From Acidobacteriota bacterium (lineage in GTDB: Bacteria; Acidobacteriota; Terriglobia; Acidiferrales; UBA7541): a DNA stretch of 64,000 bases. A model generated the notes under the pieces. It searched no databases and was not told the DNA's origin. It was given only the letters and a program-made list of their open reading frames with translations. Where the stretch lies: NCBI GenBank assembly GCA_003165465.1, contig PLUM01000036.1, positions 1 to 64,000 of the forward strand, written 5' to 3'. Position numbers and translations under genes: made by a program. Shown in pieces: positions 1-64,000 of the stretch (positions within the stretch are counted from its first letter, which is position 1; each line of letters starts with the position of its first letter).

Positions 1-58
1 CGGCGTCATCCGCGTGAACCTGAGCTCCGTCGCTACAGCGGGCGATCTACCGCTCTAA
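1..58 (+). CDS. 3' end of a pilin-like gene (paralogue of the next gene)
   Basis: The window opens inside a reading frame that ends with TAA at 56-58. The visible C-terminus GVIRVNLSSVATAGDLPL closely matches the C-terminus of the complete pilin-like gene just downstream (GVIRVNVGATAGPSDNPLQ), so this is the tail of a tandem paralogue. The pseudopilin role is inferred only from that neighbour. The start lies outside the window. Confidence 0.6.
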   Translation, partial: GVIRVNLSSVATAGDLPL

Positions 59-69
59 ATTGTTTTTGG

Positions 70-111
70 ATCGATCAGAGGGAGGAATTAAACATTCCTC
101 CCTTGATCGAT
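70..111. repeat. strong hairpin between the two pilin-like genes
   Basis: An inverted repeat with 17-18 nt arms (left arm begins ATCGATCAGAGGGAGGAA at 70, right arm ends CCCTTGATCGAT at 111) and a short AT-rich loop follows the first pilin gene by 11 bases. There is no U-run on either side, so it may be a terminator without a tail or an mRNA-stabilising or processing stem between two co-transcribed pilin genes. Confidence 0.55.
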
Positions 112-166
112 GGCGGCAAAGAGAGACCGGCACCGGTAAAGAAATGCCGAGATGAGGGAGTCGATC

Positions 167-685
167 ATGAGATTAAATCCGAGCAGCATAACTGCCGAGA
201 AGAAAAGGAAGAAAAGTTTGTCGGATCGAGGGTTCTCACTGATTGAATTGCTGATCGTGGTCGCGATCATTTTAATCATCGCGGCGATCGCCATCCCCAA
301 TTTCATCCAAAGCAAAATCCGTGCGAATGAAGCGGCTACGGTCGCGAACCTTCGGACCATCACAACAGCCAATGTCATCTACTCCACGGCTTACAGCATT
401 GGTTACGCGTCTGACCTTCTACCTCTCTCAGGCTCGGGGGCGGTGAACGAATCGAATGCCCAATTAATTGACGCCGTACTGGCGAGCAAGACAAAAAGCG
501 GTTATTCGTTTAGTTATGCTGTTTTGTCGACGCAAAGCGATGGGAGCATCAGCGCCTATTCCATAAATGCCGATCCCCTTGCTCTGAACTTAACCGGAGT
601 GCGGCATTTCTACGCGGACCAGTCGGGTGTCATTCGCGTGAATGTGGGTGCAACGGCCGGGCCATCGGACAATCCGCTCCAGTAA
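167..685 (+). CDS. type IV pilin-like / pseudopilin protein
   Basis: This is a prepilin with a classic class III signal. A basic leader (KKRKKSLSDRG) is followed by the prepilin peptidase site G|FSLIE and a roughly 20-residue hydrophobic helix (LLIVVAIILIIAAIAIPNF) that would anchor and pack it in a type IV pilus or type II secretion pseudopilus. The remainder is a small globular Ser/Ala-rich domain of about 120 residues. The ATG at 167 is preferred over an in-frame ATG at 152 because GAGGGAG lies 6 nt before it. The preceding partial gene is a paralogue, so this is a tandem minor-pilin array. Whether it is a pilin or a pseudopilin cannot be told from sequence alone. Confidence 0.85.
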   Translation: MRLNPSSITAEKKRKKSLSDRGFSLIELLIVVAIILIIAAIAIPNFIQSKIRANEAATVANLRTITTANVIYSTAYSIGYASDLLPLSGSGAVNESNAQLIDAVLASKTKSGYSFSYAVLSTQSDGSISAYSINADPLALNLTGVRHFYADQSGVIRVNVGATAGPSDNPLQ

Positions 686-740
686 TTTCGGTGCAAGGGC
701 CGTGCTAGTTCCCCCCAACGCCAACTGCTAGACTGGTGCA

Positions 741-1505
741 ATGAATTCCAGATACTTCTCGGGTCTTGCCGCCATTGCATTGTTGTGCTGCGTGCCCGGC
801 GATTTACTCCGGCCCAAGTCCGCGCTCGCTCAGGAATCCTCGGCCTCGGCCGAATCGCTCACCCGGCTTCTGGAAGAGCATTACCGCCGGCCGCGCACCC
901 TGCGGGGCGTTTTCCTGGAACGCTACAGCGAAGGGCAAAGGCAGGTGCGGGTCGAGTCCGGGACCGTGTATTTTCAAAGGCCGGGACAGATGCGATGGGA
1001 ATACGATTCGCCCGAACCGAAGCTCTTCCTCGTGGATGGCAAGACCACATGGTTTTATGTTCCCTATGACCACACGGTGACGAAAGTGCCTGTCAGGGAG
1101 AGCTCCGATTGGCGCACACCATTCATGCTTTTGATGGGGAAAACCGATCTCGCGCGCCTTTGCAGCCGGGTTGAGTTGATTAGCCAAAGAGGAATTCCCA
1201 GCGGCCACGCGGTCCTTCGCTGCCTCCCAAGAGAGGCAAAGGAACCGCGTCCGGCGGCAAATTCGCGCTCCCCGCAACCGGAATTCACTCCGGGGAAAGC
1301 CCCCACGGACGTTCTATTGGAAATCGACGCATCCACCGGAGAACTTGCGCGCATCGAGATTCGCGAACAAGGCGGAATCGATCTGGAATATCGATTTGGA
1401 AACTGGCAAACGGACGTTTCCCTGCCGAAGGAGTTGTTTCATTTTCAAGTTCCAGCGGGAGTTGCCATTGTGGATGGGGAAAGCCTCGCCGGGGAATCGA
1501 ACTGA
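741..1505 (+). CDS. lolA: LolA-like outer-membrane lipoprotein carrier
   Basis: The protein has 254 residues with an N-terminal signal peptide (hydrophobic stretch near residues 8-30). The LolA signature follows: a region reading GTVYFQRPGQMRWEY, then KLFLVDGKTTWFYVP and later strands typical of the LolA/LolB open beta-barrel. LolA ferries lipoproteins through the periplasm from the LolCDE exporter to the outer membrane, which fits a diderm host. It is slightly longer than E. coli LolA, with a Pro-rich insertion near residues 170-190. The gene stands alone on the plus strand and is followed by a palindromic repeat. Confidence 0.85.
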   Translation: MNSRYFSGLAAIALLCCVPGDLLRPKSALAQESSASAESLTRLLEEHYRRPRTLRGVFLERYSEGQRQVRVESGTVYFQRPGQMRWEYDSPEPKLFLVDGKTTWFYVPYDHTVTKVPVRESSDWRTPFMLLMGKTDLARLCSRVELISQRGIPSGHAVLRCLPREAKEPRPAANSRSPQPEFTPGKAPTDVLLEIDASTGELARIEIREQGGIDLEYRFGNWQTDVSLPKELFHFQVPAGVAIVDGESLAGESN

Positions 1506-1590
1506 AGACGTGCGTGTCGCGAAAGCATTGCTAACTCTTGTGACATATTCGGCGCAAGCCGGCGGTGCACACTGCCAATGAAAGTGCTAA

Positions 1591-1683
1591 TTTGTGTTCT
1601 CTGTGCCCTCTGTGTTAAAGATTTTTCCGGAAAGGCTTTAACACAGAGGACGCGGAGAGAACCCCGAGGACACAGAGAAAAAC
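1591..1683. repeat. palindromic repeat family F, copy 1 (CTGTGTTAAAG type)
   Basis: This inverted repeat has one arm reading TGTGTTCTCTGTGCCCTCTG then TGTTAAAG, and the other CTTTAACACAGAGGACGCGG then AGAGAACCC, around a short central loop. A second copy with the same core lies at 35566-35671. It sits in the lolA-GT-C intergenic space. Confidence 0.75.
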
Positions 1684-1721
1684 TAGAGAACTTGGAAATG
1701 GCTCGATGGAGAATTTGAAAA

Positions 1722-3515
1722 ATGGCACTGCCAGAATCCAAACCCATTCAATCCAGTGAGCAGAAAGAAAAAACGCTTGACCGGCAGCTTCTCGGCTCCG
1801 CGCTGCTGATCGCCGCAATTACGTATGTAAGCGCTCTTCGATATGGCTTCGTTTATGACGATTCTCCCCTGGTTGTCAATAATCCATTCATCAAATTCTG
1901 GAAGTATCTGCCGCAATATTTTGTTACTTCGCTTTGGAAGCAAATCTATCCATTGGATCCCGGCAACTACTATCGCCCATTGTTTTTGGTCTGGGTTCGC
2001 CTGAATTACGCTTGGTTCTCGGATCGGCCTTTCGGATGGCATCTCGGTGCGCTCGTATTGCACATCGTGGTTACGTGGATGGTCTATGCGGTGATTCGGA
2101 AGATGACAGGCAGCGCGGGGCTTGCGTGGATGACGGCGCTTCTGTTTGGCGTGCATCCCATGCACCACGATGTTGTGGCCTGGATCTCGGGCGAGTCGGA
2201 ATCATTCCAGGCAATGTTCTTCCTGGGAGCGTTTCTCGCGTATTTGTACGCACGGGATGGTGCCAGAACGGCCTGGATGAGCGTTTCGTGCGGTTTGTAC
2301 GGTCTGGCGTTACTCAGCAAGGAGACCGCGATTGTTTTGCCCGCTCTCGTGTTCGCTCACTACTGGATTGCGGGCGATCCCGTGGCAGCGCGGGAGTCGC
2401 CGGAATCCCCTCGGCCATGGAGGCGGGCCATTGGGGCAGCGGCTTTTTATGTTCCCGTCGCTCTGGTTTATTTTGTCGTTCGCTACATGGTGCTATCGGG
2501 GTTCAGCCACGCGAATTCGCAAGAATCGGTGTCCGAGTGGTTCCTGACCTTGCCGAGCATTCTGTTTTTCTACTTGAAGCACTGGCTGCTTCCCGTGCGC
2601 CTATCGGTCTACTACGATCTCACGGTTCAATCGCAACTGACGATGACGGGAGTCGTCCTGCCCGCATTGGTTCTCATCGCGGTTGCCGTTGCGATCTGGT
2701 TCTTTCGAAAGCGCCTGGGAGCCAGGGATGTAGGGTACGCGTTTGCCTGGATGGCCATCCCGCTTCTGCCCGCTCTCGATACATTCGTGTTTGCCCCGGA
2801 TCAGTTTGTCCAGGACCGATATTTTTATGTTCCGAGCATCGGCGCCGCGCTTCTCGTTGCTCTGATCGTCGAGCGTGCGGCAAAAAAGCCGGCGGTTATA
2901 TTTGGGCGGCCTTTGCACGTGGTTGTGGCAGCGTTCGCGCTCACGACAGCGCTGGTCATTTGCGCGGCCCGAGTGCTGCCCATATGGAACGACGATTATT
3001 CGCTGACAGAGCGGGGATACCTCGTCGCGCCGGGTAATGCGCGAGCGGCGAACAACTTCTCGGTGGAGTTGCTTGACCGCAAAGAGATCGATAAAGCCCA
3101 TGCCGTGCTCGATGCCGGGATTTTGCGGCATCCCCAAAATTCCGGACTTTTGTATAATCTTTCCCGCGTGCTTTACATGAAGCGGGAATTTCCGCAGGCG
3201 GAACAATACGTGCGGCAGTCGATCGCGCTGGCCCCGAATTATCCGGACGCATACGAGTCCCTGGGACGAATCCTGTTGAGGCAAAACCGTACGGCGGAAT
3301 CGCTGGCGAACTTTCGTCATGCGGTGGAGTTGAATCCCTATTCAGCCCCATTCCATACAAGCTACGGCGTTGTTATGGCTTCTGGCGGCGATTGCGCCGG
3401 CGCCGTGAAGCAGTTTGAAGAGGCGCTGGCTCTAAATCCGGGTGACTTCGTTACGCAGCTCCAAATGTATCGTTGCCGCGCCGCACTGTCTCGTGATTCG
3501 TCTTCCACGAAGTAG
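1722..3515 (+). CDS. GT-C-fold membrane protein with C-terminal TPR repeats
   Basis: The protein has 597 residues. The first ~420 carry about ten hydrophobic segments and an early luminal loop with an acidic pair (YDDSPLVVNNP near residues 45-55), the position of the catalytic aspartate in GT-C glycosyltransferases such as the TMTC/PMT type. Residues ~440-590 form tetratricopeptide repeats (for example APNYPDAYESLGRILLRQNR). This layout resembles the TMTC O-mannosyltransferase-like proteins common in Acidobacteria. A role in periplasmic glycosylation is inferred from fold and not shown. A second protein of similar architecture but little similarity lies at 21716-24064. Confidence 0.7.
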   Translation: MALPESKPIQSSEQKEKTLDRQLLGSALLIAAITYVSALRYGFVYDDSPLVVNNPFIKFWKYLPQYFVTSLWKQIYPLDPGNYYRPLFLVWVRLNYAWFSDRPFGWHLGALVLHIVVTWMVYAVIRKMTGSAGLAWMTALLFGVHPMHHDVVAWISGESESFQAMFFLGAFLAYLYARDGARTAWMSVSCGLYGLALLSKETAIVLPALVFAHYWIAGDPVAARESPESPRPWRRAIGAAAFYVPVALVYFVVRYMVLSGFSHANSQESVSEWFLTLPSILFFYLKHWLLPVRLSVYYDLTVQSQLTMTGVVLPALVLIAVAVAIWFFRKRLGARDVGYAFAWMAIPLLPALDTFVFAPDQFVQDRYFYVPSIGAALLVALIVERAAKKPAVIFGRPLHVVVAAFALTTALVICAARVLPIWNDDYSLTERGYLVAPGNARAANNFSVELLDRKEIDKAHAVLDAGILRHPQNSGLLYNLSRVLYMKREFPQAEQYVRQSIALAPNYPDAYESLGRILLRQNRTAESLANFRHAVELNPYSAPFHTSYGVVMASGGDCAGAVKQFEEALALNPGDFVTQLQMYRCRAALSRDSSSTK

Positions 3516-3653
3516 TCCGGGTAACGCGATGTGGATTCAGCCTGTATTCGACTGAAGGCCAGCGCAAAGGTGTCCGGCATCGCAGCGCCTCCCACATTCT
3601 TCAGCCTTTGTGATTTCCGGATGCGCTCCCATGCGGCTGGCGTTACCGTTCAC

Positions 3654-4418
3654 ATGCCTTACAATAAGAGAATCGTGCCATCCGCCAATCAACTTACACG
3701 TCTGCGCGTCGTCCTGGTCGCGCCGCGCAATCCGCTCAATATCGGAGCGGTCGCCCGGGCCATGAGCAATTTCGGGTTTCAGGCTCTTCGCCTTGTGAAT
3801 CCCTACACGCCGTCGTTTCGCGAAGCGCGTTCCGCCGTTGGCGCGTCGGATATCCTCGCCGGCGCCGAGCAATACAAAACCGTGGCCGAGGCTGTGGCGG
3901 ATTGCACGCTGGTTGTGGGAACGACGGCGGTGCGCAATCGCGACCTGCAACACCCGGTCAGGCGTCCGGAATACGGAGCGCGCCAGATTCACAAGCGGCT
4001 CGGCTCCGGCAATGTGGCTCTGCTTTTCGGCTCCGAGAAATTCGGGCTTTCGAATGACGCCCTAAGCCATTGTCACTGGCTCATCCGCATTCCGACGGGC
4101 GACGGAAATATTTCGATGAACCTTGGCCAGGCGGTCGCCGTTTGCCTGTACGAACTCATTCGTGATTCCAGGTATGCACGGGCCGCCGGACAATCGAAGA
4201 CGGCCACGGCCGAAGAACTCGAACGCATCACCGCGCTGTTGCTGGAGGCGCTGCAGACGAGCGGGTTCCTGGATCGCCGGCGCGTCACGGACTCGGACGA
4301 AAGGATTCGCCGCCTCGTGCGGCGCTTGCATTTGCCGGAGCGCGACGCCGTGATCTGGCTCGGAATGTTGCGGCAAATGTTGTGGAAAATGAACGAAGGC
4401 AGGAAGCCTGGAGCTTGA
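3654..4418 (+). CDS. trmJ: tRNA 2'-O-methyltransferase TrmJ-like (SPOUT family)
   Basis: The SPOUT superfamily signature is clear. LRVVLVAPRNPLNIGAVARA near the N-terminus is motif 1, followed by LLFGSEKFGLSNDAL (motif 2) and IPTGDGNISMNLGQAVAVCL (motif 3 with the knot). TrmJ methylates the 2'-OH of nucleotide 32 in the tRNA anticodon loop using S-adenosylmethionine. The C-terminal ~80 residues form the helical extension usual for TrmJ. I take the ATG at 3654, which begins 14 residues before the core; upstream in-frame starts at 3621 and 3531 would add a non-conserved leader. At 254 residues it matches the family length. A palindromic repeat follows the stop by 8 bases. Confidence 0.88.
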   Translation: MPYNKRIVPSANQLTRLRVVLVAPRNPLNIGAVARAMSNFGFQALRLVNPYTPSFREARSAVGASDILAGAEQYKTVAEAVADCTLVVGTTAVRNRDLQHPVRRPEYGARQIHKRLGSGNVALLFGSEKFGLSNDALSHCHWLIRIPTGDGNISMNLGQAVAVCLYELIRDSRYARAAGQSKTATAEELERITALLLEALQTSGFLDRRRVTDSDERIRRLVRRLHLPERDAVIWLGMLRQMLWKMNEGRKPGA

Positions 4419-4426
4419 CGGGATCC

Positions 4427-4500
4427 AGTAGCGCGGGCTTCAGCCTGCGGGGTTTAGGTCTCGCGAGGCTGAACCCCCGCAGGCTGAAGCCCGCGCCACT
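4427..4500. repeat. palindromic repeat family A, copy 1 (GGCTTCAGCCTG type)
   Basis: The inverted repeat has ~30-nt arms (AGTAGCGCGGGCTTCAGCCT... and ...AGGCTGAAGCCCGCGCCACT). It lies between the convergent trmJ and tadA genes and its last bases supply part of the tadA stop codon (CTA on the plus strand at 4499-4501). Confidence 0.85.
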
Positions 4501-4945
4501 AGCGGCGCGCGGCGAAAAAGGAACGGAGCAGTTCCACGGACTCCCCGGCAAGAACACCGGAAACGACTTCAACGCGATGGTTGAGCGCGGGCGCGTCGAG
4601 AACCTGCATGCATGTGCGAATGGCGCCGCCCTTGGGTTCGTCGGCGCCGTAAATCAGGCGGGCGATGCGCGCCTGCACGAGCGCACCCGCGCACATCGCG
4701 CATGGCTCAACCGTCACGTACAGCGACGCGCCGATGAGTCGATGGTTTCCGGCCTCCCGCGCGGCTTCGCGCAGGGCCACGATTTCCGCATGTGCCGTCG
4801 GGTCGCAATCCGTGATCGTGCGATTTCCCGCCGCGGACAGAATACGGTCTTCCAGCACGATCACGGCGCCGATGGGCACTTCTCCGCGCTGCGCGGCGTC
4901 CTGCGCCTGCGCGATGGCCAGTTGCATGTATTCGGAATCGTTCAC
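4499..4945 (-). CDS. tadA: tRNA adenosine deaminase TadA
   Basis: This is a zinc-dependent deaminase that converts A34 to inosine in tRNA-Arg(ACG). The zinc and catalytic motifs are intact: TAHAEIVALREA (His and the proton-shuttling Glu) and VEPCAMCAGAL (two Cys ligands). The GTG start at 4945 overlaps the TGA of the upstream acetyltransferase gene (GTGA), a typical translational-coupling arrangement; it gives MNDSEYMQLAIAQAQ, matching the usual TadA N-terminus, and a 148-residue protein of normal length. Longer readings in the same frame run inside the upstream gene and are not needed. The stop codon is formed at the edge of a palindromic repeat. Confidence 0.92.
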   Translation of the reverse strand: MNDSEYMQLAIAQAQDAAQRGEVPIGAVIVLEDRILSAAGNRTITDCDPTAHAEIVALREAAREAGNHRLIGASLYVTVEPCAMCAGALVQARIARLIYGADEPKGGAIRTCMQVLDAPALNHRVEVVSGVLAGESVELLRSFFAARR

Positions 4946-5484
4946 GGCTGCGGTGAGGAAGAGGTTGGGATCAGGTATTCCACGAGCATGACGTCGTGCA
5001 GGCTGCCATTCAGCCGGGCGTGGGCCGAGTGGCGGCCCACATCTCGCCAGCCCGTCGCGCGGCACAGAATCAACCCATCATGATTTTGCACGAGGACGCG
5101 GCCGATGAGTTTCCGGTATCCAAGTTTTCCGGCGGCTTCCTGAACGGCGCGCATCAACTGGCGGCCCACTCCGTAACTACGGAATGCGCGCCTCACGTAG
5201 ATGCAGACCTCGCCGATATCGTTCAGCTCGATTCGAGTGTCGTACGGTGCGAGCACAGCCCAGCCCGCAATCCAGTTGCGTAATTCGGCGATCAGGATCG
5301 GATGCAAGGGATCATGCTCGGCGGCGGCGATTCGCGAACGCTGATCGTCAGCGGTGCGCGGGCCGGAATCGAATGTATCGAGGCGGTCCTGCACGGCTTC
5401 GTTGAAGATTTCGCACAGGGAAGAAGCGTCGTCTTCCCGCGCCGGGCGAATCACAAGTTGAGGCCGAGTGGTGGCGGTGCTCAT
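4942..5484 (-). CDS. GNAT N-acetyltransferase, phosphinothricin acetyltransferase-like
   Basis: The 180-residue protein has the GNAT acetyl-CoA fold: an N-terminal IRPAREDDASSLCEIFNEAV, then VCIYVRRAFRSYGVGRQLM holding the pyrophosphate-binding R-x-x-G-x-G/A element, and the C-terminal GRHSAHARLNGSLHDVMLVE that is characteristic of the Pat/Bar and methionine-sulfoximine acetyltransferase branch. The real substrate is unknown; members of this branch acetylate small amines including phosphinothricin and methionine sulfone. It is the first gene of a two-gene unit with tadA (4-nt GTGA overlap). Confidence 0.82.
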   Translation of the reverse strand: MSTATTRPQLVIRPAREDDASSLCEIFNEAVQDRLDTFDSGPRTADDQRSRIAAAEHDPLHPILIAELRNWIAGWAVLAPYDTRIELNDIGEVCIYVRRAFRSYGVGRQLMRAVQEAAGKLGYRKLIGRVLVQNHDGLILCRATGWRDVGRHSAHARLNGSLHDVMLVEYLIPTSSSPQP

Positions 5485-5520
5485 GGCCGCTTATTTTACC
5501 ATTGTAGGAGGGAGAAAGTA

Positions 5521-5586
5521 GCGCGGGCTTCAGCCTGCGGGGTTTAATTCTTGCAAGAATTAAACCTCGCAGGCTGAAGCCCGCGA
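5521..5586. repeat. palindromic repeat family A, copy 2, near-perfect
   Basis: This is a 66-nt, almost perfect palindrome. The left arm GCGCGGGCTTCAGCCTGCGG continues into GGTTTAATTCTTGC, and the right arm is its complement with about one mismatch. It lies upstream of the divergent GNAT gene and 20 nt past the DUF6152 stop. Confidence 0.88.
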
Positions 5587-5605
5587 TAACAGAACGAAAG
5601 AGTAT

Positions 5606-5983
5606 CTACAGGTTGGGCAGTTCCTTGCCGTTGGACAGTACAATTTTTTCCAGCCGCAGGAAGTTCGTTCCGTTCTTGGTTCGATGGCCGTGCAGCGTGA
5701 TGACGTCGCCGACCTTGATCGTGTTTCGGTCCCATCCACCGTAGCGGGCCAGCATGGCCGGGCTGCGGGCTTCGCCCGTCCACTTCTCGATTTCGCCCTT
5801 GTCGTTTTTCACGTCCATGGTGATTTGTACGTGAGGATTGACGAATTCAAATTCCGTCACGGTTCCCTTGACCGCGATGGTCTTTTCCGTGTCGTAGTTA
5901 GCCTCTCCATGATGTGCCGGCAACGGGGCGGAAATAAAAATCACGCAGAACATCGTCGCTAGAAAAAGCGCCAGTTTCTTCAT
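5606..5983 (-). CDS. DUF6152 family secreted protein (module copy 1)
   Basis: The 125-residue exported protein starts at ATG 5983 with an AGGAGG box 7 nt upstream. It has an N-terminal signal peptide ending near PAHHG and the DUF6152 pattern: AHHGEANYD just after the signal, VKGTVTEFEFVNPHVQI in the middle, then a WTGEARS strand and KVGDVITLHGHRTKNGT. The fold is probably a small beta-barrel (OB-like); its function is not known. It lies 221 nt downstream of the secreted SGLW protein gene on the same strand. The same two families recur at 42048-43482 in the opposite order. Confidence 0.82.
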   Translation of the reverse strand: MKKLALFLATMFCVIFISAPLPAHHGEANYDTEKTIAVKGTVTEFEFVNPHVQITMDVKNDKGEIEKWTGEARSPAMLARYGGWDRNTIKVGDVITLHGHRTKNGTNFLRLEKIVLSNGKELPNL

Positions 5984-6204
5984 TCCGGTCCTCCTGAAAG
6001 AACCCTTCTGAAAACAAATCCGCGCCGAGTGGCCTGATGGCCAAAATTGCCGTTCCACGCTGGGAAAAAGTCTTATCAAAAATATCCACTGTCGCTCGGA
6101 TTAAGTCAATCGCCAAATCCGCGCCGGGCGGCGATGGAGAGCCGATTCGTGCTCAACATGTGGTGTGCGTTGCAGTGCGCGTTGCAGTGCGCGAAAGCGC
6201 TGCG

Positions 6205-6987
6205 CTACTTTCCCTGCGACGCTTCCTTTTTTTCGAGTCCCAGGAACGTTTCGCCGTCCTCGCAAAACTGCTCGGTCAGCTTCCACGGCCTTTGCTTGAA
6301 TTCCAGGCGCGCGGTCCAGGGTTTTGTGTAGGCCTTCGGATCGTCGATGGTGATGTCATCCACCAGGTGATCGGGAGCGGTCCGGCGGAATCGCTCGATG
6401 ACGTGCAAGGCGTCGCTGTGCGGGTGACCCACGCGGTCCAGCCAGGTCTTGTCGTTGAAGTTGACGGTGTCGACGACCAGCGTGTCACTCTCCCAATGCC
6501 CGATCGAGTCGCCCATCCACAGGGGAACGAGAGCGGTATCGTGCGGCTTCCCGTCGGTGTAAATCTCGCGCCGCAGGGAATCGACCTCGAAGAGCATCAC
6601 GACTTCGTTAGGTGTCTGAATAAATTGAAAGGGGAAAGGGTGCATATAAACGCGCGGCACGCCGGGAGGAAAACAGCCACGCAAAACGGGATCATTCGTC
6701 TCCTCCAGCGGATACATGTGCGCGCCGAAGGATGACTTGGTCGCTTTGAATTGCGTCTCGCCCCAGGCGGTCATGGGCGGTTCCTCGAGGTTCAGCTCAT
6801 AAATCCAATACTGCATTGCCGTGGCAGGGGGCGCGTCCCGCATCCAGACACCGGACAGGTCGCCGATTTTCGTTGAACTCGCCGACTTGGCCGGCGCGTC
6901 CGGCTTCTTGGTTTGAGCCGGGGCCGTCAGCGCGCAACCCATCAGGATTGCCAGCCCAAGGATAATGCCCATTGAACGATTTCGCAT
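6205..6987 (-). CDS. secreted protein of unknown function, SGLW/WMGD family (module copy 1)
   Basis: The 260-residue protein has a signal peptide (MGIILGLAILMGCALTAPAQ). After a short linker comes GDLSGVWMRD, then PMTAWGETQFK, a Cys/Pro patch (GCFPPGVPRVY), LVPLWMGDSIGHWESDTLVV, and the long block FNDKTWLDRVGHPHSDALHV followed by IERFRR and ITIDDPKAYTKPW. The protein at 42661-43482 carries every one of these blocks, so they are paralogues. The family is frequent in Acidobacteria; I know of no assigned function. Its DUF6152 partner follows downstream on the same strand. Confidence 0.75.
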   Translation of the reverse strand: MRNRSMGIILGLAILMGCALTAPAQTKKPDAPAKSASSTKIGDLSGVWMRDAPPATAMQYWIYELNLEEPPMTAWGETQFKATKSSFGAHMYPLEETNDPVLRGCFPPGVPRVYMHPFPFQFIQTPNEVVMLFEVDSLRREIYTDGKPHDTALVPLWMGDSIGHWESDTLVVDTVNFNDKTWLDRVGHPHSDALHVIERFRRTAPDHLVDDITIDDPKAYTKPWTARLEFKQRPWKLTEQFCEDGETFLGLEKKEASQGK

Positions 6988-7116
6988 AGTAAACCGTCTC
7001 CTGTGATTCGGTAGCGCCAGTTTGAAATTTGCGTTGCCGCGGATTATACACTGCGGGTCAAGGGATGAAATTGAAGAAAGTTTTAAATTCGTTTTGAAGT
7101 ATGAGGAATCGAATTA

Positions 7117-8949
7117 TCAATTTGTTGCAGGAGGTGAATTGGCTGCCTTGTCTGTCTGTGCCGTCGATAGGGAAGTCGGGATCAGCTCATCACGGATCTC
7201 GAGCCATTGCATTTCCATTTCGCCGCCTGGATCGGAGGATGGCAAGTACCGTACAAGAGCGTTCATTCCAGCGAGATGGTAGCAAACGTCAAAGTGATCC
7301 TCGCCATACCAAAGCGTGTCGGAGAAACCCGTGCCAAATTTCTTGCCATTTCGGAAATTCAATAGTTTGTCGCCGCTGCGAAGCACCAGCTTCAGGGGGG
7401 ATGATTTTTCGCAGTGCGTGGATTGGATGATTCCCCCCACTGCCGCGATACCCTTGGCGTATACCATCTCCCGATCTTCCTCTGTCTTTTCGTCGGCCGT
7501 TTGCTCAATCTTTCCAAGTTGCCGAGCCTGAGCCGCAACGGCCAGAGCTTCCGCGCTGTCGGAACCGTACCAGCGTGCGGCGACCACCGTGACAATTTTC
7601 AACGCGCCTGGATAATTTCGTCCCAGCAGAAGGATTGCCGCGGAATTCGTCAAGTAGCCGCCACGATCGGGCTCGAGGCGTTGTGCCTGCACGGAAGTGT
7701 TATAGGCGTCTTGCAATTTTCCTTGCTGCACATAGATCTGCGATCTCACGACGAATGCGGGAGCAAACCGTGGGTTCAATTGCATGACCTTTGCCATTGC
7801 AGCATCGAGCTGGGCAAGAGAGTCGGCGTCCTTCCTGCCATGGTATTTCATCATCGCCTGGTAGTAGACCGCGAGGTAACTGTCCGGGTTGAGCGTCACT
7901 GCCGTATCAAACTCCTTCTGAGCTTCCTCGTCCTTGCCTTGGATGAAATCAAGAAACCCCTCGTTTTCATGAGCGAGTGCGGACTTGGAATCCTGGCTTA
8001 GCGCCGCCGTTAATTTCTTGTCGGCAATTTCAATTTCACGCTGTTTCGTGAAGAATCCGCCGAGCATCGCATTCGCCTCTGGCGATGCCATTGGGCCGCC
8101 GTCGAAAGTGGAAGGATCGATTTTCTGTATTTTGTCGAAGCGCATCGCAGGATATAAAAAGCGGTTGGCATAGGCATGGAAATTTTTGTCAAGGTCTTGA
8201 CGGTTTCCAAAGGCCTGGTCGAAGGCCTTGTCGTTTTCCACTCCTCCTTGCAAGGATGCAAGATAAAGATTCATCTTACGTCCCCCTTCCATGCCGGGAC
8301 CCATCATCAGAAAGTGCGTCAGCCCCCAGGACTCCGCGTAAAACATGCCGGCCTTATCCGCGTCGCGGTAGTAGGGAGACGCATGTCCCACGGTCAGGAT
8401 GGTTTCAAGTGGATACATGGAGCGCGAACGGAGTTCGGCCAGGCGTGGACTGGGAGCCCCGATGAAAATTCCGTCGGTGCGCATCCATGTGTTGCCGAAG
8501 AATTCGGCGAGACCCTCATCCAGCCATACAGGCAGCCTCGTAAAATTCAGATGCAGCAGCTTGTGGATATACTCGTGGTAAACGACGCTCCGGTTCTCAT
8601 CGAGGATATCCAGGCGGACAAGCACATAATCCTTTTCCCAGCCCTTTATGTATAGACCAGCAAGATGGCTGGCCCATTTCTTTTCAGATGTCGTCAGTTC
8701 TTTGAATGCATTCTCATCCTTGGCGGCTATCACGATCGTTTCCGCCGATGAGTCCGTGCGGAGCCCGGGGATCGTGGCGGTGAAAACGGAGTGGATTTGC
8801 TCGAATCCGAGCGCGACCTGGCGGGCCTGTTTTTCGGTACCGTTGCTAATTACGGTGAAGTGTGGACTTTTTACTTTCACCCAGTTGTCGGCGTTAGAGG
8901 GAGTAACACAAAAAAGGAAGGCGCATGAAGCAATCCATAATTTGTGCAT
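7117..8949 (-). CDS. secreted gluzincin-like metallopeptidase with TPR repeats
   Basis: The ATG at 8949 with GGAGG 6 nt upstream gives a 610-residue protein with a signal peptide. An N-terminal region (NWVKVKSPHFTVISNG) precedes a zincin core: HEYIHKLLHLNF is HExxH, and WLDEGLAEFFG ~15 residues later supplies the third zinc ligand (Glu), as in peptidase MA/DUF1570-type proteins. From residue ~320 there are TPR repeats (ALAHENEGFLDFIQGKDEEA and similar), ending in a small beta domain. It probably acts in the periplasm; the substrate is unknown. An ATG 14 codons upstream lacks a ribosome site. Confidence 0.78.
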   Translation of the reverse strand: MHKLWIASCAFLFCVTPSNADNWVKVKSPHFTVISNGTEKQARQVALGFEQIHSVFTATIPGLRTDSSAETIVIAAKDENAFKELTTSEKKWASHLAGLYIKGWEKDYVLVRLDILDENRSVVYHEYIHKLLHLNFTRLPVWLDEGLAEFFGNTWMRTDGIFIGAPSPRLAELRSRSMYPLETILTVGHASPYYRDADKAGMFYAESWGLTHFLMMGPGMEGGRKMNLYLASLQGGVENDKAFDQAFGNRQDLDKNFHAYANRFLYPAMRFDKIQKIDPSTFDGGPMASPEANAMLGGFFTKQREIEIADKKLTAALSQDSKSALAHENEGFLDFIQGKDEEAQKEFDTAVTLNPDSYLAVYYQAMMKYHGRKDADSLAQLDAAMAKVMQLNPRFAPAFVVRSQIYVQQGKLQDAYNTSVQAQRLEPDRGGYLTNSAAILLLGRNYPGALKIVTVVAARWYGSDSAEALAVAAQARQLGKIEQTADEKTEEDREMVYAKGIAAVGGIIQSTHCEKSSPLKLVLRSGDKLLNFRNGKKFGTGFSDTLWYGEDHFDVCYHLAGMNALVRYLPSSDPGGEMEMQWLEIRDELIPTSLSTAQTDKAANSPPATN

Positions 8950-9138
8950 AATTCCTCCAGTAATTATGCCCTTATATATATGAGCCAGCAAATTCTGGCA
9001 AGGGTAATAAGCGCAGGCTTGAGATTAGAGTGATGGCGGACGATCCCCTCGCCGAAATGACCGTGAGTCGCACTCAAAGCAAGTCCACCCGAATAGAAAC
9101 CGATTGACAATCGTTATATCCCCCGACAGACTATCCCA

Positions 9139-9594
9139 ATGAATTCATTCATGCAGAGGCTATTTCTGGCGGATTTCTGGAAGGGAATGATCCTCACCTT
9201 CCGCACGCAGCATCCGAAAAATATCTATACGGAGCAGTATCCGCTTGAGCGGCCGATGGTCGCGGAGCGGTACCGCGGCGCGCCGCGCCTCAACATGAAT
9301 CCGGAGACGGGCGAGACGCTGTGCATTTCGTGCAACCTGTGCGCACTGGCCTGCCCTGAAAATTTGATTGTGGTGGGCTGGCAGCGCGACGATGCGACCC
9401 GCCGCAAGGTGCTCGGCAATTTCACGTACGATACTTCGCGCTGCATGTTCTGCGGACTTTGCGAGGACGCCTGCCCGACCGACTGCCTCGAGCTCACGCA
9501 GGATTTCGAGATGGCTTCCTACTCTCGCGAGGGCGCAATCTGGGACCGGCACCGCCTGGAAGAAGGACCCACGCCCGCCCGGTACACGCGATAG
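9139..9594 (+). CDS. nuoI: NuoI-like 2x[4Fe-4S] ferredoxin subunit, orphan
   Basis: The 151-residue protein has two complete cysteine clusters, CISCNLCALACP and CMFCGLCEDACP, plus the NuoI-type lead-in (FWKGMILTFRTQHPKNIYTE) and DCLELTQDFEMASYSRE after the second cluster. In complex I, NuoI holds clusters N6a and N6b between the NADH-oxidising arm and the quinone site. No other nuo gene lies in the window, so it is either a scattered subunit of a complex encoded elsewhere or part of an alternative hydrogenase or oxidoreductase. It is transcribed with, but unrelated to, the downstream galT-like gene. Confidence 0.85.
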   Translation: MNSFMQRLFLADFWKGMILTFRTQHPKNIYTEQYPLERPMVAERYRGAPRLNMNPETGETLCISCNLCALACPENLIVVGWQRDDATRRKVLGNFTYDTSRCMFCGLCEDACPTDCLELTQDFEMASYSREGAIWDRHRLEEGPTPARYTR

Positions 9595-9674
9595 TTTTGT
9601 GGCCGTACGATGCTGGGTCCATCCAGGCCGAATGATGTCTTCTGCAATCCGCCGCATTGACTTAGAATCCTTTC

Positions 9675-10658
9675 ATGGAACTTCGTAAAGATCCCATCAC
9701 GCGCAGTTGGGTGATCGCGGGACACCGGCAGGAAGCCTGCGAAACCACGGGCGGTTGCCCGTTTTGTCCCGACAAAACGAATTCCAAAATTGCGCTGCTT
9801 CGCCTGCCGTCCGAGGGGCCGTCGCAAGTCGTCGTCCTGCCGCACCCGGACCCACTCTACCGCATCGAAGGCGATCCCGACCGGCGCGCCGACGGAATTT
9901 ACGATCAGATGCAGCCGGTGGGCGCGGACGAAATCGTCATCGAAACGCCGGAGCACAATTGCAAATTTGAGGATTTAACCGAAGATCAGATCGTGCTGGT
10001 GATGGAGGCGTGGAGGCGGCGCGTCGAGGATTTGAAGCGGGATCTCCGCTTTAAATATGTCTCCATTTACAAAAATTACGGCCCTCTCGCCGGACAGGAG
10101 GGTTCTCATTCCAATTCGCAAATCACGGCGACGACCTTCATGCCCAGAAGAGTTCTCTATGAACTGCGCGCCGCGCGGGAATGGTTCAAGGAAAAAGAGC
10201 GCTGCGTTTTTTGCGACATCGTGAAGCAGGAAGAGCGCCGGGGAAATCGCATCGTGGATACGCAGGGCGAATACGTCGCGCTATGCCCCTATGCGTCGCG
10301 CGTTCCGTACGAAGTCTGGGTGCTCAGTCGCAGGCACAATCATATGTTCGAGCAGCCGCGCCCGGGTACAAATCGCAAGCATCTGGCGGCACTCCTGCGC
10401 CGGATTCTCCGCCGAATTCGCCAGATCGCGCCGGCATACCATCTAGTCGTGCATAGCTCGCCCAATACGGCTCACTCGAAGGGCGAAAATTCCTTGCAAT
10501 ACTGGAAGACCATCGCCGACGATTATCACTGGCACATCGAAATCCTGCCCATCGTGGAAACCAGAAGCAAGTCCTACAACATCAAGGAAGTCTATTACAA
10601 CGCCATCCTGCCCGAGGAAGCAGCCGAACGATTGCGCAACCTGGACCCCATCGCATGA
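9675..10658 (+). CDS. galactose-1-phosphate uridylyltransferase-like protein (HIT superfamily)
   Basis: The 327-residue protein follows the GalT layout. It starts ELRKDPITRSWVIAG, has CPFC near residue 35 and CVFC near residue 175 (zinc-type Cys pairs), and the C-terminal half contains ENSLQYWKTIADDYHWHIEI, typical of bacterial GalT. GalT transfers UMP between UDP-glucose and galactose-1-phosphate through a His of the HPH triad. Here the aligned segment reads GSHSNSQI, so the nucleophilic second His appears replaced by Asn (AAT at the codon). It may therefore be a divergent nucleotidyltransferase, a phosphorylase or an inactive paralogue. Its TGA overlaps the next ATG (ATGA). Confidence 0.75.
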   Translation: MELRKDPITRSWVIAGHRQEACETTGGCPFCPDKTNSKIALLRLPSEGPSQVVVLPHPDPLYRIEGDPDRRADGIYDQMQPVGADEIVIETPEHNCKFEDLTEDQIVLVMEAWRRRVEDLKRDLRFKYVSIYKNYGPLAGQEGSHSNSQITATTFMPRRVLYELRAAREWFKEKERCVFCDIVKQEERRGNRIVDTQGEYVALCPYASRVPYEVWVLSRRHNHMFEQPRPGTNRKHLAALLRRILRRIRQIAPAYHLVVHSSPNTAHSKGENSLQYWKTIADDYHWHIEILPIVETRSKSYNIKEVYYNAILPEEAAERLRNLDPIA

Positions 10659-11332
10659 GGCGAAAAACATACGGCGGCATTTTCTTCCGGTTGATATTCC
10701 TGTTGCTATTAGTTGGAATGGTCGCCGTGCTCTATGCCGGCAGGGGACCGTTGTTGCGTTTCGCGGGAGAATCCTGGGTCGTGGATGAGCCGGCCACGCA
10801 ATCGGACGCGTTGATTGTTCTCGGAGACGACAATTACGCGGCGGACCGCGCATTTCATGCGGCGGACCTTTACCGGGCGGGCGTGGCGCCCGTGGTCGTG
10901 GCCAGCGGACGAATGTTGCGGCGAAATGTCAGCCTGGCGGACATCATGGCGCACGATCTCGAATCTTTTGGCGTGCCCGACGCAGCGATCGTGAAGCTGG
11001 GGAGCCGCGCGCTGAACACGCGGGAAGAAGCGATGGAGGCCGCGCGCCTCGTCGAGCGCCGGAAATGGAAGCGCGTCGTGATCGTGACTTCCAATTATCA
11101 TGCGCGCCGCGCAAGGTTCATCTATAGCCGAGTTCTTCCATCGAGCGTTAGTTGCCGCGTGAGCGGCGCGCGCGATTCGGAATTCGATGTCGCGCACTGG
11201 TGGCAAACGCGCCAGGGTCAAAAGCTCTTCATGACCGAACTTGTCGGCTATCTGGTGGCGAAGTGGGAATTGCGAAGCGCGCCACCTCCCGAAAACGGCG
11301 TTTCCTTCGCGATTCCGGGCCTCCTGGACTGA
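10655..11332 (+). CDS. YdcF/ElyC-like DUF218 membrane protein
   Basis: The 225-residue protein has one N-terminal transmembrane helix (residues ~8-28) followed by the DUF218 Rossmann-like domain. DALIVLGDDNYAADR is the opening strand and loop, VVVASGRMLRRN follows, then NTREEAMEAARLVERRKWKR and VVIVTSNYHARRARFIY, the family's conserved Ser-x-x-His/Arg region. Related ElyC/SanA proteins act in envelope or peptidoglycan-precursor homeostasis; the specific role here is unknown. The ATG overlaps the stop of the galT-like gene, so the two are translated together. Confidence 0.8.
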   Translation: MRRKTYGGIFFRLIFLLLLVGMVAVLYAGRGPLLRFAGESWVVDEPATQSDALIVLGDDNYAADRAFHAADLYRAGVAPVVVASGRMLRRNVSLADIMAHDLESFGVPDAAIVKLGSRALNTREEAMEAARLVERRKWKRVVIVTSNYHARRARFIYSRVLPSSVSCRVSGARDSEFDVAHWWQTRQGQKLFMTELVGYLVAKWELRSAPPPENGVSFAIPGLLD

Positions 11333-11665
11333 TCAGGTTTCGGAAAAAGTTCCCAAGCCTTTTGTCATTCCGAGCGAAGCGAGGAATCTCTCTTTCTTTT
11401 CCTGGGCGTAGATCGGAGAGAGATTCCTCGCTTCGCTCGGAATGACAAAAGAGAGACTTTTTCCGCTATCTGTGACGCCGACCTGTACCGAGGCCAGTAT
11501 GGACACTGTACCTACCCCTGCCCGTATCTGATTGGAAACACTCCGTGTTCGCGGCGTTACCCCAGCCATCTCTGTCGTACTATAGTTTGTTTGTTGCCGT
11601 CCACTCCGGGCCGCTCTGACCTTCCCCAGCCTGGTAGTCACGGAGTTTTCGGTCGGGGGAAAAAC
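11333..11665. other. intergenic: palindrome D plus bactofilin leader
   Basis: This 333-nt gap holds the family D palindrome (separate entry) and about 200 nt of leader before the bactofilin ATG. TACTAT near 11577 could be a -10 element, but no convincing -35 was found. No ORF or RNA is recognised. Confidence 0.4.
11341..11465. repeat. palindromic repeat family D, complete copy
   Basis: It has two perfect 33-bp arms (TTTGTCATTCCGAGCGAAGC... at 11361-11393 and its exact complement at 11417-11449) around a 23-nt centre. An outer pair CGGAAAAAGT/ACTTTTTCCG at 11341 and 11456 extends the symmetry. Partial copies occur at 36379-36410 and 50811-50843. Confidence 0.92.
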
Positions 11666-12229
11666 ATGTGGCGTAAACCAGAAGATACAAAACCTGCAGC
11701 TCCAGCTGCCGGGGTTCCGGCGTCAACGCCGGCACAGACGCAGGCTCCGGCGGTTCGCGTGGATCCGGTTGTGCGAAGTCTTGCGGGCATGACCGCGGAA
11801 GTGGTTCAGCCTTCCGGCGGAACCATTACTTCGACATTAGTGATTAAAGGTGAGATTCGCGGAAACGAAGACCTGTACATCGACGGCGAGGTGCAGGGCA
11901 CGATTCATCTGACGAGCGGCCGCGTCACTGTCGGGCCGCACGGAAAAATTTCCGCGAACGTCGAAGCTCGCGAGATTGTGGTGCGCGGGAAAGTCCTGGG
12001 CGCGCTGCGGGGCCGCGACCGCGTGGAAGTGGCGTCGACCGGCGAAGTTCGTGGCGACATCTCAACCAAGCAGATTTCCATCGCGGAAGGCGCGCAACTT
12101 CACAGTAAAGTGGAAATTACGCGTGAGGAAGCTGCCGGAAATATTCGCTCGGCGGTGAAGCCCGCCGTTGCCGTCACGCCATCCGCGCCGGGGTTGGCGA
12201 TGAAGGCAGTCGCGGATAGCGGGCACTGA
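11666..12229 (+). CDS. bactofilin (polymer-forming cytoskeletal protein)
   Basis: The 187-residue protein has a Pro/Ala-rich disordered N-terminus (to ~residue 50) and the bactofilin beta-helix core. STLVIKGEIRGNEDLYIDGE is the signature opening, followed by right-handed helical turns with regularly spaced Val/Ile and Gly (VEAREIVVRGKVLGALRGRD), and a short polar C-terminus. Bactofilins polymerise without nucleotide and organise cell shape, stalks or motility machinery at the membrane. The ATG at 11666 is preceded by GGGGGA; an in-frame ATG 25 codons upstream lacks support. The next gene starts one base after its stop. Confidence 0.9.
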   Translation: MWRKPEDTKPAAPAAGVPASTPAQTQAPAVRVDPVVRSLAGMTAEVVQPSGGTITSTLVIKGEIRGNEDLYIDGEVQGTIHLTSGRVTVGPHGKISANVEAREIVVRGKVLGALRGRDRVEVASTGEVRGDISTKQISIAEGAQLHSKVEITREEAAGNIRSAVKPAVAVTPSAPGLAMKAVADSGH

Positions 12230-12230
12230 G

Positions 12231-12968
12231 ATGAGTCTGTTCAATAAGATACGTTCATCCCAAAGATCCGCCATGCCGCAGGTGGATTCTCATCCCGCGA
12301 CAGCCGTGGCGGTCGCGAAAGCGATTTCAGAAGCGCCTCCTGTCGTGTCCGGGATTTCTCCGAAACCCGTGCGCCAGTCCAATGGACTTAAGGAATTTCT
12401 CTGGCAGGTCGATGGAATTTCCCGCGGACATTTGCTGGATATGGGGCCGGTCCGGCAATCGACCATTACCTTTTTTATCGAGCGCGGCTTCAAGGTATAC
12501 ACGGAGGATTTGCTGTCCACCTGGAAGCAGTTCCTTGACGATGAGGAACAGCTTGGGAAGAGCCTTTCCATGGATGCGGACCGATCGAGCCTGACTCCGG
12601 AAGATCGCGCGAAGCGGTTCCTCGACACCACCATGCTGTATCCGGATAACACGTTCGACGCCGTGCTCATGTGGGATATTTTGGATTATCTCGATAGCGA
12701 TCTCGTGGGTAAACTCGTCGCGCGTCTCACATCGCTCGTCCGCGACGGCGGAGTTGTTCTCTCCCTCTTCCACTCACGGAAGCCGATCCTTTTTCATCGC
12801 TATCGCGTAGCGGATTCTCAAAGCCTGGAATTGATTAACGCATCCTGCCCATTTAAGGCGCAACGCGTTTTTCAGAACCGGGAAATCGAGGACTTGTTCA
12901 GGCGTTATCGCTCGTCCAAAATGTTTGTGGGACGCGATCAGCTTCGCGAAGGCCTGTTTATTAAGTAG
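12231..12968 (+). CDS. class I SAM-dependent methyltransferase-like protein
   Basis: The 245-residue protein has a ~45-residue polar leader followed by a Rossmann methyltransferase fold. GHLLDMGPVRQSTITFFIER is motif I (a weak GxGxG, with DMGP), YTEDLL is the acidic end of strand 2, and NTFDAVLMWDILDYLDSDLV with LVRDGGVVLSLF are motifs IV and V. The substrate is not evident. It follows the bactofilin gene with 1 nt between stop and start, so co-expression is very likely and its target may be a bactofilin-linked envelope component (inference). A candidate RNA gene follows. Confidence 0.7.
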   Translation: MSLFNKIRSSQRSAMPQVDSHPATAVAVAKAISEAPPVVSGISPKPVRQSNGLKEFLWQVDGISRGHLLDMGPVRQSTITFFIERGFKVYTEDLLSTWKQFLDDEEQLGKSLSMDADRSSLTPEDRAKRFLDTTMLYPDNTFDAVLMWDILDYLDSDLVGKLVARLTSLVRDGGVVLSLFHSRKPILFHRYRVADSQSLELINASCPFKAQRVFQNREIEDLFRRYRSSKMFVGRDQLREGLFIK

Positions 12969-12983
12969 GCCGATAGTCCTCGT

Positions 12984-13176
12984 GGCGCGGTTTTTGCAGG
13001 TCACACCACTTGCCAAACGGGCGGCAAGGGCGTACAAGGGAACTGTAGTTCAATCAGCCACGGAGGTGAGGATGACTCCACCGGGCTTTGAACACGAACT
13101 GCCGACATCACACCGCGCACGCGGTGCGTGCCGTCCGAGGCGTTAAAAGCGCCGCGACGGCGAAATGAAAAGCGCT
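12984..13176 (+). ncRNA. candidate structured small RNA (6S-like length; identity open)
   Basis: No plausible protein lies here, but pairing is dense. A closing stem forms between GGCGC..TTTT (12984-12995) and AAAAGCGCT (13168-13176). Internal hairpins are CTTGCC/GGCAAG (~13009-13028), GGTG/CACC near 13065-13085, CACCGC/GCGGTG (~13113-13128), and GCCGTC/GACGGC enclosing GGCG-TTAAAA-CGCC (~13130-13162). A Rho-independent terminator follows immediately. The ~190-nt length and the string CCGTCCGAG..TTAAAA..GCGACG recall the 3' half of 6S RNA, but local hairpins, not one long rod, dominate, so the 6S identity is only a possibility. Confidence 0.45.
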
Positions 13177-13214
13177 GAAACGGGGAGCCGCCAGGTTCCC
13201 CGTTTCGGTTTTTA
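13177..13214 (+). terminator. Rho-independent terminator after the candidate RNA
   Basis: GAAACGGGG (13177-13185) pairs with CCCCGTTTC (13198-13206) around a GC-rich loop and is followed by GGTTTTTAT. It ends the plus-strand transcript of the candidate RNA and/or the bactofilin operon. Confidence 0.85.
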
Positions 13215-13621
13215 TCGATCGAATTCAGATGGTTGCGAGGTGTTTACGATTCTGGCTTTCGCGGCGAATTCTCAAAGACGGGTTTCTCGCCAGAAAAAAT
13301 GGGCGGCGCTTTACAGCCGCGCCGCCCATGCTCATCCCCCCGGCGGAAAAAACGATGCAAAATTAAATTTGCGTGCGGGTACGTAGCCGATGCCACCGGC
13401 TCGCGAGTTCCATGCCGCGCGCGACGCTTACGTTATGGCAAGTTGAGGGCCATGCGGCAGGGACGCGATGAAAATTCATAACTCGATTCCCTTGTGCGGG
13501 TTGGTTTCATTTGCCGATCTTCTGGAAGGCCGGCGGATGGGGAATCGTGCGCAGAAGTGCCCGCGAATTGCCACCGTGTGAAAAAAGATTCTTTGATGCA
13601 GCGGTACTGGAAGTACTGAGA
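13215..13621. other. intergenic region between convergent transcripts
   Basis: Apart from the minus-strand terminator at 13294-13329, about 400 nt hold no convincing gene. A 36-codon minus-strand reading (starting MSMGGAAVKRRP) runs through the terminator stem and is more easily explained by the palindrome. Confidence 0.4.
13294..13329 (-). terminator. minus-strand terminator hairpin
   Basis: The perfect 11-bp stem ATGGGCGGCGC/GCGCCGCCCAT (13299-13309 and 13319-13329) is followed on the minus strand by a run of T (13299-13294). It would stop a transcript from the HAD-like gene about 290 nt downstream of its stop. Confidence 0.7.
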
Positions 13622-14461
13622 CTAACCGATAATATTTAAAATTGTTTGGTTCCATCCCGCAGGGCCGGGCGCATCTCCCATGACAATGGTCTTTGTCTTG
13701 CCTTGTTTTTCCTGCGAAATGTCGGGAGATTGCGCGGCATCGCGCGAGGCGGGCAGAAGGACGGCCTGATCGACGGCGTGGAGCCACGGCAAATCCTGGT
13801 CGCCTCCGCCAATTCCGACGAGCGTCAGCTTGATATGCGTCGCTTCCCGGAACAGTTGCGCGAGCGTGCGCACCGCGCGCGCGGGGTCGCATTTGGAGGA
13901 AAAGTGCCAGAAAGCCGGGCCGCGCCGTGTGTCGAAGCCTCGTGCGCGCGCCGTTTCCACAAATCGCGCAATGTCTTTTTCGTCGGCCGAAGTGAAGAAG
14001 AAGGGTTCGTCGAATTCCCGGGCACGAGCCAGTTCGGCGTTGCGCGGGTGGAGACCTGTATTGTCGGCAATTTCGCGCAGGCTCATGTGATGGAAGCCCG
14101 CAACCCCCACGGAGCATTCCTCGGCGATGTCGTCCAGTGCTTCGCAGACTTTCGCGTAGGGCAGTCCCTGGGCGATGCTGAGGTAGCGCGCGGTGCGGAC
14201 GGAGCCGGGAATCTTCAGGGTAAAGTAGCCGTCGGGAAAGAAGATCCCTCCGCCATTTTCCGTGACGAATGGGTGGTTGTGTCCCATCTCGCGGCGTATG
14301 GGGTCGATCTCTTCGCGCGTGCGCGAGGTAAGCAGGACAAGAGGAATTTTGCGCTTTTCGAGTTCCGACAAGGCTTCTTCCGCGGCTGAAAAGGAATTCG
14401 TGCGCGGGTCAACCAGGGCGCCTTCCATGGCTGTAAAAATGAGATGGCGAGGGGCAAGCAA
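13622..14461 (-). CDS. mannosyl-3-phosphoglycerate phosphatase-like HAD protein, catalytic residues substituted
   Basis: The 279-residue protein (TTG start) has the HAD-IIB/MPGP fold markers HLIFTAMEGALVDP, PLVLLTSRTREEI, PFVTENGGGIFFP, REFDEPFFF and GIGGGDQDLPWLHAVD. MPGP normally dephosphorylates mannosyl-3-phosphoglycerate to the compatible solute mannosylglycerate. However, motif I should read DxD and here reads AxE (TAMEG), the DKG lysine region reads KCDPAR, and the GDSxND motif reads GGGDQD. The nucleophile, acid/base and metal ligands therefore all appear lost, predicting a non-catalytic protein that keeps the fold. No MPG synthase gene is nearby. The ORF is otherwise full length without stops. 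Confidence 0.75.
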   Translation of the reverse strand: MLAPRHLIFTAMEGALVDPRTNSFSAAEEALSELEKRKIPLVLLTSRTREEIDPIRREMGHNHPFVTENGGGIFFPDGYFTLKIPGSVRTARYLSIAQGLPYAKVCEALDDIAEECSVGVAGFHHMSLREIADNTGLHPRNAELARAREFDEPFFFTSADEKDIARFVETARARGFDTRRGPAFWHFSSKCDPARAVRTLAQLFREATHIKLTLVGIGGGDQDLPWLHAVDQAVLLPASRDAAQSPDISQEKQGKTKTIVMGDAPGPAGWNQTILNIIG

Positions 14462-14552
14462 GACACTCTGAGTGTAACGCGATATGGCGCTGCTTGAAAG
14501 TGGAGTATTGATTCTCGATCGGGAATCTTCGCGGAAATTATCGCGGGAAAAT

Positions 14553-14584
14553 AAAAAAACCGGGCGCCGAATCGGCGCCCGGTT
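14553..14584 (-). terminator. Rho-independent terminator of the coiled-coil gene
   Basis: CCGGGCGCCGA/TCGGCGCCCGG forms an 11-bp stem (14560-14582) followed on the minus strand by TTTTTTT. It lies 13 nt after the stop of the minus-strand gene that begins at 15448. Confidence 0.92.
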
Positions 14585-14596
14585 GTGAGGGACGTG

Positions 14597-15448
14597 CTAG
14601 TCGCTGGCCGCGCTTTGCGAGCCGGCGGATTTGGGGACGCTGATGTAGCCGGTCACCTTGTCCTTGGCCACCGTGTTGACGACGAATTCCAGTGGGCGGC
14701 GATCCGTGCCCTGGTGGAAGAAGATCGGCTCGTTGACGGGCAGATTCTTCTTTTCGATGCGGGAATCGTTCACAATCAAGGCCACATTGTAACGATTCTT
14801 GTTGGTGTTGGTGCCGCGGAGTTCAACCATGAAGGCCCCCACCTTCTGGGGCTTGTTCTTGCTGTCGATGGTGAACTCGATGTACTCGCGCTCGCCGAGG
14901 CGGCGGAGCTGGTCCACATCTTCGTGATTGCGCGCGATCAGTGTGCCGAGTTCGCTGCGGGCCATTTTCAGGTCATTCTGCGTGCCAGAGAGGTCCGTGC
15001 GAACGCCCTCCACCTTGCCGTCGACGCTCTTGACGTCATCCGTGCTTGCCTTGGTGGCGAGCTGTGTCTTGGCGGCTTCATCGACTGCGGCAATCTTTTC
15101 CTGATCTTCTGTCCGAATGGTTTGGGCTTCTTCACGCGCCTTCTTTAGGTCGCCCTGAGTGAGGCGCAGCTTCTTGGTTACGACGGTCAGGTCGCTCTGA
15201 AAGCCGGCGCTGGTCGTATCCACCTGTGCCTGATGCTGCTGCAATTGGGCGATCTGCGTCGTGAAATCCTGTTGGACAGCCTTAACCTTGCTGTCGAACG
15301 CCTGCTGGACTTGCTGGGTCTGCGTCGAGGCATTGTGGGCCATCATGAGCCCAGCCAAAGCCACAACCCCAAGCACGGCCACCGCCGCGATAACCCATCC
15401 GGGTACGCCCTGGTTGATATGAGTTGAACGATCGATTTCTTCAGACAT
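14597..15448 (-). CDS. single-pass membrane protein with long coiled coil, unknown function
   Basis: The start at 15448 (MSEEIDRS) has GGGGGGTGG 7 nt upstream and gives 283 residues. A transmembrane helix lies at ~residues 18-38 (VIAAVAVLGVVALAGLMM). A Gln/Lys/Glu-rich coiled coil follows to ~residue 175, then a compact C-terminal domain of ~95 residues with beta-strand character (REYIEFTIDSKNKPQKVGAF, ending PLEFVVNTVAKDKVTGYISV). It is monocistronic, bounded by a strong terminator. No family with known function is recognised; a scaffold at the inner membrane is a guess. Confidence 0.7.
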   Translation of the reverse strand: MSEEIDRSTHINQGVPGWVIAAVAVLGVVALAGLMMAHNASTQTQQVQQAFDSKVKAVQQDFTTQIAQLQQHQAQVDTTSAGFQSDLTVVTKKLRLTQGDLKKAREEAQTIRTEDQEKIAAVDEAAKTQLATKASTDDVKSVDGKVEGVRTDLSGTQNDLKMARSELGTLIARNHEDVDQLRRLGEREYIEFTIDSKNKPQKVGAFMVELRGTNTNKNRYNVALIVNDSRIEKKNLPVNEPIFFHQGTDRRPLEFVVNTVAKDKVTGYISVPKSAGSQSAASD

Positions 15449-15756
15449 TGTGTTCCACCCCCCTTTTTTAACATTCCTGCCGCCTATGCAAGGTAGCACG
15501 CGGAGCACCAAGAGATTAGGCGGCCCGGCTATATATATCTAATTGAAAAAGAGGGGGATGCGTTTGGATGCTTTTGGGGTCGATTGGCCAGCCATGCAAA
15601 CTTTACGCACTTATGGAATTTCTGGATATTAGGTGGGCTGAACGGCCCTCAGCCTGCAAGGCAAGTTTGCGCGCTAGTTGCTGATTGGTATTGGACAGGC
15701 AATCTTCCCGCTTGATTGGCACCCGCCCGGTTAAAATTAGGCCTCCAGGAGGGACC
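15449..15756. other. divergent intergenic region
   Basis: About 308 nt separate the divergent starts at 15448 (minus) and 15757 (plus). AT-rich patches (for example TATATATATCTAATTG near 15531) suggest promoters for both sides, but no clear -35/-10 pair was identified. Confidence 0.35.
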
Positions 15757-16389
15757 ATGGACAGCCATCATGAGAAGCAGCAGTTGGAGATCCGGATCGC
15801 AAGGCTCGAGAGCCAAAATCGACGGTTCAAGCAGGGGGTACTCACGCTGCTTGTCGCCCTGGTTTCGGTGAGTTTGTTGGGGCAGACCAAGACGAAACAA
15901 AAAGCTGCGCCGAAACCTACGGCTGCGCCCGCAGCTGCGCGGACGCCGGATAAAATTGAAGCGGAAAGCTTTATCTTGAAGGACAGCAACGGCAAAGTCC
16001 GCGCGGAGCTGTCCATGACCGGCACGGGACCAGGCTTGAAGCTGCGCGATGAAAGCGGAGTCGCACTCGTGACGATCTCCTTGAACGATGGCAGCCCCCA
16101 AGGGCCTATGTTGCTCATGACGGACTCCCAGCGCCACGCGTCGGTCTCCATTAGCGTGCTGGATGGCATAGGCTCTCAATTGTCGCTGGTAGGAGCGCGC
16201 CCGGACATTCAGGCGCACATGGCTGTGGCCCCGTCGGGAACTTCGTTTGAAATGTCCGATTCCGCAGGCTTTACCACCAGCATTGGCAACGGAATGCAAT
16301 CGTCCAAGGGCAAGGGGATGAAGCAAACGACTGCCGCATCGATTTCCTTGTACGGCAAAGACCGCAAGCTGCTCTGGTCAACCCCATAA
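15757..16389 (+). CDS. membrane-anchored protein with coiled-coil start and beta-rich repeats, unknown function
   Basis: An AGGAGG box 6 nt before ATG 15757 sets the start, giving 210 residues. Residues ~3-25 are a short coiled coil (LEIRIARLESQNRRF), residues ~28-45 are a transmembrane segment, then an Ala/Pro/Lys linker, then a domain opening IEAESFILKDSNGKVRAELS followed by two or three related strands (GLKLRDESGVALVTISLNDG). The KDxxGKxRA motif is widespread in bacterial proteins of unknown role. It is divergent from the coiled-coil protein at 14597-15448. Confidence 0.65.
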   Translation: MDSHHEKQQLEIRIARLESQNRRFKQGVLTLLVALVSVSLLGQTKTKQKAAPKPTAAPAAARTPDKIEAESFILKDSNGKVRAELSMTGTGPGLKLRDESGVALVTISLNDGSPQGPMLLMTDSQRHASVSISVLDGIGSQLSLVGARPDIQAHMAVAPSGTSFEMSDSAGFTTSIGNGMQSSKGKGMKQTTAASISLYGKDRKLLWSTP

Positions 16390-16402
16390 GCAGGGTGTTT
16401 TT

Positions 16403-16523
16403 GGGTGCCCCATCCTTGCGGTTTTCGCAAGGGTGGGCTCCCGCTTTGGATTTCCATGCTACTACCGCAAGGATGACACGGACAAAGACCCGCCCTTCCC
16501 AAAACGAAGGACGGGGGCACCCA
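16403..16523. repeat. palindromic repeat family E, two-armed copy
   Basis: One arm reads GGGTGCCCCATCCTTGCGGT then TTTCGCAAGGGTGGGC, and the other GCCCGCCCTTCCCAAAACGA then AGGACGGGGGCACCC. Single-arm relatives lie at 36311-36355 and 50868-50912. The rest of the 190-nt gap shows nothing further. Confidence 0.7.
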
Positions 16524-16582
16524 GATGGGACACAGTCCATCAGCCGCCAAGAACTAAAAAAACGTTCCCCCTCGGACCAGAC

Positions 16583-17335
16583 CTACTTTTTTGTTTTCTT
16601 GTCCGGAAAGGGGATGAATTTGTAGCCGAGCCCCCGCACGGTCAGGAGGTGGCGGGGATTGGATGGCTCGTCCTCGATATATTTTCTGAGGCGCACGATG
16701 AAATTGTCGATGGCGCGCGTGTCGGTATCTTCCTGCAGGTTCCACACATTTTCGAGGATTGCTTTTCGGGACACGGGATGTCCCGCGTTTTGGACCATGT
16801 AGCGGAGCAGCTCGGATTCCATGAGCGTGAGTTGCACGGTTTCCTTGCCGGCCTGCAATTGCAGGTTTTCGAAGTCGACGAGTTTGTCGCCGAATCGGAA
16901 TGCGTCGGGCGTGGTCGAGCCGCGTGTGGCGGATTTGGACGCGGGCTGCTGTGCGCCATGCTCCCAGGTTTTGCGCCGCAGCAGGCTTCCGACGCGAGCG
17001 ATGAGGATGGCGAGGTTAAACGGCTTGGGCAAATAATCGTCGGCGCCGGATTCAAATCCCTGCAACACGTCCTCGGGCCGCGAGCGCGCGGTGAGCATTA
17101 GCAGTGGAATATAATTTTTGGCCTCGCGCAAGGAGCGCGCCACGGTGAAGCCGTCTTTGCCCGGAAGCATGACGTCGAGCACCAGGGCGTCGAACGGTTC
17201 CTTGTGTTTCAAGAGGCGTTCGAGCGCCTCTTCGCCGTTGCCCAAGACCTGAACGGAATAGCCCTCCTGCTCCAGATTGAAGCGGAGTCCCTCGGCCAGG
17301 TGCGCTTCATCCTCCACCACCAGAATTCGCTTCAT
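16583..17335 (-). CDS. OmpR/PhoB-type response regulator
   Basis: The 250-residue protein has an N-terminal receiver domain (MKRILVVEDEAHLAEGL with the acidic pair, VLDVMLPGKDG with phospho-acceptor Asp ~54, LTAR, and KPFN with the conserved Lys). A linker (~residues 120-150) leads to a winged-helix DNA-binding domain (ending NFIVRLRKYIEDEPSNPRHL then LTVRGLGYKF). It pairs with the histidine kinase upstream: the kinase TGA overlaps this ATG. The signal sensed is unknown. Confidence 0.92.
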   Translation of the reverse strand: MKRILVVEDEAHLAEGLRFNLEQEGYSVQVLGNGEEALERLLKHKEPFDALVLDVMLPGKDGFTVARSLREAKNYIPLLMLTARSRPEDVLQGFESGADDYLPKPFNLAILIARVGSLLRRKTWEHGAQQPASKSATRGSTTPDAFRFGDKLVDFENLQLQAGKETVQLTLMESELLRYMVQNAGHPVSRKAILENVWNLQEDTDTRAIDNFIVRLRKYIEDEPSNPRHLLTVRGLGYKFIPFPDKKTKK

Positions 17336-18237
17336 ACGGAGTAAACCCTCGGGAGCCGCAGTGTGAACGTGCTCCCGCGCCCCGCGCCCTCGCTTTCGGC
17401 GAACGCATCGCCTCCATGCCGCCGCGCGATGGTGCGCACGATGAACAGGCCGAGGCCCGTCCCTTTGACGCGGCCGGTGGCGGAGCTGGCCACGCGGTAG
17501 AACCGTTTGAAGATGCGCTTCAGCTCGGGATGCGGAATGCCGACGCCTTTGTCCCGCACGCGCAATAAAATCGTGTCGATGTTGGGAGTCAGCAGATCGA
17601 TTTCAATTTCTTTTTTCTCGCCGGAATATTTCACGGCGTTCTCAACCAAATTGAAGACGGCGGTGCGCAATTCCTGGGGATTGCCGCGAAGATAGATTTT
17701 TTCGTCCGTGGGGCCGGTAAAGTGCAACACCTCGGGAGGGAAATGATGGCGCAGCCGCGCGAGTTCCACGGTTTCGACCACGATCTCGGAGAAATCGACG
17801 CGCTCCCAATTTTTTTTGCCGCTGGCCTGGCGCGCCTCGCCGGCTTTCAAGATTTGCTCGACCGTGCCCAGAAGCCGGTCGGTATCCTCGAGCATGATTC
17901 GATAGAAGTCGCGCTGCTTCGCCTCGGTCAGTTGCCGGCTCTGGAGCGTTTCGAGGTACAGGCGGATCGAGGCGATCGGAGTTTTGAGTTCGTGGGTGAC
18001 GGCGTTGAGAAAACTATCCTGCTGCTCGTTCTTGTGAATTTCGCGCACCAGGAAAACCGTGTAGACCACGAGGCCCGCGATGATCAGGGTGAAAAAGGTG
18101 ATGCCGAGGACCAGGGGAACGACTTCGCGCCAGTTGAGGACAATCCAGGTGACGTTCAGCGCCAGCGCCAGTCCAACGAGGCAAGCGCCCAGCGTGATGA
18201 AAAACGCGATTTTTTTGGCTCGTCTGGTTATGTGCAT
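17332..18237 (-). CDS. sensor histidine kinase
   Basis: From ATG 18237 the protein has 301 residues. Two transmembrane helices (~residues 8-30 and 40-62) have almost no periplasmic loop, so the signal is probably sensed in the membrane or by a partner. The HisKA domain carries AVTHELKTPIASIRLYLETL with the phosphorylated His, and the ATPase domain carries the N box (NLVENAVKYSG), the G1 box (RDKGVGIP) and the G2 box (GTGLGLFIV). It overlaps the response regulator gene by ATGA and is upstream in the operon. Confidence 0.92.
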   Translation of the reverse strand: MHITRRAKKIAFFITLGACLVGLALALNVTWIVLNWREVVPLVLGITFFTLIIAGLVVYTVFLVREIHKNEQQDSFLNAVTHELKTPIASIRLYLETLQSRQLTEAKQRDFYRIMLEDTDRLLGTVEQILKAGEARQASGKKNWERVDFSEIVVETVELARLRHHFPPEVLHFTGPTDEKIYLRGNPQELRTAVFNLVENAVKYSGEKKEIEIDLLTPNIDTILLRVRDKGVGIPHPELKRIFKRFYRVASSATGRVKGTGLGLFIVRTIARRHGGDAFAESEGAGRGSTFTLRLPRVYSV

Positions 18238-18275
18238 CGTGGGTCCCTGCACAGCATACTAAACAAGTGGCTCGC

Positions 18276-18306
18276 AAAAAAGAACCGCGGGGCGAGGGCC
18301 CCGCGG
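18276..18306 (-). terminator. Rho-independent terminator of the desaturase gene
   Basis: The 9-bp perfect stem CCGCGGGGC/GCCCCGCGG with GAGG loop (18285-18306) is followed on the minus strand by TTCTTTTTTG. It lies 140 nt past the desaturase stop. Confidence 0.8.
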
Positions 18307-18367
18307 CGGGAACGATTAGGTGTGGGTTTCTTTTGGGTTTGAGCTGAGAACGGTTGGGTTGCCTGGT

Positions 18368-18402
18368 GGAAAACCCCCGCCTCTGAAGAGGGGGGCTACA
18401 GC
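18368..18402. repeat. palindromic repeat family G, single arm
   Basis: GAAAACCCCCGCCTCTGAAG then AGGGGGGCTACAG resembles the right arm of the element at 44102-44172 in inverted orientation. It lies between the desaturase stop and its terminator. Confidence 0.55.
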
Positions 18403-18447
18403 AATTTGCCGTGTCGCAGCCCGGTTTTTTTCTGCGTTCGAGAGCTT

Positions 18448-19353
18448 CTAGTCTCCGGCTTCTTGCGGGACTACGTCCGGCTCGATGGACGCGAACGAAT
18501 CGCCGGGGTTCAGTACTTTGGCGCGTCCGAGGTTTGGCAGGGAAACATCCCAGGCCAGGCCAAGCGAGCGCAGCGCACAGATCCCGTACCAGTTCATGTC
18601 GACTTCATACCAGGTGAAACCATGACGCGCGGATTGTGGGATGGCGTGGTGGTTGTTGTGCCAGCCTTCGCCAAATGTCAGCATCGCGATCAAGAAGCTG
18701 TTTCGCGAGGTGTCCGTGGTCAGGAAGCGCCGCGATCCCCACATGTGCGTGGCGGAGTTCACCAGCCAAGTGGAGTGGAGGCCAAACACGGTGCGGAAAA
18801 ACATGCCCCAGAGCAAGTAAGGCAGGCCGCCAAAAACGAGCAGGAGAACGCCGACGACGACTTGAGGAATCCAATGCCACTCGCTGATCCAGACGTGAAA
18901 TTTGTCCTTGCGCAGATCGGGGACGTAAGGTAGCAGGGAATCCAGTTTGTTGTGCATGGCCTTGCCCGTCAGTATCCAGCCCATGTGTGACCAGAAGCCA
19001 CCGTCGCGAGGAGAATGCGGATCGCCGTCCTTATCCGAATTTTGGTGATGAATGCGGTGCGTGGCGACCCAGAAAATCGGTCCGCCTTCGAGGGCGAGCG
19101 TCGCGCAGATCGTCAGGAAATACTCGACCCATTTCGGCGTCTTGTAGCTGCGATGCGTCAGCAGACGGTGATAGGACATGCCAATTCCCAGGCTGCCCGA
19201 AATCCACCAGAGCAGGGCTGCAACCAAAACCGGCTTCCAGGAAAAAAAGAAGAGCGCGGCTACCGCGCCAATGTGAAATACGACCATGAAAAAGGTCGTA
19301 ACCCAATTCACAGGCCGAGTAAATGTCTTGTCGCGTTTTCCGTCGATGGCCAT
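18448..19353 (-). CDS. membrane acyl-CoA/fatty-acid delta-9 desaturase-like protein
   Basis: The start MAIDGKRDK at 19353 gives 301 residues. Transmembrane segments alternate with the three histidine boxes of the di-iron desaturase family: HRLLTHRS (HxxxxH), HRIHHQNSD (HxxHH) and HNNHHAIP (HxxHH). The order and spacing match stearoyl-CoA/delta-9 desaturases, which introduce a double bond into saturated acyl chains with O2 and reducing power and so tune membrane fluidity. It is a single gene with its own terminator. The exact acyl carrier (CoA, ACP or lipid-bound) cannot be told. Confidence 0.9.
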   Translation of the reverse strand: MAIDGKRDKTFTRPVNWVTTFFMVVFHIGAVAALFFFSWKPVLVAALLWWISGSLGIGMSYHRLLTHRSYKTPKWVEYFLTICATLALEGGPIFWVATHRIHHQNSDKDGDPHSPRDGGFWSHMGWILTGKAMHNKLDSLLPYVPDLRKDKFHVWISEWHWIPQVVVGVLLLVFGGLPYLLWGMFFRTVFGLHSTWLVNSATHMWGSRRFLTTDTSRNSFLIAMLTFGEGWHNNHHAIPQSARHGFTWYEVDMNWYGICALRSLGLAWDVSLPNLGRAKVLNPGDSFASIEPDVVPQEAGD

Positions 19354-19512
19354 AGCCCGTTCCCCTTTTTCAGCGGCACATTGTTTCGATTGATTTATTT
19401 GTGCTGGTTGTAGTGTTTGCACCCATTACCGCCTGAATCGAAAGTAGCATGCGGGTGTGAAATGCTTTGTAATACTTGTGTAATTCCCGATTTGTGAGGG
19501 CGAGATGTTAAC

Positions 19513-19542
19513 CGTAGGGGCACGGCATGCCGTGCCCCTACG
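19513..19542. repeat. palindrome family C, copy 1 (perfect 30 bp)
   Basis: CGTAGGGGCACGGCA joined to its exact reverse complement TGCCGTGCCCCTACG. Further copies are at 21591-21618 and 41846-41880. Copies 1 and 2 bracket the PQQ dehydrogenase gene. Confidence 0.92.
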
Positions 19543-19604
19543 GCAGAGCGACCATGCGGAAGCGGCACGCGCAAGAGAGAGAGTTTCGGTCTGTCGGTCT
19601 TGCC

Positions 19605-19633
19605 TTGACACAGGGCGCGGGCTGGCCTAACGT
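19605..19633 (+). promoter_or_regulatory. sigma-70-type promoter for the PQQ dehydrogenase
   Basis: TTGACA (19605-19610), a 17-nt spacer and TAACGT (19628-19633) lie ~70 nt upstream of the preferred start. The -35 is perfect and the -10 is a 4/6 match. Confidence 0.5.
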
Positions 19634-19704
19634 CTGAGAAATCTCAGTTTGATTTGAGCGAGAAGCTGAAATCCCAGGTGTTGCGTAAACGAAAGGACTC
19701 CGTT

Positions 19705-21558
19705 TTGAAGCGAACACTTCCACTGGTTTGGTCGATGGTCATGTTGATACTGCTTTCGATGTCCGGCGCGGCCGCCGCGCAGGAAAAAGCGCAGCCCAAG
19801 GGCTGGGTGGCGGCGCAAGTTCTATTCGAGAAAAACTGCTCGACCTGCCACGGCAACGCTAATTCCGAGGTGCGCGCGCCGACCCGAGAAACGCTGATGA
19901 AGCTGTCTCCGGAAGCGATTTACGCGGCGCTGACCAGCGGCCCCATGAGCGTCCAGTCCAAGGATCTGACCGACGACCAGAAGCGCCTGATCGCCCAGCA
20001 TCTCGGCGGGCGGCCTTTCGGCGCGGTGGGAGCGGGCGACGCGAAGGCGATGTCCAACCGCTGCGCGGCGAACCCTCCGATGAGCGATCCCACGGCCGGC
20101 GCTTACTGGAATGGCTGGAGCAATGACGCGATCAACACGCGCTTCCAGGCCGCGCAGTCCGCGGGGCTGAGTGCGGAGCAGGTCCCACATTTGAAGCTGA
20201 AGTGGGCGTTCGGTTTTCCGTACGCCACCGAAATGTACAGCCAGCCGACAGTCGTGAGTGGGCGCATCTTTATCGGCGGCGACACGGGCTATGTCTATTC
20301 GCTCGACGCCGCAACGGGATGCGTGTACTGGTCATTCCTCGCGCAGGCCGGAGTGCGCACCGCGCCGAGCATTGGCGCGGTGAAGACGCATGGCGCGGCG
20401 AAGTATGCGGTCTACTTCGGCGACCAGCGCGCGAACGAGTATGCGCTGGATGCGGCGACCGGCGAATTGCTGTGGAAGCAGAGCGTCGAGGATCATCCGC
20501 TTTCGCGAATCGTGGGTGCCCCGAAACTTTACAACGGAAAATTGTACGTTCCCGTTTCGTCCGGCGAGGAGGGCATTTCGTCGAGCCTCGGCTATCCGTG
20601 CTGCACGTTTCGCGGCAGCGTCTCGGCGCTGGACGCGGAAACCGGCAAGCCCATCTGGAAGACCTACACGATTCCCGAAGCTCCCGTGCCGATGAAGAAA
20701 AATTCCGCAGGCACGCAAATGTACGGCCCGGCGGGCGCGGCGGTGTGGAATTCTCCGACGATTGACGTGAAGCGCAACGCGCTCTACGTCGGCACGGGAG
20801 ACGCCTACACCGAGCCTGCGGCGAAAACCTCCGACGCGATTGTCGCACTGGATCTCGATACCGGGAAAATGTTGTGGTCCTTCCAGGACATCAAGAACGA
20901 TTCGTGGATGGTGGGCTGCAATCCAAAAAGCAAAGTAGGAAACTGCCCGGACGAGCTTGGACCGGATTACGACTTCTCTGTTTCTCCCATACTGCGGACG
21001 CTTTCCAACGGGCGGCAATACCTTGTGGTGTCGGGAAAGAGCGGCTATGTGCTGGCGCTCGATCCGGATAAGAAAGGCGCGGTGTTGTGGAAGACGGCGC
21101 TGTTCGAGAAGCCGCCATTTTATTCGGGACTGATTGTTTTTGGCGGAGCGTCCGACGAGCAGAACGCGTATTTTGCGCTGAACCAGGTTGGCGGCGTTGC
21201 CGCGGTCGATATGGTGACGGGAGAGCGCAAGTGGTTTACGCCGCTGGCTCCGGCCGACATTCCGGGAGAGCCGCCACGTGCGGGGCAATCCGCGGCCGTG
21301 ACGGCGATTCCCGGCGTGGTGTTTTCGGGAGCGTGGGATGGCCGGCTGCGCGCGGTCAACACGGCGAATGGCAGCGTGATCTGGGAATACAACACGGTCC
21401 GCGACTACACGACGGTGAACGGCGTGGTGGGCAAGGGCGGATCGATGGGAGCGCCCGGTCCAACCGTGGTGGGCGGCATGTTATACGTGGGCTCGGGATA
21501 CGTTGGAGTGAGCAATGGATTGCCGGGCAACGTGCTCCTGGCATTTTCGGCGGAGTAG
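19705..21558 (+). CDS. cytochrome c / PQQ-repeat quinoprotein dehydrogenase (polyvinyl-alcohol dehydrogenase-like)
   Basis: The 617-residue exported protein begins with a signal peptide (KRTLPLVWSMVMLILLSMSG) and a small cytochrome c domain (FEKNCSTCHGNA, heme CxxCH). From ~residue 115 an eight-bladed PQQ propeller follows, with repeated motifs such as GDTGYVYSLDAATGCVYWSF and DLDTGKMLWSFQD. The arrangement matches polyvinyl-alcohol dehydrogenase (cytochrome) homologues, periplasmic alcohol oxidases; the true substrate is unknown. I prefer the TTG at 19705 (AAAGGA 7 nt upstream, ideal signal peptide) over TTG 19654, which adds 17 polar residues. A promoter lies upstream and family C palindromes flank the gene. 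Confidence 0.83.
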   Translation: MKRTLPLVWSMVMLILLSMSGAAAAQEKAQPKGWVAAQVLFEKNCSTCHGNANSEVRAPTRETLMKLSPEAIYAALTSGPMSVQSKDLTDDQKRLIAQHLGGRPFGAVGAGDAKAMSNRCAANPPMSDPTAGAYWNGWSNDAINTRFQAAQSAGLSAEQVPHLKLKWAFGFPYATEMYSQPTVVSGRIFIGGDTGYVYSLDAATGCVYWSFLAQAGVRTAPSIGAVKTHGAAKYAVYFGDQRANEYALDAATGELLWKQSVEDHPLSRIVGAPKLYNGKLYVPVSSGEEGISSSLGYPCCTFRGSVSALDAETGKPIWKTYTIPEAPVPMKKNSAGTQMYGPAGAAVWNSPTIDVKRNALYVGTGDAYTEPAAKTSDAIVALDLDTGKMLWSFQDIKNDSWMVGCNPKSKVGNCPDELGPDYDFSVSPILRTLSNGRQYLVVSGKSGYVLALDPDKKGAVLWKTALFEKPPFYSGLIVFGGASDEQNAYFALNQVGGVAAVDMVTGERKWFTPLAPADIPGEPPRAGQSAAVTAIPGVVFSGAWDGRLRAVNTANGSVIWEYNTVRDYTTVNGVVGKGGSMGAPGPTVVGGMLYVGSGYVGVSNGLPGNVLLAFSAE

Positions 21559-21590
21559 TGGCGAATGAATGTGCGCGTTTTCGATCGGTT

Positions 21591-21618
21591 GTAGGCGCAC
21601 GGCATGCCGTGCCCCTAC
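21591..21618. repeat. palindrome family C, copy 2
   Basis: GTAGGCGCACGGCATGCCGT then GCCCCTAC: the 28-bp palindrome with one mismatched pair, 32 nt after the PQQ dehydrogenase stop. Confidence 0.85.
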
Positions 21619-21715
21619 AATCGACCCTTGAATCCCCGTTTCACGTAAGGCCAGGCTTCCGATTTCAGAGCGACGCGTTTTGCTTGTGAAAAAGGCAAGC
21701 GAGTGTTGTGGCGTT

Positions 21716-24064
21716 TTATTGGCCGACGCCGGTGTCCGCGGATTTAGCCGCATCTTGAATCGACTTTGCCCGCTGTTGCGCTTGCGAGGAATCGGCTGTC
21801 TTTCCTTGCGCGGCGTAGAGGTCCGCGAGCGCGGACCAGAGCGCGGGATTCTCCGGCGTCAAACTCGTTGCGAGCTTTTGTTGCGCGACCGCGCGATCCA
21901 GATCATTCATTTGCCGGTAGGCGCGCGCCCTTCCTTCCGCCAGTTGCGCATTAAAAATATTGCCCATGTCCGACGATTCGCCACGGTAGGGGCTTTCCCG
22001 TTCGGCTCGATCGAAGGCGGCGAGCGCGCTTTGCGGTTGATTCATGTACAGGTAGAGAAGCCCGGCGGATCGCAAGCGCTCGTAAGGAATCTGGGAAAGG
22101 GAAGCGGCCTCGTTCACGGAGCGGAGCGCGTCCGGGAAGCGATGCTCGTTCGAGTAGAGCCGCGCGAGGGCAAACCAGGCCGCATCGCTTGGATGATCTT
22201 GAAGCACGCGAAGATATTCGCGCTCGGCCTCGTCCGCACGATTCAGGGCGGCGAGCATTTGCCCCTTCACCAGATGCAGGTTGGCATCGTCCGGAAAAAG
22301 TTGTTCGGCCTGCGCGAGCGTGGAAGCGGCGTCCGCGTCGCGCGAAAGCATGAAGTAGATGGATGTGGCGTTCATCAGGTAATGAAATCGCTCGGCTCTC
22401 GATCGAAACGAATTTTCGATTGCCGCATTCGGCGGAGCGATGGGCGCGGTCTCGCAGCGGATGCCAAGCCTTCGGATGAGGCTCGCATTTTCCGGGCGAT
22501 TGCGGACGAAAACGATGGAGACATCGTCGAGATACACGGGCTTCCATGCGCTGCTCGCGCAGAAATCCCGCAGCGGAAAAGTGCCCAGCCCCGCATATCG
22601 CGCCACGGAAAAAATGGCGGTGTCGATTCCCCAGCGGTCGGCGGCACGCTTCCATTCAGGGGAGTCCGGTCCAATTGATACCAGCAATCTTTGCTCGGCG
22701 AAAAGACCGTTGCCGAAGGGGATATAGCGCCCGTCGACGAAGTCGGGATACCGAGGTCCGATTCGCCAGGTGAGATATCCGCCGAGGCCGTAGTCGTGGA
22801 AAACGTTGCCTGGCAAACCCTCGCGCATCAGGAAAGCCGTGGCTCGCTCGGGATACCACCAAGAAGGGCCGGCGCCGAAAAGCGAGAGTTGACCGGAATC
22901 GAGGTAGTAGCGGTCGGTGACCAGGTCCGCGATTCGCAATCCCGCGAGGGTAATGAAGATCGCGGTAATCAGGAATGCGAATCGCGGAGAAATCGGGATC
23001 GCTGGATTTGGCGGATTGATAGTTTCGGAGTTTTTGAGTTTTAGATTCGCGCGAGCAGCAATCTCACGCGCGAGTTCGCCGAGCAGCGCTCCGCCGATGA
23101 CGGCGGCAAGAATCGCGAAGAGCGCCTGCAAACGGATGTGTTGTATGGAGAGATAGATTCCGGCGGCGAGGACCACGGCGGGCCCGATACGTTTTTTCCA
23201 GAGTGCCGCGAGAATCGCCAGTGCGCCCGCTGCCAGCAGCCACCAATCCGCAATGGCGGGATCGCGCACAGTAAGCGCTTGCCGCATAGCGAGCGAATTA
23301 AAATGCGCCGCCGACCATTCGCCGATGAATGCGCTGTGAATCTCCATGACCTTGTTTTGGCGATAGAGCGCCTGGTAGATGCGCCAGCCCCAGGGATTGA
23401 TACAAGTTGCCGCGAAGGATGCGGCGATCCACGGGGTGAGATTTTTCAAACGTAAAAGGGCGGGCGTGCGGCGATCCGCGAAAAACATATCGCAGGCCTC
23501 GAACAATACTCCTGCGCCAAGAAGCCCTAGGCCGGCGACGAATCCGAGATGCAGATTGGCCCACAGGAAAAAAATGCCGGGCAGGAGCCGCAGGCGCACG
23601 GGTTTGCCGCAGTGGTTTCTCCAGGTCATGCCGAGAACGGCGGCGAAGAGTACGGTGGTAAAAAGTTCAGCGCGCGGAATCGTGCGAAACGCAATGGTTG
23701 GCACGGCGACGATCGCGAGCGCCACCGTGAATCTTCCGCCGGCGAAAGCAAGAAAGGCCACGGTGGAGGCGCAGGCAAAGGCTCCCAGCCACGACAACGC
23801 GGAATACCCGCCAGCCAGCGTCAGGAGATAGAAAATCGCTCCGGAAAATGGCGGGTAGATCCATTCCTTGCCGGGCGCGGTGTAGGAGAAAAGTTCCACG
23901 CGCGGAATTTGATGGTGCTGGACGAGGTAGCGGCCCGTGGAGAGTTGCCAGCCGAGATCCAGGTCGGATACGGTGCGCAGTCCGGCTAAGAAAGCATAGC
24001 TCAGCGCCAGCGTAATGAGGCAGATGCGAATCCAGTCCGGGCGGGTTTGAGACTGCGTGTGCAT
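21716..24064 (-). CDS. large polytopic membrane protein with C-terminal TPRs (GT-C-like)
   Basis: The 782-residue protein has ~10-11 transmembrane helices over residues 12-430. The early periplasmic loop SDLDLGWQLSTGRYLVQHHQ carries acidic residues where GT-C enzymes place their catalytic Asp. A periplasmic domain (residues ~430-540) and five or more TPR repeats (for example DPSDAAWFALARLY-type units) make up the rest. Function is not established; a lipid-linked-sugar transferase or an envelope polymer protein is plausible. It stands alone on the minus strand, convergent with the PQQ dehydrogenase. Compare the shorter protein at 1722-3515, which has the same modules in the same order. Confidence 0.65.
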   Translation of the reverse strand: MHTQSQTRPDWIRICLITLALSYAFLAGLRTVSDLDLGWQLSTGRYLVQHHQIPRVELFSYTAPGKEWIYPPFSGAIFYLLTLAGGYSALSWLGAFACASTVAFLAFAGGRFTVALAIVAVPTIAFRTIPRAELFTTVLFAAVLGMTWRNHCGKPVRLRLLPGIFFLWANLHLGFVAGLGLLGAGVLFEACDMFFADRRTPALLRLKNLTPWIAASFAATCINPWGWRIYQALYRQNKVMEIHSAFIGEWSAAHFNSLAMRQALTVRDPAIADWWLLAAGALAILAALWKKRIGPAVVLAAGIYLSIQHIRLQALFAILAAVIGGALLGELAREIAARANLKLKNSETINPPNPAIPISPRFAFLITAIFITLAGLRIADLVTDRYYLDSGQLSLFGAGPSWWYPERATAFLMREGLPGNVFHDYGLGGYLTWRIGPRYPDFVDGRYIPFGNGLFAEQRLLVSIGPDSPEWKRAADRWGIDTAIFSVARYAGLGTFPLRDFCASSAWKPVYLDDVSIVFVRNRPENASLIRRLGIRCETAPIAPPNAAIENSFRSRAERFHYLMNATSIYFMLSRDADAASTLAQAEQLFPDDANLHLVKGQMLAALNRADEAEREYLRVLQDHPSDAAWFALARLYSNEHRFPDALRSVNEAASLSQIPYERLRSAGLLYLYMNQPQSALAAFDRAERESPYRGESSDMGNIFNAQLAEGRARAYRQMNDLDRAVAQQKLATSLTPENPALWSALADLYAAQGKTADSSQAQQRAKSIQDAAKSADTGVGQ

Positions 24065-24167
24065 GATTTTCGATTGTGGACGACACCGCGCGGGAGAACA
24101 ACGTGGAAAGCCCGCGCCGCGCCGTGAGAGTCAACGACGCGTTTGGCGAGCGCGGGCATGTTTTTGG

Positions 24168-24245
24168 TGGCACAGGCTTCAGCCTGTGTTTTTTTGATTT
24201 TAGCTTGCCGCAAATTAAAACCACACAGCCTGAAGCCTGTGCCAC
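24168..24245. repeat. palindromic repeat family A, copy 3
   Basis: GTGGCACAGGCTTCAGCCTG... and ...CAGCCTGAAGCCTGTGCCAC arms of ~34 nt flank a 20-nt centre. It lies between the GT-C/TPR gene and the first repeat-domain lipoprotein, 17 nt past the latter's stop. Confidence 0.88.
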
Positions 24246-24262
24246 TGAAAAGCGTTGTGCGG

Positions 24263-26476
24263 TTAGAACCGGCGGAGAATCGCTCCGACGGCCAGCTGGC
24301 CGCTTTGGGTGCCCAGAACGTAGGCCTGAGTGGGGCTGACTACGTAGGCCGCGTAATTAACAGAGTTGAGTATGAAGGGCGAGCGTCCGGCTGTTGATGG
24401 AGCGACGTAAGAACCCGTCACGGCCAGCGCCGAGGCCAGCGTCCCCGCGGTGTTTACGTCGACAGATCCCGCTGTTACCTTGCCCGCGCCATCGGCTGCA
24501 AGCTCGCCCGTGCTGACTTGCGAGGACGCGCCGGAAATCCCGCTGGTCTGGATCGCGTAGTTGCCTTGTATGGATGCCAGAGAGAACGCCGCGCTTTGCT
24601 GCTGCGTGAAAAGTCCGTCGCTGGCAATGCTCGCAATACTAGAATCGGTTTCCTGAAGCACGGCGGTTGTATTGCTTCCCACGGGTCCCAGATAAAATAT
24701 AAGAGTGTAGGGGCGGCTTGCCGTGGTGAACGTGACCGTGCCGCGCCCATTCGACGCCACCGAGTACGTGCCGGCGTACGACCCGCTCACAACGAACGGT
24801 ACGTTTGAAGCCGGTGTTCCGTTCACATTCTCGTCGAGCACGCCGCTCGTGAGGTGACCGCTTCCATCGGCAAGAAAACTTCCCGCCGTGGCGATAGGCC
24901 CGCTTGCGGACGATCCGGCCAAGACAAATGCGTAATTGCCTCGGAGGGCGGAGGCGTTGAATGTGAAATTGGAAGTTTGCTGGAACGTGAAGCCCGCAAC
25001 CTGCAGCGTGGTGTCAGTCCCGACAAATTTCGCGGATCCTCGGGAGACGACGTAGAAGTTGAGCTCGAAGGTTGGGCCGGCGAAGCAGGTCGAGGCATTC
25101 ACGGTCGTGAGCGTCATGGTGCCGCGCCCATTCGAGCCCAGCGAATACGTGGAGAGGGAAGTGGGCGCTGGAGAGCAGATGGTCGCGGTTCCGGCAATTA
25201 AATATTGGCTCAGCGTTCCGCCATCGTTGATGTCAATGGAGCCGCCCGTAATGTGGCCCTCGCCATCGGCAGTGAATTCGCCGATTTGCGAAAGCCCGTT
25301 CGATCCGTGCACGCCGGAAAAATCAAAGACGTAGGCGCCGCTCAAGGCCGAAAGCGGCACGCCCGTGAAGGTCGAGGCGTCCTGCGCATTCGCGTGGCCC
25401 GTGGCCGTTCCCGGATAGGTGGCCGAAACGGATGCGTCGAATCCCGTGATCTGCAACTCGTTCCCGTTCACCAAAACAAAATCGAAATTCGAGGAAGCAA
25501 GACTGGCCGGAGCGTGGCTATCGTTGAATTTTAGAGTGCCCCGTCCGTCAGCCGCCACGGTGTACGTGCCGGAAAACGAATACCCCGGCGTTATGCCGGT
25601 GGTTTCATTGATGTCCTCCAACCCGCCGGTCAAATTCCCAGCCCCATCCGCGGAAAAACTGCCTGCGCGATAAAATGTGCCAGCGGAAGGACCCGACAGG
25701 ATCTTGCCCGCAATCGAAAAGGCGAACCGTCCCTGCAAGGAAGAAGTGGTGTAGCCGGAAATCGTGACGGGTAGGGGTGCGGACGACGAGGATGGCGAAT
25801 CCTGAGCCACGGCTGTGACCGAAACGGTCTGGCCGATGGGCGGCGTGAGCGGCGCACTATAGACGCCATTCGAATTGATCGTGCCAAACGTCGAATTTCC
25901 GCCCAAAATGCCAAGGTCGCCAACCGGGCCCACGTACCAAAAAACGGAGTTGGTCGTTCCTCCGGCTTCGGTGGCGGCAAAATTCAACGTATTCGCCGTG
26001 CCCGAAGGTATCGTCGTGGCGCCGGCCGGGGAAGTAATCGTCACGGTGGGAGCGGGCGTGATGGTGAGCGTGGATGTGGCCGAGAGTTTTTGATCTTCAA
26101 ATGAAACGGCGCCCACCGTTACGGTGTTAGGTGAAGGGACTACACTAGGGGCACGATACAGGCCGTTGGAATCGATTCGCCCAAGGGTGTCGTTTCCGCC
26201 GGTAATGCTGTTCACCTGCCAGATGGTGACGGAGTTTGTGCCTCCCTGGATGTAGTCGGAGAACGGCTGGGCCGTCGCGACACTGACCGAGACCGTGGCG
26301 GGTGAAATCGTGACGCTGATGTTCGTCACCGGGTCGGTGCACGTGGAGGTCGCAGTCGACGTGGAAGAGGTCGACGTTGTCGTTGTGCAGGTGATCGCCG
26401 TGCTCGCGGGTGGTGCGCCGCAGGAAGTCAGGCCGAAGAAAGCAATGACCGCGACAAAAAATAGGAGGCGTTTCAC
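24263..26476 (-). CDS. secreted lipoprotein with Ig-like domains and four ~130-residue repeats (copy 1)
   Basis: A GTG at 26476 gives VKRLLFFVAVIAFFGLTSCG, a lipoprotein signal with lipobox LTSC; ~737 residues follow. A Thr/Ser-rich tether leads to two Ig-like (bacterial Ig/Big_2-type) domains, then four homologous blocks each reading roughly GxYxFxxxG, AGSFxADGxGxLTxG, DxNxxGT, and NGRGTxTLT. I recognise no named family for this block. Extracellular attachment or matrix function is only a guess. The reading from ATG 26542 would put 22 charged residues before the signal. A tandem paralogue lies upstream on the same strand, 343 nt away. Confidence 0.72.
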   Translation of the reverse strand: MKRLLFFVAVIAFFGLTSCGAPPASTAITCTTTTSTSSTSTATSTCTDPVTNISVTISPATVSVSVATAQPFSDYIQGGTNSVTIWQVNSITGGNDTLGRIDSNGLYRAPSVVPSPNTVTVGAVSFEDQKLSATSTLTITPAPTVTITSPAGATTIPSGTANTLNFAATEAGGTTNSVFWYVGPVGDLGILGGNSTFGTINSNGVYSAPLTPPIGQTVSVTAVAQDSPSSSSAPLPVTISGYTTSSLQGRFAFSIAGKILSGPSAGTFYRAGSFSADGAGNLTGGLEDINETTGITPGYSFSGTYTVAADGRGTLKFNDSHAPASLASSNFDFVLVNGNELQITGFDASVSATYPGTATGHANAQDASTFTGVPLSALSGAYVFDFSGVHGSNGLSQIGEFTADGEGHITGGSIDINDGGTLSQYLIAGTATICSPAPTSLSTYSLGSNGRGTMTLTTVNASTCFAGPTFELNFYVVSRGSAKFVGTDTTLQVAGFTFQQTSNFTFNASALRGNYAFVLAGSSASGPIATAGSFLADGSGHLTSGVLDENVNGTPASNVPFVVSGSYAGTYSVASNGRGTVTFTTASRPYTLIFYLGPVGSNTTAVLQETDSSIASIASDGLFTQQQSAAFSLASIQGNYAIQTSGISGASSQVSTGELAADGAGKVTAGSVDVNTAGTLASALAVTGSYVAPSTAGRSPFILNSVNYAAYVVSPTQAYVLGTQSGQLAVGAILRRF

Positions 26477-26627
26477 CGAGCCACTCTCTTCGTTGTTCGA
26501 GATTCCTGAGACATGCAGTTCGGCATCAACCTTGATCCCCAAAATTGGAATTATATCTTAATTATTCCCGCAGGCTCCATGCCCCGGTCCTGCTCTGTAT
26601 TTGGCAATCCTCGCGATGGATTGCTCT

Positions 26628-26757
26628 TCAGGAGGCCGGGGCTTTAGCCCCGACGCCCGAGTTTGTCTGTTCAGGGGCTCTAGCCACTGAAGCTTCAGGG
26701 CCTAAAGGCCCCCTTCAGGCGACTCTTGGTGTCCGACCTAAAGGTCGGACCTCCTGA
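26628..26757. repeat. multi-stem structured repeat (family H) between the two lipoprotein genes
   Basis: The ~130-nt element has outer arms TCAGGAGGCCG/CGGACCTCCTGA. Within it are consecutive small stems: GGGGCTTTAGCCCC, CAGGGGCT..AGCCACTG, GGGCCTAAAGGCCCC and GTCCGACCTAAAGGTCGGAC. All centre on a TTTAG/CTAAAG core. No coding potential is apparent. Confidence 0.75.
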
Positions 26758-26819
26758 CTGCCGCGCTTACTACCATGGAAGCTAACTGCCATGGAAAACT
26801 TCATGGGTCGCGCGCCTGC

Positions 26820-28910
26820 TTAAAACTGATTGTCGATCGTGCCCAGGGCCGTGCCTGCCGGGCTCGCGTCCGTGTCCAGGGCAAAAAACTGCGTCGGGCT
26901 CACCATGTACAGCACCAAATTGCGCGTTGTCGCGGCTGGCTTGGTGTTGAGCGGGAGAGACATCGTCACTCGCAGTTTATTCACTAGATCGGCGGAATAC
27001 ATACCCGTCGCGATTGCAACGCCTGATTGTGTCGCGCCGAAATCGTTGATGTCGGCCGTGCCGGAGACACCCTTGCCCGAACCTGCGCTGGTCATCTGTC
27101 CGAGGAAATCTTCCCGATTGCCCGCCGTTCCTGCTTTATCCGTGCCGGCGAAGCGGAACGCATAGCTGCCGGTCAGCGTCTTGTCCACGAATGACCCGCT
27201 CGGTGATGGAACGAGGACTCCGTGAGCGACGACTCCGGAAGTTTTTTCCAGGAGCACGGCGTTGGATGACGAAATGATGTAGAAAATATAGGAGTGAGTT
27301 CCAACCGTCAGCGTGCCCCTGCCGCAAGCGTCCATCGCGTAGGAGCCAGTGAGTGTTCCGACCGCTGAGGACACCGTGCCGCCGCTATTTTGATCGACCG
27401 ACGCGGCGCTGACGGCACCGGTTGTGCCGTCGGCCGTAAAGCTGCCAACATCCGCAATCGCCACGCCCGCATTAGCGCCCGAGGTATCAAACACGATCGA
27501 GCCGCTCAGGGCGTTCAGTCCCCAGCCGCATGTGGCGCTGGTCTGCTGCTTGTAGGCGTCGCCGAGCAGGATGGACGCGGGAGCCGTGTCGATCTCAATG
27601 AATTTCGCCCGGTTGGAAGAGACCGGATAGAAACTGAACTGAAGGCCATTCAGCGTCACGGTTCCCCGGCCGTTTGCGTTGATCGAATACGTGGAAGCCG
27701 GGAGCGACACGTTTGACAACGTCCCGCCGGCATTGATGTCCATCTCGCCGGGCGCTACAGAGCTGCCCAGGCTGATGGTGCCGAATCCGTCTGCCGCAAA
27801 TTCCCCCGCGGCGGATTCTTCCGCCGCGCTGGATGAAACGCCAGAGAAATCAAACGAGTACGTTCCGGACAAGTTTCCGTCGCCGGCGCCAAAATTCAGC
27901 GAGGATTGAGAGACCATCTCGCCTCCCGCGGTGATCGTTGCGGCAGTCAATGATGGGGCGCTGAATTCGACGATCTGCGCCTGGCTCGGAGAAATAACCA
28001 CGATACTGAAATAAGCGGTTGCGGGCGATCCCTGCGGGCAGTCCGAACTGCTGTCCTCGCAGAATTGCATGACGCCGCGGCCGTCCGGTCCGATGGAATA
28101 GGAACCGGTGAAGGATATTTGTGTGTGAACTGTGTTGGGCGCTCCACCCTGATTAGTATCTTCGATGCCGGTAACGGCGCCGCCGCCCACCGTGAAACTT
28201 CCCGCGCGAGCCCAAAAAACGTTTGTCGGCAACCTACCGCTGGTGGAGAAAGCAAACGGCCCGCTCAGGACATTGTTTCCGAAAACCACCTGGACCGTCA
28301 CGCTCATCGTTTCCGTTGCCAGAGCCTGCGAGGTGGCCGTGATGGTCACCATCTGCCCTGGTGGAGGAACGAGTGGCGCGCTGTAGTTGCCTTGCGCCGA
28401 GATGCTGCCAATCCCAATGCTTCCTCCGAGTGTGCTGGATACGCTCCAGTAGACGGGAACGGTTGCGCCGGTGGAAGTCGTGGCGGTACAGGAGAGCTTA
28501 TTGCCGGAGGAGACGACCGATGCCGAAACTGAATTGGAATTGACGCATGTGACAGCGCTGATTGCCGTGGGCTGCTGGATGGTCAGGTTTTGCGTTGCGG
28601 TCAACGTGGATTGCACCTGCGAAGTTGCCGTGATCGTGATCACGTTGTTGGTCGGCACGCTTGCGGGAGCCGTGTACAGACCTCCCGAATTGATCGACCC
28701 AGTGCCGGTAGTGACCGCCCAATTCACCAAGTTGCTGCTCAGGTTGACGACGGTAGCCGTGCATTGCGAAGTGCCCAGGATGGTCACATCGCTGGGAATG
28801 CAGGAAATGGTCATGGTTGGAGTCACGGTCGTGTTGCTCGCACCGCAGGAACTGAGAACTGCCAGCGCCGCGGTCAATCCAAAGAAGAAAAGAAGACGAT
28901 TCCAACGCAC
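26820..28910 (-). CDS. secreted lipoprotein with Ig-like domains and four repeats (copy 2)
   Basis: The GTG start at 28910 (VRWNRLLFFFGLTAALAVLSSCG) is a lipoprotein signal with lipobox LSSC; 696 residues. Like its downstream neighbour it has two Ig-like domains (SIGSISAQGNYSAPLVPPPG) and four blocks with GxYxF, AGSFxxDG, DxNxGG and GRGTxTL. Identity between the two is modest but the layout is the same, so this is an old tandem duplication. Function unknown. An upstream in-frame ATG at 28967 would add 19 residues with no support. Confidence 0.7.
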   Translation of the reverse strand: MRWNRLLFFFGLTAALAVLSSCGASNTTVTPTMTISCIPSDVTILGTSQCTATVVNLSSNLVNWAVTTGTGSINSGGLYTAPASVPTNNVITITATSQVQSTLTATQNLTIQQPTAISAVTCVNSNSVSASVVSSGNKLSCTATTSTGATVPVYWSVSSTLGGSIGIGSISAQGNYSAPLVPPPGQMVTITATSQALATETMSVTVQVVFGNNVLSGPFAFSTSGRLPTNVFWARAGSFTVGGGAVTGIEDTNQGGAPNTVHTQISFTGSYSIGPDGRGVMQFCEDSSSDCPQGSPATAYFSIVVISPSQAQIVEFSAPSLTAATITAGGEMVSQSSLNFGAGDGNLSGTYSFDFSGVSSSAAEESAAGEFAADGFGTISLGSSVAPGEMDINAGGTLSNVSLPASTYSINANGRGTVTLNGLQFSFYPVSSNRAKFIEIDTAPASILLGDAYKQQTSATCGWGLNALSGSIVFDTSGANAGVAIADVGSFTADGTTGAVSAASVDQNSGGTVSSAVGTLTGSYAMDACGRGTLTVGTHSYIFYIISSSNAVLLEKTSGVVAHGVLVPSPSGSFVDKTLTGSYAFRFAGTDKAGTAGNREDFLGQMTSAGSGKGVSGTADINDFGATQSGVAIATGMYSADLVNKLRVTMSLPLNTKPAATTRNLVLYMVSPTQFFALDTDASPAGTALGTIDNQF

Positions 28911-29335
28911 TTTGTCACGCCCCAAATAAGAATTTAGCTCAAGCACTGGAAATCCCCCCGCCCGCACTGCGCTCTTGCCGGTGTGTGCCCGGCCCCTGAT
29001 AATATGTTTTCCCGCCGCCGTTCAAACTCCTCCGCACACCCGCAACGAACCGGCTTGCAAGACGCTTCGGAATCTGGACAGATACTCATCCCCCGCGAGG
29101 CATAGATGCGGCGTCGCATCGTGGTGTCGCCTGCGTAAAAGCGGAATCTGACAATAGACCGTCCACCCACTATAAAGTCAAGAGGAATTTGCAGTTTGGA
29201 GGGATGCGCCGGGCGAGTTCGCCGCATTTAAGCGAACCTGTTGAGAATGGAACTGGCGGATATTCCTGCGGACTTCTCGGGAAACCCTCCGACACCTCTA
29301 AAAATCACGAGCGGCCGGCCAACTCGAAGAAAGGC
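28911..29335. other. intergenic, nothing recognised
   Basis: The 425-nt stretch upstream of the lipoprotein contains only short overlapping frames without ribosome sites. No repeat family member, RNA or promoter was convincingly identified. Confidence 0.4.
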
Positions 29336-29962
29336 TTATCTAGGAAATGCGGATTGGTAGGTTATGGACCAGCCTACGATGGTCATGGCCAAGACGAGCA
29401 AAAGCGCGGACACGCTGATCAAGCTCAGCGCCCTGCCATGTCCCAGCAGTGCGTCGCGAGTGCTTGCATTGGCGCACAAAAGTATGAAGACGACAATGAC
29501 GATGGCCCACGGGAAAATTTCCGGAAGGCCGGGATGTTTGGCAAGCCCTGCAAGAAAGGTATCGGGTGGCTGGCCGGCGGGCACCCACCAGGGGAGTACC
29601 GGGGCAATTACTCCCAGGAGCGCGAAAAACAGCAGATTCCGGGTTATCCAGCCTTTGACCTTGGGCCTGGAATCCTTCCAGACGAGATAGTCCCAGGCGA
29701 GAAGGCCCATGGTGAGTGGTACCCAGCCGTACAGCGAGCCTTTTTCGTCCAGCCACAGCCAGACGCGAAACAGCATATGCGGCGGATGCCCGGCAATGCT
29801 GTGCGGCACCAGGAACCAGACCACCAGCGAATTGGACAGCGCGGCGACCATTAGCGTGATCAAACTCATTAATTGGAACCAGTGCCGCGTGGCAATCACT
29901 CCACATCTCGTGCAGAGGGACTGTGTTTGCATGAATTGCAACCCGCAACGTTCGCAGAACAT
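29336..29962 (-). CDS. zinc-ribbon polytopic membrane protein, unknown function
   Basis: The ATG at 29962 (GGAGG 7 nt upstream) gives 208 residues. The N-terminus is a zinc ribbon, MFCERCG with CTRCG ten residues on (two CxxC). Five or so hydrophobic helices follow (residues ~28-50, 75-95, 110-130, 150-170, 182-205). Such CxxC-membrane proteins are common and mostly uncharacterised. It is divergent from pyrG. Longer readings in this frame run into the pyrG promoter side and lack a ribosome site. Confidence 0.65.
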   Translation of the reverse strand: MFCERCGLQFMQTQSLCTRCGVIATRHWFQLMSLITLMVAALSNSLVVWFLVPHSIAGHPPHMLFRVWLWLDEKGSLYGWVPLTMGLLAWDYLVWKDSRPKVKGWITRNLLFFALLGVIAPVLPWWVPAGQPPDTFLAGLAKHPGLPEIFPWAIVIVVFILLCANASTRDALLGHGRALSLISVSALLLVLAMTIVGWSITYQSAFPR

Positions 29963-31924
<1,962 letters not shown>

Positions 31925-32000
31925 ATTAGATTGAGCCTCACACGTTATCCACAGATTTCCGGAGGAAGTTCCTCGTTTTCGGTTGGCGAATTAAATTCTT

Positions 32001-33551
32001 CTATGTTTTCGTCGATGGCTGTGCAGGCAATGGAGGACGCCGCTTGTGCCAGTCCGTCGCTTGCTCATACGCGTGGGCGAGTTGGAAGACGACGGATTCG
32101 CCCCCGAGTGGGCCAATGATCTGCAATCCGATCGGGAGGCCCTGACTCGTGAAGCCGCACGGGAGGGAAATCGCTGGCCAGCCGTTGACGTCGAACGGTG
32201 AGGTGTTGCGGACAGTCGGCAAAATATCATCCGCATGCGGATCCGAAATTTCCGCTGGAGGAATCGCGATCGTCGGAGTGACCAGCACGTCCACTGAATC
32301 AATCCATTTTTTCGCCGTTCGACGGATTTGCGCAAGATCGCGGCGCCCCTGGATGTAGGCCGGCGTGGTCACGCCGGCGCCGGCTTGAATTCGTTTCAAT
32401 GTGATTGGCTGGTAGAGCTCCGGGGTTTTTGTTACGTATTCGCGGTGGTACGCATAGGCCTCGGCAGCTCTCACGACGTCTCTCAGGGTTTCCATGTTAC
32501 TTGCCGGCAGCCCAACGTCACGAATCCCAGGCGTGAGTTTCCCCAAAACGGATAAAGCCTGCTTGATAGCGGCGTCAACTTCCGGATCGAGGTCCGCGAA
32601 AAAGAAGTCGCGAGGCGCACCGACCCGCAGGGAGGAGACCTTGGTTCCGATCGCTTTTGAATAGTCGGGCACGTTCATTTCTTCGCTCGTGGTATCCTGC
32701 GCGTCGTATCCGGCGATTGCCTGAAGCAGGAGAGCTGTGTCAGCCACGGTGCGCGCCATCGGTCCGACGTGGTCAAGCGACCAGGAGAGAGGGATCACTC
32801 CACGGATGCTCACCAGTCCGTACGTGGGTTTAAGGCCGACAATGCTGCAACGGCATGCGGGAATCCGTACGGAACCAGCCGTGTCCGAACCGAGCGCCCC
32901 GTAGCAGAGTTCAGCGGCCAGTGCCGCAGCCGAACCTCCTGAGGAACCACCGGCGATGTGGCTTAGCTCCCAGGGATTGTGCACGGCCCCAAAATAACTG
33001 ACGATTGAGGCACCCCCAAAGGCGAATTCCTGCATGTTGGTCTTGCCAAGGAGTACCGCGCCTGCATCCTTCAGTCTGCGCACGACTTCCGCGTCTTCCG
33101 TCGGGATGCGATCTTTAAATACGCCACTGCCGCCAGTCGTTCTCACTCCGGCCGTATCGAACAAGTCCTTCAAGGCAATCGGGACGCCATGAAGCGGTCC
33201 TCGCCATTTCCCGCGCATCACCTCGGCTTCGGCCTCGCGCGCCTGTTCAAGCGCCGATTCTCCCATGATCGTGATGAAGGCATTCAGTGCGGGGTTGACT
33301 CGGTCAATTCGCGTGAGGCACGCCTTCGTTAGCTCCACGGGCGAGACTTTTCTTTTGTGTATCAGATCGGCTACTTCGCCGATACTCAATTTGGTGAGGT
33401 CGTCACTTGGGCTGACGCTTGCGGGGTTTGTCCTTTGAGAGTCCAGACTTGTTTCCGTCACTGCGGGAACCTTCGTGAGAGAAACAGCAGTTCCTGCCAG
33501 AGTGGCTCTGAGAAACGACCTTCGCGATAAATCGTCGGAAGGAATTGTCAT
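32001..33551 (-). CDS. Tat-exported amidase (amidase signature family, GatA-like)
   Basis: The 516-residue protein begins with a twin-arginine signal (DLSRRSFLRATLAGTAVSLT). The amidase-signature triad is visible: Lys in PIALKDLFDT, cis-Ser in AGGSSGGSAAALAAEL, and nucleophilic Ser in LGSDTAGSVRIPA. The C-terminal region ends FTSQGLPIGLQIIG. Although it resembles GatA, the Tat signal rules out the tRNA amidotransferase role; it probably hydrolyses a periplasmic amide of unknown identity. It sits inverted between pyrG and kdsA, facing pyrG tail to tail. Confidence 0.85.
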   Translation of the reverse strand: MTIPSDDLSRRSFLRATLAGTAVSLTKVPAVTETSLDSQRTNPASVSPSDDLTKLSIGEVADLIHKRKVSPVELTKACLTRIDRVNPALNAFITIMGESALEQAREAEAEVMRGKWRGPLHGVPIALKDLFDTAGVRTTGGSGVFKDRIPTEDAEVVRRLKDAGAVLLGKTNMQEFAFGGASIVSYFGAVHNPWELSHIAGGSSGGSAAALAAELCYGALGSDTAGSVRIPACRCSIVGLKPTYGLVSIRGVIPLSWSLDHVGPMARTVADTALLLQAIAGYDAQDTTSEEMNVPDYSKAIGTKVSSLRVGAPRDFFFADLDPEVDAAIKQALSVLGKLTPGIRDVGLPASNMETLRDVVRAAEAYAYHREYVTKTPELYQPITLKRIQAGAGVTTPAYIQGRRDLAQIRRTAKKWIDSVDVLVTPTIAIPPAEISDPHADDILPTVRNTSPFDVNGWPAISLPCGFTSQGLPIGLQIIGPLGGESVVFQLAHAYEQATDWHKRRPPLPAQPSTKT

Positions 33552-33733
33552 TTGCGGCGGATCGTATCACACAAGCTGGTTGCGCGTACATGATCACTCT
33601 ACCATCCGGGAGCAAACGTCGTCCCGTGGTCAAATTGTCGGGATTATTTTGTTGGCTCGCTGTCACGCCCGTTGCAAAACTTGCCTGTCCCGCATACGCT
33701 ATGAACCGCGACGGAATTCAAAGAGAACACTAG

Positions 33734-34573
33734 ATGCAAATTGCGAGAGAAATGTCGATTGGAAATGTGCGCATTGGCGGCAACCAGCCGCTATTTTTGA
33801 TTGCGGGGCCGTGCGTGATCGAAAGCGAAACGCACGCGCTCATGCTCGCCGAGCGCCTCGTGGAAATCGCCGCTCACGCGAATGTGCCGTTCGTGTTCAA
33901 GGCCTCGTACGACAAAGCCAATCGCTCGTCCGAGCAATCGTACCGTGGGCCGGGGCTTTCCGAGGGTCTGCGCATCCTGAAAAAAATCAAGGAGCGCTTT
34001 GGCGTTCCGATTCTGACGGACATTCATGAAGTTTCCCAGGCGGCGCCCGTGGCCGAGGTCGCCGACATTCTGCAAATTCCCGCGTTTCTTTCGCGGCAGA
34101 CGGACCTGCTGATTGCCGCCGGAAAGACGCGCCGCGTGGTGAACCTGAAAAAGGGACAATTCCTTTCGCCGTGGGAAATGGCCAACGCCGTGGAGAAAAT
34201 AGCGAAGACTGGCAACGACCGCATCATCCTCACCGAACGCGGGGCATCCTTCGGTTATCAGAATTTGGTTGTCGATATGCGCTCTTTTCCGATCATGCGA
34301 AAGACGGGCTGCCCGGTGGTGTTCGACGTGACGCATTCGGTGCAGCTCCCTGGCGGAGCGGGGAAATCCAGCGGAGGCCAGCCGGAGTTTATCGAGTCGC
34401 TGGCTCGCGCGGGCGTTGCGGTGGGCGTGGACGGCGTTTTTCTGGAAGTGCACGAAAACCCAGGGAAAGCTCTTTCGGATGGAACGAACGCATTGCCGCT
34501 GGCGGAGTTGCCCGCGCTGCTCGGAAAACTGAAACAGATTGCCGCGCTCGTTCGCGGCTGGAGCGTGCAGTGA
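33734..34573 (+). CDS. kdsA: 3-deoxy-8-phosphooctulonate synthase
   Basis: The 279-residue enzyme condenses phosphoenolpyruvate with arabinose-5-phosphate to Kdo-8-phosphate for lipopolysaccharide. Seen are LFLIAGPCVIESE at the start, KASYDKANRSS, PILTDIHE, QIPAFLSRQTDLL, and VVFDVTHSVQLPGG. GPCVIES and the Cys following GP suggest the metal-dependent class is possible, but I did not assign it. Its TGA overlaps the GTG of kdsD, so the genes are coupled; kdsC follows. Confidence 0.95.
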   Translation: MQIAREMSIGNVRIGGNQPLFLIAGPCVIESETHALMLAERLVEIAAHANVPFVFKASYDKANRSSEQSYRGPGLSEGLRILKKIKERFGVPILTDIHEVSQAAPVAEVADILQIPAFLSRQTDLLIAAGKTRRVVNLKKGQFLSPWEMANAVEKIAKTGNDRIILTERGASFGYQNLVVDMRSFPIMRKTGCPVVFDVTHSVQLPGGAGKSSGGQPEFIESLARAGVAVGVDGVFLEVHENPGKALSDGTNALPLAELPALLGKLKQIAALVRGWSVQ

Positions 34574-35529
34574 GCCTCGATACAGCGAAACGCGTTTTGC
34601 GCATCGAGGCCGAGGCGCTCACCGAGCTTATCCAGAGGCTTGATGCGAGATTCGAGCGGGCCGTGGAGATTCTGCTGGCGTGCAAGGGCCGAGTGGTGGT
34701 GATTGGCATGGGCAAGTCGGGACTCATCGGCCGGAAAATCGCCGCGACGTTTTCGAGCACGGGCACGCCTTCGGTCTTTCTGCATCCGGCGGAAGCGGTG
34801 CACGGCGATCTGGGAATGCTGATGCGCGACGACGTGGCACTGGCCGTGAGCTACGGCGGCGAGACGGCGGAAATCGTCGCGCTGCTGGAGACCATCAAGC
34901 GGCTGGGGCTGCGCATGATCGCGCTCACCGGGTATCCTCGCTCCACAATTGCCGCGGCGAGCGACGCGGTGCTGGACGTGAGCGTGAAGGAAGAGGCGTG
35001 CTCGCTCAACCTCGCTCCGACGGCTTCGACAACGGCGGCCATGGCCATGGGCGACGCGCTCGCCGTCTCGCTGCTCGAGCGCCGGGGATTCAGCTCCGGC
35101 GATTTCGCCGCACTGCATCCCGGCGGGCGGCTGGGCAAAAAACTTTTGCGCGTCGAGAATCTGATGCACTCCGGAAACGACATGCCTCGCGTTTCAGTTG
35201 GCGCGAAAATGCCGGACGTCATCTATGAAATCAGCAAAAAGGGATTGGGCATGACGACGGTCGTGGACGGCGCGGGCCGCCTGGCGGGAATCCTGACCGA
35301 TGGCGACCTGCGCCGCTTGATGCAGCAGCGGGGCGCGGCCACGATGGACCTGGTGGTCGGCGAGTGCATGAACAAGACTCCGCGGACGCTCGCGCCGGGC
35401 GAACTTGCGGGCAGCGCGCTGCGCATGATGGAGGAGCGGAAGATCACTTCGCTCGTCGTGGTCGATGCCGCGGGAAATCCGCTGGGCGTCGTCCATCTGC
35501 ACGATCTCTGGACTCTAGAACTTTTTTAA
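34570..35529 (+). CDS. kdsD: arabinose-5-phosphate isomerase
   Basis: The GTG start at 34570 overlaps the kdsA stop (GTGA) and gives 319 residues. The SIS sugar-isomerase domain spans residues ~30-190 (GRVVVIGMGKSGLIGRKIAA, SYGGETAEIV, and LAPTASTTAAMAMGDALA), followed by a pair of CBS domains (~200-319, LTDGDLRRLM). It interconverts ribulose-5-phosphate and arabinose-5-phosphate, feeding KdsA. A longer reading of this frame begins inside kdsA and is not real. Confidence 0.95.
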   Translation: MSLDTAKRVLRIEAEALTELIQRLDARFERAVEILLACKGRVVVIGMGKSGLIGRKIAATFSSTGTPSVFLHPAEAVHGDLGMLMRDDVALAVSYGGETAEIVALLETIKRLGLRMIALTGYPRSTIAAASDAVLDVSVKEEACSLNLAPTASTTAAMAMGDALAVSLLERRGFSSGDFAALHPGGRLGKKLLRVENLMHSGNDMPRVSVGAKMPDVIYEISKKGLGMTTVVDGAGRLAGILTDGDLRRLMQQRGAATMDLVVGECMNKTPRTLAPGELAGSALRMMEERKITSLVVVDAAGNPLGVVHLHDLWTLELF

Positions 35530-35565
35530 CCCGCAATTTTCAGATTTCGTGGCAGCAGGTTTTCT

Positions 35566-35671
35566 CAGCTTTTTCTGTGCCCTCTGTGTCTTCTGTGTTA
35601 AAGGTTTTTCTTCGGCGACGGAAAAGCTTTAACACAGAGGACACGGAGAAAAACGAGGGCACGGAGAAAAC
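35566..35671. repeat. palindromic repeat family F, copy 2
   Basis: TTTTTCTGTGCCCTCTGTGT then CTTCTGTGTTAAAGG, opposite GCTTTAACACAGAGGACACG then GAGAAAAA. Same core as 1591-1683. It separates kdsD from kdsC. Confidence 0.8.
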
Positions 35672-35697
35672 CGGGGCCTCGGAGAGGCTGCATTCGG

Positions 35698-36264
35698 ATG
35701 CCAAAAAAACAGGCGAGCAAAAAAATAGCGCCATCGCTCATCGCGCGCGCGAAAAAAATTCGAGTGCTGCTCATGGACGTCGACGGAGTGCTCACCGACG
35801 GCCACATCTGGCTGCTTTCGCGCCGGGATGGCACGGCCAGCGAAATCAAGGGATTCAGCGCGTACGACGGGGCGGGACTGAAGCTCGCGCGCGCCGCAGG
35901 GCTTCGCACCGGGGTCATCACCGGAAGGGAATCGACCGCCATGGAGCAGCGCGCGAGAGAGTGCGAAATCGAGTTCGTGTATCAGCATCGCGCGACGAAG
36001 CTCGGCGCGCTCGAAGAGATTTTGCGGATCACCGGGGCTGACAGCGGCGAAGTCGCCTATGTTGGCGACGATCTGCCCGATATTCCCGTGTTGCAGCGCG
36101 TGGGTCTGGCCGTTGCGGTGTCCAATGCCGTGCCGGAGGTGAAACGCGCGGCGCATTTTGTTACGTCGCGCGCGGGCGGCGACGGCGCGATTCGCGAAGT
36201 GATCGAGTTGATCGTGAAGGCGCAGGGGAAGTGGGCCGTCGCATCGCGCGATGCCATGGCATAG
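35698..36264 (+). CDS. kdsC: 3-deoxy-D-manno-octulosonate 8-phosphate phosphatase
   Basis: The 188-residue HAD phosphatase has motif I LLMDVDGVLTDGHIWL (intact DxD), ITGRES (motif II), Lys in RATKLGALEEIL (motif III) and VGDDLPDIPVLQRVGLAVAV (motif IV), the KdsC C0-type tetramer family. It removes phosphate from Kdo-8-P. With kdsA and kdsD it completes the conversion of ribulose-5-P to Kdo. The ATG at 35698 is adjacent to the family F palindrome; the basic leader KKQASKK is unusual but short. Confidence 0.93.
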   Translation: MPKKQASKKIAPSLIARAKKIRVLLMDVDGVLTDGHIWLLSRRDGTASEIKGFSAYDGAGLKLARAAGLRTGVITGRESTAMEQRARECEIEFVYQHRATKLGALEEILRITGADSGEVAYVGDDLPDIPVLQRVGLAVAVSNAVPEVKRAAHFVTSRAGGDGAIREVIELIVKAQGKWAVASRDAMA

Positions 36265-36310
36265 GAGAAGCGGGGAATCGCTGTTTGTCTTTTACGTATG
36301 GCGAAACGGA

Positions 36311-36410
36311 CAGACCCACCCTTCGCAAAAGGCGCGAAGGATGGGGCACCCACGGAAACGGACGTGCCCACGGAAGAAGAGAGATTCCTCGCTGCGCTCG
36401 GAATGACAAG
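36311..36410. repeat. single-arm copies of repeat families E and D, side by side
   Basis: GACCCACCCTTCGCAAAAGG then CGCGAAGGATGGGGCACCC (family E, 36313-36351) is followed by GAGAGATTCCTCGCTGCGCT then CGGAATGACA (family D arm, ~36379-36409). The same two families are adjacent again at 50811-50912. Confidence 0.75.
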
Positions 36411-36492
36411 AAACAGGGAATGGCAAGAAATAGAGACTTTATCCACAGTCTTTAAAGCCCGCGCCACTAAAAGCAAAATAGAAGGCTGCCGT

Positions 36493-36909
36493 TCATGCGT
36501 AGGCCAGCACGACCGCGCCAGTGAAAATGAACGCTCCTCCCACCCAGTGGTGCCACGTCATTCGTTCGTGGAGAAAAATTGCGGCCAGCGCGATGGCGAT
36601 CACGACGCTGAGCTTATCGACGGGAGCGACCTGCGAGGCTTCGCCCAGTTGCAGCGCGCGGAAATAACACAGCCAGGACAGGCTGGTGGCGATCCCCGAC
36701 AGAATTAAGAAAATCCAGGTGCGCTTGCCGATTTCGGAGAACGCTTGGTTCTTGGTCGCCAGCGCAATCGCCCACGCGAAGACCAGAATGACCACGGTGC
36801 GGATGGCCGTCGCCATGTTCGAGTTGATTTGCTGAACGCCAACCTTGGCGAGAATCGCCGTCAGCCCGGCGAAAAATGCGGAGAGCAGAGCCCATAGAAA
36901 CCAGTTCAT
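36493..36909 (-). CDS. EamA-family single-domain transporter protein
   Basis: The 138-residue protein has four transmembrane helices and the EamA (DMT) pattern: an opening FLWALLSAFFAGLTAILAKV, a middle WIFLILSGIATSLSWLCYFR, and LSVVIAIALAAIFLHERMTW before the last helix (VGGAFIFTGAVVLAYA). Single-repeat members probably dimerise. The substrate is unknown. It is a lone gene, with divergent and convergent neighbours separated by repeats. Confidence 0.82.
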   Translation of the reverse strand: MNWFLWALLSAFFAGLTAILAKVGVQQINSNMATAIRTVVILVFAWAIALATKNQAFSEIGKRTWIFLILSGIATSLSWLCYFRALQLGEASQVAPVDKLSVVIAIALAAIFLHERMTWHHWVGGAFIFTGAVVLAYA

Positions 36910-36964
36910 GCCGTCTCCTTATCCGATGCCTTGCATTTTGAAGTACGAGCAATTCAATCGGCGA

Positions 36965-37030
36965 TCCATTGTAGTGACGCGAGCACAAAAACTGCCGGCG
37001 GGACGCCGACGCTACCAAATCCGTGCCACC
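36965..37030. repeat. palindromic repeat family B, mostly one arm
   Basis: CGAGCACAAAAACTGCCGGC then GGGACGCCGACGCTACCAAA is the right arm of the element seen complete at 46128-46209. It lies 6 nt from the SMP-30 gene stop. Confidence 0.7.
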
Positions 37031-37035
37031 AAACT

Positions 37036-38070
37036 CTAGCGAATGCCCGAAATGTTTACGCGAATCTTGTACACGCCGGTGCGGGCCGCTATATAGAGAG
37101 TTTTATTGTCCTTGTCGCCGAAGCAGAGGTTCGCGACAAATTGCGGCGTCAGGATCGTGCCCAGGTGTTTTCCCTCCGGCGATAAAATCCAGATGCCGCG
37201 CGGCCCGGACTCGTAGATATTTCCCTGCGTGTCCACCTTCACGCCGTCCGTGATTCCCCCGGCGGTATCCGAACTCATATCGATGAACATGCGGCTGTTT
37301 GTGAGCGTGTCGTCGGGCTGCACGTCATAGCGGCGGAGATATTTATTCTGACTGCCATTCGCGTAGAGAACTTTTTCGTCGGGCGAAAACGCGAGGCCGT
37401 TTGGCGTGGGAATATCCTTGATCGCCAGCGTGACCTTGCCATCCTTCCACATGAAAATTCCAGCAAAGTCCAATTCCTTGCGGGGATCTTTATCCCTGCC
37501 GCGCAGGCCGCCGAAGCCGTCGGTGAAATAAATCGCGCCATCCTTTTTCACGACGAGGTCGTTCGTTCCTCCAAACCGTTTGCCTTCGTAACGGTCGGCC
37601 AGGATGGTGCGCTTGCCGTCCTTCTCAATCCGGTCGATGGAGCGGCCCGTCCACGTGGCGATCAGCAATCGGCCCTGCCGGTCCAGCGCCAGGCCATTCG
37701 ATCCGATCATGTAGAAAACATCCTTGCGTTCGGCGTCCGGTTGCGGCATGCCGACGCGCCAGATGTCGTAGCCCGTATAGCCGCTGTGGTCGAGGTAGAG
37801 GGAAACTTTTCCTTCGGGCGTGAGCTTGTAGATTACATTCGCATACATGTCGCTCAGGAGCAGGTAGCCGCTGTTTCCTTCGTCGGTCCATACGATTCCT
37901 TCGGTGAAACCAAAATCGTTGCTTACGAGTTCGAGTTTGGCGTCGGGAGAGATGAGCGCGTCGAGCGAAGGATCGAGCTTGACGATCGTTTTGTCGTCCG
38001 GCGCTTGCGCCCGCAAGGAACCGAACGTCATGCAGAGAACTGAGAAAACAAGCAGCAGCGATTTCTTCAT
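37036..38070 (-). CDS. secreted SMP-30/gluconolactonase-like beta-propeller protein
   Basis: The 344-residue protein has a signal peptide (MKKSLLLVFSVLCMTFGSLRA). SMP-30/Gre/LRE features include FTEGIVWTDEGNSGYLLLSD, GLALDRQGRLLIATWTGRS, GTNDLVVKKDGAIYFTDGFG (Asn/Asp metal ligands) and PNGLAFSPDEKVLYAN. The family hydrolyses sugar lactones with a divalent metal; the periplasmic substrate here is unknown. Monocistronic, on the minus strand. Confidence 0.85.
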   Translation of the reverse strand: MKKSLLLVFSVLCMTFGSLRAQAPDDKTIVKLDPSLDALISPDAKLELVSNDFGFTEGIVWTDEGNSGYLLLSDMYANVIYKLTPEGKVSLYLDHSGYTGYDIWRVGMPQPDAERKDVFYMIGSNGLALDRQGRLLIATWTGRSIDRIEKDGKRTILADRYEGKRFGGTNDLVVKKDGAIYFTDGFGGLRGRDKDPRKELDFAGIFMWKDGKVTLAIKDIPTPNGLAFSPDEKVLYANGSQNKYLRRYDVQPDDTLTNSRMFIDMSSDTAGGITDGVKVDTQGNIYESGPRGIWILSPEGKHLGTILTPQFVANLCFGDKDNKTLYIAARTGVYKIRVNISGIR

Positions 38071-38199
38071 ATATTCCTCACTCCATCGGAAATGCGGCGC
38101 GCGTCCATGGGTATTGCGAATCCTTTAGCTTGCGCGGGAAGGGAAGTCAAGAAGTATCGCCCAATCGCCCGAATCGGAGGTGCGCTTGGATTTTATCTT

Positions 38200-38526
38200 T
38201 TAAAATTTAGCTGTGGGAAACAGAATTGTCATTTGCGTGAAATGTTTCGACCGGCGAACCACGTACCAGCAGGGAGTATATCCGTAGTGCGGGAAGAGGG
38301 AGTGAACGCAGGATTCGGTTTCCATGGGCGATTGCGCGTCCAGCGCGTACTCGACTTTGTTGCCCTTCTGTGGAATCTCGAGGATGTGGGGATAGGTGAT
38401 GGTATCGAACGGATCGCCCGGTTTTTGTGCGCTCATGCGGCGGCGAACCGAAGCGTAGTCATAGCCATAAGCGATGGCGAGCAGCATAAGCAAGGCGTAG
38501 AAGACGCGGATCAAGGGTGTGCGCAT
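38200..38526 (-). CDS. small membrane-anchored hypothetical protein
   Basis: From ATG 38526 the protein has 108 residues: an N-terminal hydrophobic segment (LIRVFYALLMLLAIAYGYDY) then a soluble ~85-residue tail containing two Cys (ESCVHSLFPHYGYTPCWYVV) that could form a disulfide if periplasmic. No family is recognised. An in-frame ATG at 38553 is also possible. Confidence that it is a gene is moderate. Confidence 0.45.
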   Translation of the reverse strand: MRTPLIRVFYALLMLLAIAYGYDYASVRRRMSAQKPGDPFDTITYPHILEIPQKGNKVEYALDAQSPMETESCVHSLFPHYGYTPCWYVVRRSKHFTQMTILFPTAKF

Positions 38527-38579
38527 GGAAAGTTTCAGTGAATATAGTCGCACATTTTAGGAGTGCTTGCTGCCGGTGA

Positions 38580-38614
38580 GTGTCTGGTAGCGTCGGCTGA
38601 AGCCTACGCCACAC
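38580..38614. repeat. family A repeat, short degenerate copy
   Basis: GTCTGGTAGCGTCGGCTGAA then GCCTACGCCACACG keeps the element's end-box and GGCTGAAGCC core but lacks the opposite arm. Confidence 0.5.
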
Positions 38615-38663
38615 GGGCAGGCAGAAGCATAGCATTTGCTTCAACGGGTGCGGAGATCTGGCG

Positions 38664-38698
38664 CAAGCGCCCCGCGACGAATCGTCACGGGGCGCTTG
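38664..38698. other. long perfect hairpin downstream of htrA
   Basis: CAAGCGCCCCG/CGGGGCGCTTG (11 bp) encloses GACGA-A-TCGTC, making an almost unbroken stem. It lies 45 nt past the htrA stop on the minus strand. No U-run follows, so it may be a Rho-dependent or processing stem. Confidence 0.6.
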
Positions 38699-38742
38699 AA
38701 CCATCATCGGGAGGAGCCGATGGGATGGAGTGTGTGTTCCGA

Positions 38743-40239
38743 TTACTCGGCGATGAAGAGCGTCGTGCCTTTGCGATTCACGAGGAGCAAGGGATTCTTG
38801 CCGGCCTTGCGGACCGTTTCCTCGAATTGCGCGACGTTCTTTACCGTCTGATGATTCACTTCCTGAATGATGTCGCCGGGCCGCAGTCCCGCCGCCGCGA
38901 GCGTGCTGGACGGGTTGAGGTCCGTGACGACCACTCCCGTGGTTGACGCGGGTATGCCCAACTGTCTCGCCGACTGCGCGTCGAGATTGTCCACGGTCAC
39001 ACCGTCGAGAACCTGGTCGGACGATCCCTCCTCGCTCTTGGCCTGCTCCTTATCGGCCGGCAGATCGCCGAGCTTGACGGATAGATCATTCGGTTTGCCG
39101 TTGCGCAGGAATTTCAATTTCACGGTAGAGTTCGGATCCATCATGGAAATGGCCATCCGCAACTGGCGGCTGTCTTCCATTGCGTTTCCGTTGACTTCCA
39201 GAATCACGTCGCCTCTCTGGAGGCCGTTTCTCGAAGCCGGGCCGTCGGGGGTGACATCGCCCACGAGGACGCCCTTCATGTCCTTCAGGTCCATCGCCTT
39301 GGAAATGCCCGGCGTAATGTCCTGAATCATGATGCCGAGGTAGGCGCGGTTGACCTTGCCGTGATCAAGAATTTGATTCATCACGCTGCGCGCCAGATTG
39401 ACGGGAATGGCAAAGCCGATGCCTTCGTTGCCGCCCGAGCCGTGCGAAAGGATGGCGGTGTTGATGCCAACGAGTTCGCCGCGATCGTTGATCAGCGCGC
39501 CGCCGGAATTGCCCGGATTAATCGGCGCGTCCGTCTGGATGAAATCCTCGTAATCTTCAATGCCCAGATTGCCGCGGTTCATCGCGCTGATGATGCCCAT
39601 CGTGACGGTCTGCCCGACGCCAAACGGATCGCCGATCGCCAGGGCATAATCGCCCACTTGCACTTTGGAGGAATCGCCGATGGTGATGGAGGGAAATCCG
39701 CTGCCTTCCACCTTGAGCACGGCAATGTCCGTCTTGGGATCGGTGCCAATCACTTTGGCCTTCAACTGGCGCTTGTCGGAAAACGTGATGCGGACGTCCG
39801 TGGCGCCATCGATTACGTGGTTGTTGGTCAAGATGTAGCCGTCAGGGCTGACGATGACGCCCGACCCTAGGCTCTCCTCGCGATGGTCGCGCGGCTTGGG
39901 CTGATTTCCGGAATTGGGGCCGAACTGTTGCCCAAAAAACTGTTGGAAAAATGGAGGTATTCCGTCCTGCATCCCGTCCTGCATTCCAGGCTGATCGGAT
40001 GCCTTGACGACCTTGGACGTGGAGATATTCACGACGTCCGGCAGAACGGTTTTCACAATGGGAGCGAAGCCCATTTTGCTGGGGCCTTCGGCCGGGTCGG
40101 CCATCTTCAAGGAAATATGCACGCCGGGTGTAAACAATTGCTGGCTGGCGCGAGCCACGCCCCAACCGGCCATCCCGAGCACAAGAATCATTGCGCCGGC
40201 CATCCATTTCGATTTTCCCTTAAATCCTAGTAAATTCAT
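38743..40239 (-). CDS. periplasmic serine protease HtrA/DegP (Do family)
   Basis: The 498-residue protein has an N-terminal membrane anchor (WMAGAMILVLGMAGWGVARA). The trypsin-like triad is intact: His in ILTNNHVIDGA, Asp in DPKTDIAVLKVEG, and Ser in NPGNSGGALIND. Two PDZ domains follow (~residues 290-385 and ~400-495; RAYLGIMIQDITPGISKAM opens the first). The Q/G/N-rich loop before the protease domain (FFQQFFGQQFGPNSGNQ) resembles the DegP LA loop. It degrades or chaperones misfolded envelope proteins. Gene name degP or degQ is not resolved. Confidence 0.93.
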   Translation of the reverse strand: MNLLGFKGKSKWMAGAMILVLGMAGWGVARASQQLFTPGVHISLKMADPAEGPSKMGFAPIVKTVLPDVVNISTSKVVKASDQPGMQDGMQDGIPPFFQQFFGQQFGPNSGNQPKPRDHREESLGSGVIVSPDGYILTNNHVIDGATDVRITFSDKRQLKAKVIGTDPKTDIAVLKVEGSGFPSITIGDSSKVQVGDYALAIGDPFGVGQTVTMGIISAMNRGNLGIEDYEDFIQTDAPINPGNSGGALINDRGELVGINTAILSHGSGGNEGIGFAIPVNLARSVMNQILDHGKVNRAYLGIMIQDITPGISKAMDLKDMKGVLVGDVTPDGPASRNGLQRGDVILEVNGNAMEDSRQLRMAISMMDPNSTVKLKFLRNGKPNDLSVKLGDLPADKEQAKSEEGSSDQVLDGVTVDNLDAQSARQLGIPASTTGVVVTDLNPSSTLAAAGLRPGDIIQEVNHQTVKNVAQFEETVRKAGKNPLLLVNRKGTTLFIAE

Positions 40240-40369
40240 GGGTTCTCCCTGTCTGCAAGACGAAGCGTCAAAATTTCTGGCAGTGCGTTGCCAGCAATGT
40301 GTTCCCTTTATCAGACGGATGAGATCGCGGCGGGTTAGCGCGCAACTTTGGAGGAATTTCGGTTTGGTT

Positions 40370-40497
40370 TGGTGGCGTAGGCTTTAAGCCTGCGCCGTAA
40401 AGCAGGGCGCAGCCCGCGAAATGCCGCGTGCCCAAAACCAATTTCAGGGCCCAAAAAACCTGCGCCACTGAAACTGCGCAGGCTGAAGCCTACTCCA
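40370..40497. repeat. palindromic repeat family A, long degenerate copy
   Basis: TGGTGGCGTAGGCTTTAAGC then CTGCGCCGTAAAGCAGGGCG on one side and CTGCGCAGGCTGAAGCCTAC on the other, with an 80-nt centre. It lies 9 nt beyond the BaiN-like stop. The centre resembles that of the copy at 57622-57756. Confidence 0.75.
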
Positions 40498-40505
40498 TCT
40501 TGTGC

Positions 40506-41672
40506 TTACAGTGCGCGGCCTGTCGCCGCGCCCGAAGCCCAGGCCCATTGGAAATTGTATCCGCCCAGGTGCCCTGTGACATCGACCACTTCGCCGATGA
40601 AAAATAGTCCCGGCACTTCGCGGCTTTCCAGGGTTTTGCTCGACAGTTCTTCAGTATCCACGCCGCCCGCCGTGACTTCGGCCTTTTCGTAGCCTTCCGT
40701 GCCTGTGGGCTCGACGGTCCATTCGTGCACCTGGCGTTCCAGCTCGTCCAAGGACGGGTTGGTCCAGGCCGATGGCGGGTGCAATTCCAGCCATCGAGCG
40801 GCGAGGCGCTTGGGGAGAATGGCCTGCAGGGCGGCGCGCGCGGCGATAATATTTCTTTCCTTGGCGTTGCGAATTGCCGAGGTGACGTCGCGGCCGGGCG
40901 CGAGGTCGATTCGGATAGGGCAATTTTCCCGCCAATACGTGGAAATCTGCAGGATGGCCGGACCGCTCAATCCTCGATGCGTGATCAGCATTTTCTCGCG
41001 GAACGCCGAATGGTCGGCGCGCACCTCGACTTCCGTGGAGACGCCCGACAAATCGCAGAATTGCGCGCGGTCGTTTGTCCCCAGGACGAGCGGAACGAGC
41101 GCGGGCCTCGTTTCGCGGATTTTCAAGCCGAATTGTCGGGCGATGTCATAGCCGAAAGAGGTCGCGCCCATTTTGGGAATCGAAAGGCCGCCGGTCGCGA
41201 CGACCAGGGCCGGCGCATGAAATTCATCGGAATCCGTGCGAACAATAAATGCGTCCGCGCGGCGAATCTCTTGAATGTGGCAATTCAAAATCATTTGCAC
41301 GCCAGCGGTTCGGCACTCGGTTTCGAGCATTTCCAGAATGTCTTGCGCCGAACGGTCGCAGAAAAGCTGGCCGAGGGTTTTTTCGTGATAGGGAATGCCA
41401 TGCTTTTCGACCAGTGCGATGAAGTCGGACGGCTGGTAGCGGGCCAGAGCCGATTTCATGAAGTGGGGATTTGCGGAATGAAAATGTTCCGGCAGACAAT
41501 GGAGGTTGGTGAAATTGCAGCGGCCGCCGCCGGAGATCAGAATTTTGTTGCCCGCGCGGCTGGCACGCTCGAGGATCGCGACGCGCCGCCCGCGTTTGCC
41601 CGCCTCAATCGCGCACATCAGCCCCGCGGCCCCAGCGCCCAGAATTACGGCATCGAATTTGTGGATTGTCAT
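40506..41672 (-). CDS. BaiN/HI0933-family NAD(P)/FAD-dependent oxidoreductase
   Basis: The 388-residue flavoprotein starts FDAVILGAGAAGLMCAIEAG, an FAD-binding GxGxxG Rossmann motif. It is followed by the family-defining GNKILISGGGRCNFTN, HAPALVVATGGLSIPKMGAT, and a C-terminal GLFFIGEVVDVTGHLGGYNF then QWAWASG. The HI0933/YhiN/BaiN family is widespread; BaiN is linked to bile-acid 7-dehydroxylation in gut clostridia, but most members, as here, have no known substrate. Single gene, minus strand. Confidence 0.9.
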   Translation of the reverse strand: MTIHKFDAVILGAGAAGLMCAIEAGKRGRRVAILERASRAGNKILISGGGRCNFTNLHCLPEHFHSANPHFMKSALARYQPSDFIALVEKHGIPYHEKTLGQLFCDRSAQDILEMLETECRTAGVQMILNCHIQEIRRADAFIVRTDSDEFHAPALVVATGGLSIPKMGATSFGYDIARQFGLKIRETRPALVPLVLGTNDRAQFCDLSGVSTEVEVRADHSAFREKMLITHRGLSGPAILQISTYWRENCPIRIDLAPGRDVTSAIRNAKERNIIAARAALQAILPKRLAARWLELHPPSAWTNPSLDELERQVHEWTVEPTGTEGYEKAEVTAGGVDTEELSSKTLESREVPGLFFIGEVVDVTGHLGGYNFQWAWASGAATGRAL

Positions 41673-42047
41673 TGTGGATGATCAACGGCGGCGCGTACGT
41701 CGCGCCTAACGGGGAAGATTATGGCATTCTCCGGGGGGCATTTCTCGTTTTACAAAGATGCGCCTCGATTATTTGGGGTTCTGAACGGCCTAAGTGTTGC
41801 ATGGTCTGGCGGAAGATCCCCGTCTCTACGGAGATTCAGGTGTTGGCTGTAGGGGCACGGCAATGCCGTGCCCCTACAGCGGCGACATAACTAAAATGGG
41901 GCACCATCCATCGTTTGCGTGAATTATCTCAGCAGAGCTGGGGAGAAATGCAGGCTAAGTTTATTTCTAAACCGCTCCGATGCTGGTATGATGCCGCGCA
42001 TCGTTCGACTTCCAAATGGCAAAGCGTTCCATCGGTGGAGGCGCTTC
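41673..42047. other. divergent intergenic region with palindrome C
   Basis: About 375 nt between BaiN-like and the DUF6152 gene contain the family C palindrome and no plausible gene; upstream readings of the DUF6152 frame (from 41919) lack a ribosome site. Confidence 0.4.
41846..41880. repeat. palindrome family C, copy 3
   Basis: GCTGTAGGGGCACGGCA-A-TGCCGTGCCCCTACAGC: 17-bp perfect arms around one central base. Confidence 0.92.
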
Positions 42048-42446
42048 ATGAAAAGCAGGCTGCTTGTGGCTCTCGCGGCGTTCGCGGGAATTTTCTTGTT
42101 TTCGGGCGTGGCGTTCGCTCATCACGGTGTGGCCGGATATGACCTGACGAAGACGGTCACGGTGCACGGGACAGTAACGAAGTTCGATTGGAGCAATCCT
42201 CACGTCGTCGTTTATGTGGACGCGAAGAGCGATAGCGGGGAGATGCAGCACTGGACGATCGAGTTCGCCGCGCCGATTCATATGGTGCGCGCCGGGTGGA
42301 CGAAGAATGCGATGAAGGCCGGAGACGACGTTGTGATTGACACGCATCCCTCGCGAAATGGCGCGCCCGTCGGAATTACCAGCACGATTACGTTCATTCT
42401 CAAGGTTGTCGTCAACGGCCAGCCGCTTCCCACTCGCGCCGATTAA
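42048..42446 (+). CDS. DUF6152 family secreted protein (module copy 2)
   Basis: ATG 42048 follows GGAGG by 7 nt and gives 132 residues. The signal peptide (SRLLVALAAFAGIFLFSGVA) ends just before AHHGVAGYD, the DUF6152 hallmark. VTVHGTVTKFDWSNPHVVVY and a C-terminal GDDVVIDTHPSRNG match the copy at 5606-5983. The gene precedes its SGLW-family partner by 214 nt with a family A palindrome in between, the reverse of the order in copy 1. Function unknown. Confidence 0.85.
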   Translation: MKSRLLVALAAFAGIFLFSGVAFAHHGVAGYDLTKTVTVHGTVTKFDWSNPHVVVYVDAKSDSGEMQHWTIEFAAPIHMVRAGWTKNAMKAGDDVVIDTHPSRNGAPVGITSTITFILKVVVNGQPLPTRAD

Positions 42447-42546
42447 TTTTTATTTCTCGCGAGATGCGTTGGAGTAAGTTTTGTGTGCGTGGTTTCGTGG
42501 CGTGGGCTTTACAGGTTGCGAAAAAAGTTGAATCGCAGCGGATTTG

Positions 42547-42628
42547 AGTAGCACCGACTTCAGCCTGTGTGGTTTTGATTTGTGCGCACGCGAAAGTGAA
42601 AGGAACACAGGCTGAAGCCTGTGCTACT
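42547..42628. repeat. palindromic repeat family A, copy 4
   Basis: AGTAGCACCGACTTCAGCCT then GTGTGG, opposite GAACACAGGCTGAAGCCTGT then GCTACT, with a ~25-nt centre. It lies between the two genes of the DUF6152 module. Confidence 0.85.
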
Positions 42629-42660
42629 AAAGCAGGCAAGCCCAGGCATTCGGGAGGAAA

Positions 42661-43482
42661 ATGAAAATACGAGTTTACATGGCGGTTTTGATGGGTGCGC
42701 TGGTGGCACTTGTGTCTTCTTCCGTGTTGTCGGCGCAATCGGGAACGGCCTCGGCTGGCGCACAAACTAAGAAGAGCGGGCTGATGTCCGGTGGCATACC
42801 GGACTTGTCCGGCCTGTGGGATCCGGATTTCCATGGCCCCGAGGGCATCCGGCTCAATACCTGGGACTCGTCGGACCCATTCGCCGCGCATCCCGAACAG
42901 GCGCCGATGACGCCGTGGGCGGCGGAAAAATTCAAGGAAGCGCGGCCGCCGTTTGGCGCGAGGCAAACCTTCGACAACACGAACGATCCCGTGCAGAGAT
43001 ATTGCGACCCCCCGGGCCTTCCCCGCATTTACATGTATCCCTGGGTAATCACATTCATTCAAACGCCCAAGGTTGTTTACATCCTGTACGAATACACGAA
43101 GGTTTGGCGGGCCGTCGCCATGGATCGCGATCATCCCAGCGATCCGGACAGCACATGGATGGGCGATGCGATCGGAAAGTACGAGGGCGACACGTTTGTG
43201 ATCGACACGATTGGATTCAACGACAAGACTTGGCTGGATCAGACGGGGCATCCGCACAGCGATGCGCTTCACGTCATCGAGCGATTCCGCCGGCTGGACC
43301 ACGACAGGCTGGAACTGTCCGTCACGATTGACGATCCAAAGGCGTACACGAAAACATTTTCGGCTACCAAGTTTTACAAGCTATCTCCGGGGCCCATGGG
43401 AGAAACGCTCTGCGCCTATTCCGAAATGAAGGAATTTCAGGAAAAGGTCGTCGATAAGACGCAGACAAAGCCCGGCAAGTAG
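42661..43482 (+). CDS. secreted protein, SGLW/WMGD family (module copy 2)
   Basis: The 273-residue protein has a signal peptide (VYMAVLMGALVALVSSSVLS). Conserved blocks shared with 6205-6987: IPDLSGLWDPDFHGP, APMTPWAAEKFKEARPPFGA, RYCDPPGLPRIYMYPW, TWMGDAIGKYEGDTFVIDTI, GFNDKTWLDQTGHPHSDALH, ERFRRLDHDRLELSVTIDDP and KAYTKTFSA. The two paralogues are clearly homologous across their length. No enzymatic motif is recognised. GGGAGG 5 nt upstream supports the ATG at 42661. Confidence 0.78.
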   Translation: MKIRVYMAVLMGALVALVSSSVLSAQSGTASAGAQTKKSGLMSGGIPDLSGLWDPDFHGPEGIRLNTWDSSDPFAAHPEQAPMTPWAAEKFKEARPPFGARQTFDNTNDPVQRYCDPPGLPRIYMYPWVITFIQTPKVVYILYEYTKVWRAVAMDRDHPSDPDSTWMGDAIGKYEGDTFVIDTIGFNDKTWLDQTGHPHSDALHVIERFRRLDHDRLELSVTIDDPKAYTKTFSATKFYKLSPGPMGETLCAYSEMKEFQEKVVDKTQTKPGK

Positions 43483-43660
43483 TTTTCCAAGAGCGAACTC
43501 CGAGCCTTCCGCATTTGTGCTTTTGCGTGGCGCCCGCGCCACGCGAATCTCCGTGTGCTCCGAAATCAGCGTTCTACCATGCGTGACTCCCATCACATCC
43601 TTGCTGGACGCATGGCGGTATCATTTGTATGGATATTGAATGCGATAAAAGGAGGGCGCC

Positions 43661-43753
43661 ATGCTCAGACAAGATTATCTATTCATGGTGCTGCTGATGT
43701 TGTGTCTGGTGTTTTTTACTCATTGGGGAGGCACTCATCACTTCCGGCATTAG
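43661..43753 (+). CDS. tiny membrane protein (30 residues)
   Basis: GGAGGGCGCC directly precedes an ATG that opens a 30-codon frame (MLRQDYLFMVL... ending HWGGTHHFRH, TAG). Residues ~6-20 are strongly hydrophobic (LFMVLLMLCLVFF), followed by a His-rich tail with four His. The perfect Shine-Dalgarno and amphipathic layout support a real small protein; family and role unknown. Confidence 0.5.
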   Translation: MLRQDYLFMVLLMLCLVFFTHWGGTHHFRH

Positions 43754-43902
43754 GCCGCTGGTAAGAAATTAAATGACGCGCGTCCGCCTTGGCGATCACA
43801 TCGGCTGTCGATCCGATTTCGCTCGAGTCGCGAAACCTTTGAATGTTGCTCTTCTGGGCGCGGAAATGTTTTTGAAGCCCTCATTCCGTTTACAATGAGG
43901 GA

Positions 43903-44046
43903 ATGCAACGAAAGATCTTCTGGATTACGTTTAGCGTCTTGGGCCTGGTGGCTGATCTCGCTTTGCCATTTTGGTGGGCTGTGGGCGCGACGATTCCTCT
44001 TGCGTGGCTGAGCTGGTGGGTCGCTTACCGCAGCAACTGGTTTTAG
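43903..44046 (+). CDS. small two-helix membrane protein (47 residues)
   Basis: ATG 43903 after TGAGGGA opens 47 codons to TAG: begins MQRKIFWITFSVLGLVADLA, then LPFWWAVGATIPLAWLSWWV and AYRSNWF. Two hydrophobic helices are separated by a short turn, with Trp-rich ends. The ending WWVAYRSxWF looks like a conserved signature to me, but I cannot name a family. Confidence 0.5.
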   Translation: MQRKIFWITFSVLGLVADLALPFWWAVGATIPLAWLSWWVAYRSNWF

Positions 44047-44101
44047 CGCGGAGATGTGACCCGGCGGCCGGAAGCAACATTGTGGGATTGGAACCAGCGA
44101 T

Positions 44102-44172
44102 AACCCCGGGTCTGAAGATCAGGGCTACAACAGCAAAGCCACTGTAGCCCGCCTCTGCAGAGGCGGGGTTTT
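44102..44172. repeat. palindromic repeat family G, two arms
   Basis: AACCCCGGGTCTGAAGATCA then GGGCTACA, opposite TGTAGCCCGCCTCTGCAGAG then GCGGGGTTTT. A single arm recurs at 18368-18402. Confidence 0.7.
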
Positions 44173-44234
44173 CCGCGTGTTTTGCAGATCAAACCCCTTC
44201 ACGCTACACTCCTAGTGGGAGAAAACCGAATCAT

Positions 44235-46052
44235 TTGCCTCCGATCATCGCTGCACAAGGACTTTCCAAGAGATATGGCGCCGAGCCGCTTTTTCAGGAT
44301 ATTTCGTTCACGGTTTCCGAAGGCGAGCGGATTGGCCTAATAGGGCCGAACGGCTCGGGCAAATCGACGCTGCTCGAAATTCTGTACGGCCGCGTGCGTC
44401 CGGATACCGGGGACGTGGCGATTCGCAAGCGGACGCGGCTCAGCTCGGTCACGCAGAATTCCGAATTTTCAGAAGGAGCGACGATTCGCTCGGTGATTAC
44501 CGCCGCGCTCGACCGCGCGGAAGTTCCGGAGAAGGATCGAGCGGCGCGCATCGCCGAACCGCTGGGGCGCGCTGGGTTTGAGGATCTGGATACGCCGACG
44601 GCGGCGCTGTCCGGCGGCTGGCGCAAAAGGCTGGCGATTGTCGAGGGCCTCGTGCAAGCGCCGGATGTTTTACTGCTCGATGAGCCGACCAACCATTTGG
44701 ACCTTGCGGGGATTCGCTGGCTGGAAACGGTTCTGCAAAGCGCGACCTTCGCGTGCGTTGTGGTCAGTCATGACCGCTATTTCCTCGAAAACGTCGCCAC
44801 CGCCGTGGTCGAGCTGGCGCGCTCGTACGAGAACGGTTATCTGCGCGTCAGCGGAAACTACAGCACGTTTTTGATTGCGAAAGAAGAGTATCTGCACTCG
44901 CAGCGCAAGCGGCAGGAATCGCTCGAAAATCGCGTGCATACCGAGATCGAGTGGCTGCGCCGCGGCCCGAAGGCCAGAACCACGAAATCGAAAGCGCGTA
45001 TCGATACCGCTCACGAAATGATCGGCGAACTGGCGGACCTGAACTCGAGGACTCGCACGGTCTCGGCTAAAATCGATTTTTCGTCGACGGACCGGCAAAC
45101 CAAGCGTCTGATTTCCCTAGATGATGTGACGTACAAGATTGAAGGCCGCACGCTGTTTTCCGGAATCCACTTCACCGTTACCTCGGGAATGCGCGTGGGC
45201 CTCGTCGGCCCGAACGGCAGCGGCAAGACCACGATGCTTCGCCTGCTGCGCGGAGACATTCAGCCGAGCCGGGGAGCCATTCGCAAGGCCGATTCGCTGC
45301 GCGTCGTGTATTTCGATCAGAATCGCGAACTCGATCCCGATCTCAGCCTGCGTCGCGCGCTCGCGCCGGACAGCGATTCCGTGATTTACCAGGATCGCGT
45401 GATTCACGTCGCCGCATGGGCCGCGAAATTTCTATTCGATCCCGAGCACCTGAGCCAGCCCGTCGGAAAGCTTTCGGGAGGCGAGCGAGCGCGCGTCCTG
45501 ATCGCGCAACTCATGCTGCAGCCGGCGGATGTTCTGCTGCTGGACGAGCCGACCAATGATCTCGACATTCCCACGCTGGAAATTCTGGAAGAAAGCCTGC
45601 TGGAGTATCGCGGGGCGCTCGTGCTGGTGACGCACGATCGCTTCATGCTCGATCGCGTTTCGACCATCGTGCTGGGCCTTGACGGACTGGGCGGAGTGGA
45701 GCGTTTTGCCGATTACTCCCAGTGGGATGTCTGGCAGCGCTCGCAGCAGCGGGGAACGACGAACTTGTCGAGCGGCACGAAGCGCCCGGCCTCGGCGGGA
45801 GAGACGCAGCCCGCCAGCTCGAAGAAGAAGCTTTCCTATCATGAAGTCCGCGAACTGGAAACGATCGAAGCGCGCCTCGCCGATGCGGACAGGAATCTGG
45901 AGGCCAGGCATGTCGCGCTGGAGGATCCCGCGGTTACCGGCGATCCTGAGCGCTTGAAGGCGGCTTGCATTGAAATGGAAGAGGCGCAGAATATATTGGA
46001 TCGCCTGTACGAGCGCTGGGGCGAACTGGAAAAGAAGAAGAGCGGCGCCTGA
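44235..46052 (+). CDS. ABC-F subfamily ATP-binding protein (Uup-like)
   Basis: The 605-residue soluble protein has two ABC ATPase domains: Walker A IGPNGSGKSTLLE and VGPNGSGKTTMLR, signatures LSGGWRKRLAI and LSGGERARVLI, and Walker B LLLDEPTNHLDLAG and LLLDEPTNDLDIP. The inter-domain linker (~residues 210-290) is charged, and a C-terminal coiled coil (~residues 520-605) begins KKLSYHEVRELETIEARL, which is the Uup/EttA-like C-terminal domain. ABC-F proteins act on ribosomes or, for Uup, on DNA or ribosome assembly. TTG start at 44235; no nearer ATG. Confidence 0.92.
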   Translation: MPPIIAAQGLSKRYGAEPLFQDISFTVSEGERIGLIGPNGSGKSTLLEILYGRVRPDTGDVAIRKRTRLSSVTQNSEFSEGATIRSVITAALDRAEVPEKDRAARIAEPLGRAGFEDLDTPTAALSGGWRKRLAIVEGLVQAPDVLLLDEPTNHLDLAGIRWLETVLQSATFACVVVSHDRYFLENVATAVVELARSYENGYLRVSGNYSTFLIAKEEYLHSQRKRQESLENRVHTEIEWLRRGPKARTTKSKARIDTAHEMIGELADLNSRTRTVSAKIDFSSTDRQTKRLISLDDVTYKIEGRTLFSGIHFTVTSGMRVGLVGPNGSGKTTMLRLLRGDIQPSRGAIRKADSLRVVYFDQNRELDPDLSLRRALAPDSDSVIYQDRVIHVAAWAAKFLFDPEHLSQPVGKLSGGERARVLIAQLMLQPADVLLLDEPTNDLDIPTLEILEESLLEYRGALVLVTHDRFMLDRVSTIVLGLDGLGGVERFADYSQWDVWQRSQQRGTTNLSSGTKRPASAGETQPASSKKKLSYHEVRELETIEARLADADRNLEARHVALEDPAVTGDPERLKAACIEMEEAQNILDRLYERWGELEKKKSGA

Positions 46053-46127
46053 GAGTTCGCCTGAATTTCTAACGGCGGAGGCCGTTTGATTTCGGACAAC
46101 GTCCAAATTCGATTCGGTGGTAAGTGT

Positions 46128-46209
46128 TTGGTAGCGCCGGCGTCCCGCCGGCGGTTTTGCGCCGCGACACGAGTACAAAACCTGCCGTCGGGACGCCGGC
46201 GCTACCAAA
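46128..46209. repeat. palindromic repeat family B, complete copy
   Basis: TTGGTAGCGCCGGCGTCCCG then CCGGCGGTTTTGC, opposite GTACAAAACCTGCCGTCGGG then ACGCCGGCGCTACCAA. Other copies at 36965, 49668 and 57431. Confidence 0.88.
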
Positions 46210-46336
46210 GACCTCTCTGGATAAGTAAATAATTGATCGCCAATCTAATTACTCGAAACGTGGTTAGATATCAGGAATAGTTTTTGTGCCGGACGCGGAG
46301 CGATCCATTCCGCGCATTCCAGGGTAAGGAGCAGAC

Positions 46337-47071
46337 ATGCGGAATCAGCAAAAAAACATTTTGGTCATCGACGTGGGCGGAACGCACATCAAAGTGCTGG
46401 CCACAGGGCGAAAGGAACCGGTCAAGATTCCTTCCGGGCCGAAGATGACGGCAAATAAAATGGTGAAGGCTGTCCGGGAAGCGACGAAGGACTGGAACTA
46501 TTCCGTTGTTTCCATCGGGTATCCTGGCCCAGTGATTCATGGGCGTCCGTTGACCGAGCCGAACAATCTGGGAGGCGGCTGGGTCGGATTCGATTTCCGG
46601 AAGGCGTTCGGGCGGCCCGTAAAGATCGTGAATGACGCGGCCATGCAAGCGCTCGGGATCTACCGTGGCGGAAGAATGCTTTTCCTGGGGCTGGGCACGG
46701 GACTCGGCTCGGCCATGATCGTGGACGGAGTTCTTGCGCCGATGGAAGTCGCGCATCTGCCCTACAAGAGAGGGCGAACGTACGAAGACTATCTCGGCAT
46801 ACGGGGATTAGAGCGCCTGGGAAAAAAGAAGTGGCGCCGGCATGTCGCGTATGTTGCGGAAGAACTCAAAAATGTGCTGGAAGCGGAATACGTGGTCCTC
46901 GGCGGCGGCAATGCAAAGCAGCTGAAAACCGTGCCGCCGGGCTGCCGTCTGGGCGATAACTCGGCCGCATTTGCGGGAGGGTATCGGCTTTGGGACGAGG
47001 CCGAAGAAAAAGCCAAATGGAATCGAGCGCCCGGGCCGGAAGCGCCGAAAACAGCCGCCGGGGGGAAATAA
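46337..47071 (+). CDS. ROK-family sugar kinase, polyphosphate-glucokinase-like
   Basis: The 244-residue protein has an actin-like ATPase fold: phosphate-1 loop ILVIDVGGTHIKVLA, then VSIGYPGPVIHGRPLTEPNN (sugar-binding region), VKIVNDAAMQALGIYRG (catalytic Asp) and FLGLGTGLGSAMIVDG (phosphate-2). The sequence resembles the polyphosphate glucokinase branch of ROK, which uses polyphosphate or ATP to phosphorylate glucose. A zinc-binding CxCGxxGC motif is absent, as in that branch. AAGGAG 7 nt before the ATG supports the start. Confidence 0.82.
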   Translation: MRNQQKNILVIDVGGTHIKVLATGRKEPVKIPSGPKMTANKMVKAVREATKDWNYSVVSIGYPGPVIHGRPLTEPNNLGGGWVGFDFRKAFGRPVKIVNDAAMQALGIYRGGRMLFLGLGTGLGSAMIVDGVLAPMEVAHLPYKRGRTYEDYLGIRGLERLGKKKWRRHVAYVAEELKNVLEAEYVVLGGGNAKQLKTVPPGCRLGDNSAAFAGGYRLWDEAEEKAKWNRAPGPEAPKTAAGGK

Positions 47072-47148
47072 GGGTGGTTTTGCTCACGGAGAAATAAAGA
47101 TACGTGCGGAGCAGGGCTTACGGACGATGAATTTCGGGAGCCCGGGGC

Positions 47149-47835
47149 TTAGTGTGCCGAATCGGGTTTCGGTCCGATTCGGTAACCGGCTCCACGCACG
47201 GTGTGAATTAGCCTGTCCGGGGTGTCCGCGTCGATCTTCTTGCGCAAATAATTGATGTAGACGTCAACCACGTTCGTCATGGTGTCGGAAGAGAGCTTCC
47301 AGACGTTGTGAATGATGGACGACCGCGACACACTTTGGCCGGCGTTCAGCATTAAGTATTCCAGAAGAGCGAATTCCTTGGGCGTGAGTTCAATAGGGTT
47401 GCCGTTCCGGCGCACGACGCGCTTCACGCGGTCCAGCTCCAGGTCTTCACTGCGCAAAACGGGCTCATAGGAGTGGCTGCCGCGCCGCAAGAGGGCGCGA
47501 ATGCGGGCGAGCAACTCCGAAAAAGCGAATGGCTTGGTCAGGTAATCGTCCGCGCCCGAATTCAGGCCGCCGACGCGGTCCTCGACACGCGTGTTTCCCG
47601 TGAGAATTAAAATGGGTATATGGGGCCTGTTGGAACGCACCTGGCTCATTACTTCCAGCCCGCTCATGTCCGGCAAGTTTAAATCCAGAATGAGCAGATC
47701 GCACGGTCCCTCCTCCAACATCGGCAGGACAGCCTTGCCGGTGTTGGCAACCCGAACGTCGAAGTGTTCCGCTTCCAGTCCAGAGGAAAGAAAGTAAGCG
47801 ACAGGTAAATCGTCTTCTGCAACCAGAATATGCAT
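47149..47835 (-). CDS. OmpR-type response regulator
   Basis: From ATG 47835 the protein has 228 residues: a receiver domain (MHILVAEDDLPVAYFLSSGL, LLILDLNLPDMSGLEV with phospho-Asp ~51, LTGNT, and KPFAFSELLARIRALLRRGS) and a winged helix (TPKEFALLEYLMLNAGQSVS, ending VDVYINYLRKKIDADTPDRL then IHTVRGAGYRI). No kinase gene is adjacent, so it is an orphan regulator here. It is divergent from the flagellar remnant. Confidence 0.9.
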   Translation of the reverse strand: MHILVAEDDLPVAYFLSSGLEAEHFDVRVANTGKAVLPMLEEGPCDLLILDLNLPDMSGLEVMSQVRSNRPHIPILILTGNTRVEDRVGGLNSGADDYLTKPFAFSELLARIRALLRRGSHSYEPVLRSEDLELDRVKRVVRRNGNPIELTPKEFALLEYLMLNAGQSVSRSSIIHNVWKLSSDTMTNVVDVYINYLRKKIDADTPDRLIHTVRGAGYRIGPKPDSAH

Positions 47836-48141
47836 GAGCTCGAACTCTCGAATAACAATATCAATATAAAAGGGGAATGTTAGTTTCCCATCCAGATTAG
47901 AGAAAGTCAAGGAGATCGTAAGCGATCTCTCCCGGGCGAATGAAATAGATAGGCGAAATTGCGGCGGTTGGAAGTGTGTGGCAGCGAAAATACTTTTCAT
48001 TTGCGATCAAATCATTCCAATTCAGGATGCGAAATCCTGTTTTGGCCCTTAGTGATTTGTAATGTCCCTCTATCCCGATTGTTTCTCTTGCATAAATTCA
48101 ATTCTGTTTGGAAGCAAAAACGCATAGGTTCAGCGGGCTGA

Positions 48142-48389
48142 TTGAAATACTGGTTCTCCTGGCGTGGTCCGAAGTCGCCCGCGACGCCAATTTTGCGCCG
48201 GTTGCTCGAAGGATTGCAACGGCTGGTGGGCGATCCCGCAACGGATTCCTCGACAATTTTGCTGTGCCATAGCCCGGCGCGGTTTCTTTTGCGGCGTCTG
48301 CTTGAGGGTTTCTTCCGCGTGTAGTTGTCCTTGCTCCGACGGAAATTCCGCCGAGCGTTACCGTGCAGTCGATTGGAGTGATCCGATGA
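48142..48389 (+). pseudogene. flhA: 3' remnant of flhA with frameshift
   Basis: In frame from 48142 the translation reads ...PILRRLLEGLQRLVGDP then ATDSSTILLCHSPARFLLRR and LLE, matching the FlhA C-terminal pattern (LLCSPARxxLRRLLE). After a one-base shift near 48306 the neighbouring frame continues GFLPRVVVLAPTEIPPSVTV then QSIGVIR and TGA at 48387-48389, the normal FlhA end. FlhA is the large export-gate protein of the flagellar secretion system; here only about 80 codons remain, with no upstream part. The flhA TGA overlaps the fliA ATG (ATGA). Confidence 0.82.
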
Positions 48390-49333
48390 GTTCTCACGAA
48401 ATGCCAACGCTTCCACAGCGTGGTTTCAGAGATGCGGAAGAGCGGGAACAAATTCTGCTCGAACACTTGCCGCAGGTGAAATATATCGCTCGCCGGATTC
48501 ACGACCGGTTGCCCGCGCAGGTGCCGCTGGACGATTTGGTCCACTCCGGAGTGGTCGGATTGATCGACGCCGTCAAAAAATTCGATCCGGGCAAAAACGT
48601 TCAGCTCAAGTCGTACGCGAAATTTCGAATTCGCGGCGCCATTCTGGACAGCTTGCGCGAGATGGACTGGAGTCCACGCCGCTTGCGCCGGCAGGCGCGC
48701 CGGATTGAAGATGTGGACCGCGATTTGAAGCTGCGTATGGGCCGCGCGGCCACTGAAATCGAGCTGGCCAAGGAACTCGAAATGACGCTGGACGATTTTC
48801 AGCGCCTGCGGGGAGAATTGCGCGGACTTGATCTCGGCAGTTTGCAGGCCGAGTACGACATGGTCAGCTATCACCCCGACAGCACGGAAAAGGACCCGTT
48901 TTATTTGTGCCTGCATGGAGAAATGAAATCGTACATCGCGACCGCGCTCGATGACGTGGACGAAAAAGAAAAACAGGTCGTTACGCTCTACTACCTGGAA
49001 GAACTGACCATGAAGGAAGTTGGCGCGGTTCTGGGCGTGGGCGAATCGCGTGTCTCACAAATTCATTCGGTTGCCATGGTCCGGTTGCGCGCGCGACTCG
49101 CCGAGCTGATGAAGTCCCGCAATCCGATTCCGGCGGTGAATCCAGACGAGGGGGAGCGGAATGGAATAGATTCTGAATCGGGAGGAAATCGACGCATTAT
49201 TTCGCGCGACGCGGAAGTGCCAGCCATTGCCTGCGGCCGAGCGGGTGGCACAGAAGAACATTTCCCAATTCCATCTCCGCGAAATCAGCTAGATCAACAA
49301 GAATCAGGTGCGCGCGCCGTCCGCGCTGCATGA
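48386..49333 (+). CDS. fliA: RNA polymerase sigma-28 factor FliA
   Basis: ATG 48386 (GGAG 8 nt upstream; overlapping the flhA TGA) gives 315 residues. Sigma regions 2, 3 and 4 are present: LDDLVHSGVVGLIDAVKKFD then AKFRIRGAILDSLREMDWSP (region 2), RRLRRQARRIEDVDRDL (3), and QVVTLYYLEELTMKEVGAVL then GVGESRVSQIHSVAMVRLRA (4). FliA drives late flagellar and chemotaxis genes. Normal FliA ends ~240-260 residues; the last ~58 residues here (from ~residue 258, NGIDSESGGN onward) overlap the decayed fliM in another frame and are probably read-through sequence. No intact flagellar structural gene is present nearby. Confidence 0.88.
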   Translation: MSSHEMPTLPQRGFRDAEEREQILLEHLPQVKYIARRIHDRLPAQVPLDDLVHSGVVGLIDAVKKFDPGKNVQLKSYAKFRIRGAILDSLREMDWSPRRLRRQARRIEDVDRDLKLRMGRAATEIELAKELEMTLDDFQRLRGELRGLDLGSLQAEYDMVSYHPDSTEKDPFYLCLHGEMKSYIATALDDVDEKEKQVVTLYYLEELTMKEVGAVLGVGESRVSQIHSVAMVRLRARLAELMKSRNPIPAVNPDEGERNGIDSESGGNRRIISRDAEVPAIACGRAGGTEEHFPIPSPRNQLDQQESGARAVRAA

Positions 49334-49380
49334 AAGCCTTGCGCGCAATATTACCAATCCGCTCGGCGCGCAAATCCTGC
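49161..49380 (+). pseudogene. fliM: fliM N-terminal remnant with two nonsense codons
   Basis: GGGGGAGCGGA precedes ATG 49161. The frame reads ME-stop-ILNREEIDALFRA (TAG 49167-49169), continues VAQKNISQFHLREIS-stop (TAG 49290-49292), then INKNQVRAPSALHESLARN then ITNPLGAQIL. FliM normally starts ILSQEEIDALL and later has ...F..R.P..I.KEQLR.L..IHE.FARNLT..LSA. The match is specific in order and spacing. FliM is the flagellar switch protein; its C-terminal ~250 residues are absent and similarity stops near 49380. Confidence 0.8.
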
Positions 49381-49902
49381 ATAGAAATTCCATTTTCCCC
49401 GGCAACGTCCCGGGTATTGTTCGCAGATATAGTTGTCCGCCCTGAAATGGCGGGGGATTCCTGCGCCCCTTCAGGGCGCACAAAAATTGGTTGTGGAACC
49501 AAGGGCGTTGCCTTGGGCTAGCTGGCTGCGGCGCTTTCAAGGCCGAAAGGTGTCGATTTGGTTGGGATGGAAACGTCTACCGAGAGAATGTTTTCGTTCT
49601 CGATACGTTTGGGTATTTATGAGATGGCTCCCAGATTGGCAATCAATTCTTTCGTTCTACAAGGTGGGGTTTGGTTGCGCCGCCGTCCCGCCGGCAGTTT
49701 TTGTGCTCGTGTCGCGGCGTAAAACCGCCGGCGCTACCAAACCCGTGCCACATTGGAATTCACCACATCGGAATTCAAGGGACCAATCGCGGAACTCAAG
49801 GAACGGTGTATGAATCATTCCGATTTGCGGCGGGTTGAAGAAGGCGCAAGGGGAATTGGTATTTCGGAATGGGCGATCGAAATGGGCGATCGAAACGATC
49901 GA
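49381..49902. other. repeat-rich gap after the fliM remnant
   Basis: No intact gene. Near 49432-49570 lies a GCCCTGAAATGGCGGGGG/CCCCTTCAGGGCGCAC-type element and CAAGGGCGTTGCCTTGGGCT, a repeat-like motif whose translations are often mistaken for proteins. A family B palindrome follows at 49668-49743. Confidence 0.45.
49668..49743. repeat. palindromic repeat family B, copy 3
   Basis: GGTTTGGTTGCGCCGCCGTC then CCGCCGGCAGTTTTTGTGCT, opposite CGTAAAACCGCCGGCGCTAC then CAAAC. The arms are less perfect than in the 46128 copy. Confidence 0.8.
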
Positions 49903-50271
49903 TCAAGTGGTCTGGTTATAGGCGTTGACCCATCCCTGCAAGTCGTACAGGTGGCGCTTGGCGTTTTCCTGTTGTACTTTGCGAGACATCATGATGCAGG
50001 GCACTTTTTTCAGTGCGGATTGAAGCGCGAGTAGGTTCTTGACGTACGTCGCGATTTCATATTGCAGACTCTGGTCGAGTTCTTCTCCCCGCGAGGCGTC
50101 TCCAACCTCCGGGGCGAGCGTCGAAAGGCGCTGCCACAAGGACTGCAAATCTCTCTCAGTATTCGAATCCGTGCCATTCGCCAAGTCATCGACTTTTCGG
50201 AGAAATTGGCTCATCTCTTCGTTGGCGAGAGCAAATCGTTCATGCTTTCTGTGTTCCATTATGCGCTCCAT
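49903..50271 (-). CDS. helical hypothetical protein next to the flagellar remnant
   Basis: The 122-residue protein (start 50271, or 50259 with a TAATG-type overlap of the preceding small frame) is predicted mostly helical, for example NTERDLQSLWQRLSTLAPEV and SLQYEIATYVKNLLALQSAL, ending YDLQGWVNAYNQTT. No family recognised. Size and helicity would fit a small flagellar chaperone or regulator, but this is only suggested by the neighbourhood. Confidence 0.55.
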   Translation of the reverse strand: MERIMEHRKHERFALANEEMSQFLRKVDDLANGTDSNTERDLQSLWQRLSTLAPEVGDASRGEELDQSLQYEIATYVKNLLALQSALKKVPCIMMSRKVQQENAKRHLYDLQGWVNAYNQTT

Positions 50272-50444
50272 CGCAGTGCCGGCTGCTCGATCTCGGATTC
50301 GGCTGAAGCAGCGATCGTTTGAGTCACACGAGGCGTCGCTTCCGTGTCGCTCTTGCTCTTCGGAACGGGTTTTCTTCCTCCACCCAGTCTATCGGCGCGT
50401 GAGCCTAGAGCTTTAGTCGGCTTTAGTTTTCCCTGGGCGGGCAT
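50259..50444 (-). CDS. possible small basic protein overlapping the previous gene
   Basis: A 61-codon frame (begins MPAQGKLKPTKALGSRADRL, ends EQPALRWSA) whose TAA overlaps the second ATG of the helical protein gene. The overlap hints at coupling, but there is no clear ribosome site and the composition is low complexity. It is uncertain that it is expressed. Confidence 0.25.
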   Translation of the reverse strand: MPAQGKLKPTKALGSRADRLGGGRKPVPKSKSDTEATPRVTQTIAASAESEIEQPALRWSA

Positions 50445-51034
50445 TCAACTATTGAAGTCACAGGGTTTGTGGTGCGTCTTGCGCCCTCCTTCGCGCCATA
50501 GGCTAAAATTTATGCCCCCGGACAGGCCCAAATTCGGTTTCATGGAACGAGCGTACGGCGCATGAGGCTTACGAGTGATGTATTCACAGCCCGTTTATGA
50601 GGAAGTCATTGATGCTGATGGATGCTGATGAATGAATATGCCCAGGAAGTCGGCGAACTCGTGGCCACTGTATTCGCGGTCTGATTTGCATTTCGAGCGG
50701 GCCGCGAAGCCGCAAGACATGTTTGCGGAGAATAATGGCTGAGGCGTGGCGACGGACGTGAGAACGTCCGTCCGCGCGGCCAACACAGGGAGCGAAAAAA
50801 ATCTTTCATTCTGTTATTCCGGGCGAAGAGAGGAATCTCTCCGTACTTTGCGCCCAGTAAAACATGCCGACCCACCCTTCGCAAAAGACGCGAAGGATGG
50901 GGCCCCCACGGAAATCGTCCGCCATCGAAGCGCTTCCGAGGGCTTCCATCCAGGACCGCACATCCCCCTACAGTCGTTGTTGACTTCCTGCCGTGCTGCT
51001 CTTGTAATGGATAACGCAAAACAATGAACTCCAC
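50445..51034. other. 590-nt intergenic region upstream of murJ with repeats
   Basis: It contains a short direct repeat (GATGCTGATG twice near 50610-50630), a hairpin GACGGACGT/ACGTCCGTC (50751-50772) and the D/E repeat pair at 50811-50912. A 9-codon frame (ATG 51024) ends in TGA overlapping the GTG at 51050. No gene is evident. Confidence 0.4.
50811..50912. repeat. adjacent arms of repeat families D and E
   Basis: TTCTGTTATTCCGGGCGAAG then AGAGGAATCTCTCCG (family D relative) is followed by CCGACCCACCCTTCGCAAAA then GACGCGAAGGATGGGGCCCC (family E). The same pairing, in the other order, occurs at 36311-36410. Confidence 0.7.
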
Positions 51035-52651
51035 TTGCAGAATCCATTTGTGAGCGGCTCCGGGACAGCGGCTGCCGGCCGCTTCGCTTCGAAGCGCTCA
51101 TCGTTTCTCGTCGCCTCCGGAATCTTCCTGAGCCGCATCGCCGGACTCGTGCGGGATCGCGTGTTCGCGCATTATTTTGGAAATTCCGACGCGGCGGATG
51201 CATTTAAGGCGGCATTCCGTATTCCCAACGCGCTGCAAAATTTGTTCGGCGAAGGGGTTCTCTCCGCTTCCTTTATTCCCGTCTACGCCTCGCTGCTCGC
51301 GCGCGATGAGGATGAGGAAGCGCGCCGCACGGCGGGAGCCGTTGCGGCGCTGCTCGCGCTCAGCACTTCCATTCTTGTTTTGCTTGGCGTTTTGACGACA
51401 CCGTATCTGATTGACGCGATTGCTCCGGGATTCAGCGGCGAGAAACGCGAATTGACGATTCGGATTGTGCGCATCCTTTTTCCAGGCGCGGGGCTATTCG
51501 TTTTTTCCGCATGGTGCCTCGGAATTTTGAACAGTCACCGGCGATTTTTTCTTTCCTATACGGCGCCGGTGATTTGGAATGCGGCGATGATTGCCACGCT
51601 TTGGGGATTTGGCGCGCGATACGCGCAGTTTCCGCTTGCGATTGTTTTGTCCTGGGGATCGGTGGTGGGCGCGGCGCTGATGGTGGCGATCCAATTGCCC
51701 ATCGTGCTGCGGCTCTTGGGCGGATTGCATCTTTCGTTCGCTTTTCACCTCGAGAATGTTCGGACGGTGGTGCGCAATTTCTTTCCCGTGTTTATCAGTA
51801 GGGGAGTCGTGCAGATCAGCGCGTATGTGGACGCGCTGCTGGCCAGCCTGCTGCCGACCGGCGCGGTTGCGGCGCTGGCCTATGCGCAGACGCTCTACAC
51901 GCTGCCGGTAAGCCTGTTTGGGATGTCGGTATCTGCCGCGGAACTGCCGGCCATGTCGGGCGCGGTGGGCGCGGAGTCCGAAGTTGCCGAAGTGCTGCGC
52001 GTGCGCCTGAATGCAGGGTTGCGGCAAATTGCGTTTCTGGTGATCCCGTCGGTTGCCGCGTTTCTCGTGCTGGGAGATGTGATTGTAGCCGCGATCTATC
52101 AATCCGGACGCTTTACGCACGCGGATTCAAATTATGTCTGGGGAATTTTGGCGGGATCGACGGTGGGCTTGCTGGCGTCCACTTTGGGACGCCTCTATTC
52201 ATCGACCTATTACGCGCTGAAGGATACGCGCACGCCTCTGCGTTACGCTGTCATTCGGGTTGTTTTAACCACGGTGCTCGGTTATCTCTGCGCGATCCCG
52301 CTGCCGCATGCTTTGGGAATCGACTCGCGCTGGGGCGTTGCGGGACTCACGATTTCGGCGGGTATTTCTTCGTGGATTGAATTCGCGCTGTTGCGCCGCA
52401 CGCTCAACCGACGAATCGGCGCGACCGGGCTTTCTCCCGCGTACTTGGCCAAGGGATGGGGCGCCGCGCTCGTGGCCGCGGGGATTGGCCGCGCGCTGCT
52501 CATTGCGGTTGGTCATCGCAATCCAATCCTCGTGGCGATGATTGTCCTCGTGCCATACGGAGTCGCGTATTTCGCGGGATGCGCCGTGCTGGGCTTCCGT
52601 GAAGTACGCGGCCTGCTGGAAATGTTCTCCCGGCTACGCCTGCGGTCGTAA
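51035..52651 (+). CDS. murJ: lipid II flippase MurJ
   Basis: The 538-residue MATE-like MOP-superfamily protein has ~14 transmembrane helices. The MurJ opening is typical: SGIFLSRIAGLVRDRVFAHY, then DAADAFKAAFRIPNALQNLF with the conserved Arg, and GEGVLSASFIPVYASLLARD. It flips lipid II across the inner membrane for peptidoglycan synthesis. Starts TTG 51035 or, with a GTGA overlap of a mini-frame, GTG 51050. No partner genes adjacent; a repeat-rich gap precedes it. Confidence 0.93.
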   Translation: MQNPFVSGSGTAAAGRFASKRSSFLVASGIFLSRIAGLVRDRVFAHYFGNSDAADAFKAAFRIPNALQNLFGEGVLSASFIPVYASLLARDEDEEARRTAGAVAALLALSTSILVLLGVLTTPYLIDAIAPGFSGEKRELTIRIVRILFPGAGLFVFSAWCLGILNSHRRFFLSYTAPVIWNAAMIATLWGFGARYAQFPLAIVLSWGSVVGAALMVAIQLPIVLRLLGGLHLSFAFHLENVRTVVRNFFPVFISRGVVQISAYVDALLASLLPTGAVAALAYAQTLYTLPVSLFGMSVSAAELPAMSGAVGAESEVAEVLRVRLNAGLRQIAFLVIPSVAAFLVLGDVIVAAIYQSGRFTHADSNYVWGILAGSTVGLLASTLGRLYSSTYYALKDTRTPLRYAVIRVVLTTVLGYLCAIPLPHALGIDSRWGVAGLTISAGISSWIEFALLRRTLNRRIGATGLSPAYLAKGWGAALVAAGIGRALLIAVGHRNPILVAMIVLVPYGVAYFAGCAVLGFREVRGLLEMFSRLRLRS

Positions 52652-52691
52652 ATAAACTGTCCCGCAAACGACCTGAAGAATTTTCCTTGAA

Positions 52692-53798
52692 TTAAACCGT
52701 TCCGCCGTCAGTCGGTTTCCGCGCCGGTGAACCCGGCGGGGCCGCGCGCAGATATTGCGCCGGCCAGCTAATTTCTTGCTTCAACTCGCGCGCGGTTCGC
52801 AAAGGCCAGTTCGGATCACGGAGGAATTCGCGCGCCATGAAAACCAAGTCGGCCTGATTTTTGGAGAGGATATCCACGACCTGTTCCTTCGTCTCGATCA
52901 GTCCCACGGTGCCGGTCGGAATGTTTGCGTCGCGGCGGATGCGTTCGGAAAAGGGAACCTGAAAGCCGGGGCCGGCGACAATTTTCTGATCCACGACAAG
53001 CCCTGCCGAGGAGCAATCCACCAAGTCCACGCCTAGCGGTTTGAGTTTCTTGGCAAGTTCCACGGACTGGTCCAGATCCCAGCCGCCTTCCTTCCAATCC
53101 GTTGCCGAGATTCGCATGAAAAGAGGGAGATTGTCCGGCCACACTTTGCGGACCGCGGTTACGATTTCCAGTCCGATGCGAATGCGGTTTTCAAACGATC
53201 CGCCGTATTCGTCTTTCCGGAAATTGCTCAGTGGGGAAAAAAATTCGTGGATCAGATAGCCGTGCGCGGCATGAATCTCCAGGACTTGAAAGCCCGCATC
53301 CAGAACGCGGCGCGCGGCGCTGGCAAACGCGCTCACAACGCTGTGAATCTCCTCGGTCAACAAAGCGCGGGGCATGGGATAGGCGTCCGAGAATGCCACG
53401 GCGCTTGGCGCGACCGGTACCCAGCCGCCATCGCCGAGCGGGATTTTGCTGTTGCCAACCCAGGGCCGCTGCGTGCTGCCCTTGCGTCCTGCGTGGGCAA
53501 TTTGCATGCCGGGAACGGTTCCTTGAGTTTTGAGAAATCGAACGATGCGCGAAAGGAACTCGACGTGCGCGTCGCGCCAAATGCCGAGGTCTTCCGGGGT
53601 GATGCGGCCTTCGGCCGTGACGGAGGTTGCTTCGGCAAAGACCAATCCCGCGCCACCGCTGGCGCGGCTGCCGAGGTGCACGAGATGCCAGTCGTTCGCG
53701 AACCCATCTTGGCTGGAATATTGGCACATCGGAGAAACGGCAATGCGATTTGGGATCGTGATTCCACGAAGGGGAAGTGGATCGAATAAATTGGCCAT
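52692..53798 (-). CDS. Old Yellow Enzyme family flavin oxidoreductase (YqjM-like)
   Basis: ATG 53798 (AGAGGAAAAC box) gives 368 residues. The TIM-barrel flavoenzyme has LFDPLPLRGITIPNRIAVSP then MCQYSSQDGFANDWHLVHLG, the YqjM-type Cys-x-Tyr at the start; later HAAHGYLIHEFFSPLSNFRK (flavin and substrate His-x-x-His-Gly) and DLVFMAREFLRDPNWPLRTA. OYE/YqjM enzymes reduce activated C=C bonds with NADPH; the native substrate is unknown. An upstream ATG at 53876 adds 26 non-conserved residues. Confidence 0.92.
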   Translation of the reverse strand: MANLFDPLPLRGITIPNRIAVSPMCQYSSQDGFANDWHLVHLGSRASGGAGLVFAEATSVTAEGRITPEDLGIWRDAHVEFLSRIVRFLKTQGTVPGMQIAHAGRKGSTQRPWVGNSKIPLGDGGWVPVAPSAVAFSDAYPMPRALLTEEIHSVVSAFASAARRVLDAGFQVLEIHAAHGYLIHEFFSPLSNFRKDEYGGSFENRIRIGLEIVTAVRKVWPDNLPLFMRISATDWKEGGWDLDQSVELAKKLKPLGVDLVDCSSAGLVVDQKIVAGPGFQVPFSERIRRDANIPTGTVGLIETKEQVVDILSKNQADLVFMAREFLRDPNWPLRTARELKQEISWPAQYLRAAPPGSPARKPTDGGTV

Positions 53799-54042
53799 GT
53801 TTTCCTCTCGATTAGTTCCAGTATCGAACGAAGCGCTACGAACTCGATTACCTTCAAGCAATACCGCAGCCGGCAATAACTTGGATGTGCCTCAGACCCA
53901 GTGCGTTACAGCGGGTTATTGTACAGTCTGTGGCTGCGCGGCGTCAGTATTTTGTGGGTTTTGAAAGGTCTGTGTACCTGAATGGTGAAGCAATGCCGCA
54001 GGAATACAGTGTAATAACGTGAAAATCTCTTGGGTGCGAGCT

Positions 54043-55167
54043 TCAATCGGCTTCTTGCGTGACGATGTGCACGTCCACGGCGGGCGCATCGCGCAGGAAG
54101 CGGTGAATGGCGGTCATATATAAATATTTTTTCCATCCTTCGACGGCGGAGCGGCCGAAGATGACCTGGGTCACATGCTTGTCGCGCACGAACTCGGCGG
54201 TGGCGGACGATACATTTTTGCCCGTCAATTTCACGACCTTTGCTCCGAGGCTTTCCGAAAACTGGATGTTGGCGTTGAGCGAGTTCTTGTCCTGTTCCGA
54301 TGTGTCGTGGCCGAGGTCCACGTAAAGAGCGTAGAGTTCGGCGTCCATGCGGCGCGCCATTCGCGCGGCGCGCGCGATCAGATATTGCGCCCGTGGATTC
54401 GAGCTGAAGCACACGGCGATCCGCTCGCGCACCGGCCACGGATCGTGGATGTCCTTCTGCTCCATGTAGGTTTCCAGGCTGCGGTCCACCTGTTCGGCCA
54501 CCTGGCGCAGAGCAAGCTCACGAAGAGCGATGAGATTTCCTCTTCGAAAGAAATTCTTCAACGCCTGATCGACTTTTTCGGTGCGATAGACCTCGCCGCG
54601 CTTCATCCGGTTCTGCAAGGCTTCCGGCGTCAGATCGACCATGACGATCTCACTTGCGTGTTCCAGAACCCAATCCGGGACCGTTTCGCGTATCTTGATT
54701 CCCGTAATCGCGCCCACCGTGGGGGCGATGCTTTCGAGATGCTGCACATTGACGGTCGAAAGGACTTCCATCTTCGCGTTGACCAGGTCCAGCACGTCTT
54801 CGTACCGTTTCCGATGCGTGCTTCCCGGAATGTTGGTATGCGCCAGTTCATCGACGAGGACCACGCGGGGATTTCTGGCCTTGATCGCGTCGGGGTCCAT
54901 CTCTTCGAAGATCGTGCCTTTGTATTCGATTTTTCGCCTGGGGACTTGTTCGAGCTGGGAGGCCAGATCGGCGATGCCCTTTCTTCCGTGCGTTTCGACG
55001 AAGCCGATAATTACATCTTCTCCGCGACTTCGCCGCCGGATGGCTTCGCTCAACATGCTGAACGTCTTGCCCACGCCCGGGGCATAGCCCAGAAAGAGCT
55101 TCAGGACGCCCTCGGTCCGCTCTTTAGGGGAGACCTCTTCCAGCCATTGTTCGGGTGTCTTTGTCAC
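54043..55167 (-). CDS. kdpD: KdpD N-terminal half as a separate protein (KdpD + USP domains)
   Basis: The 374-residue protein ends where normal KdpD would begin its membrane part. It has the KdpD ATP-binding domain (KLFLGYAPGVGKTFSMLSEA Walker A; RNPRVVLVDELAHTNIPGST Walker B) and a universal-stress-protein domain (ERIAVCFSSNPRAQYLIARA, ending LRDAPAVDVHIVTQEAD). In E. coli this region binds ATP and regulates kinase output. The kinase half is encoded divergently, 55 nt away on the other strand. No transmembrane segment is present, so the protein is cytoplasmic. Confidence 0.92.
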   Translation of the reverse strand: MTKTPEQWLEEVSPKERTEGVLKLFLGYAPGVGKTFSMLSEAIRRRSRGEDVIIGFVETHGRKGIADLASQLEQVPRRKIEYKGTIFEEMDPDAIKARNPRVVLVDELAHTNIPGSTHRKRYEDVLDLVNAKMEVLSTVNVQHLESIAPTVGAITGIKIRETVPDWVLEHASEIVMVDLTPEALQNRMKRGEVYRTEKVDQALKNFFRRGNLIALRELALRQVAEQVDRSLETYMEQKDIHDPWPVRERIAVCFSSNPRAQYLIARAARMARRMDAELYALYVDLGHDTSEQDKNSLNANIQFSESLGAKVVKLTGKNVSSATAEFVRDKHVTQVIFGRSAVEGWKKYLYMTAIHRFLRDAPAVDVHIVTQEAD

Positions 55168-55207
55168 GTTAGATATTCTCGTTCATTCCGCACGAGGAAT
55201 GCTAGGC

Positions 55208-55213
55208 TATAAT
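55208..55213 (+). promoter_or_regulatory. -10 element (TATAAT) just before the Kdp kinase gene
   Basis: TATAAT ends 9 nt before ATG 55223, so a start site ~7 nt after it would give an almost leaderless mRNA; no Shine-Dalgarno is visible. No good -35 at 17 nt; the divergent 55-nt spacer is shared with the KdpD half on the other strand. Confidence 0.4.
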
Positions 55214-55222
55214 TGATCTTCG

Positions 55223-56674
55223 ATGAAGAATTTACCCGCTACCCTTGCCAGATATGCGGCCGCGCTGGCCGCGGTTCTGGCCATTACTTATTTTTACCGA
55301 TACACGCACCGCTTTAATGTAACGACTGTCGCGTTCACTTATTTGCTCGCGATACTCGGAGTTTCCGCCCTTTGGGGGCTTTGGGTTTCCGTGTTCATGT
55401 CGTTCGTCGCAACCCTCGCCTACAATTATTTTTTCTTGCCGCCGATCGGGACTTTTACCATCGCGGATCCGCAGAACTGGGTCGCGCTCCTGGCGTTTCT
55501 GGCGACGTCGGTCCTTGCCAGCGATCTCTCGTCGCGCGCGCGCAATCAGGCCGCGGAAGCGAACCGCCGCCGCCACGAGGTGGATCGTCTCTATAAATTC
55601 AGCCAGCGATTGTTGAGCGCCGGAAATCCCATCGAGTTGTTGAATGCCATTCCGCGGCAGATTGTCGAGACGTTCGAGGTGGGGGCAGCGGCCCTATTCC
55701 TTTCGGAAAAACAGAAAGTGTACCGCTCGGGAATGAATCTGCCGCAGCTCGATGCGGGCCAGTTAAAAGCGGTAATCGCGCGCGAAGACATACAGATTGA
55801 TCAAGAGCACAGCGTCTGCTTTGCTCCGTTGCGGCTCGGCTCACGGATTCTTGGCAGCATGGGCATTTCGGGCCAGGTTCTCTCGCGGCAGTCGCTGGAG
55901 GCCATGGGTACGCTGATTGCGGTCGCTATCGAGCGGGCGCGAGCGATTGAAATGGTGGGGAAGACCGAAGCGGCTCGCGAGGGCGAGCGCCTGAAGTCGG
56001 CCCTGCTCGACGCGATTACGCACGATTTCCGGACGCCGCTCACGTCGATGAAAGCGTCGGTGACCACGCTGCTCTCTCCTGCAAAGCTTGACGAGAGCCA
56101 GCGCGACGAACTGCTCCACATTATCAATGAAGAGTGCGACCGGCTGAACCGTCTTGTGGGAGAAGCCGCGGAAATGGCTCGCCTGGAAGCGGGCGAAGTG
56201 AAACTTCAGCTCGAATCCGTTCGGGCGCAAGATTTGATTTCAGGTGCGCTCGATGTGTGCAAGAGTGTTCTGGGCGCGCGACCGATTCTAATGGAATTGG
56301 AAAAGCCTGGGCTAAGAGTGCGCGCGGACGTTGCACGCGCGCAGGAAGTGCTCGTCCATTTAATCCAGAATGCGAATTTATATTCCTCTCCGAACCATCC
56401 CATTACGATGGGGGCGGAAGAAATGGGAGGATTCGTTCAGTTTAGCGTGGCCGACCAGGGACCGGGAATTGCGGAGGCGGAACTCGGCCTGATTTTCGAC
56501 AAGTTTTATCGGGGAGCGGACCAGCGCTATCTCGTGCAGGGCACGGGCATGGGGTTGCCCATCGCCAAAGCGATTGTCGAGGCGCATGGAGGAACGATCG
56601 GTGTGATCAGCCAGATGGGACAGGGATCCGTGTTTTCTTTCACTCTACCGATTCTCAGGGAGGCCGCGGAATAA
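55223..56674 (+). CDS. kdpD: KdpD C-terminal half: membrane sensor histidine kinase
   Basis: The 483-residue protein starts with four transmembrane helices of the DUF4118 type (residues ~6-115: VAFTYLLAILGVSALWGLWV and NYFFLPPIGTFTIADPQNWV). A GAF-like region (~130-250) follows, then HisKA with ALLDAITHDFRTPLTSMKAS (phospho-His) and an ATPase domain (NLYSS N-box region, DQGPGIAEAELGLIFDKFYR, GTGMGLPIAKAIVEAHGG). It is the kinase half of KdpD lacking the N-terminal KdpD and USP domains, which lie in a separate divergent gene. The response regulator follows by 1 nt. Confidence 0.92.
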   Translation: MKNLPATLARYAAALAAVLAITYFYRYTHRFNVTTVAFTYLLAILGVSALWGLWVSVFMSFVATLAYNYFFLPPIGTFTIADPQNWVALLAFLATSVLASDLSSRARNQAAEANRRRHEVDRLYKFSQRLLSAGNPIELLNAIPRQIVETFEVGAAALFLSEKQKVYRSGMNLPQLDAGQLKAVIAREDIQIDQEHSVCFAPLRLGSRILGSMGISGQVLSRQSLEAMGTLIAVAIERARAIEMVGKTEAAREGERLKSALLDAITHDFRTPLTSMKASVTTLLSPAKLDESQRDELLHIINEECDRLNRLVGEAAEMARLEAGEVKLQLESVRAQDLISGALDVCKSVLGARPILMELEKPGLRVRADVARAQEVLVHLIQNANLYSSPNHPITMGAEEMGGFVQFSVADQGPGIAEAELGLIFDKFYRGADQRYLVQGTGMGLPIAKAIVEAHGGTIGVISQMGQGSVFSFTLPILREAAE

Positions 56675-56675
56675 A

Positions 56676-57389
56676 ATGAGTACGCCCAGGATACTTGTTG
56701 TGGACGATGAGCCGCAGATTCGCCGCGTGATGAGGACGATGCTGTCGAGCAATGGCTATATTGTGGTGGAAGCGCGAACGGGCGAAGAGGCGTTGGAAAT
56801 TCTGCGGAAAGAGCGCCCCGAACTTATCCTGTTGGACGTCAATATGCCGGGCATGAGCGGTCTGGAAACCTGCCGCGAAATCCGCGATCAATCCGACGTG
56901 GCCATCATCATGCTGACCGTCAGGAATACGGAGCACGACAAGGTTCTCGCACTCGACGCGGGCGCCGACGACTACGTCGTGAAGCCTTTTGGAGTGGAAG
57001 AGCTTCTTGCGCGCATCCGCGCGGCCCTGCGGCGCACCTCTTCGGGCGAGCCTGTTCCCGCATACGTTTCCAACGATCTGGAGATCGATTTCGAGCGGAG
57101 GAAATTGCTCGTCCAGGGACGCCCGGTTCGACTGACGCCGAAAGAATTCGACCTCCTTCGCCACCTCGTGGCCAACCAGGGCAAACCGCTGGAGCACCGG
57201 CGACTCTTGCAGGCTGTCTGGGGACCTGACTACGGCGATGAGACGGAATACCTGCGCGTGTTCATCAACCAGCTTCGAAAAAAGATCGAGCCGGACCCTG
57301 CCCATCCCAAGTACATTCACACCGATCCGTGGGTGGGTTACCGGTTCGAGCCTGCCAGTCCCGTTTCAAATAAAACAAAAAAGAAGTAG
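56676..57389 (+). CDS. kdpE: KdpE response regulator
   Basis: The 237-residue OmpR-family regulator has a receiver domain (PRILVVDDEPQIRRVMRTML, LILLDVNMPGMSGLETCREI with phospho-Asp ~54, and KPFGVEELLARIRAALRRTS) and winged helix (RLTPKEFDLLRHLVANQGKP, VFINQLRKKIEPDPAHPKYI). It would activate kdpFABC under K+ limitation. ATG 56676 is one base after the kinase stop. The kdp structural genes are convergent, 382 nt downstream. Confidence 0.93.
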   Translation: MSTPRILVVDDEPQIRRVMRTMLSSNGYIVVEARTGEEALEILRKERPELILLDVNMPGMSGLETCREIRDQSDVAIIMLTVRNTEHDKVLALDAGADDYVVKPFGVEELLARIRAALRRTSSGEPVPAYVSNDLEIDFERRKLLVQGRPVRLTPKEFDLLRHLVANQGKPLEHRRLLQAVWGPDYGDETEYLRVFINQLRKKIEPDPAHPKYIHTDPWVGYRFEPASPVSNKTKKK

Positions 57390-57430
57390 GTTTGAGTAGA
57401 ACATGTCGTCCAAATCCGATTTGGTGGCAC

Positions 57431-57519
57431 GGGTTTGGTAGCGCCGGCGTCTCGCCGGCGGTTTTGCACCGAGAGACCAGGATAAAAAATGCCGGCGAGA
57501 CGCCGGCGCTACCAAACCC
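57431..57519. repeat. palindromic repeat family B, copy 4
   Basis: GGGTTTGGTAGCGCCGGCGT then CTCGCCGGCGGTTTT, opposite AAATGCCGGCGAGACGCCGG then CGCTACCAAACCC; near-perfect arms of ~33 nt. Confidence 0.88.
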
Positions 57520-57621
57520 CGCTCTGCACAATGAAACTATTGTTCGCCGATCCAATTACTCGATGCGTTGTGAGTTTTCATGGGCGCGCGCACCCGAAGG
57601 CATGAAACGGGGATAGATCTT

Positions 57622-57756
57622 GGTGGCGTAGGCTTCAGCCTGCGCCGTCAAGCAGGGCAGCGCCCGCATATGCTCTGTACCGGGCATCGCTCATTTGCCC
57701 TTCCTCTGCGCGGGCTTGCGCCCCGCTTGACGGCGCAGGCTGAAGCCCGCGCTACT
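57622..57756. repeat. palindromic repeat family A, long copy
   Basis: GGTGGCGTAGGCTTCAGCCT then GCGCCGTCAAGCAGGG, opposite CCCCGCTTGACGGCGCAGGC then TGAAGCCCGCGCTACT, with a ~60-nt centre. It ends 16 nt from the kdpC stop. Confidence 0.85.
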
Positions 57757-57771
57757 AAAATCTCATCCAGA

Positions 57772-58344
57772 TCAGTGCATTGGATGAGTGGCGTCGAGGT
57801 CGAGGTTAAGTTCAAGCACGTTGACGCGAGGTTCGCCGAGGAATCCGAGTTGGCGGTCTTCTGTGTGATTGGCGATGAGGGCGCGGACGGCGGCTTCGGT
57901 CATGTTGCGCTCGTGAGCTATACGCGGAGCTTGAAAGTCCGCGGCTTCCGGCGAAATGTGCGGATCCAGTCCCGATCCTGACGTGGTGATCAGGTCCATG
58001 GGGACTGGGGCGCTTGGATTTTCAGCCTCGGCCTTTTGAACGTCGCCGGTTATGCGGTCAACCAGAAGTTTATTGGTGGGACCGAGGTTTGAGCCTCCGG
58101 AATTGGCCGCGTCGTAGCCGTTGCCCGCAGCGGAGGGACGCGAGCGAAAATATCCGGGTGAGGAAAATGGCTGGCCGATGAGGTGCGAGCCGACAATCTT
58201 TCCATTCACCGTGATGAGTCCGCCGTTGGCCTGGTTGGGAAAGAGAAATTGCGCGAGGCCCGTCGCAACGAGCGGATAGCCGATGCCGAGCAGCAGCGTC
58301 GTCACGACAGTCATCCGAATCGCAATCATGAAATTCTTTTTCAT
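57772..58344 (-). CDS. kdpC: potassium-transporting ATPase subunit KdpC
   Basis: The 190-residue protein has one N-terminal transmembrane helix (RMTVVTTLLLGIGYPLVATG) and a periplasmic domain with VNGKIVGSHLIGQPFSSPGY, FRSRPSAAGNGYDAANSGGS, PMDLITTSGSGLDPHISPEA, and RVNVLELNLDLDA near the end, all family hallmarks. It assembles with KdpA and KdpB and increases ATP affinity. Last gene of the kdpFABC operon, 43 nt after kdpB. Confidence 0.96.
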   Translation of the reverse strand: MKKNFMIAIRMTVVTTLLLGIGYPLVATGLAQFLFPNQANGGLITVNGKIVGSHLIGQPFSSPGYFRSRPSAAGNGYDAANSGGSNLGPTNKLLVDRITGDVQKAEAENPSAPVPMDLITTSGSGLDPHISPEAADFQAPRIAHERNMTEAAVRALIANHTEDRQLGFLGEPRVNVLELNLDLDATHPMH

Positions 58345-58387
58345 CGCTGTACCCCCGTTACGTAATCTTTGTTACGTAATCTTTTGC

Positions 58388-60433
58388 CTAGGCCCAGTGC
58401 AGGCTGGTAACGATCAGATCGACCAGCTTGATGCCGATGAAGGGCGCAACGAGCCCGCCCACTCCATAGACCAGCAGATTCCACCGCAGCAGTGCCGAAG
58501 CACCCATGGGACGATAGCGCACTCCGCGCAAGGCCAGCGGCACGAGCGCCACGATGATCAGCGCGTTGAAAATTACTGCCGAGAGAATCGCCGATTCCGG
58601 AGTTTTCAATCGCATGATGTTCAGCGCCTGGAGCACCGGGAACGCCCCCGCAAACATGGCGGGGATGATCGCGAAATATTTCGCCACATCGTTTGCCACC
58701 GAAAAGGTGGTCAGCGCGCCGCGCGTGATCAGCATCTGCTTGCCGATTTCCACCACTTCGATCAGTTTGGTCGGGTTTGAATCCAGGTCGACCATGTTGC
58801 CCGCTTCCTTGGCCGCCTGCGTGCCCGCGTTCATTGCGAGGCCCACGTCGGCCTGCGCCAGAGCGGGCGCGTCGTTCGTGCCGTCGCCGGTCATCGCCAC
58901 GAGTTTGCCCTTGGCCTGTTCCTTGCGGATCAGCGCGAGCTTGTCTTCCGGCTTGGCCTCGGCTAGAAAATCGTCGACGCCCGCTTCCTGCGCAATGGCC
59001 GCCGCGGTCAGATGATTGTCTCCCGTAATCATGATCGTTCGAATCCCCATGGCGCGGAGGTGATCGAATCGCTCGCGCATGCCGCCTTTGACGATATCCT
59101 TGAGCCGCACCGTTCCCATGATCCGGCTGCCAACAGAGACGAGCAGCGGCGTTGCGCCCGAAGTTGCAACCAGTTGCACGGCGCCATCGACTTCCCCGGG
59201 AATTGTGCCGCCCTGCGCGAGAATATATTTCTTCATTGCGTCGGCCGCGCCCTTGCGGATCGCCTGGCCGTTGAAATCCACGCCGGACATGCGCGTTTGC
59301 GCGGTGAAGGGAATGAAGGTGGCTTCGTGTGTGGATAGAGGCCGCCCGCGTAATCCGTACTTTTCCTTTGCCAGCACGACGATCGAGCGCCCCTCGGGAG
59401 TTTCATCGGCAAGCGACGCAAGTTGAGCGGCGTCGGCCAGTTCCGCGTCCGACACGCCCGGAGCCGGAATGAATTCCGTCGCCTGCCGGTTGCCGAGGGT
59501 GATGGTTCCGGTTTTGTCGAGCAGCAGCGTGTCCACGTCGCCCGCGGCCTCCACTGCGCGACCCGACATGGCCATCACGTTTCGCTGAATCACGCGGTCA
59601 ATTCCCGCGATGCCGATGGCGGAAAGCAGTCCGCCGATCGTCGTGGGAATCAGGCACACCAGCAGAGACCACAAAACAAACGCGCTTTGCGGCGCGCCCG
59701 AATAAATGGCCATGGGCTGCAAGGCCGCGACGGCCAGCAGGAAGATAATCGTCAACCCGCACAGAAGGATGTTCAGGGCGATTTCGTTCGGCGTTTTCTG
59801 CCGCGACGCTCCCTCGACCATCTTGATCATGCGGTCCAGAAACGTTTCTCCGGGATTCGACGTGATGCGGACTTTGATTTCATCGGAGAGCACGCGCGTG
59901 CCGCCCGTCACCGCCGAGCGATCCCCGCCCGATTCGCGAATCACCGGCGCGGATTCTCCGGTGATGGCGGATTCGTCCACCGAGGCCACGCCGTGGATAA
60001 CTTCGCCGTCTCCCGGAATAAATTGCCCGGCGTCGACGACGACTACATCACCTGCGCGGAGAGTGGAGCCGGACACTTCTTGCTTACTGCCGTCGGGCTT
60101 CAATTTATAGGCGATGGTTTCCGTGCGCGCCTTGCGCAGAGTATCGGCCTGCGCCTTGCCGCGGCCCTCAGCCATGGCTTCGGCGAAATTGGCGAACAGC
60201 ACGGTGAACCAGAGCCAGATCGTGATTTGAAATTCAAACCCAAAGCCGAGTGTGCGATGGAGCGCGTGGCTCACGAGTTCCACGGTGAGCAACGCGGCTC
60301 CCACCTCTACGACGAACATCACCGGGTTCTTCATGAGCGTGCGCGGATTCAGCTTCACGAACGAATCCAATCCCGCCCGGCGGGCAATTCCCGCGTCCCA
60401 GATTGACTTGTTTTTCCTAACATGGGCCATCAT
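58388..60433 (-). CDS. kdpB: potassium-transporting ATPase ATP-binding subunit KdpB
   Basis: The 681-residue P-type ATPase has the phosphorylation motif [20 protein letters not shown] (Asp ~308), the TGES loop [16 protein letters not shown], the [16 protein letters not shown] hinge and seven transmembrane helices. It hydrolyses ATP to power K+ uptake through KdpA at very low external K+. It lies 10 nt downstream of the kdpA stop on the same strand. Confidence 0.97.
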
Positions 60434-60443
60434 CTATTTTTCC

Positions 60444-62210
60444 TCAGAAAGTCTTTCCCGCATTCATCAGCAGGTGCTCGAGAATTGGGCCCAAGCTGAG
60501 TGCCGGGAAAAAAGTCAGCGCGCCAACAATTACAATCACGGAGATCAGCAAGCCGGTGAATAGCGGCGACGTCACCGGAAACGTGCCAGAGGATTCCGGG
60601 ACATGCTTCTTGCGCACCAGGCTTCCGGCGATTGCCAGTACAGGAATCACCATGAAAAAACGGCCAAACAGCATGGTCGCGGCGATCGTCGTGTTGTACC
60701 AAAGGGTGTTGGCGTTGAGTCCGGCGAACGCCGAGCCATTGTTCGCGCCCGCTTCCGCATAGGCATAGAAGATTTCCGATAGCCCGTGCGGACCCGCATT
60801 CGCGAGGCTCGATAAACCAAACGTCGGCGCGACCACGGAAATCGCCGTGAATCCCAGCACCATCAGCGGATAAACCAAAATCGTGAGCATGGCCATCTTC
60901 ACGTCAAAGGCTTCGATCTTCTTGCCCAGATATTCCGGCGTGCGCCCCACCATCAGCCCGGCGATGAACACGGACAGGATAATAAACACGATGATTCCGT
61001 AGAGGCCGGAGCCGACGCCGCCGAACACAACCTCGCCGAGAAGCATGTTAATCAGGGGAATCATTCCGCCGAGGGGCGTGAAGGAATCGTGCATGGAATT
61101 GACCGCGCCGCAGCTCGTGTCCGTCGTCACCACGGCCCACAGCGCCGAGTTGGCAATGCCGAAGCGCACTTCCTTGCCTTCCATGTTGCCGGCCGGTAGC
61201 ACGTGGCTTGTTGCATTTTGTACGAGCGGATTTCCGCGTGACTCCGCCGAATATGTCGCCATGACTCCCACGAGAAACAAAATCGCCATCGCGCACCACA
61301 CCGCCCAGCCGTGGCGCGGCGATCCCGTCATCTGCCCGAGCGTGTAGGTCAGGGCCGATCCGATTGCAAAAATCAGGACCAGCTCGAAGAAATTAGTGAG
61401 CGGGGTGGGATTTTCATACGGATGAGCGCTGTTGGCGTTGAAAAATCCGCCACCGTTGGTTCCCAGTTCCTTGATCATTTCCTGCGAGGCTACCGGTCCG
61501 AGCGCAATGGTTTGTTCCTTAACGATCTGTGTGGTGGTTTTTCCGCTCGAGTCAGTCGTCTGCACGGTTTGCGGATCGACAAGCTGAACGGTCGCGTAGG
61601 GTTTTAGGTTTTGCGGCACGCCCTGCCAGACGAGCAAAAGCGAGCCAAGCACGCACGCGGGCAACAACACCCAAAACGTCGCGCGCGTCATATCCACCCA
61701 GAAGTTTCCGAGGGTGTCCTGTTCGCGGCGTGCGATCCCACGAACGATGGCGATGGCCAGAGAGATTCCGACCGCCGCAGAAATAAAATTATGGTAGGCA
61801 AGCCCCGCCATCTGTGTGAGGTAGGACATCGTGGTTTCCGGCACATACGCCTGCCAGTTTGTGTTGGTCGTAAAGGACGCGGCCGTATTGAAGGCCAGAG
61901 CCGGTGTGACGGCAGGGAGTTTCTGCGGATTGAACGGCAGATAGTTTTGAAGCCGCTCGATCAGGTACAGCGCCGCCATCGTGACGAGGCTGAAGAGCAG
62001 CATCGCGCCGGCGTATTCGGTCCAGCGCATCTCCCGGGTTTCATCGACGCCCGCCAGCCGATACACGAGCCTTTCGATGGGACGCAGCACCGGGTCCAGA
62101 AATGTTTTCTCCCGGTTAAATACGCGCGTCATGAACAAGCCCAGGGGTTTCGTGAGCGCGAGTACCACCAGAAGAAAGAGCAGGATTTGAAACCATCCGT
62201 TATTTGTCAT
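60444..62210 (-). CDS. kdpA: potassium-transporting ATPase K+-binding subunit KdpA
   Basis: The ATG at 62210 ([20 protein letters not shown]) gives 588 residues and ten transmembrane helices. Selectivity-filter loops of the Kdp/Trk/Ktr type are visible, for example [36 protein letters not shown] and [20 protein letters not shown]. It forms the K+-selective path. The start two bases after the kdpF stop replaces an upstream in-frame ATG that would lie inside kdpF. Confidence 0.97.
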
Positions 62211-62212
62211 GG

Positions 62213-62299
62213 TCAGAACTTTTCCGGACGCAGCATCGCGTACACAAGATAAACAAGCAGGGCAATGCACACCGCCAACGACACGACCGCATCGAGCAT
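62213..62299 (-). CDS. kdpF: KdpF small subunit
   Basis: The 28-codon frame starts at ATG 62299 (GAGG 8 nt upstream) with [20 protein letters not shown] and ends [11 protein letters not shown]. The single helix followed by LLRPE(K/R)F is the KdpF signature. KdpF sits at the KdpA-membrane interface and stabilises the complex. Its stop precedes the kdpA ATG by 2 nt. Confidence 0.9.
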
Positions 62300-62304
62300 T
62301 GTGT

Positions 62305-62391
62305 TTACCTCAATCCATCGCAGAATTTCAAATACAATACAGACAATCCAAAAAATATCAGCGTCGAGATGGCAAAAATCGCGTCTAGCAT
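62305..62391 (-). CDS. KdpF-like tiny membrane protein ahead of kdpF
   Basis: A 28-codon frame with AAGGAAGG 5 nt upstream begins [20 protein letters not shown] and ends [11 protein letters not shown]. It is a single helix with the same MLDA opening and length as KdpF but a different tail (YLKFCDGL). It ends 5 nt before the kdpF ATG, so it belongs to the operon. It could be a second KdpF-like subunit or a distinct regulator of the transporter. Confidence 0.65.
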
Positions 62392-62458
62392 CGCAGGCCT
62401 TCCTTCAGAAATTCCAAGTCATCATACTCCTGACTTCGCTGCCCGGTCCGAGCTCCGA

Positions 62459-62764
62459 TCACCTTGTGAAGGTCCGTCTCACTGGCGATCCTACGGTTCC
62501 ACGCGAGATCGTTCTGCGAGCGGATTTGTCAGCAAGGCCGCGATCTCGAACCGGGAAAGGAATCACGTGGAGGTTGCCCTTGCCAGTGTGAGAAATTGAG
62601 TGGGTCACGATGATCTCCTCGTCCCGATTACGGCGCCAAAACTCCGTTGCTTGCACGTTGGCATCGTTCTGTGGTGGGTGTCCCTCGCTCCAGAAGTTCG
62701 CCAGTACGTATAGTAGAAAAACGACGCCCGCACCGTTCAGTACGAAGAAAAGTATCATGGCCAT
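62459..62764 (-). CDS. small membrane protein upstream of the kdp operon
   Basis: ATG 62764 (GGAGG 4 nt upstream) opens 101 codons: MAMILFFVLNGAGVVFLLYV (one helix), then a charged tail (HPPQNDANVQATEFWRRNRD, ending SPVRRTFTR). No family known. Same strand and 67 nt ahead of the KdpF-like gene, so it may be the first gene of the operon. Confidence 0.45.
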   Translation of the reverse strand: MAMILFFVLNGAGVVFLLYVLANFWSEGHPPQNDANVQATEFWRRNRDEEIIVTHSISHTGKGNLHVIPFPVRDRGLADKSARRTISRGTVGSPVRRTFTR

Positions 62765-63086
62765 TGGACCTCCGTCCGGCCCCGGCTGAGTACCACACGA
62801 ATCTGGCATCCTTTCCGTTGCCCTCCCGGTAAGTCCCGAAAGAAGCTATCTGGTGCTGTACCATTTCGATGCCATTTGTACTCGACCGCCGCTACACTTT
62901 GCTGTGCGATTTATCACACTTGCTACCTTGTAAATCACTTGCGCGGTTTCTCTCTTACAAGGGAATAATGCGTTATCACAAGTCAGGAAGTCGTGAATAG
63001 CTCATAAGGATTCTGTAAGACGGCGATGCGCCGTTAAGTCCTCTTGTTCCAGTGATGGCGCACGCTTACAATGATCGATCTTACCT
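62765..63086. other. divergent intergenic region, kdp side and esterase side
   Basis: About 320 nt with AT-rich stretches (for example TTATCACACTTGCTACCTTG near 62911). A KdpE binding site is expected somewhere upstream of the operon but no match to the E. coli pattern was recognised. Confidence 0.35.
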
Positions 63087-63998
63087 ATGTCCATTATCTT
63101 TCACGTCCATCGAGCTGGCCGCTTTGCGGGGATTGCACTTCTCGTTCTTCTGGCCGCGGCCACCGCGCATTCGCAGGAACGCGCCGATTGCCGCGCATTC
63201 CGCAGCGCCGTTCTTCATTCCTCCGTCAGATATTGCGTGTATTTGCCGGCCAGCTACTCATCGGCGGAGGCAAGGACAAGGAAATATCCGGTGCTGTATC
63301 TGCTGCACGGGCTTGGCGGAAATGCCCAGTCGATGGCTTTGGAAGGGGAGTGGACCGCGTTGCAGGATTTACGCCGCGAACATCTGGCGGGCGAATTCCT
63401 GGTCGTGGCGCCGGACGGGTGGGATACGTTTTATATCAACTCACGCGACGGCAAAACGCCATACAGCGATTTCTTTCTGAATGAACTCCTTCCATTTGTC
63501 GAACGCACGTATCGAGTCCGCGCCGGGCGGGCCTCGCGTGGAATCACCGGCTTTTCGATGGGCGGCTACGGAGCGTTGCGAATGGCGTTTGCGCATCCGG
63601 AACTGTTTGGTTCGGTCAGCGCTCATAGCGCGGCATTGATGCGTGATCCGCCGCAGGGAGTAAGCGCCGAGGCGTCGTCGGGGAATCCGGCGGCGGTGTT
63701 GCTGGCAAGAGTATTTGGAAATCCGATCAACCGGAAATTCTGGGAGCTGAACAGTCCATTCACGCTCTCGCGAGAAAATGCGCCCTTACTTTTGAAAATG
63801 AAGATTTACTTCGATTGCGGCACGGAAGATTCGTACGGCTTCTATCGCGGCGCGAGAGAACTTCACGAGACACTCGATTCCCTCAAGATTCCTCACGAAT
63901 ATCACCTTTACCCCGGTAGTCACAACGTTTCCTATCTTCTGGAGCATCGTGAGGCTTCGTTTGAGTTTCATTGGCGGGAGTTTGCGTCGGCGAAGTGA
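63087..63998 (+). CDS. secreted esterase of the antigen-85/S-formylglutathione hydrolase type
   Basis: The 303-residue protein has a signal peptide (FAGIALLVLLAAATAHSQER). It is an alpha/beta-hydrolase of the putative esterase (Esterase D / Ag85) family: YPVLYLLHGLGGNAQSMALE (oxyanion region), GITGFSMGGYGALRMAFAHP (nucleophilic Ser in GFSMGG), IYFDCGTEDSYGFYRGAREL (catalytic Asp region) and HLYPGSHNVSYLLEH (catalytic His). The ester substrate is unknown; being secreted, it probably acts on extracellular or cell-wall esters. TGA at 63996-63998. Confidence 0.88.
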   Translation: MSIIFHVHRAGRFAGIALLVLLAAATAHSQERADCRAFRSAVLHSSVRYCVYLPASYSSAEARTRKYPVLYLLHGLGGNAQSMALEGEWTALQDLRREHLAGEFLVVAPDGWDTFYINSRDGKTPYSDFFLNELLPFVERTYRVRAGRASRGITGFSMGGYGALRMAFAHPELFGSVSAHSAALMRDPPQGVSAEASSGNPAAVLLARVFGNPINRKFWELNSPFTLSRENAPLLLKMKIYFDCGTEDSYGFYRGARELHETLDSLKIPHEYHLYPGSHNVSYLLEHREASFEFHWREFASAK

Positions 63999-64000
63999 AG

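Follow-up and report, generated by a model that had tools for sequence, protein, structure and literature searches.

An uninterrupted sigma-28 gene among the remnants of a flagellar cluster in an Acidobacteriota genome

Flagellum loss is common and FliA often persists in non-motile genomes. The flagellar regulon is gone from the non-flagellated Legionella oakridgensis, which retains functional FliA and FlgM (Tlapak et al. 2017, reviewed in PMC5655016), its FlgM being probably degraded and not exported (PMC5655016). In Chlamydia trachomatis, sigma-28 has a two-gene regulon formed by hctB and tsp and governs late development, as tested by knockdown (PMC10597470). In a survey across bacteria, FliA matches were reported in 41% of non-motile genomes, and its main text makes no mention of Acidobacteria (PMC12199754). 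Survival of sigma-28 after the loss of the flagellum is, then, an already known phenomenon. Here we describe a locus from an acidobacterial genome in which fliA lies between the ruins of its former neighbours.

The fliA locus and its flagellar remnants

The window analysed is a stretch of 64,000 nucleotides located on C75, an 89-kb contig from a draft genome of 4.6 Mb (completeness 89%, contamination 6.9%) whose nearest named relatives are metagenome genomes of Terriglobia (Acidobacteriota). All the genomes compared were drafts and any absence is conditional on their completeness. The fliA gene begins at the ATG at position 48386 of the forward strand and its ORF extends to 49333, comprising an intact core (residues 1–257) and an out-of-frame tail. 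Its product matched the TIGR02479 profile (FliA_WhiG) with an E value of 1.4e-67 and 227.8 bits (cut-off 189.6), residues 24–238 aligning with positions 2–223 of the 224 of the profile. Sigma-70 regions 2 and 4 (PF04542 and PF04545) were above the Pfam cut-off and region 3 (PF04539) was just under it (22.8 vs. 25.3); the linker between regions 3 and 4 shows a 7-codon in-frame deletion. The protein is 76–78% identical to the FliA of flagellate congeners, and the 257 codons of the core contain neither stop nor frameshift, in agreement with the original prediction that the gene is uninterrupted. Consensus scans upstream of fliA identified no convincing sigma-70 or sigma-54 promoter.

Both neighbours of fliA are decayed. 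The last ~77 codons of flhA were located at 48163–48386 of the same strand by tblastn with the FlhA of a congener (E=1e-22). The match is split into two frames, the first covering 48163–48315 (73% identity) and the second 48309–48386 (77%), with a one-base deletion near 48306–48308, and the TGA of the remnant overlaps the ATG of fliA; the shift near 48306 and the overlap had both been predicted. Downstream, the 5′ remnant of fliM (49161–49376, forward strand; tblastn E=1e-15 to 8e-21, 50–61% identity) carries the two expected TAG codons, at codons 3 and 44. It is joined to a 3′ remnant, QILHRNSIFPGN (49371–49406, forward strand), recognized by tblastn (residues 309–325 at 49356–49406) and by blastn (49361–49401 against L070:10467–10507), matches which are each weak alone but in order. 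Since the 5′ scar runs straight into the last FliM codons, about 240 internal codons have also been lost, a deletion that the original prediction had missed.

The 57-residue C-terminal tail of FliA (49157–49333, forward strand) was delimited by comparison of the junction. From the conserved EGE codons to the ATG of fliM there are four bases in the window instead of two, as a consequence of which the native fliA stop is out of frame and the scar of fliM is read out of frame. Therefore, the extension of fliA into fliM, as first proposed, does exist, but it is a product of this shifted stop and not a simple read-through. The G+C content at third codon positions is 0.38 in the tail and 0.68 in the core.

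The locus is flanked by two anchors. On the outer side, an OmpR-family response regulator (47149–48000, reverse strand; Response_reg and Trans_reg_C domains) flanks the flagellar cluster of the congeners, where its orthologues are 71–76% identical (G004:C15:2342–3025, G005:C28:93513–94187, and G002:C36:44297–45037). On the inner side, murJ (51035–52651, forward strand) is 88–93% identical to the genes found downstream of that cluster (G004:C15:49146 and G005:C28:46740). An HDOD-domain gene precedes murJ in the congeners, and its last 17 codons remain in the window at 50628–50678 of the forward strand (tblastn, 76% over 17 residues, E=8e-5). In the three congeners G002, G004, and G005 the flagellar cluster is complete and shows the same flhA-fliA-fliM order, and the distance from the OmpR-type regulator to murJ, with the cluster in between, is 45–46 kb in G004 and G005 vs. 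3.0 kb in the window. These 3.0 kb hold, in ancestral orientation, the flhA scrap, fliA, the fliM scar, ORF122, the end of fliS, a fliC-type promoter with its leader, and the end of the HDOD gene. The order flhA-fliA-fliM-ORF122-HDOD-murJ, together with the outer neighbour, is identical between the window and the congeners. In addition, FlhA, Flg_bb_rod (rod/hook), and flagellin, all of them present in the congeners, were not found in the host genome (89% complete). Synteny shared with the three congeners and the lack of further flagellar genes in the genome firmly uphold the preserved gene order and the in-place decay, not chance similarity, that had been read from the sequence. A further congener with an incomplete genome, G001, has wholly different DNA upstream of murJ, and fliA was not found in it.

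It is very improbable that the organism is flagellate and that the lesions stem from faulty assembly or sequencing, or the contig from contamination. The incompleteness and the contamination estimate of the draft would allow it, but the anchors at either side, on the same 89-kb contig, are 71–93% identical to those of congeners, the lesions are of several independent types, and the flagellar genes named above are missing genome-wide. Alternatively, fliA could be a paralogue or a lateral acquisition which landed beside flagellar scraps, and some relatives do carry two FliA copies (G006, G015, G033, and G034). However, in the FliA tree the window protein falls among the flagellar FliA proteins of the genus (support 100/99), and both flanking scraps fit the gene order of the genus exactly, so that this origin is extremely improbable. 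Regarding the two-copy genomes, which include the loci L097 (G006:C79) and L089 (G015:C38), in G006 one fliA is inside the flagellar cluster and the second is about 21 kb away, beside an OmpR-type regulator.

According to the history that we propose, a flagellate ancestor within this Terriglobia genus would have lost the cluster in place, through successive deletions between the gene of the OmpR-type regulator and murJ. The intergenic DNA of the window contains six copies of a palindromic repeat rich in G+C (GCGCCGGCGTCCCGCCGGCGG and its inverse), zero being expected by chance, at positions including 36992–37012, 46134–46202, 49677–49697, and 57441–57509. The copy between the fliM scar and ORF122 might have had a part in the deletions.

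ORF122 and its sigma-28 promoter

Two genes of the cluster would have escaped the deletions, fliA and ORF122, the latter encoding a small helical protein of a fliC-fliD-fliS-ORF122 operon. ORF122 is an intact gene of 122 codons (49903–50271, reverse strand) with 61–64% identity to its congeneric counterparts over 122/122 residues and without gaps. In the congeners it lies behind fliC-fliD-fliS and adjoins fliS; in the window, the last codons of fliS (RWSA and stop; 50259–50273, reverse strand) overlap the start of ORF122, and an equivalent overlap (QWSA and stop) is found in G005. Upstream of ORF122 there is a sigma-28 promoter, TAAAGCTC-N11-GCCGATAG (50389–50415, reverse strand), which aligns with the fliC promoter of G005; about 90 bp at this site are alignable with that promoter and its leader (E=9e-7). 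Sigma-28 promoters are throughout this work sequence matches.

The strict sigma-28 pattern (TAAAG-N14-GCCGAT) had one match in the 4.6 Mb of the host genome, the one before ORF122, and 6, 14, and 11 matches in the flagellate congeners, and the reversed control pattern gave 3, 2, 2, and 4 matches. The promoter type cognate to the FliA family (TAAA-N15-GCCGATAA) is represented in the host by this strict match. Of the non-flagellar targets originally suggested, the host genome has this one promoter and no more. FlgM (PF04316) had no match in the host genome at E≤0.05.

In the congeners, sigma-28 sites precede fliC, flgM, and an HDOD gene belonging to the flagellar system, and at other places they precede further genes. 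Outside the cluster, sigma-28-type promoters were observed before a gene for a VWA-like protein (two genomes), before that of a small TonB-like protein with a chemoreceptor-like gene behind it (two genomes), and before a hemerythrin-like gene (one genome). These targets are at L158, L159, L152, L167, and L162, and their names were read from the sequence and not from a family search.

The ORF122 protein is helical and confined to the genus of the host. Pfam, NCBIfam, AlphaFold, and Foldseek gave no identity for it. The position of its gene behind fliS would fit a FliT-like chaperone, which neither profile nor fold search establishes; the FliT structures 3a7m and 3h3m appear among the non-significant Foldseek matches to its model (pLDDT 72).

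A deletion removing fliC, fliD, and nearly all of fliS would have brought the sigma-28 promoter of fliC directly before ORF122. As a result of this placement, the host may hold a circuit of one promoter, from FliA to ORF122, without the FlgM brake. FliA is predicted to fold and to recognize the ORF122 promoter, and the circuit would need both FliA to be expressed and ORF122 to be transcribed through it, which we infer.

Selection and decay in the host genome

Whether fliA is the last gene to fall or has been retained was left undecided by the original prediction. Selection was estimated with a codon model in which branch lengths were shared across genes, synonymous sites being near saturation at the distances compared. 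On the window branch, murJ was unchanged with an omega of 0.052 (0.047 elsewhere) and fliA had one of 0.23 (0.052); the scraps of flhA and fliM reached 0.30 (0.067) and ORF122 0.41 (0.10). The fliA and ORF122 values differ from their background (P=5e-8 and P=3e-6, respectively) and no difference was found between them and the scraps on the same branch (P=0.24 and P=0.22). An omega of 1 was rejected over the whole window branch. However, this branch includes the flagellate past and the loss of the flagellum is recent relative to it; therefore, the low whole-branch omega says little. The dN/dS of fliA, which had been proposed as a check, departs from 1 but does not set the gene apart from the ruins.

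Selection tests did not show a sparing of fliA relative to the ruins, as the difference vanished once branch lengths were shared across genes. An omega of 0.06 for ORF122, obtained with three taxa, was likewise discarded as a saturation artefact, four taxa and shared branches giving the value reported above. The 29 FliA substitutions of the window lineage avoid conserved sites (3 at the 60 invariant sites vs. 8.7 expected); as a sign of sparing, this was also dropped, the ruins showing a like pattern. With respect to lesions, the adjacent ruins have three in 137 codons, and the chance that all three miss the fliA core is 0.349^3=0.043. A simulation considering only stops gave 1.4–2.9 expected stops in fliA at plausible neutral times (P about 0.05–0.24). 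The absence of stops is only suggestive of retention.

The intact core, the conserved sites, and the rejection of omega=1 leave room for a real retention of fliA in this genome. FliA could be actively maintained for a non-flagellar job, transcribing ORF122 and perhaps genes with weaker promoters, in which case the relaxed omega would reflect a smaller regulon and not the death of the gene. The two ORFs surviving from a 46-kb cluster in which all other genes are gone are linked by a near-consensus sigma-28 promoter, the core of fliA is intact, as is ORF122 over its full 122 codons, and relatives demonstrably retain FliA without flagella. However, the omega values of both genes match those of the ruins, FlgM and the native fliA stop have been lost, and ORF122 is restricted to the genus and has no known non-flagellar role. 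We consider maintenance a real possibility, although short of even odds. Given the loose omega, the loss of FlgM, and the lost native stop, neutral decay of fliA and ORF122 in this genome cannot be rejected.

Because omega resembles that of the scraps, the lack of stops is only suggestive, and FlgM is absent, we lean to a relict with one remaining promoter. In this genome, fliA would be a relict with a one-promoter circuit, left by the in-place loss of the cluster, and not a fully established regulator; we give this reading a probability of roughly 0.55. From the loss of the flagellum onwards the constraint on FliA would have been strongly relaxed, and FliA would more likely be on its way out than a fully established regulator.

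FliA without flagella in relatives and in known systems

More than 20 genomes among the relatives tested have FliA without FlhA. The loci of the relatives were collected with a FliA query, which biases any estimate of how often they retain FliA; the one bias-free figure is 8 of the 19 high-quality flagella-less genomes in the sample. In the FliA tree, flagella-less and flagellate genomes are interleaved, with at least 16 state changes, three of them in the clade of the host family and six in Sulfotelmatobacter-like clades; these counts are approximate, as a gene tree was used and some forks are weakly supported. Four other independent loci show flagellar debris around FliA: scraps of flhA, fliM, and flgF in L032; motB in L035; flhA and fliM in L044, where fliA is interrupted too; and flgE and the start of fliM in L049. 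The host would be a single case of something that recurs across Acidobacteriota, survival of the sigma-28 gene beyond the flagellum; some relatives clearly retain this gene, along with FlgM and chemosensory genes.

Between flagella-less pairs, the omega of FliA was 0.04 (L045–L046) and 0.07 (G010–G022), with omega=1 rejected below 1e-40. FliA is retained after flagellum loss in relatives, which is well supported, and is under purifying selection where measurable. Of the two outcomes first considered for fliA, retention is often the case in relatives, but in the host genome its omega is indistinguishable from that of the ruins. An interrupted fliA was observed in two flagella-less relatives (L044:3850–4662, with a stop near L044:4456, and L055:8001–8743, with a frameshift), so in some lineages the gene eventually decays.

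FlgM matches over the family cut-off were present in 12 of the 24 flagella-less genomes with FliA and in 0 of the 11 without it (Fisher P=0.0055, a test which ignores kinship). Tandem sigma-28 promoters precede flgM in L032, L035, and L037, which have a further sigma-28-like site before a cheR-HDOD-cheB operon, and in L045 flgM has a sigma-28 promoter and a FlgN-like gene comes next. Across whole genomes, the flagella-less relatives had sigma-28 matches in numbers near control counts and consequently we claim no large regulon for them. The branch length of FliA differs with the presence of FlgM (P=0.005) and its omega does not (P=0.71), hence no claim is made about FliA rate and FlgM.

An OmpR-type regulator, a histidine-kinase-like protein, and a sigma-54 activator are often encoded beside flagella-less fliA. 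The recurrent set at L035, L037, L032, L085, and L097 consists of the OmpR-type regulator, a HisKA-like protein of about 249 aa, and a sigma-54 activator of about 400 aa, which ends after the AAA lid and in which no DNA-binding domain was detected. Tentatively, and with more doubt than confidence, Acidobacteriota sigma-28 could be regularly freed from the flagellum as a stand-alone module after repeated and independent in-place losses, of which this genome would be the smallest form, with one promoter. Such a module might comprise FliA, often with FlgM, the OmpR-type regulator, the kinase-like protein, the sigma-54 activator, and the sigma-28-driven cheR-HDOD-cheB operon.

The stages found in this one class are flagellate congeners with the full cluster, an intact fliA amid fresh ruins, old losses in which FliA and FlgM are constrained, and broken fliA (L044 and L055). 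Standing side by side, they make possible a direct comparative test of a sigma factor that is retained vs. one that is merely the last to decay. They also permit a comparative test of how FliA is released from FlgM without an export apparatus.

As in L. oakridgensis, the entire flagellar regulon is gone from the host and the sigma-28 gene is present. Unlike in that species, where both proteins have been shown to be functional, FlgM is missing from the host, and fliA still lies amid debris of the cluster. Several acidobacterial relatives match the Legionella state, with both FliA and FlgM. With C. trachomatis the host shares a minimal sigma-28 regulon in the absence of flagella, but here there is one promoter, reused from fliC, and the putative target is ORF122. 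The bacterial survey found a matching presence/absence signature at large scale; it counts homologues, and in the passages considered it shows no in-place collapse, FlgM co-retention, or promoters (PMC12199754). What is new with respect to these systems is a series of stages within a single class, including in-place ruins, co-retention of FlgM, and a genome in which one sigma-28 promoter is left.
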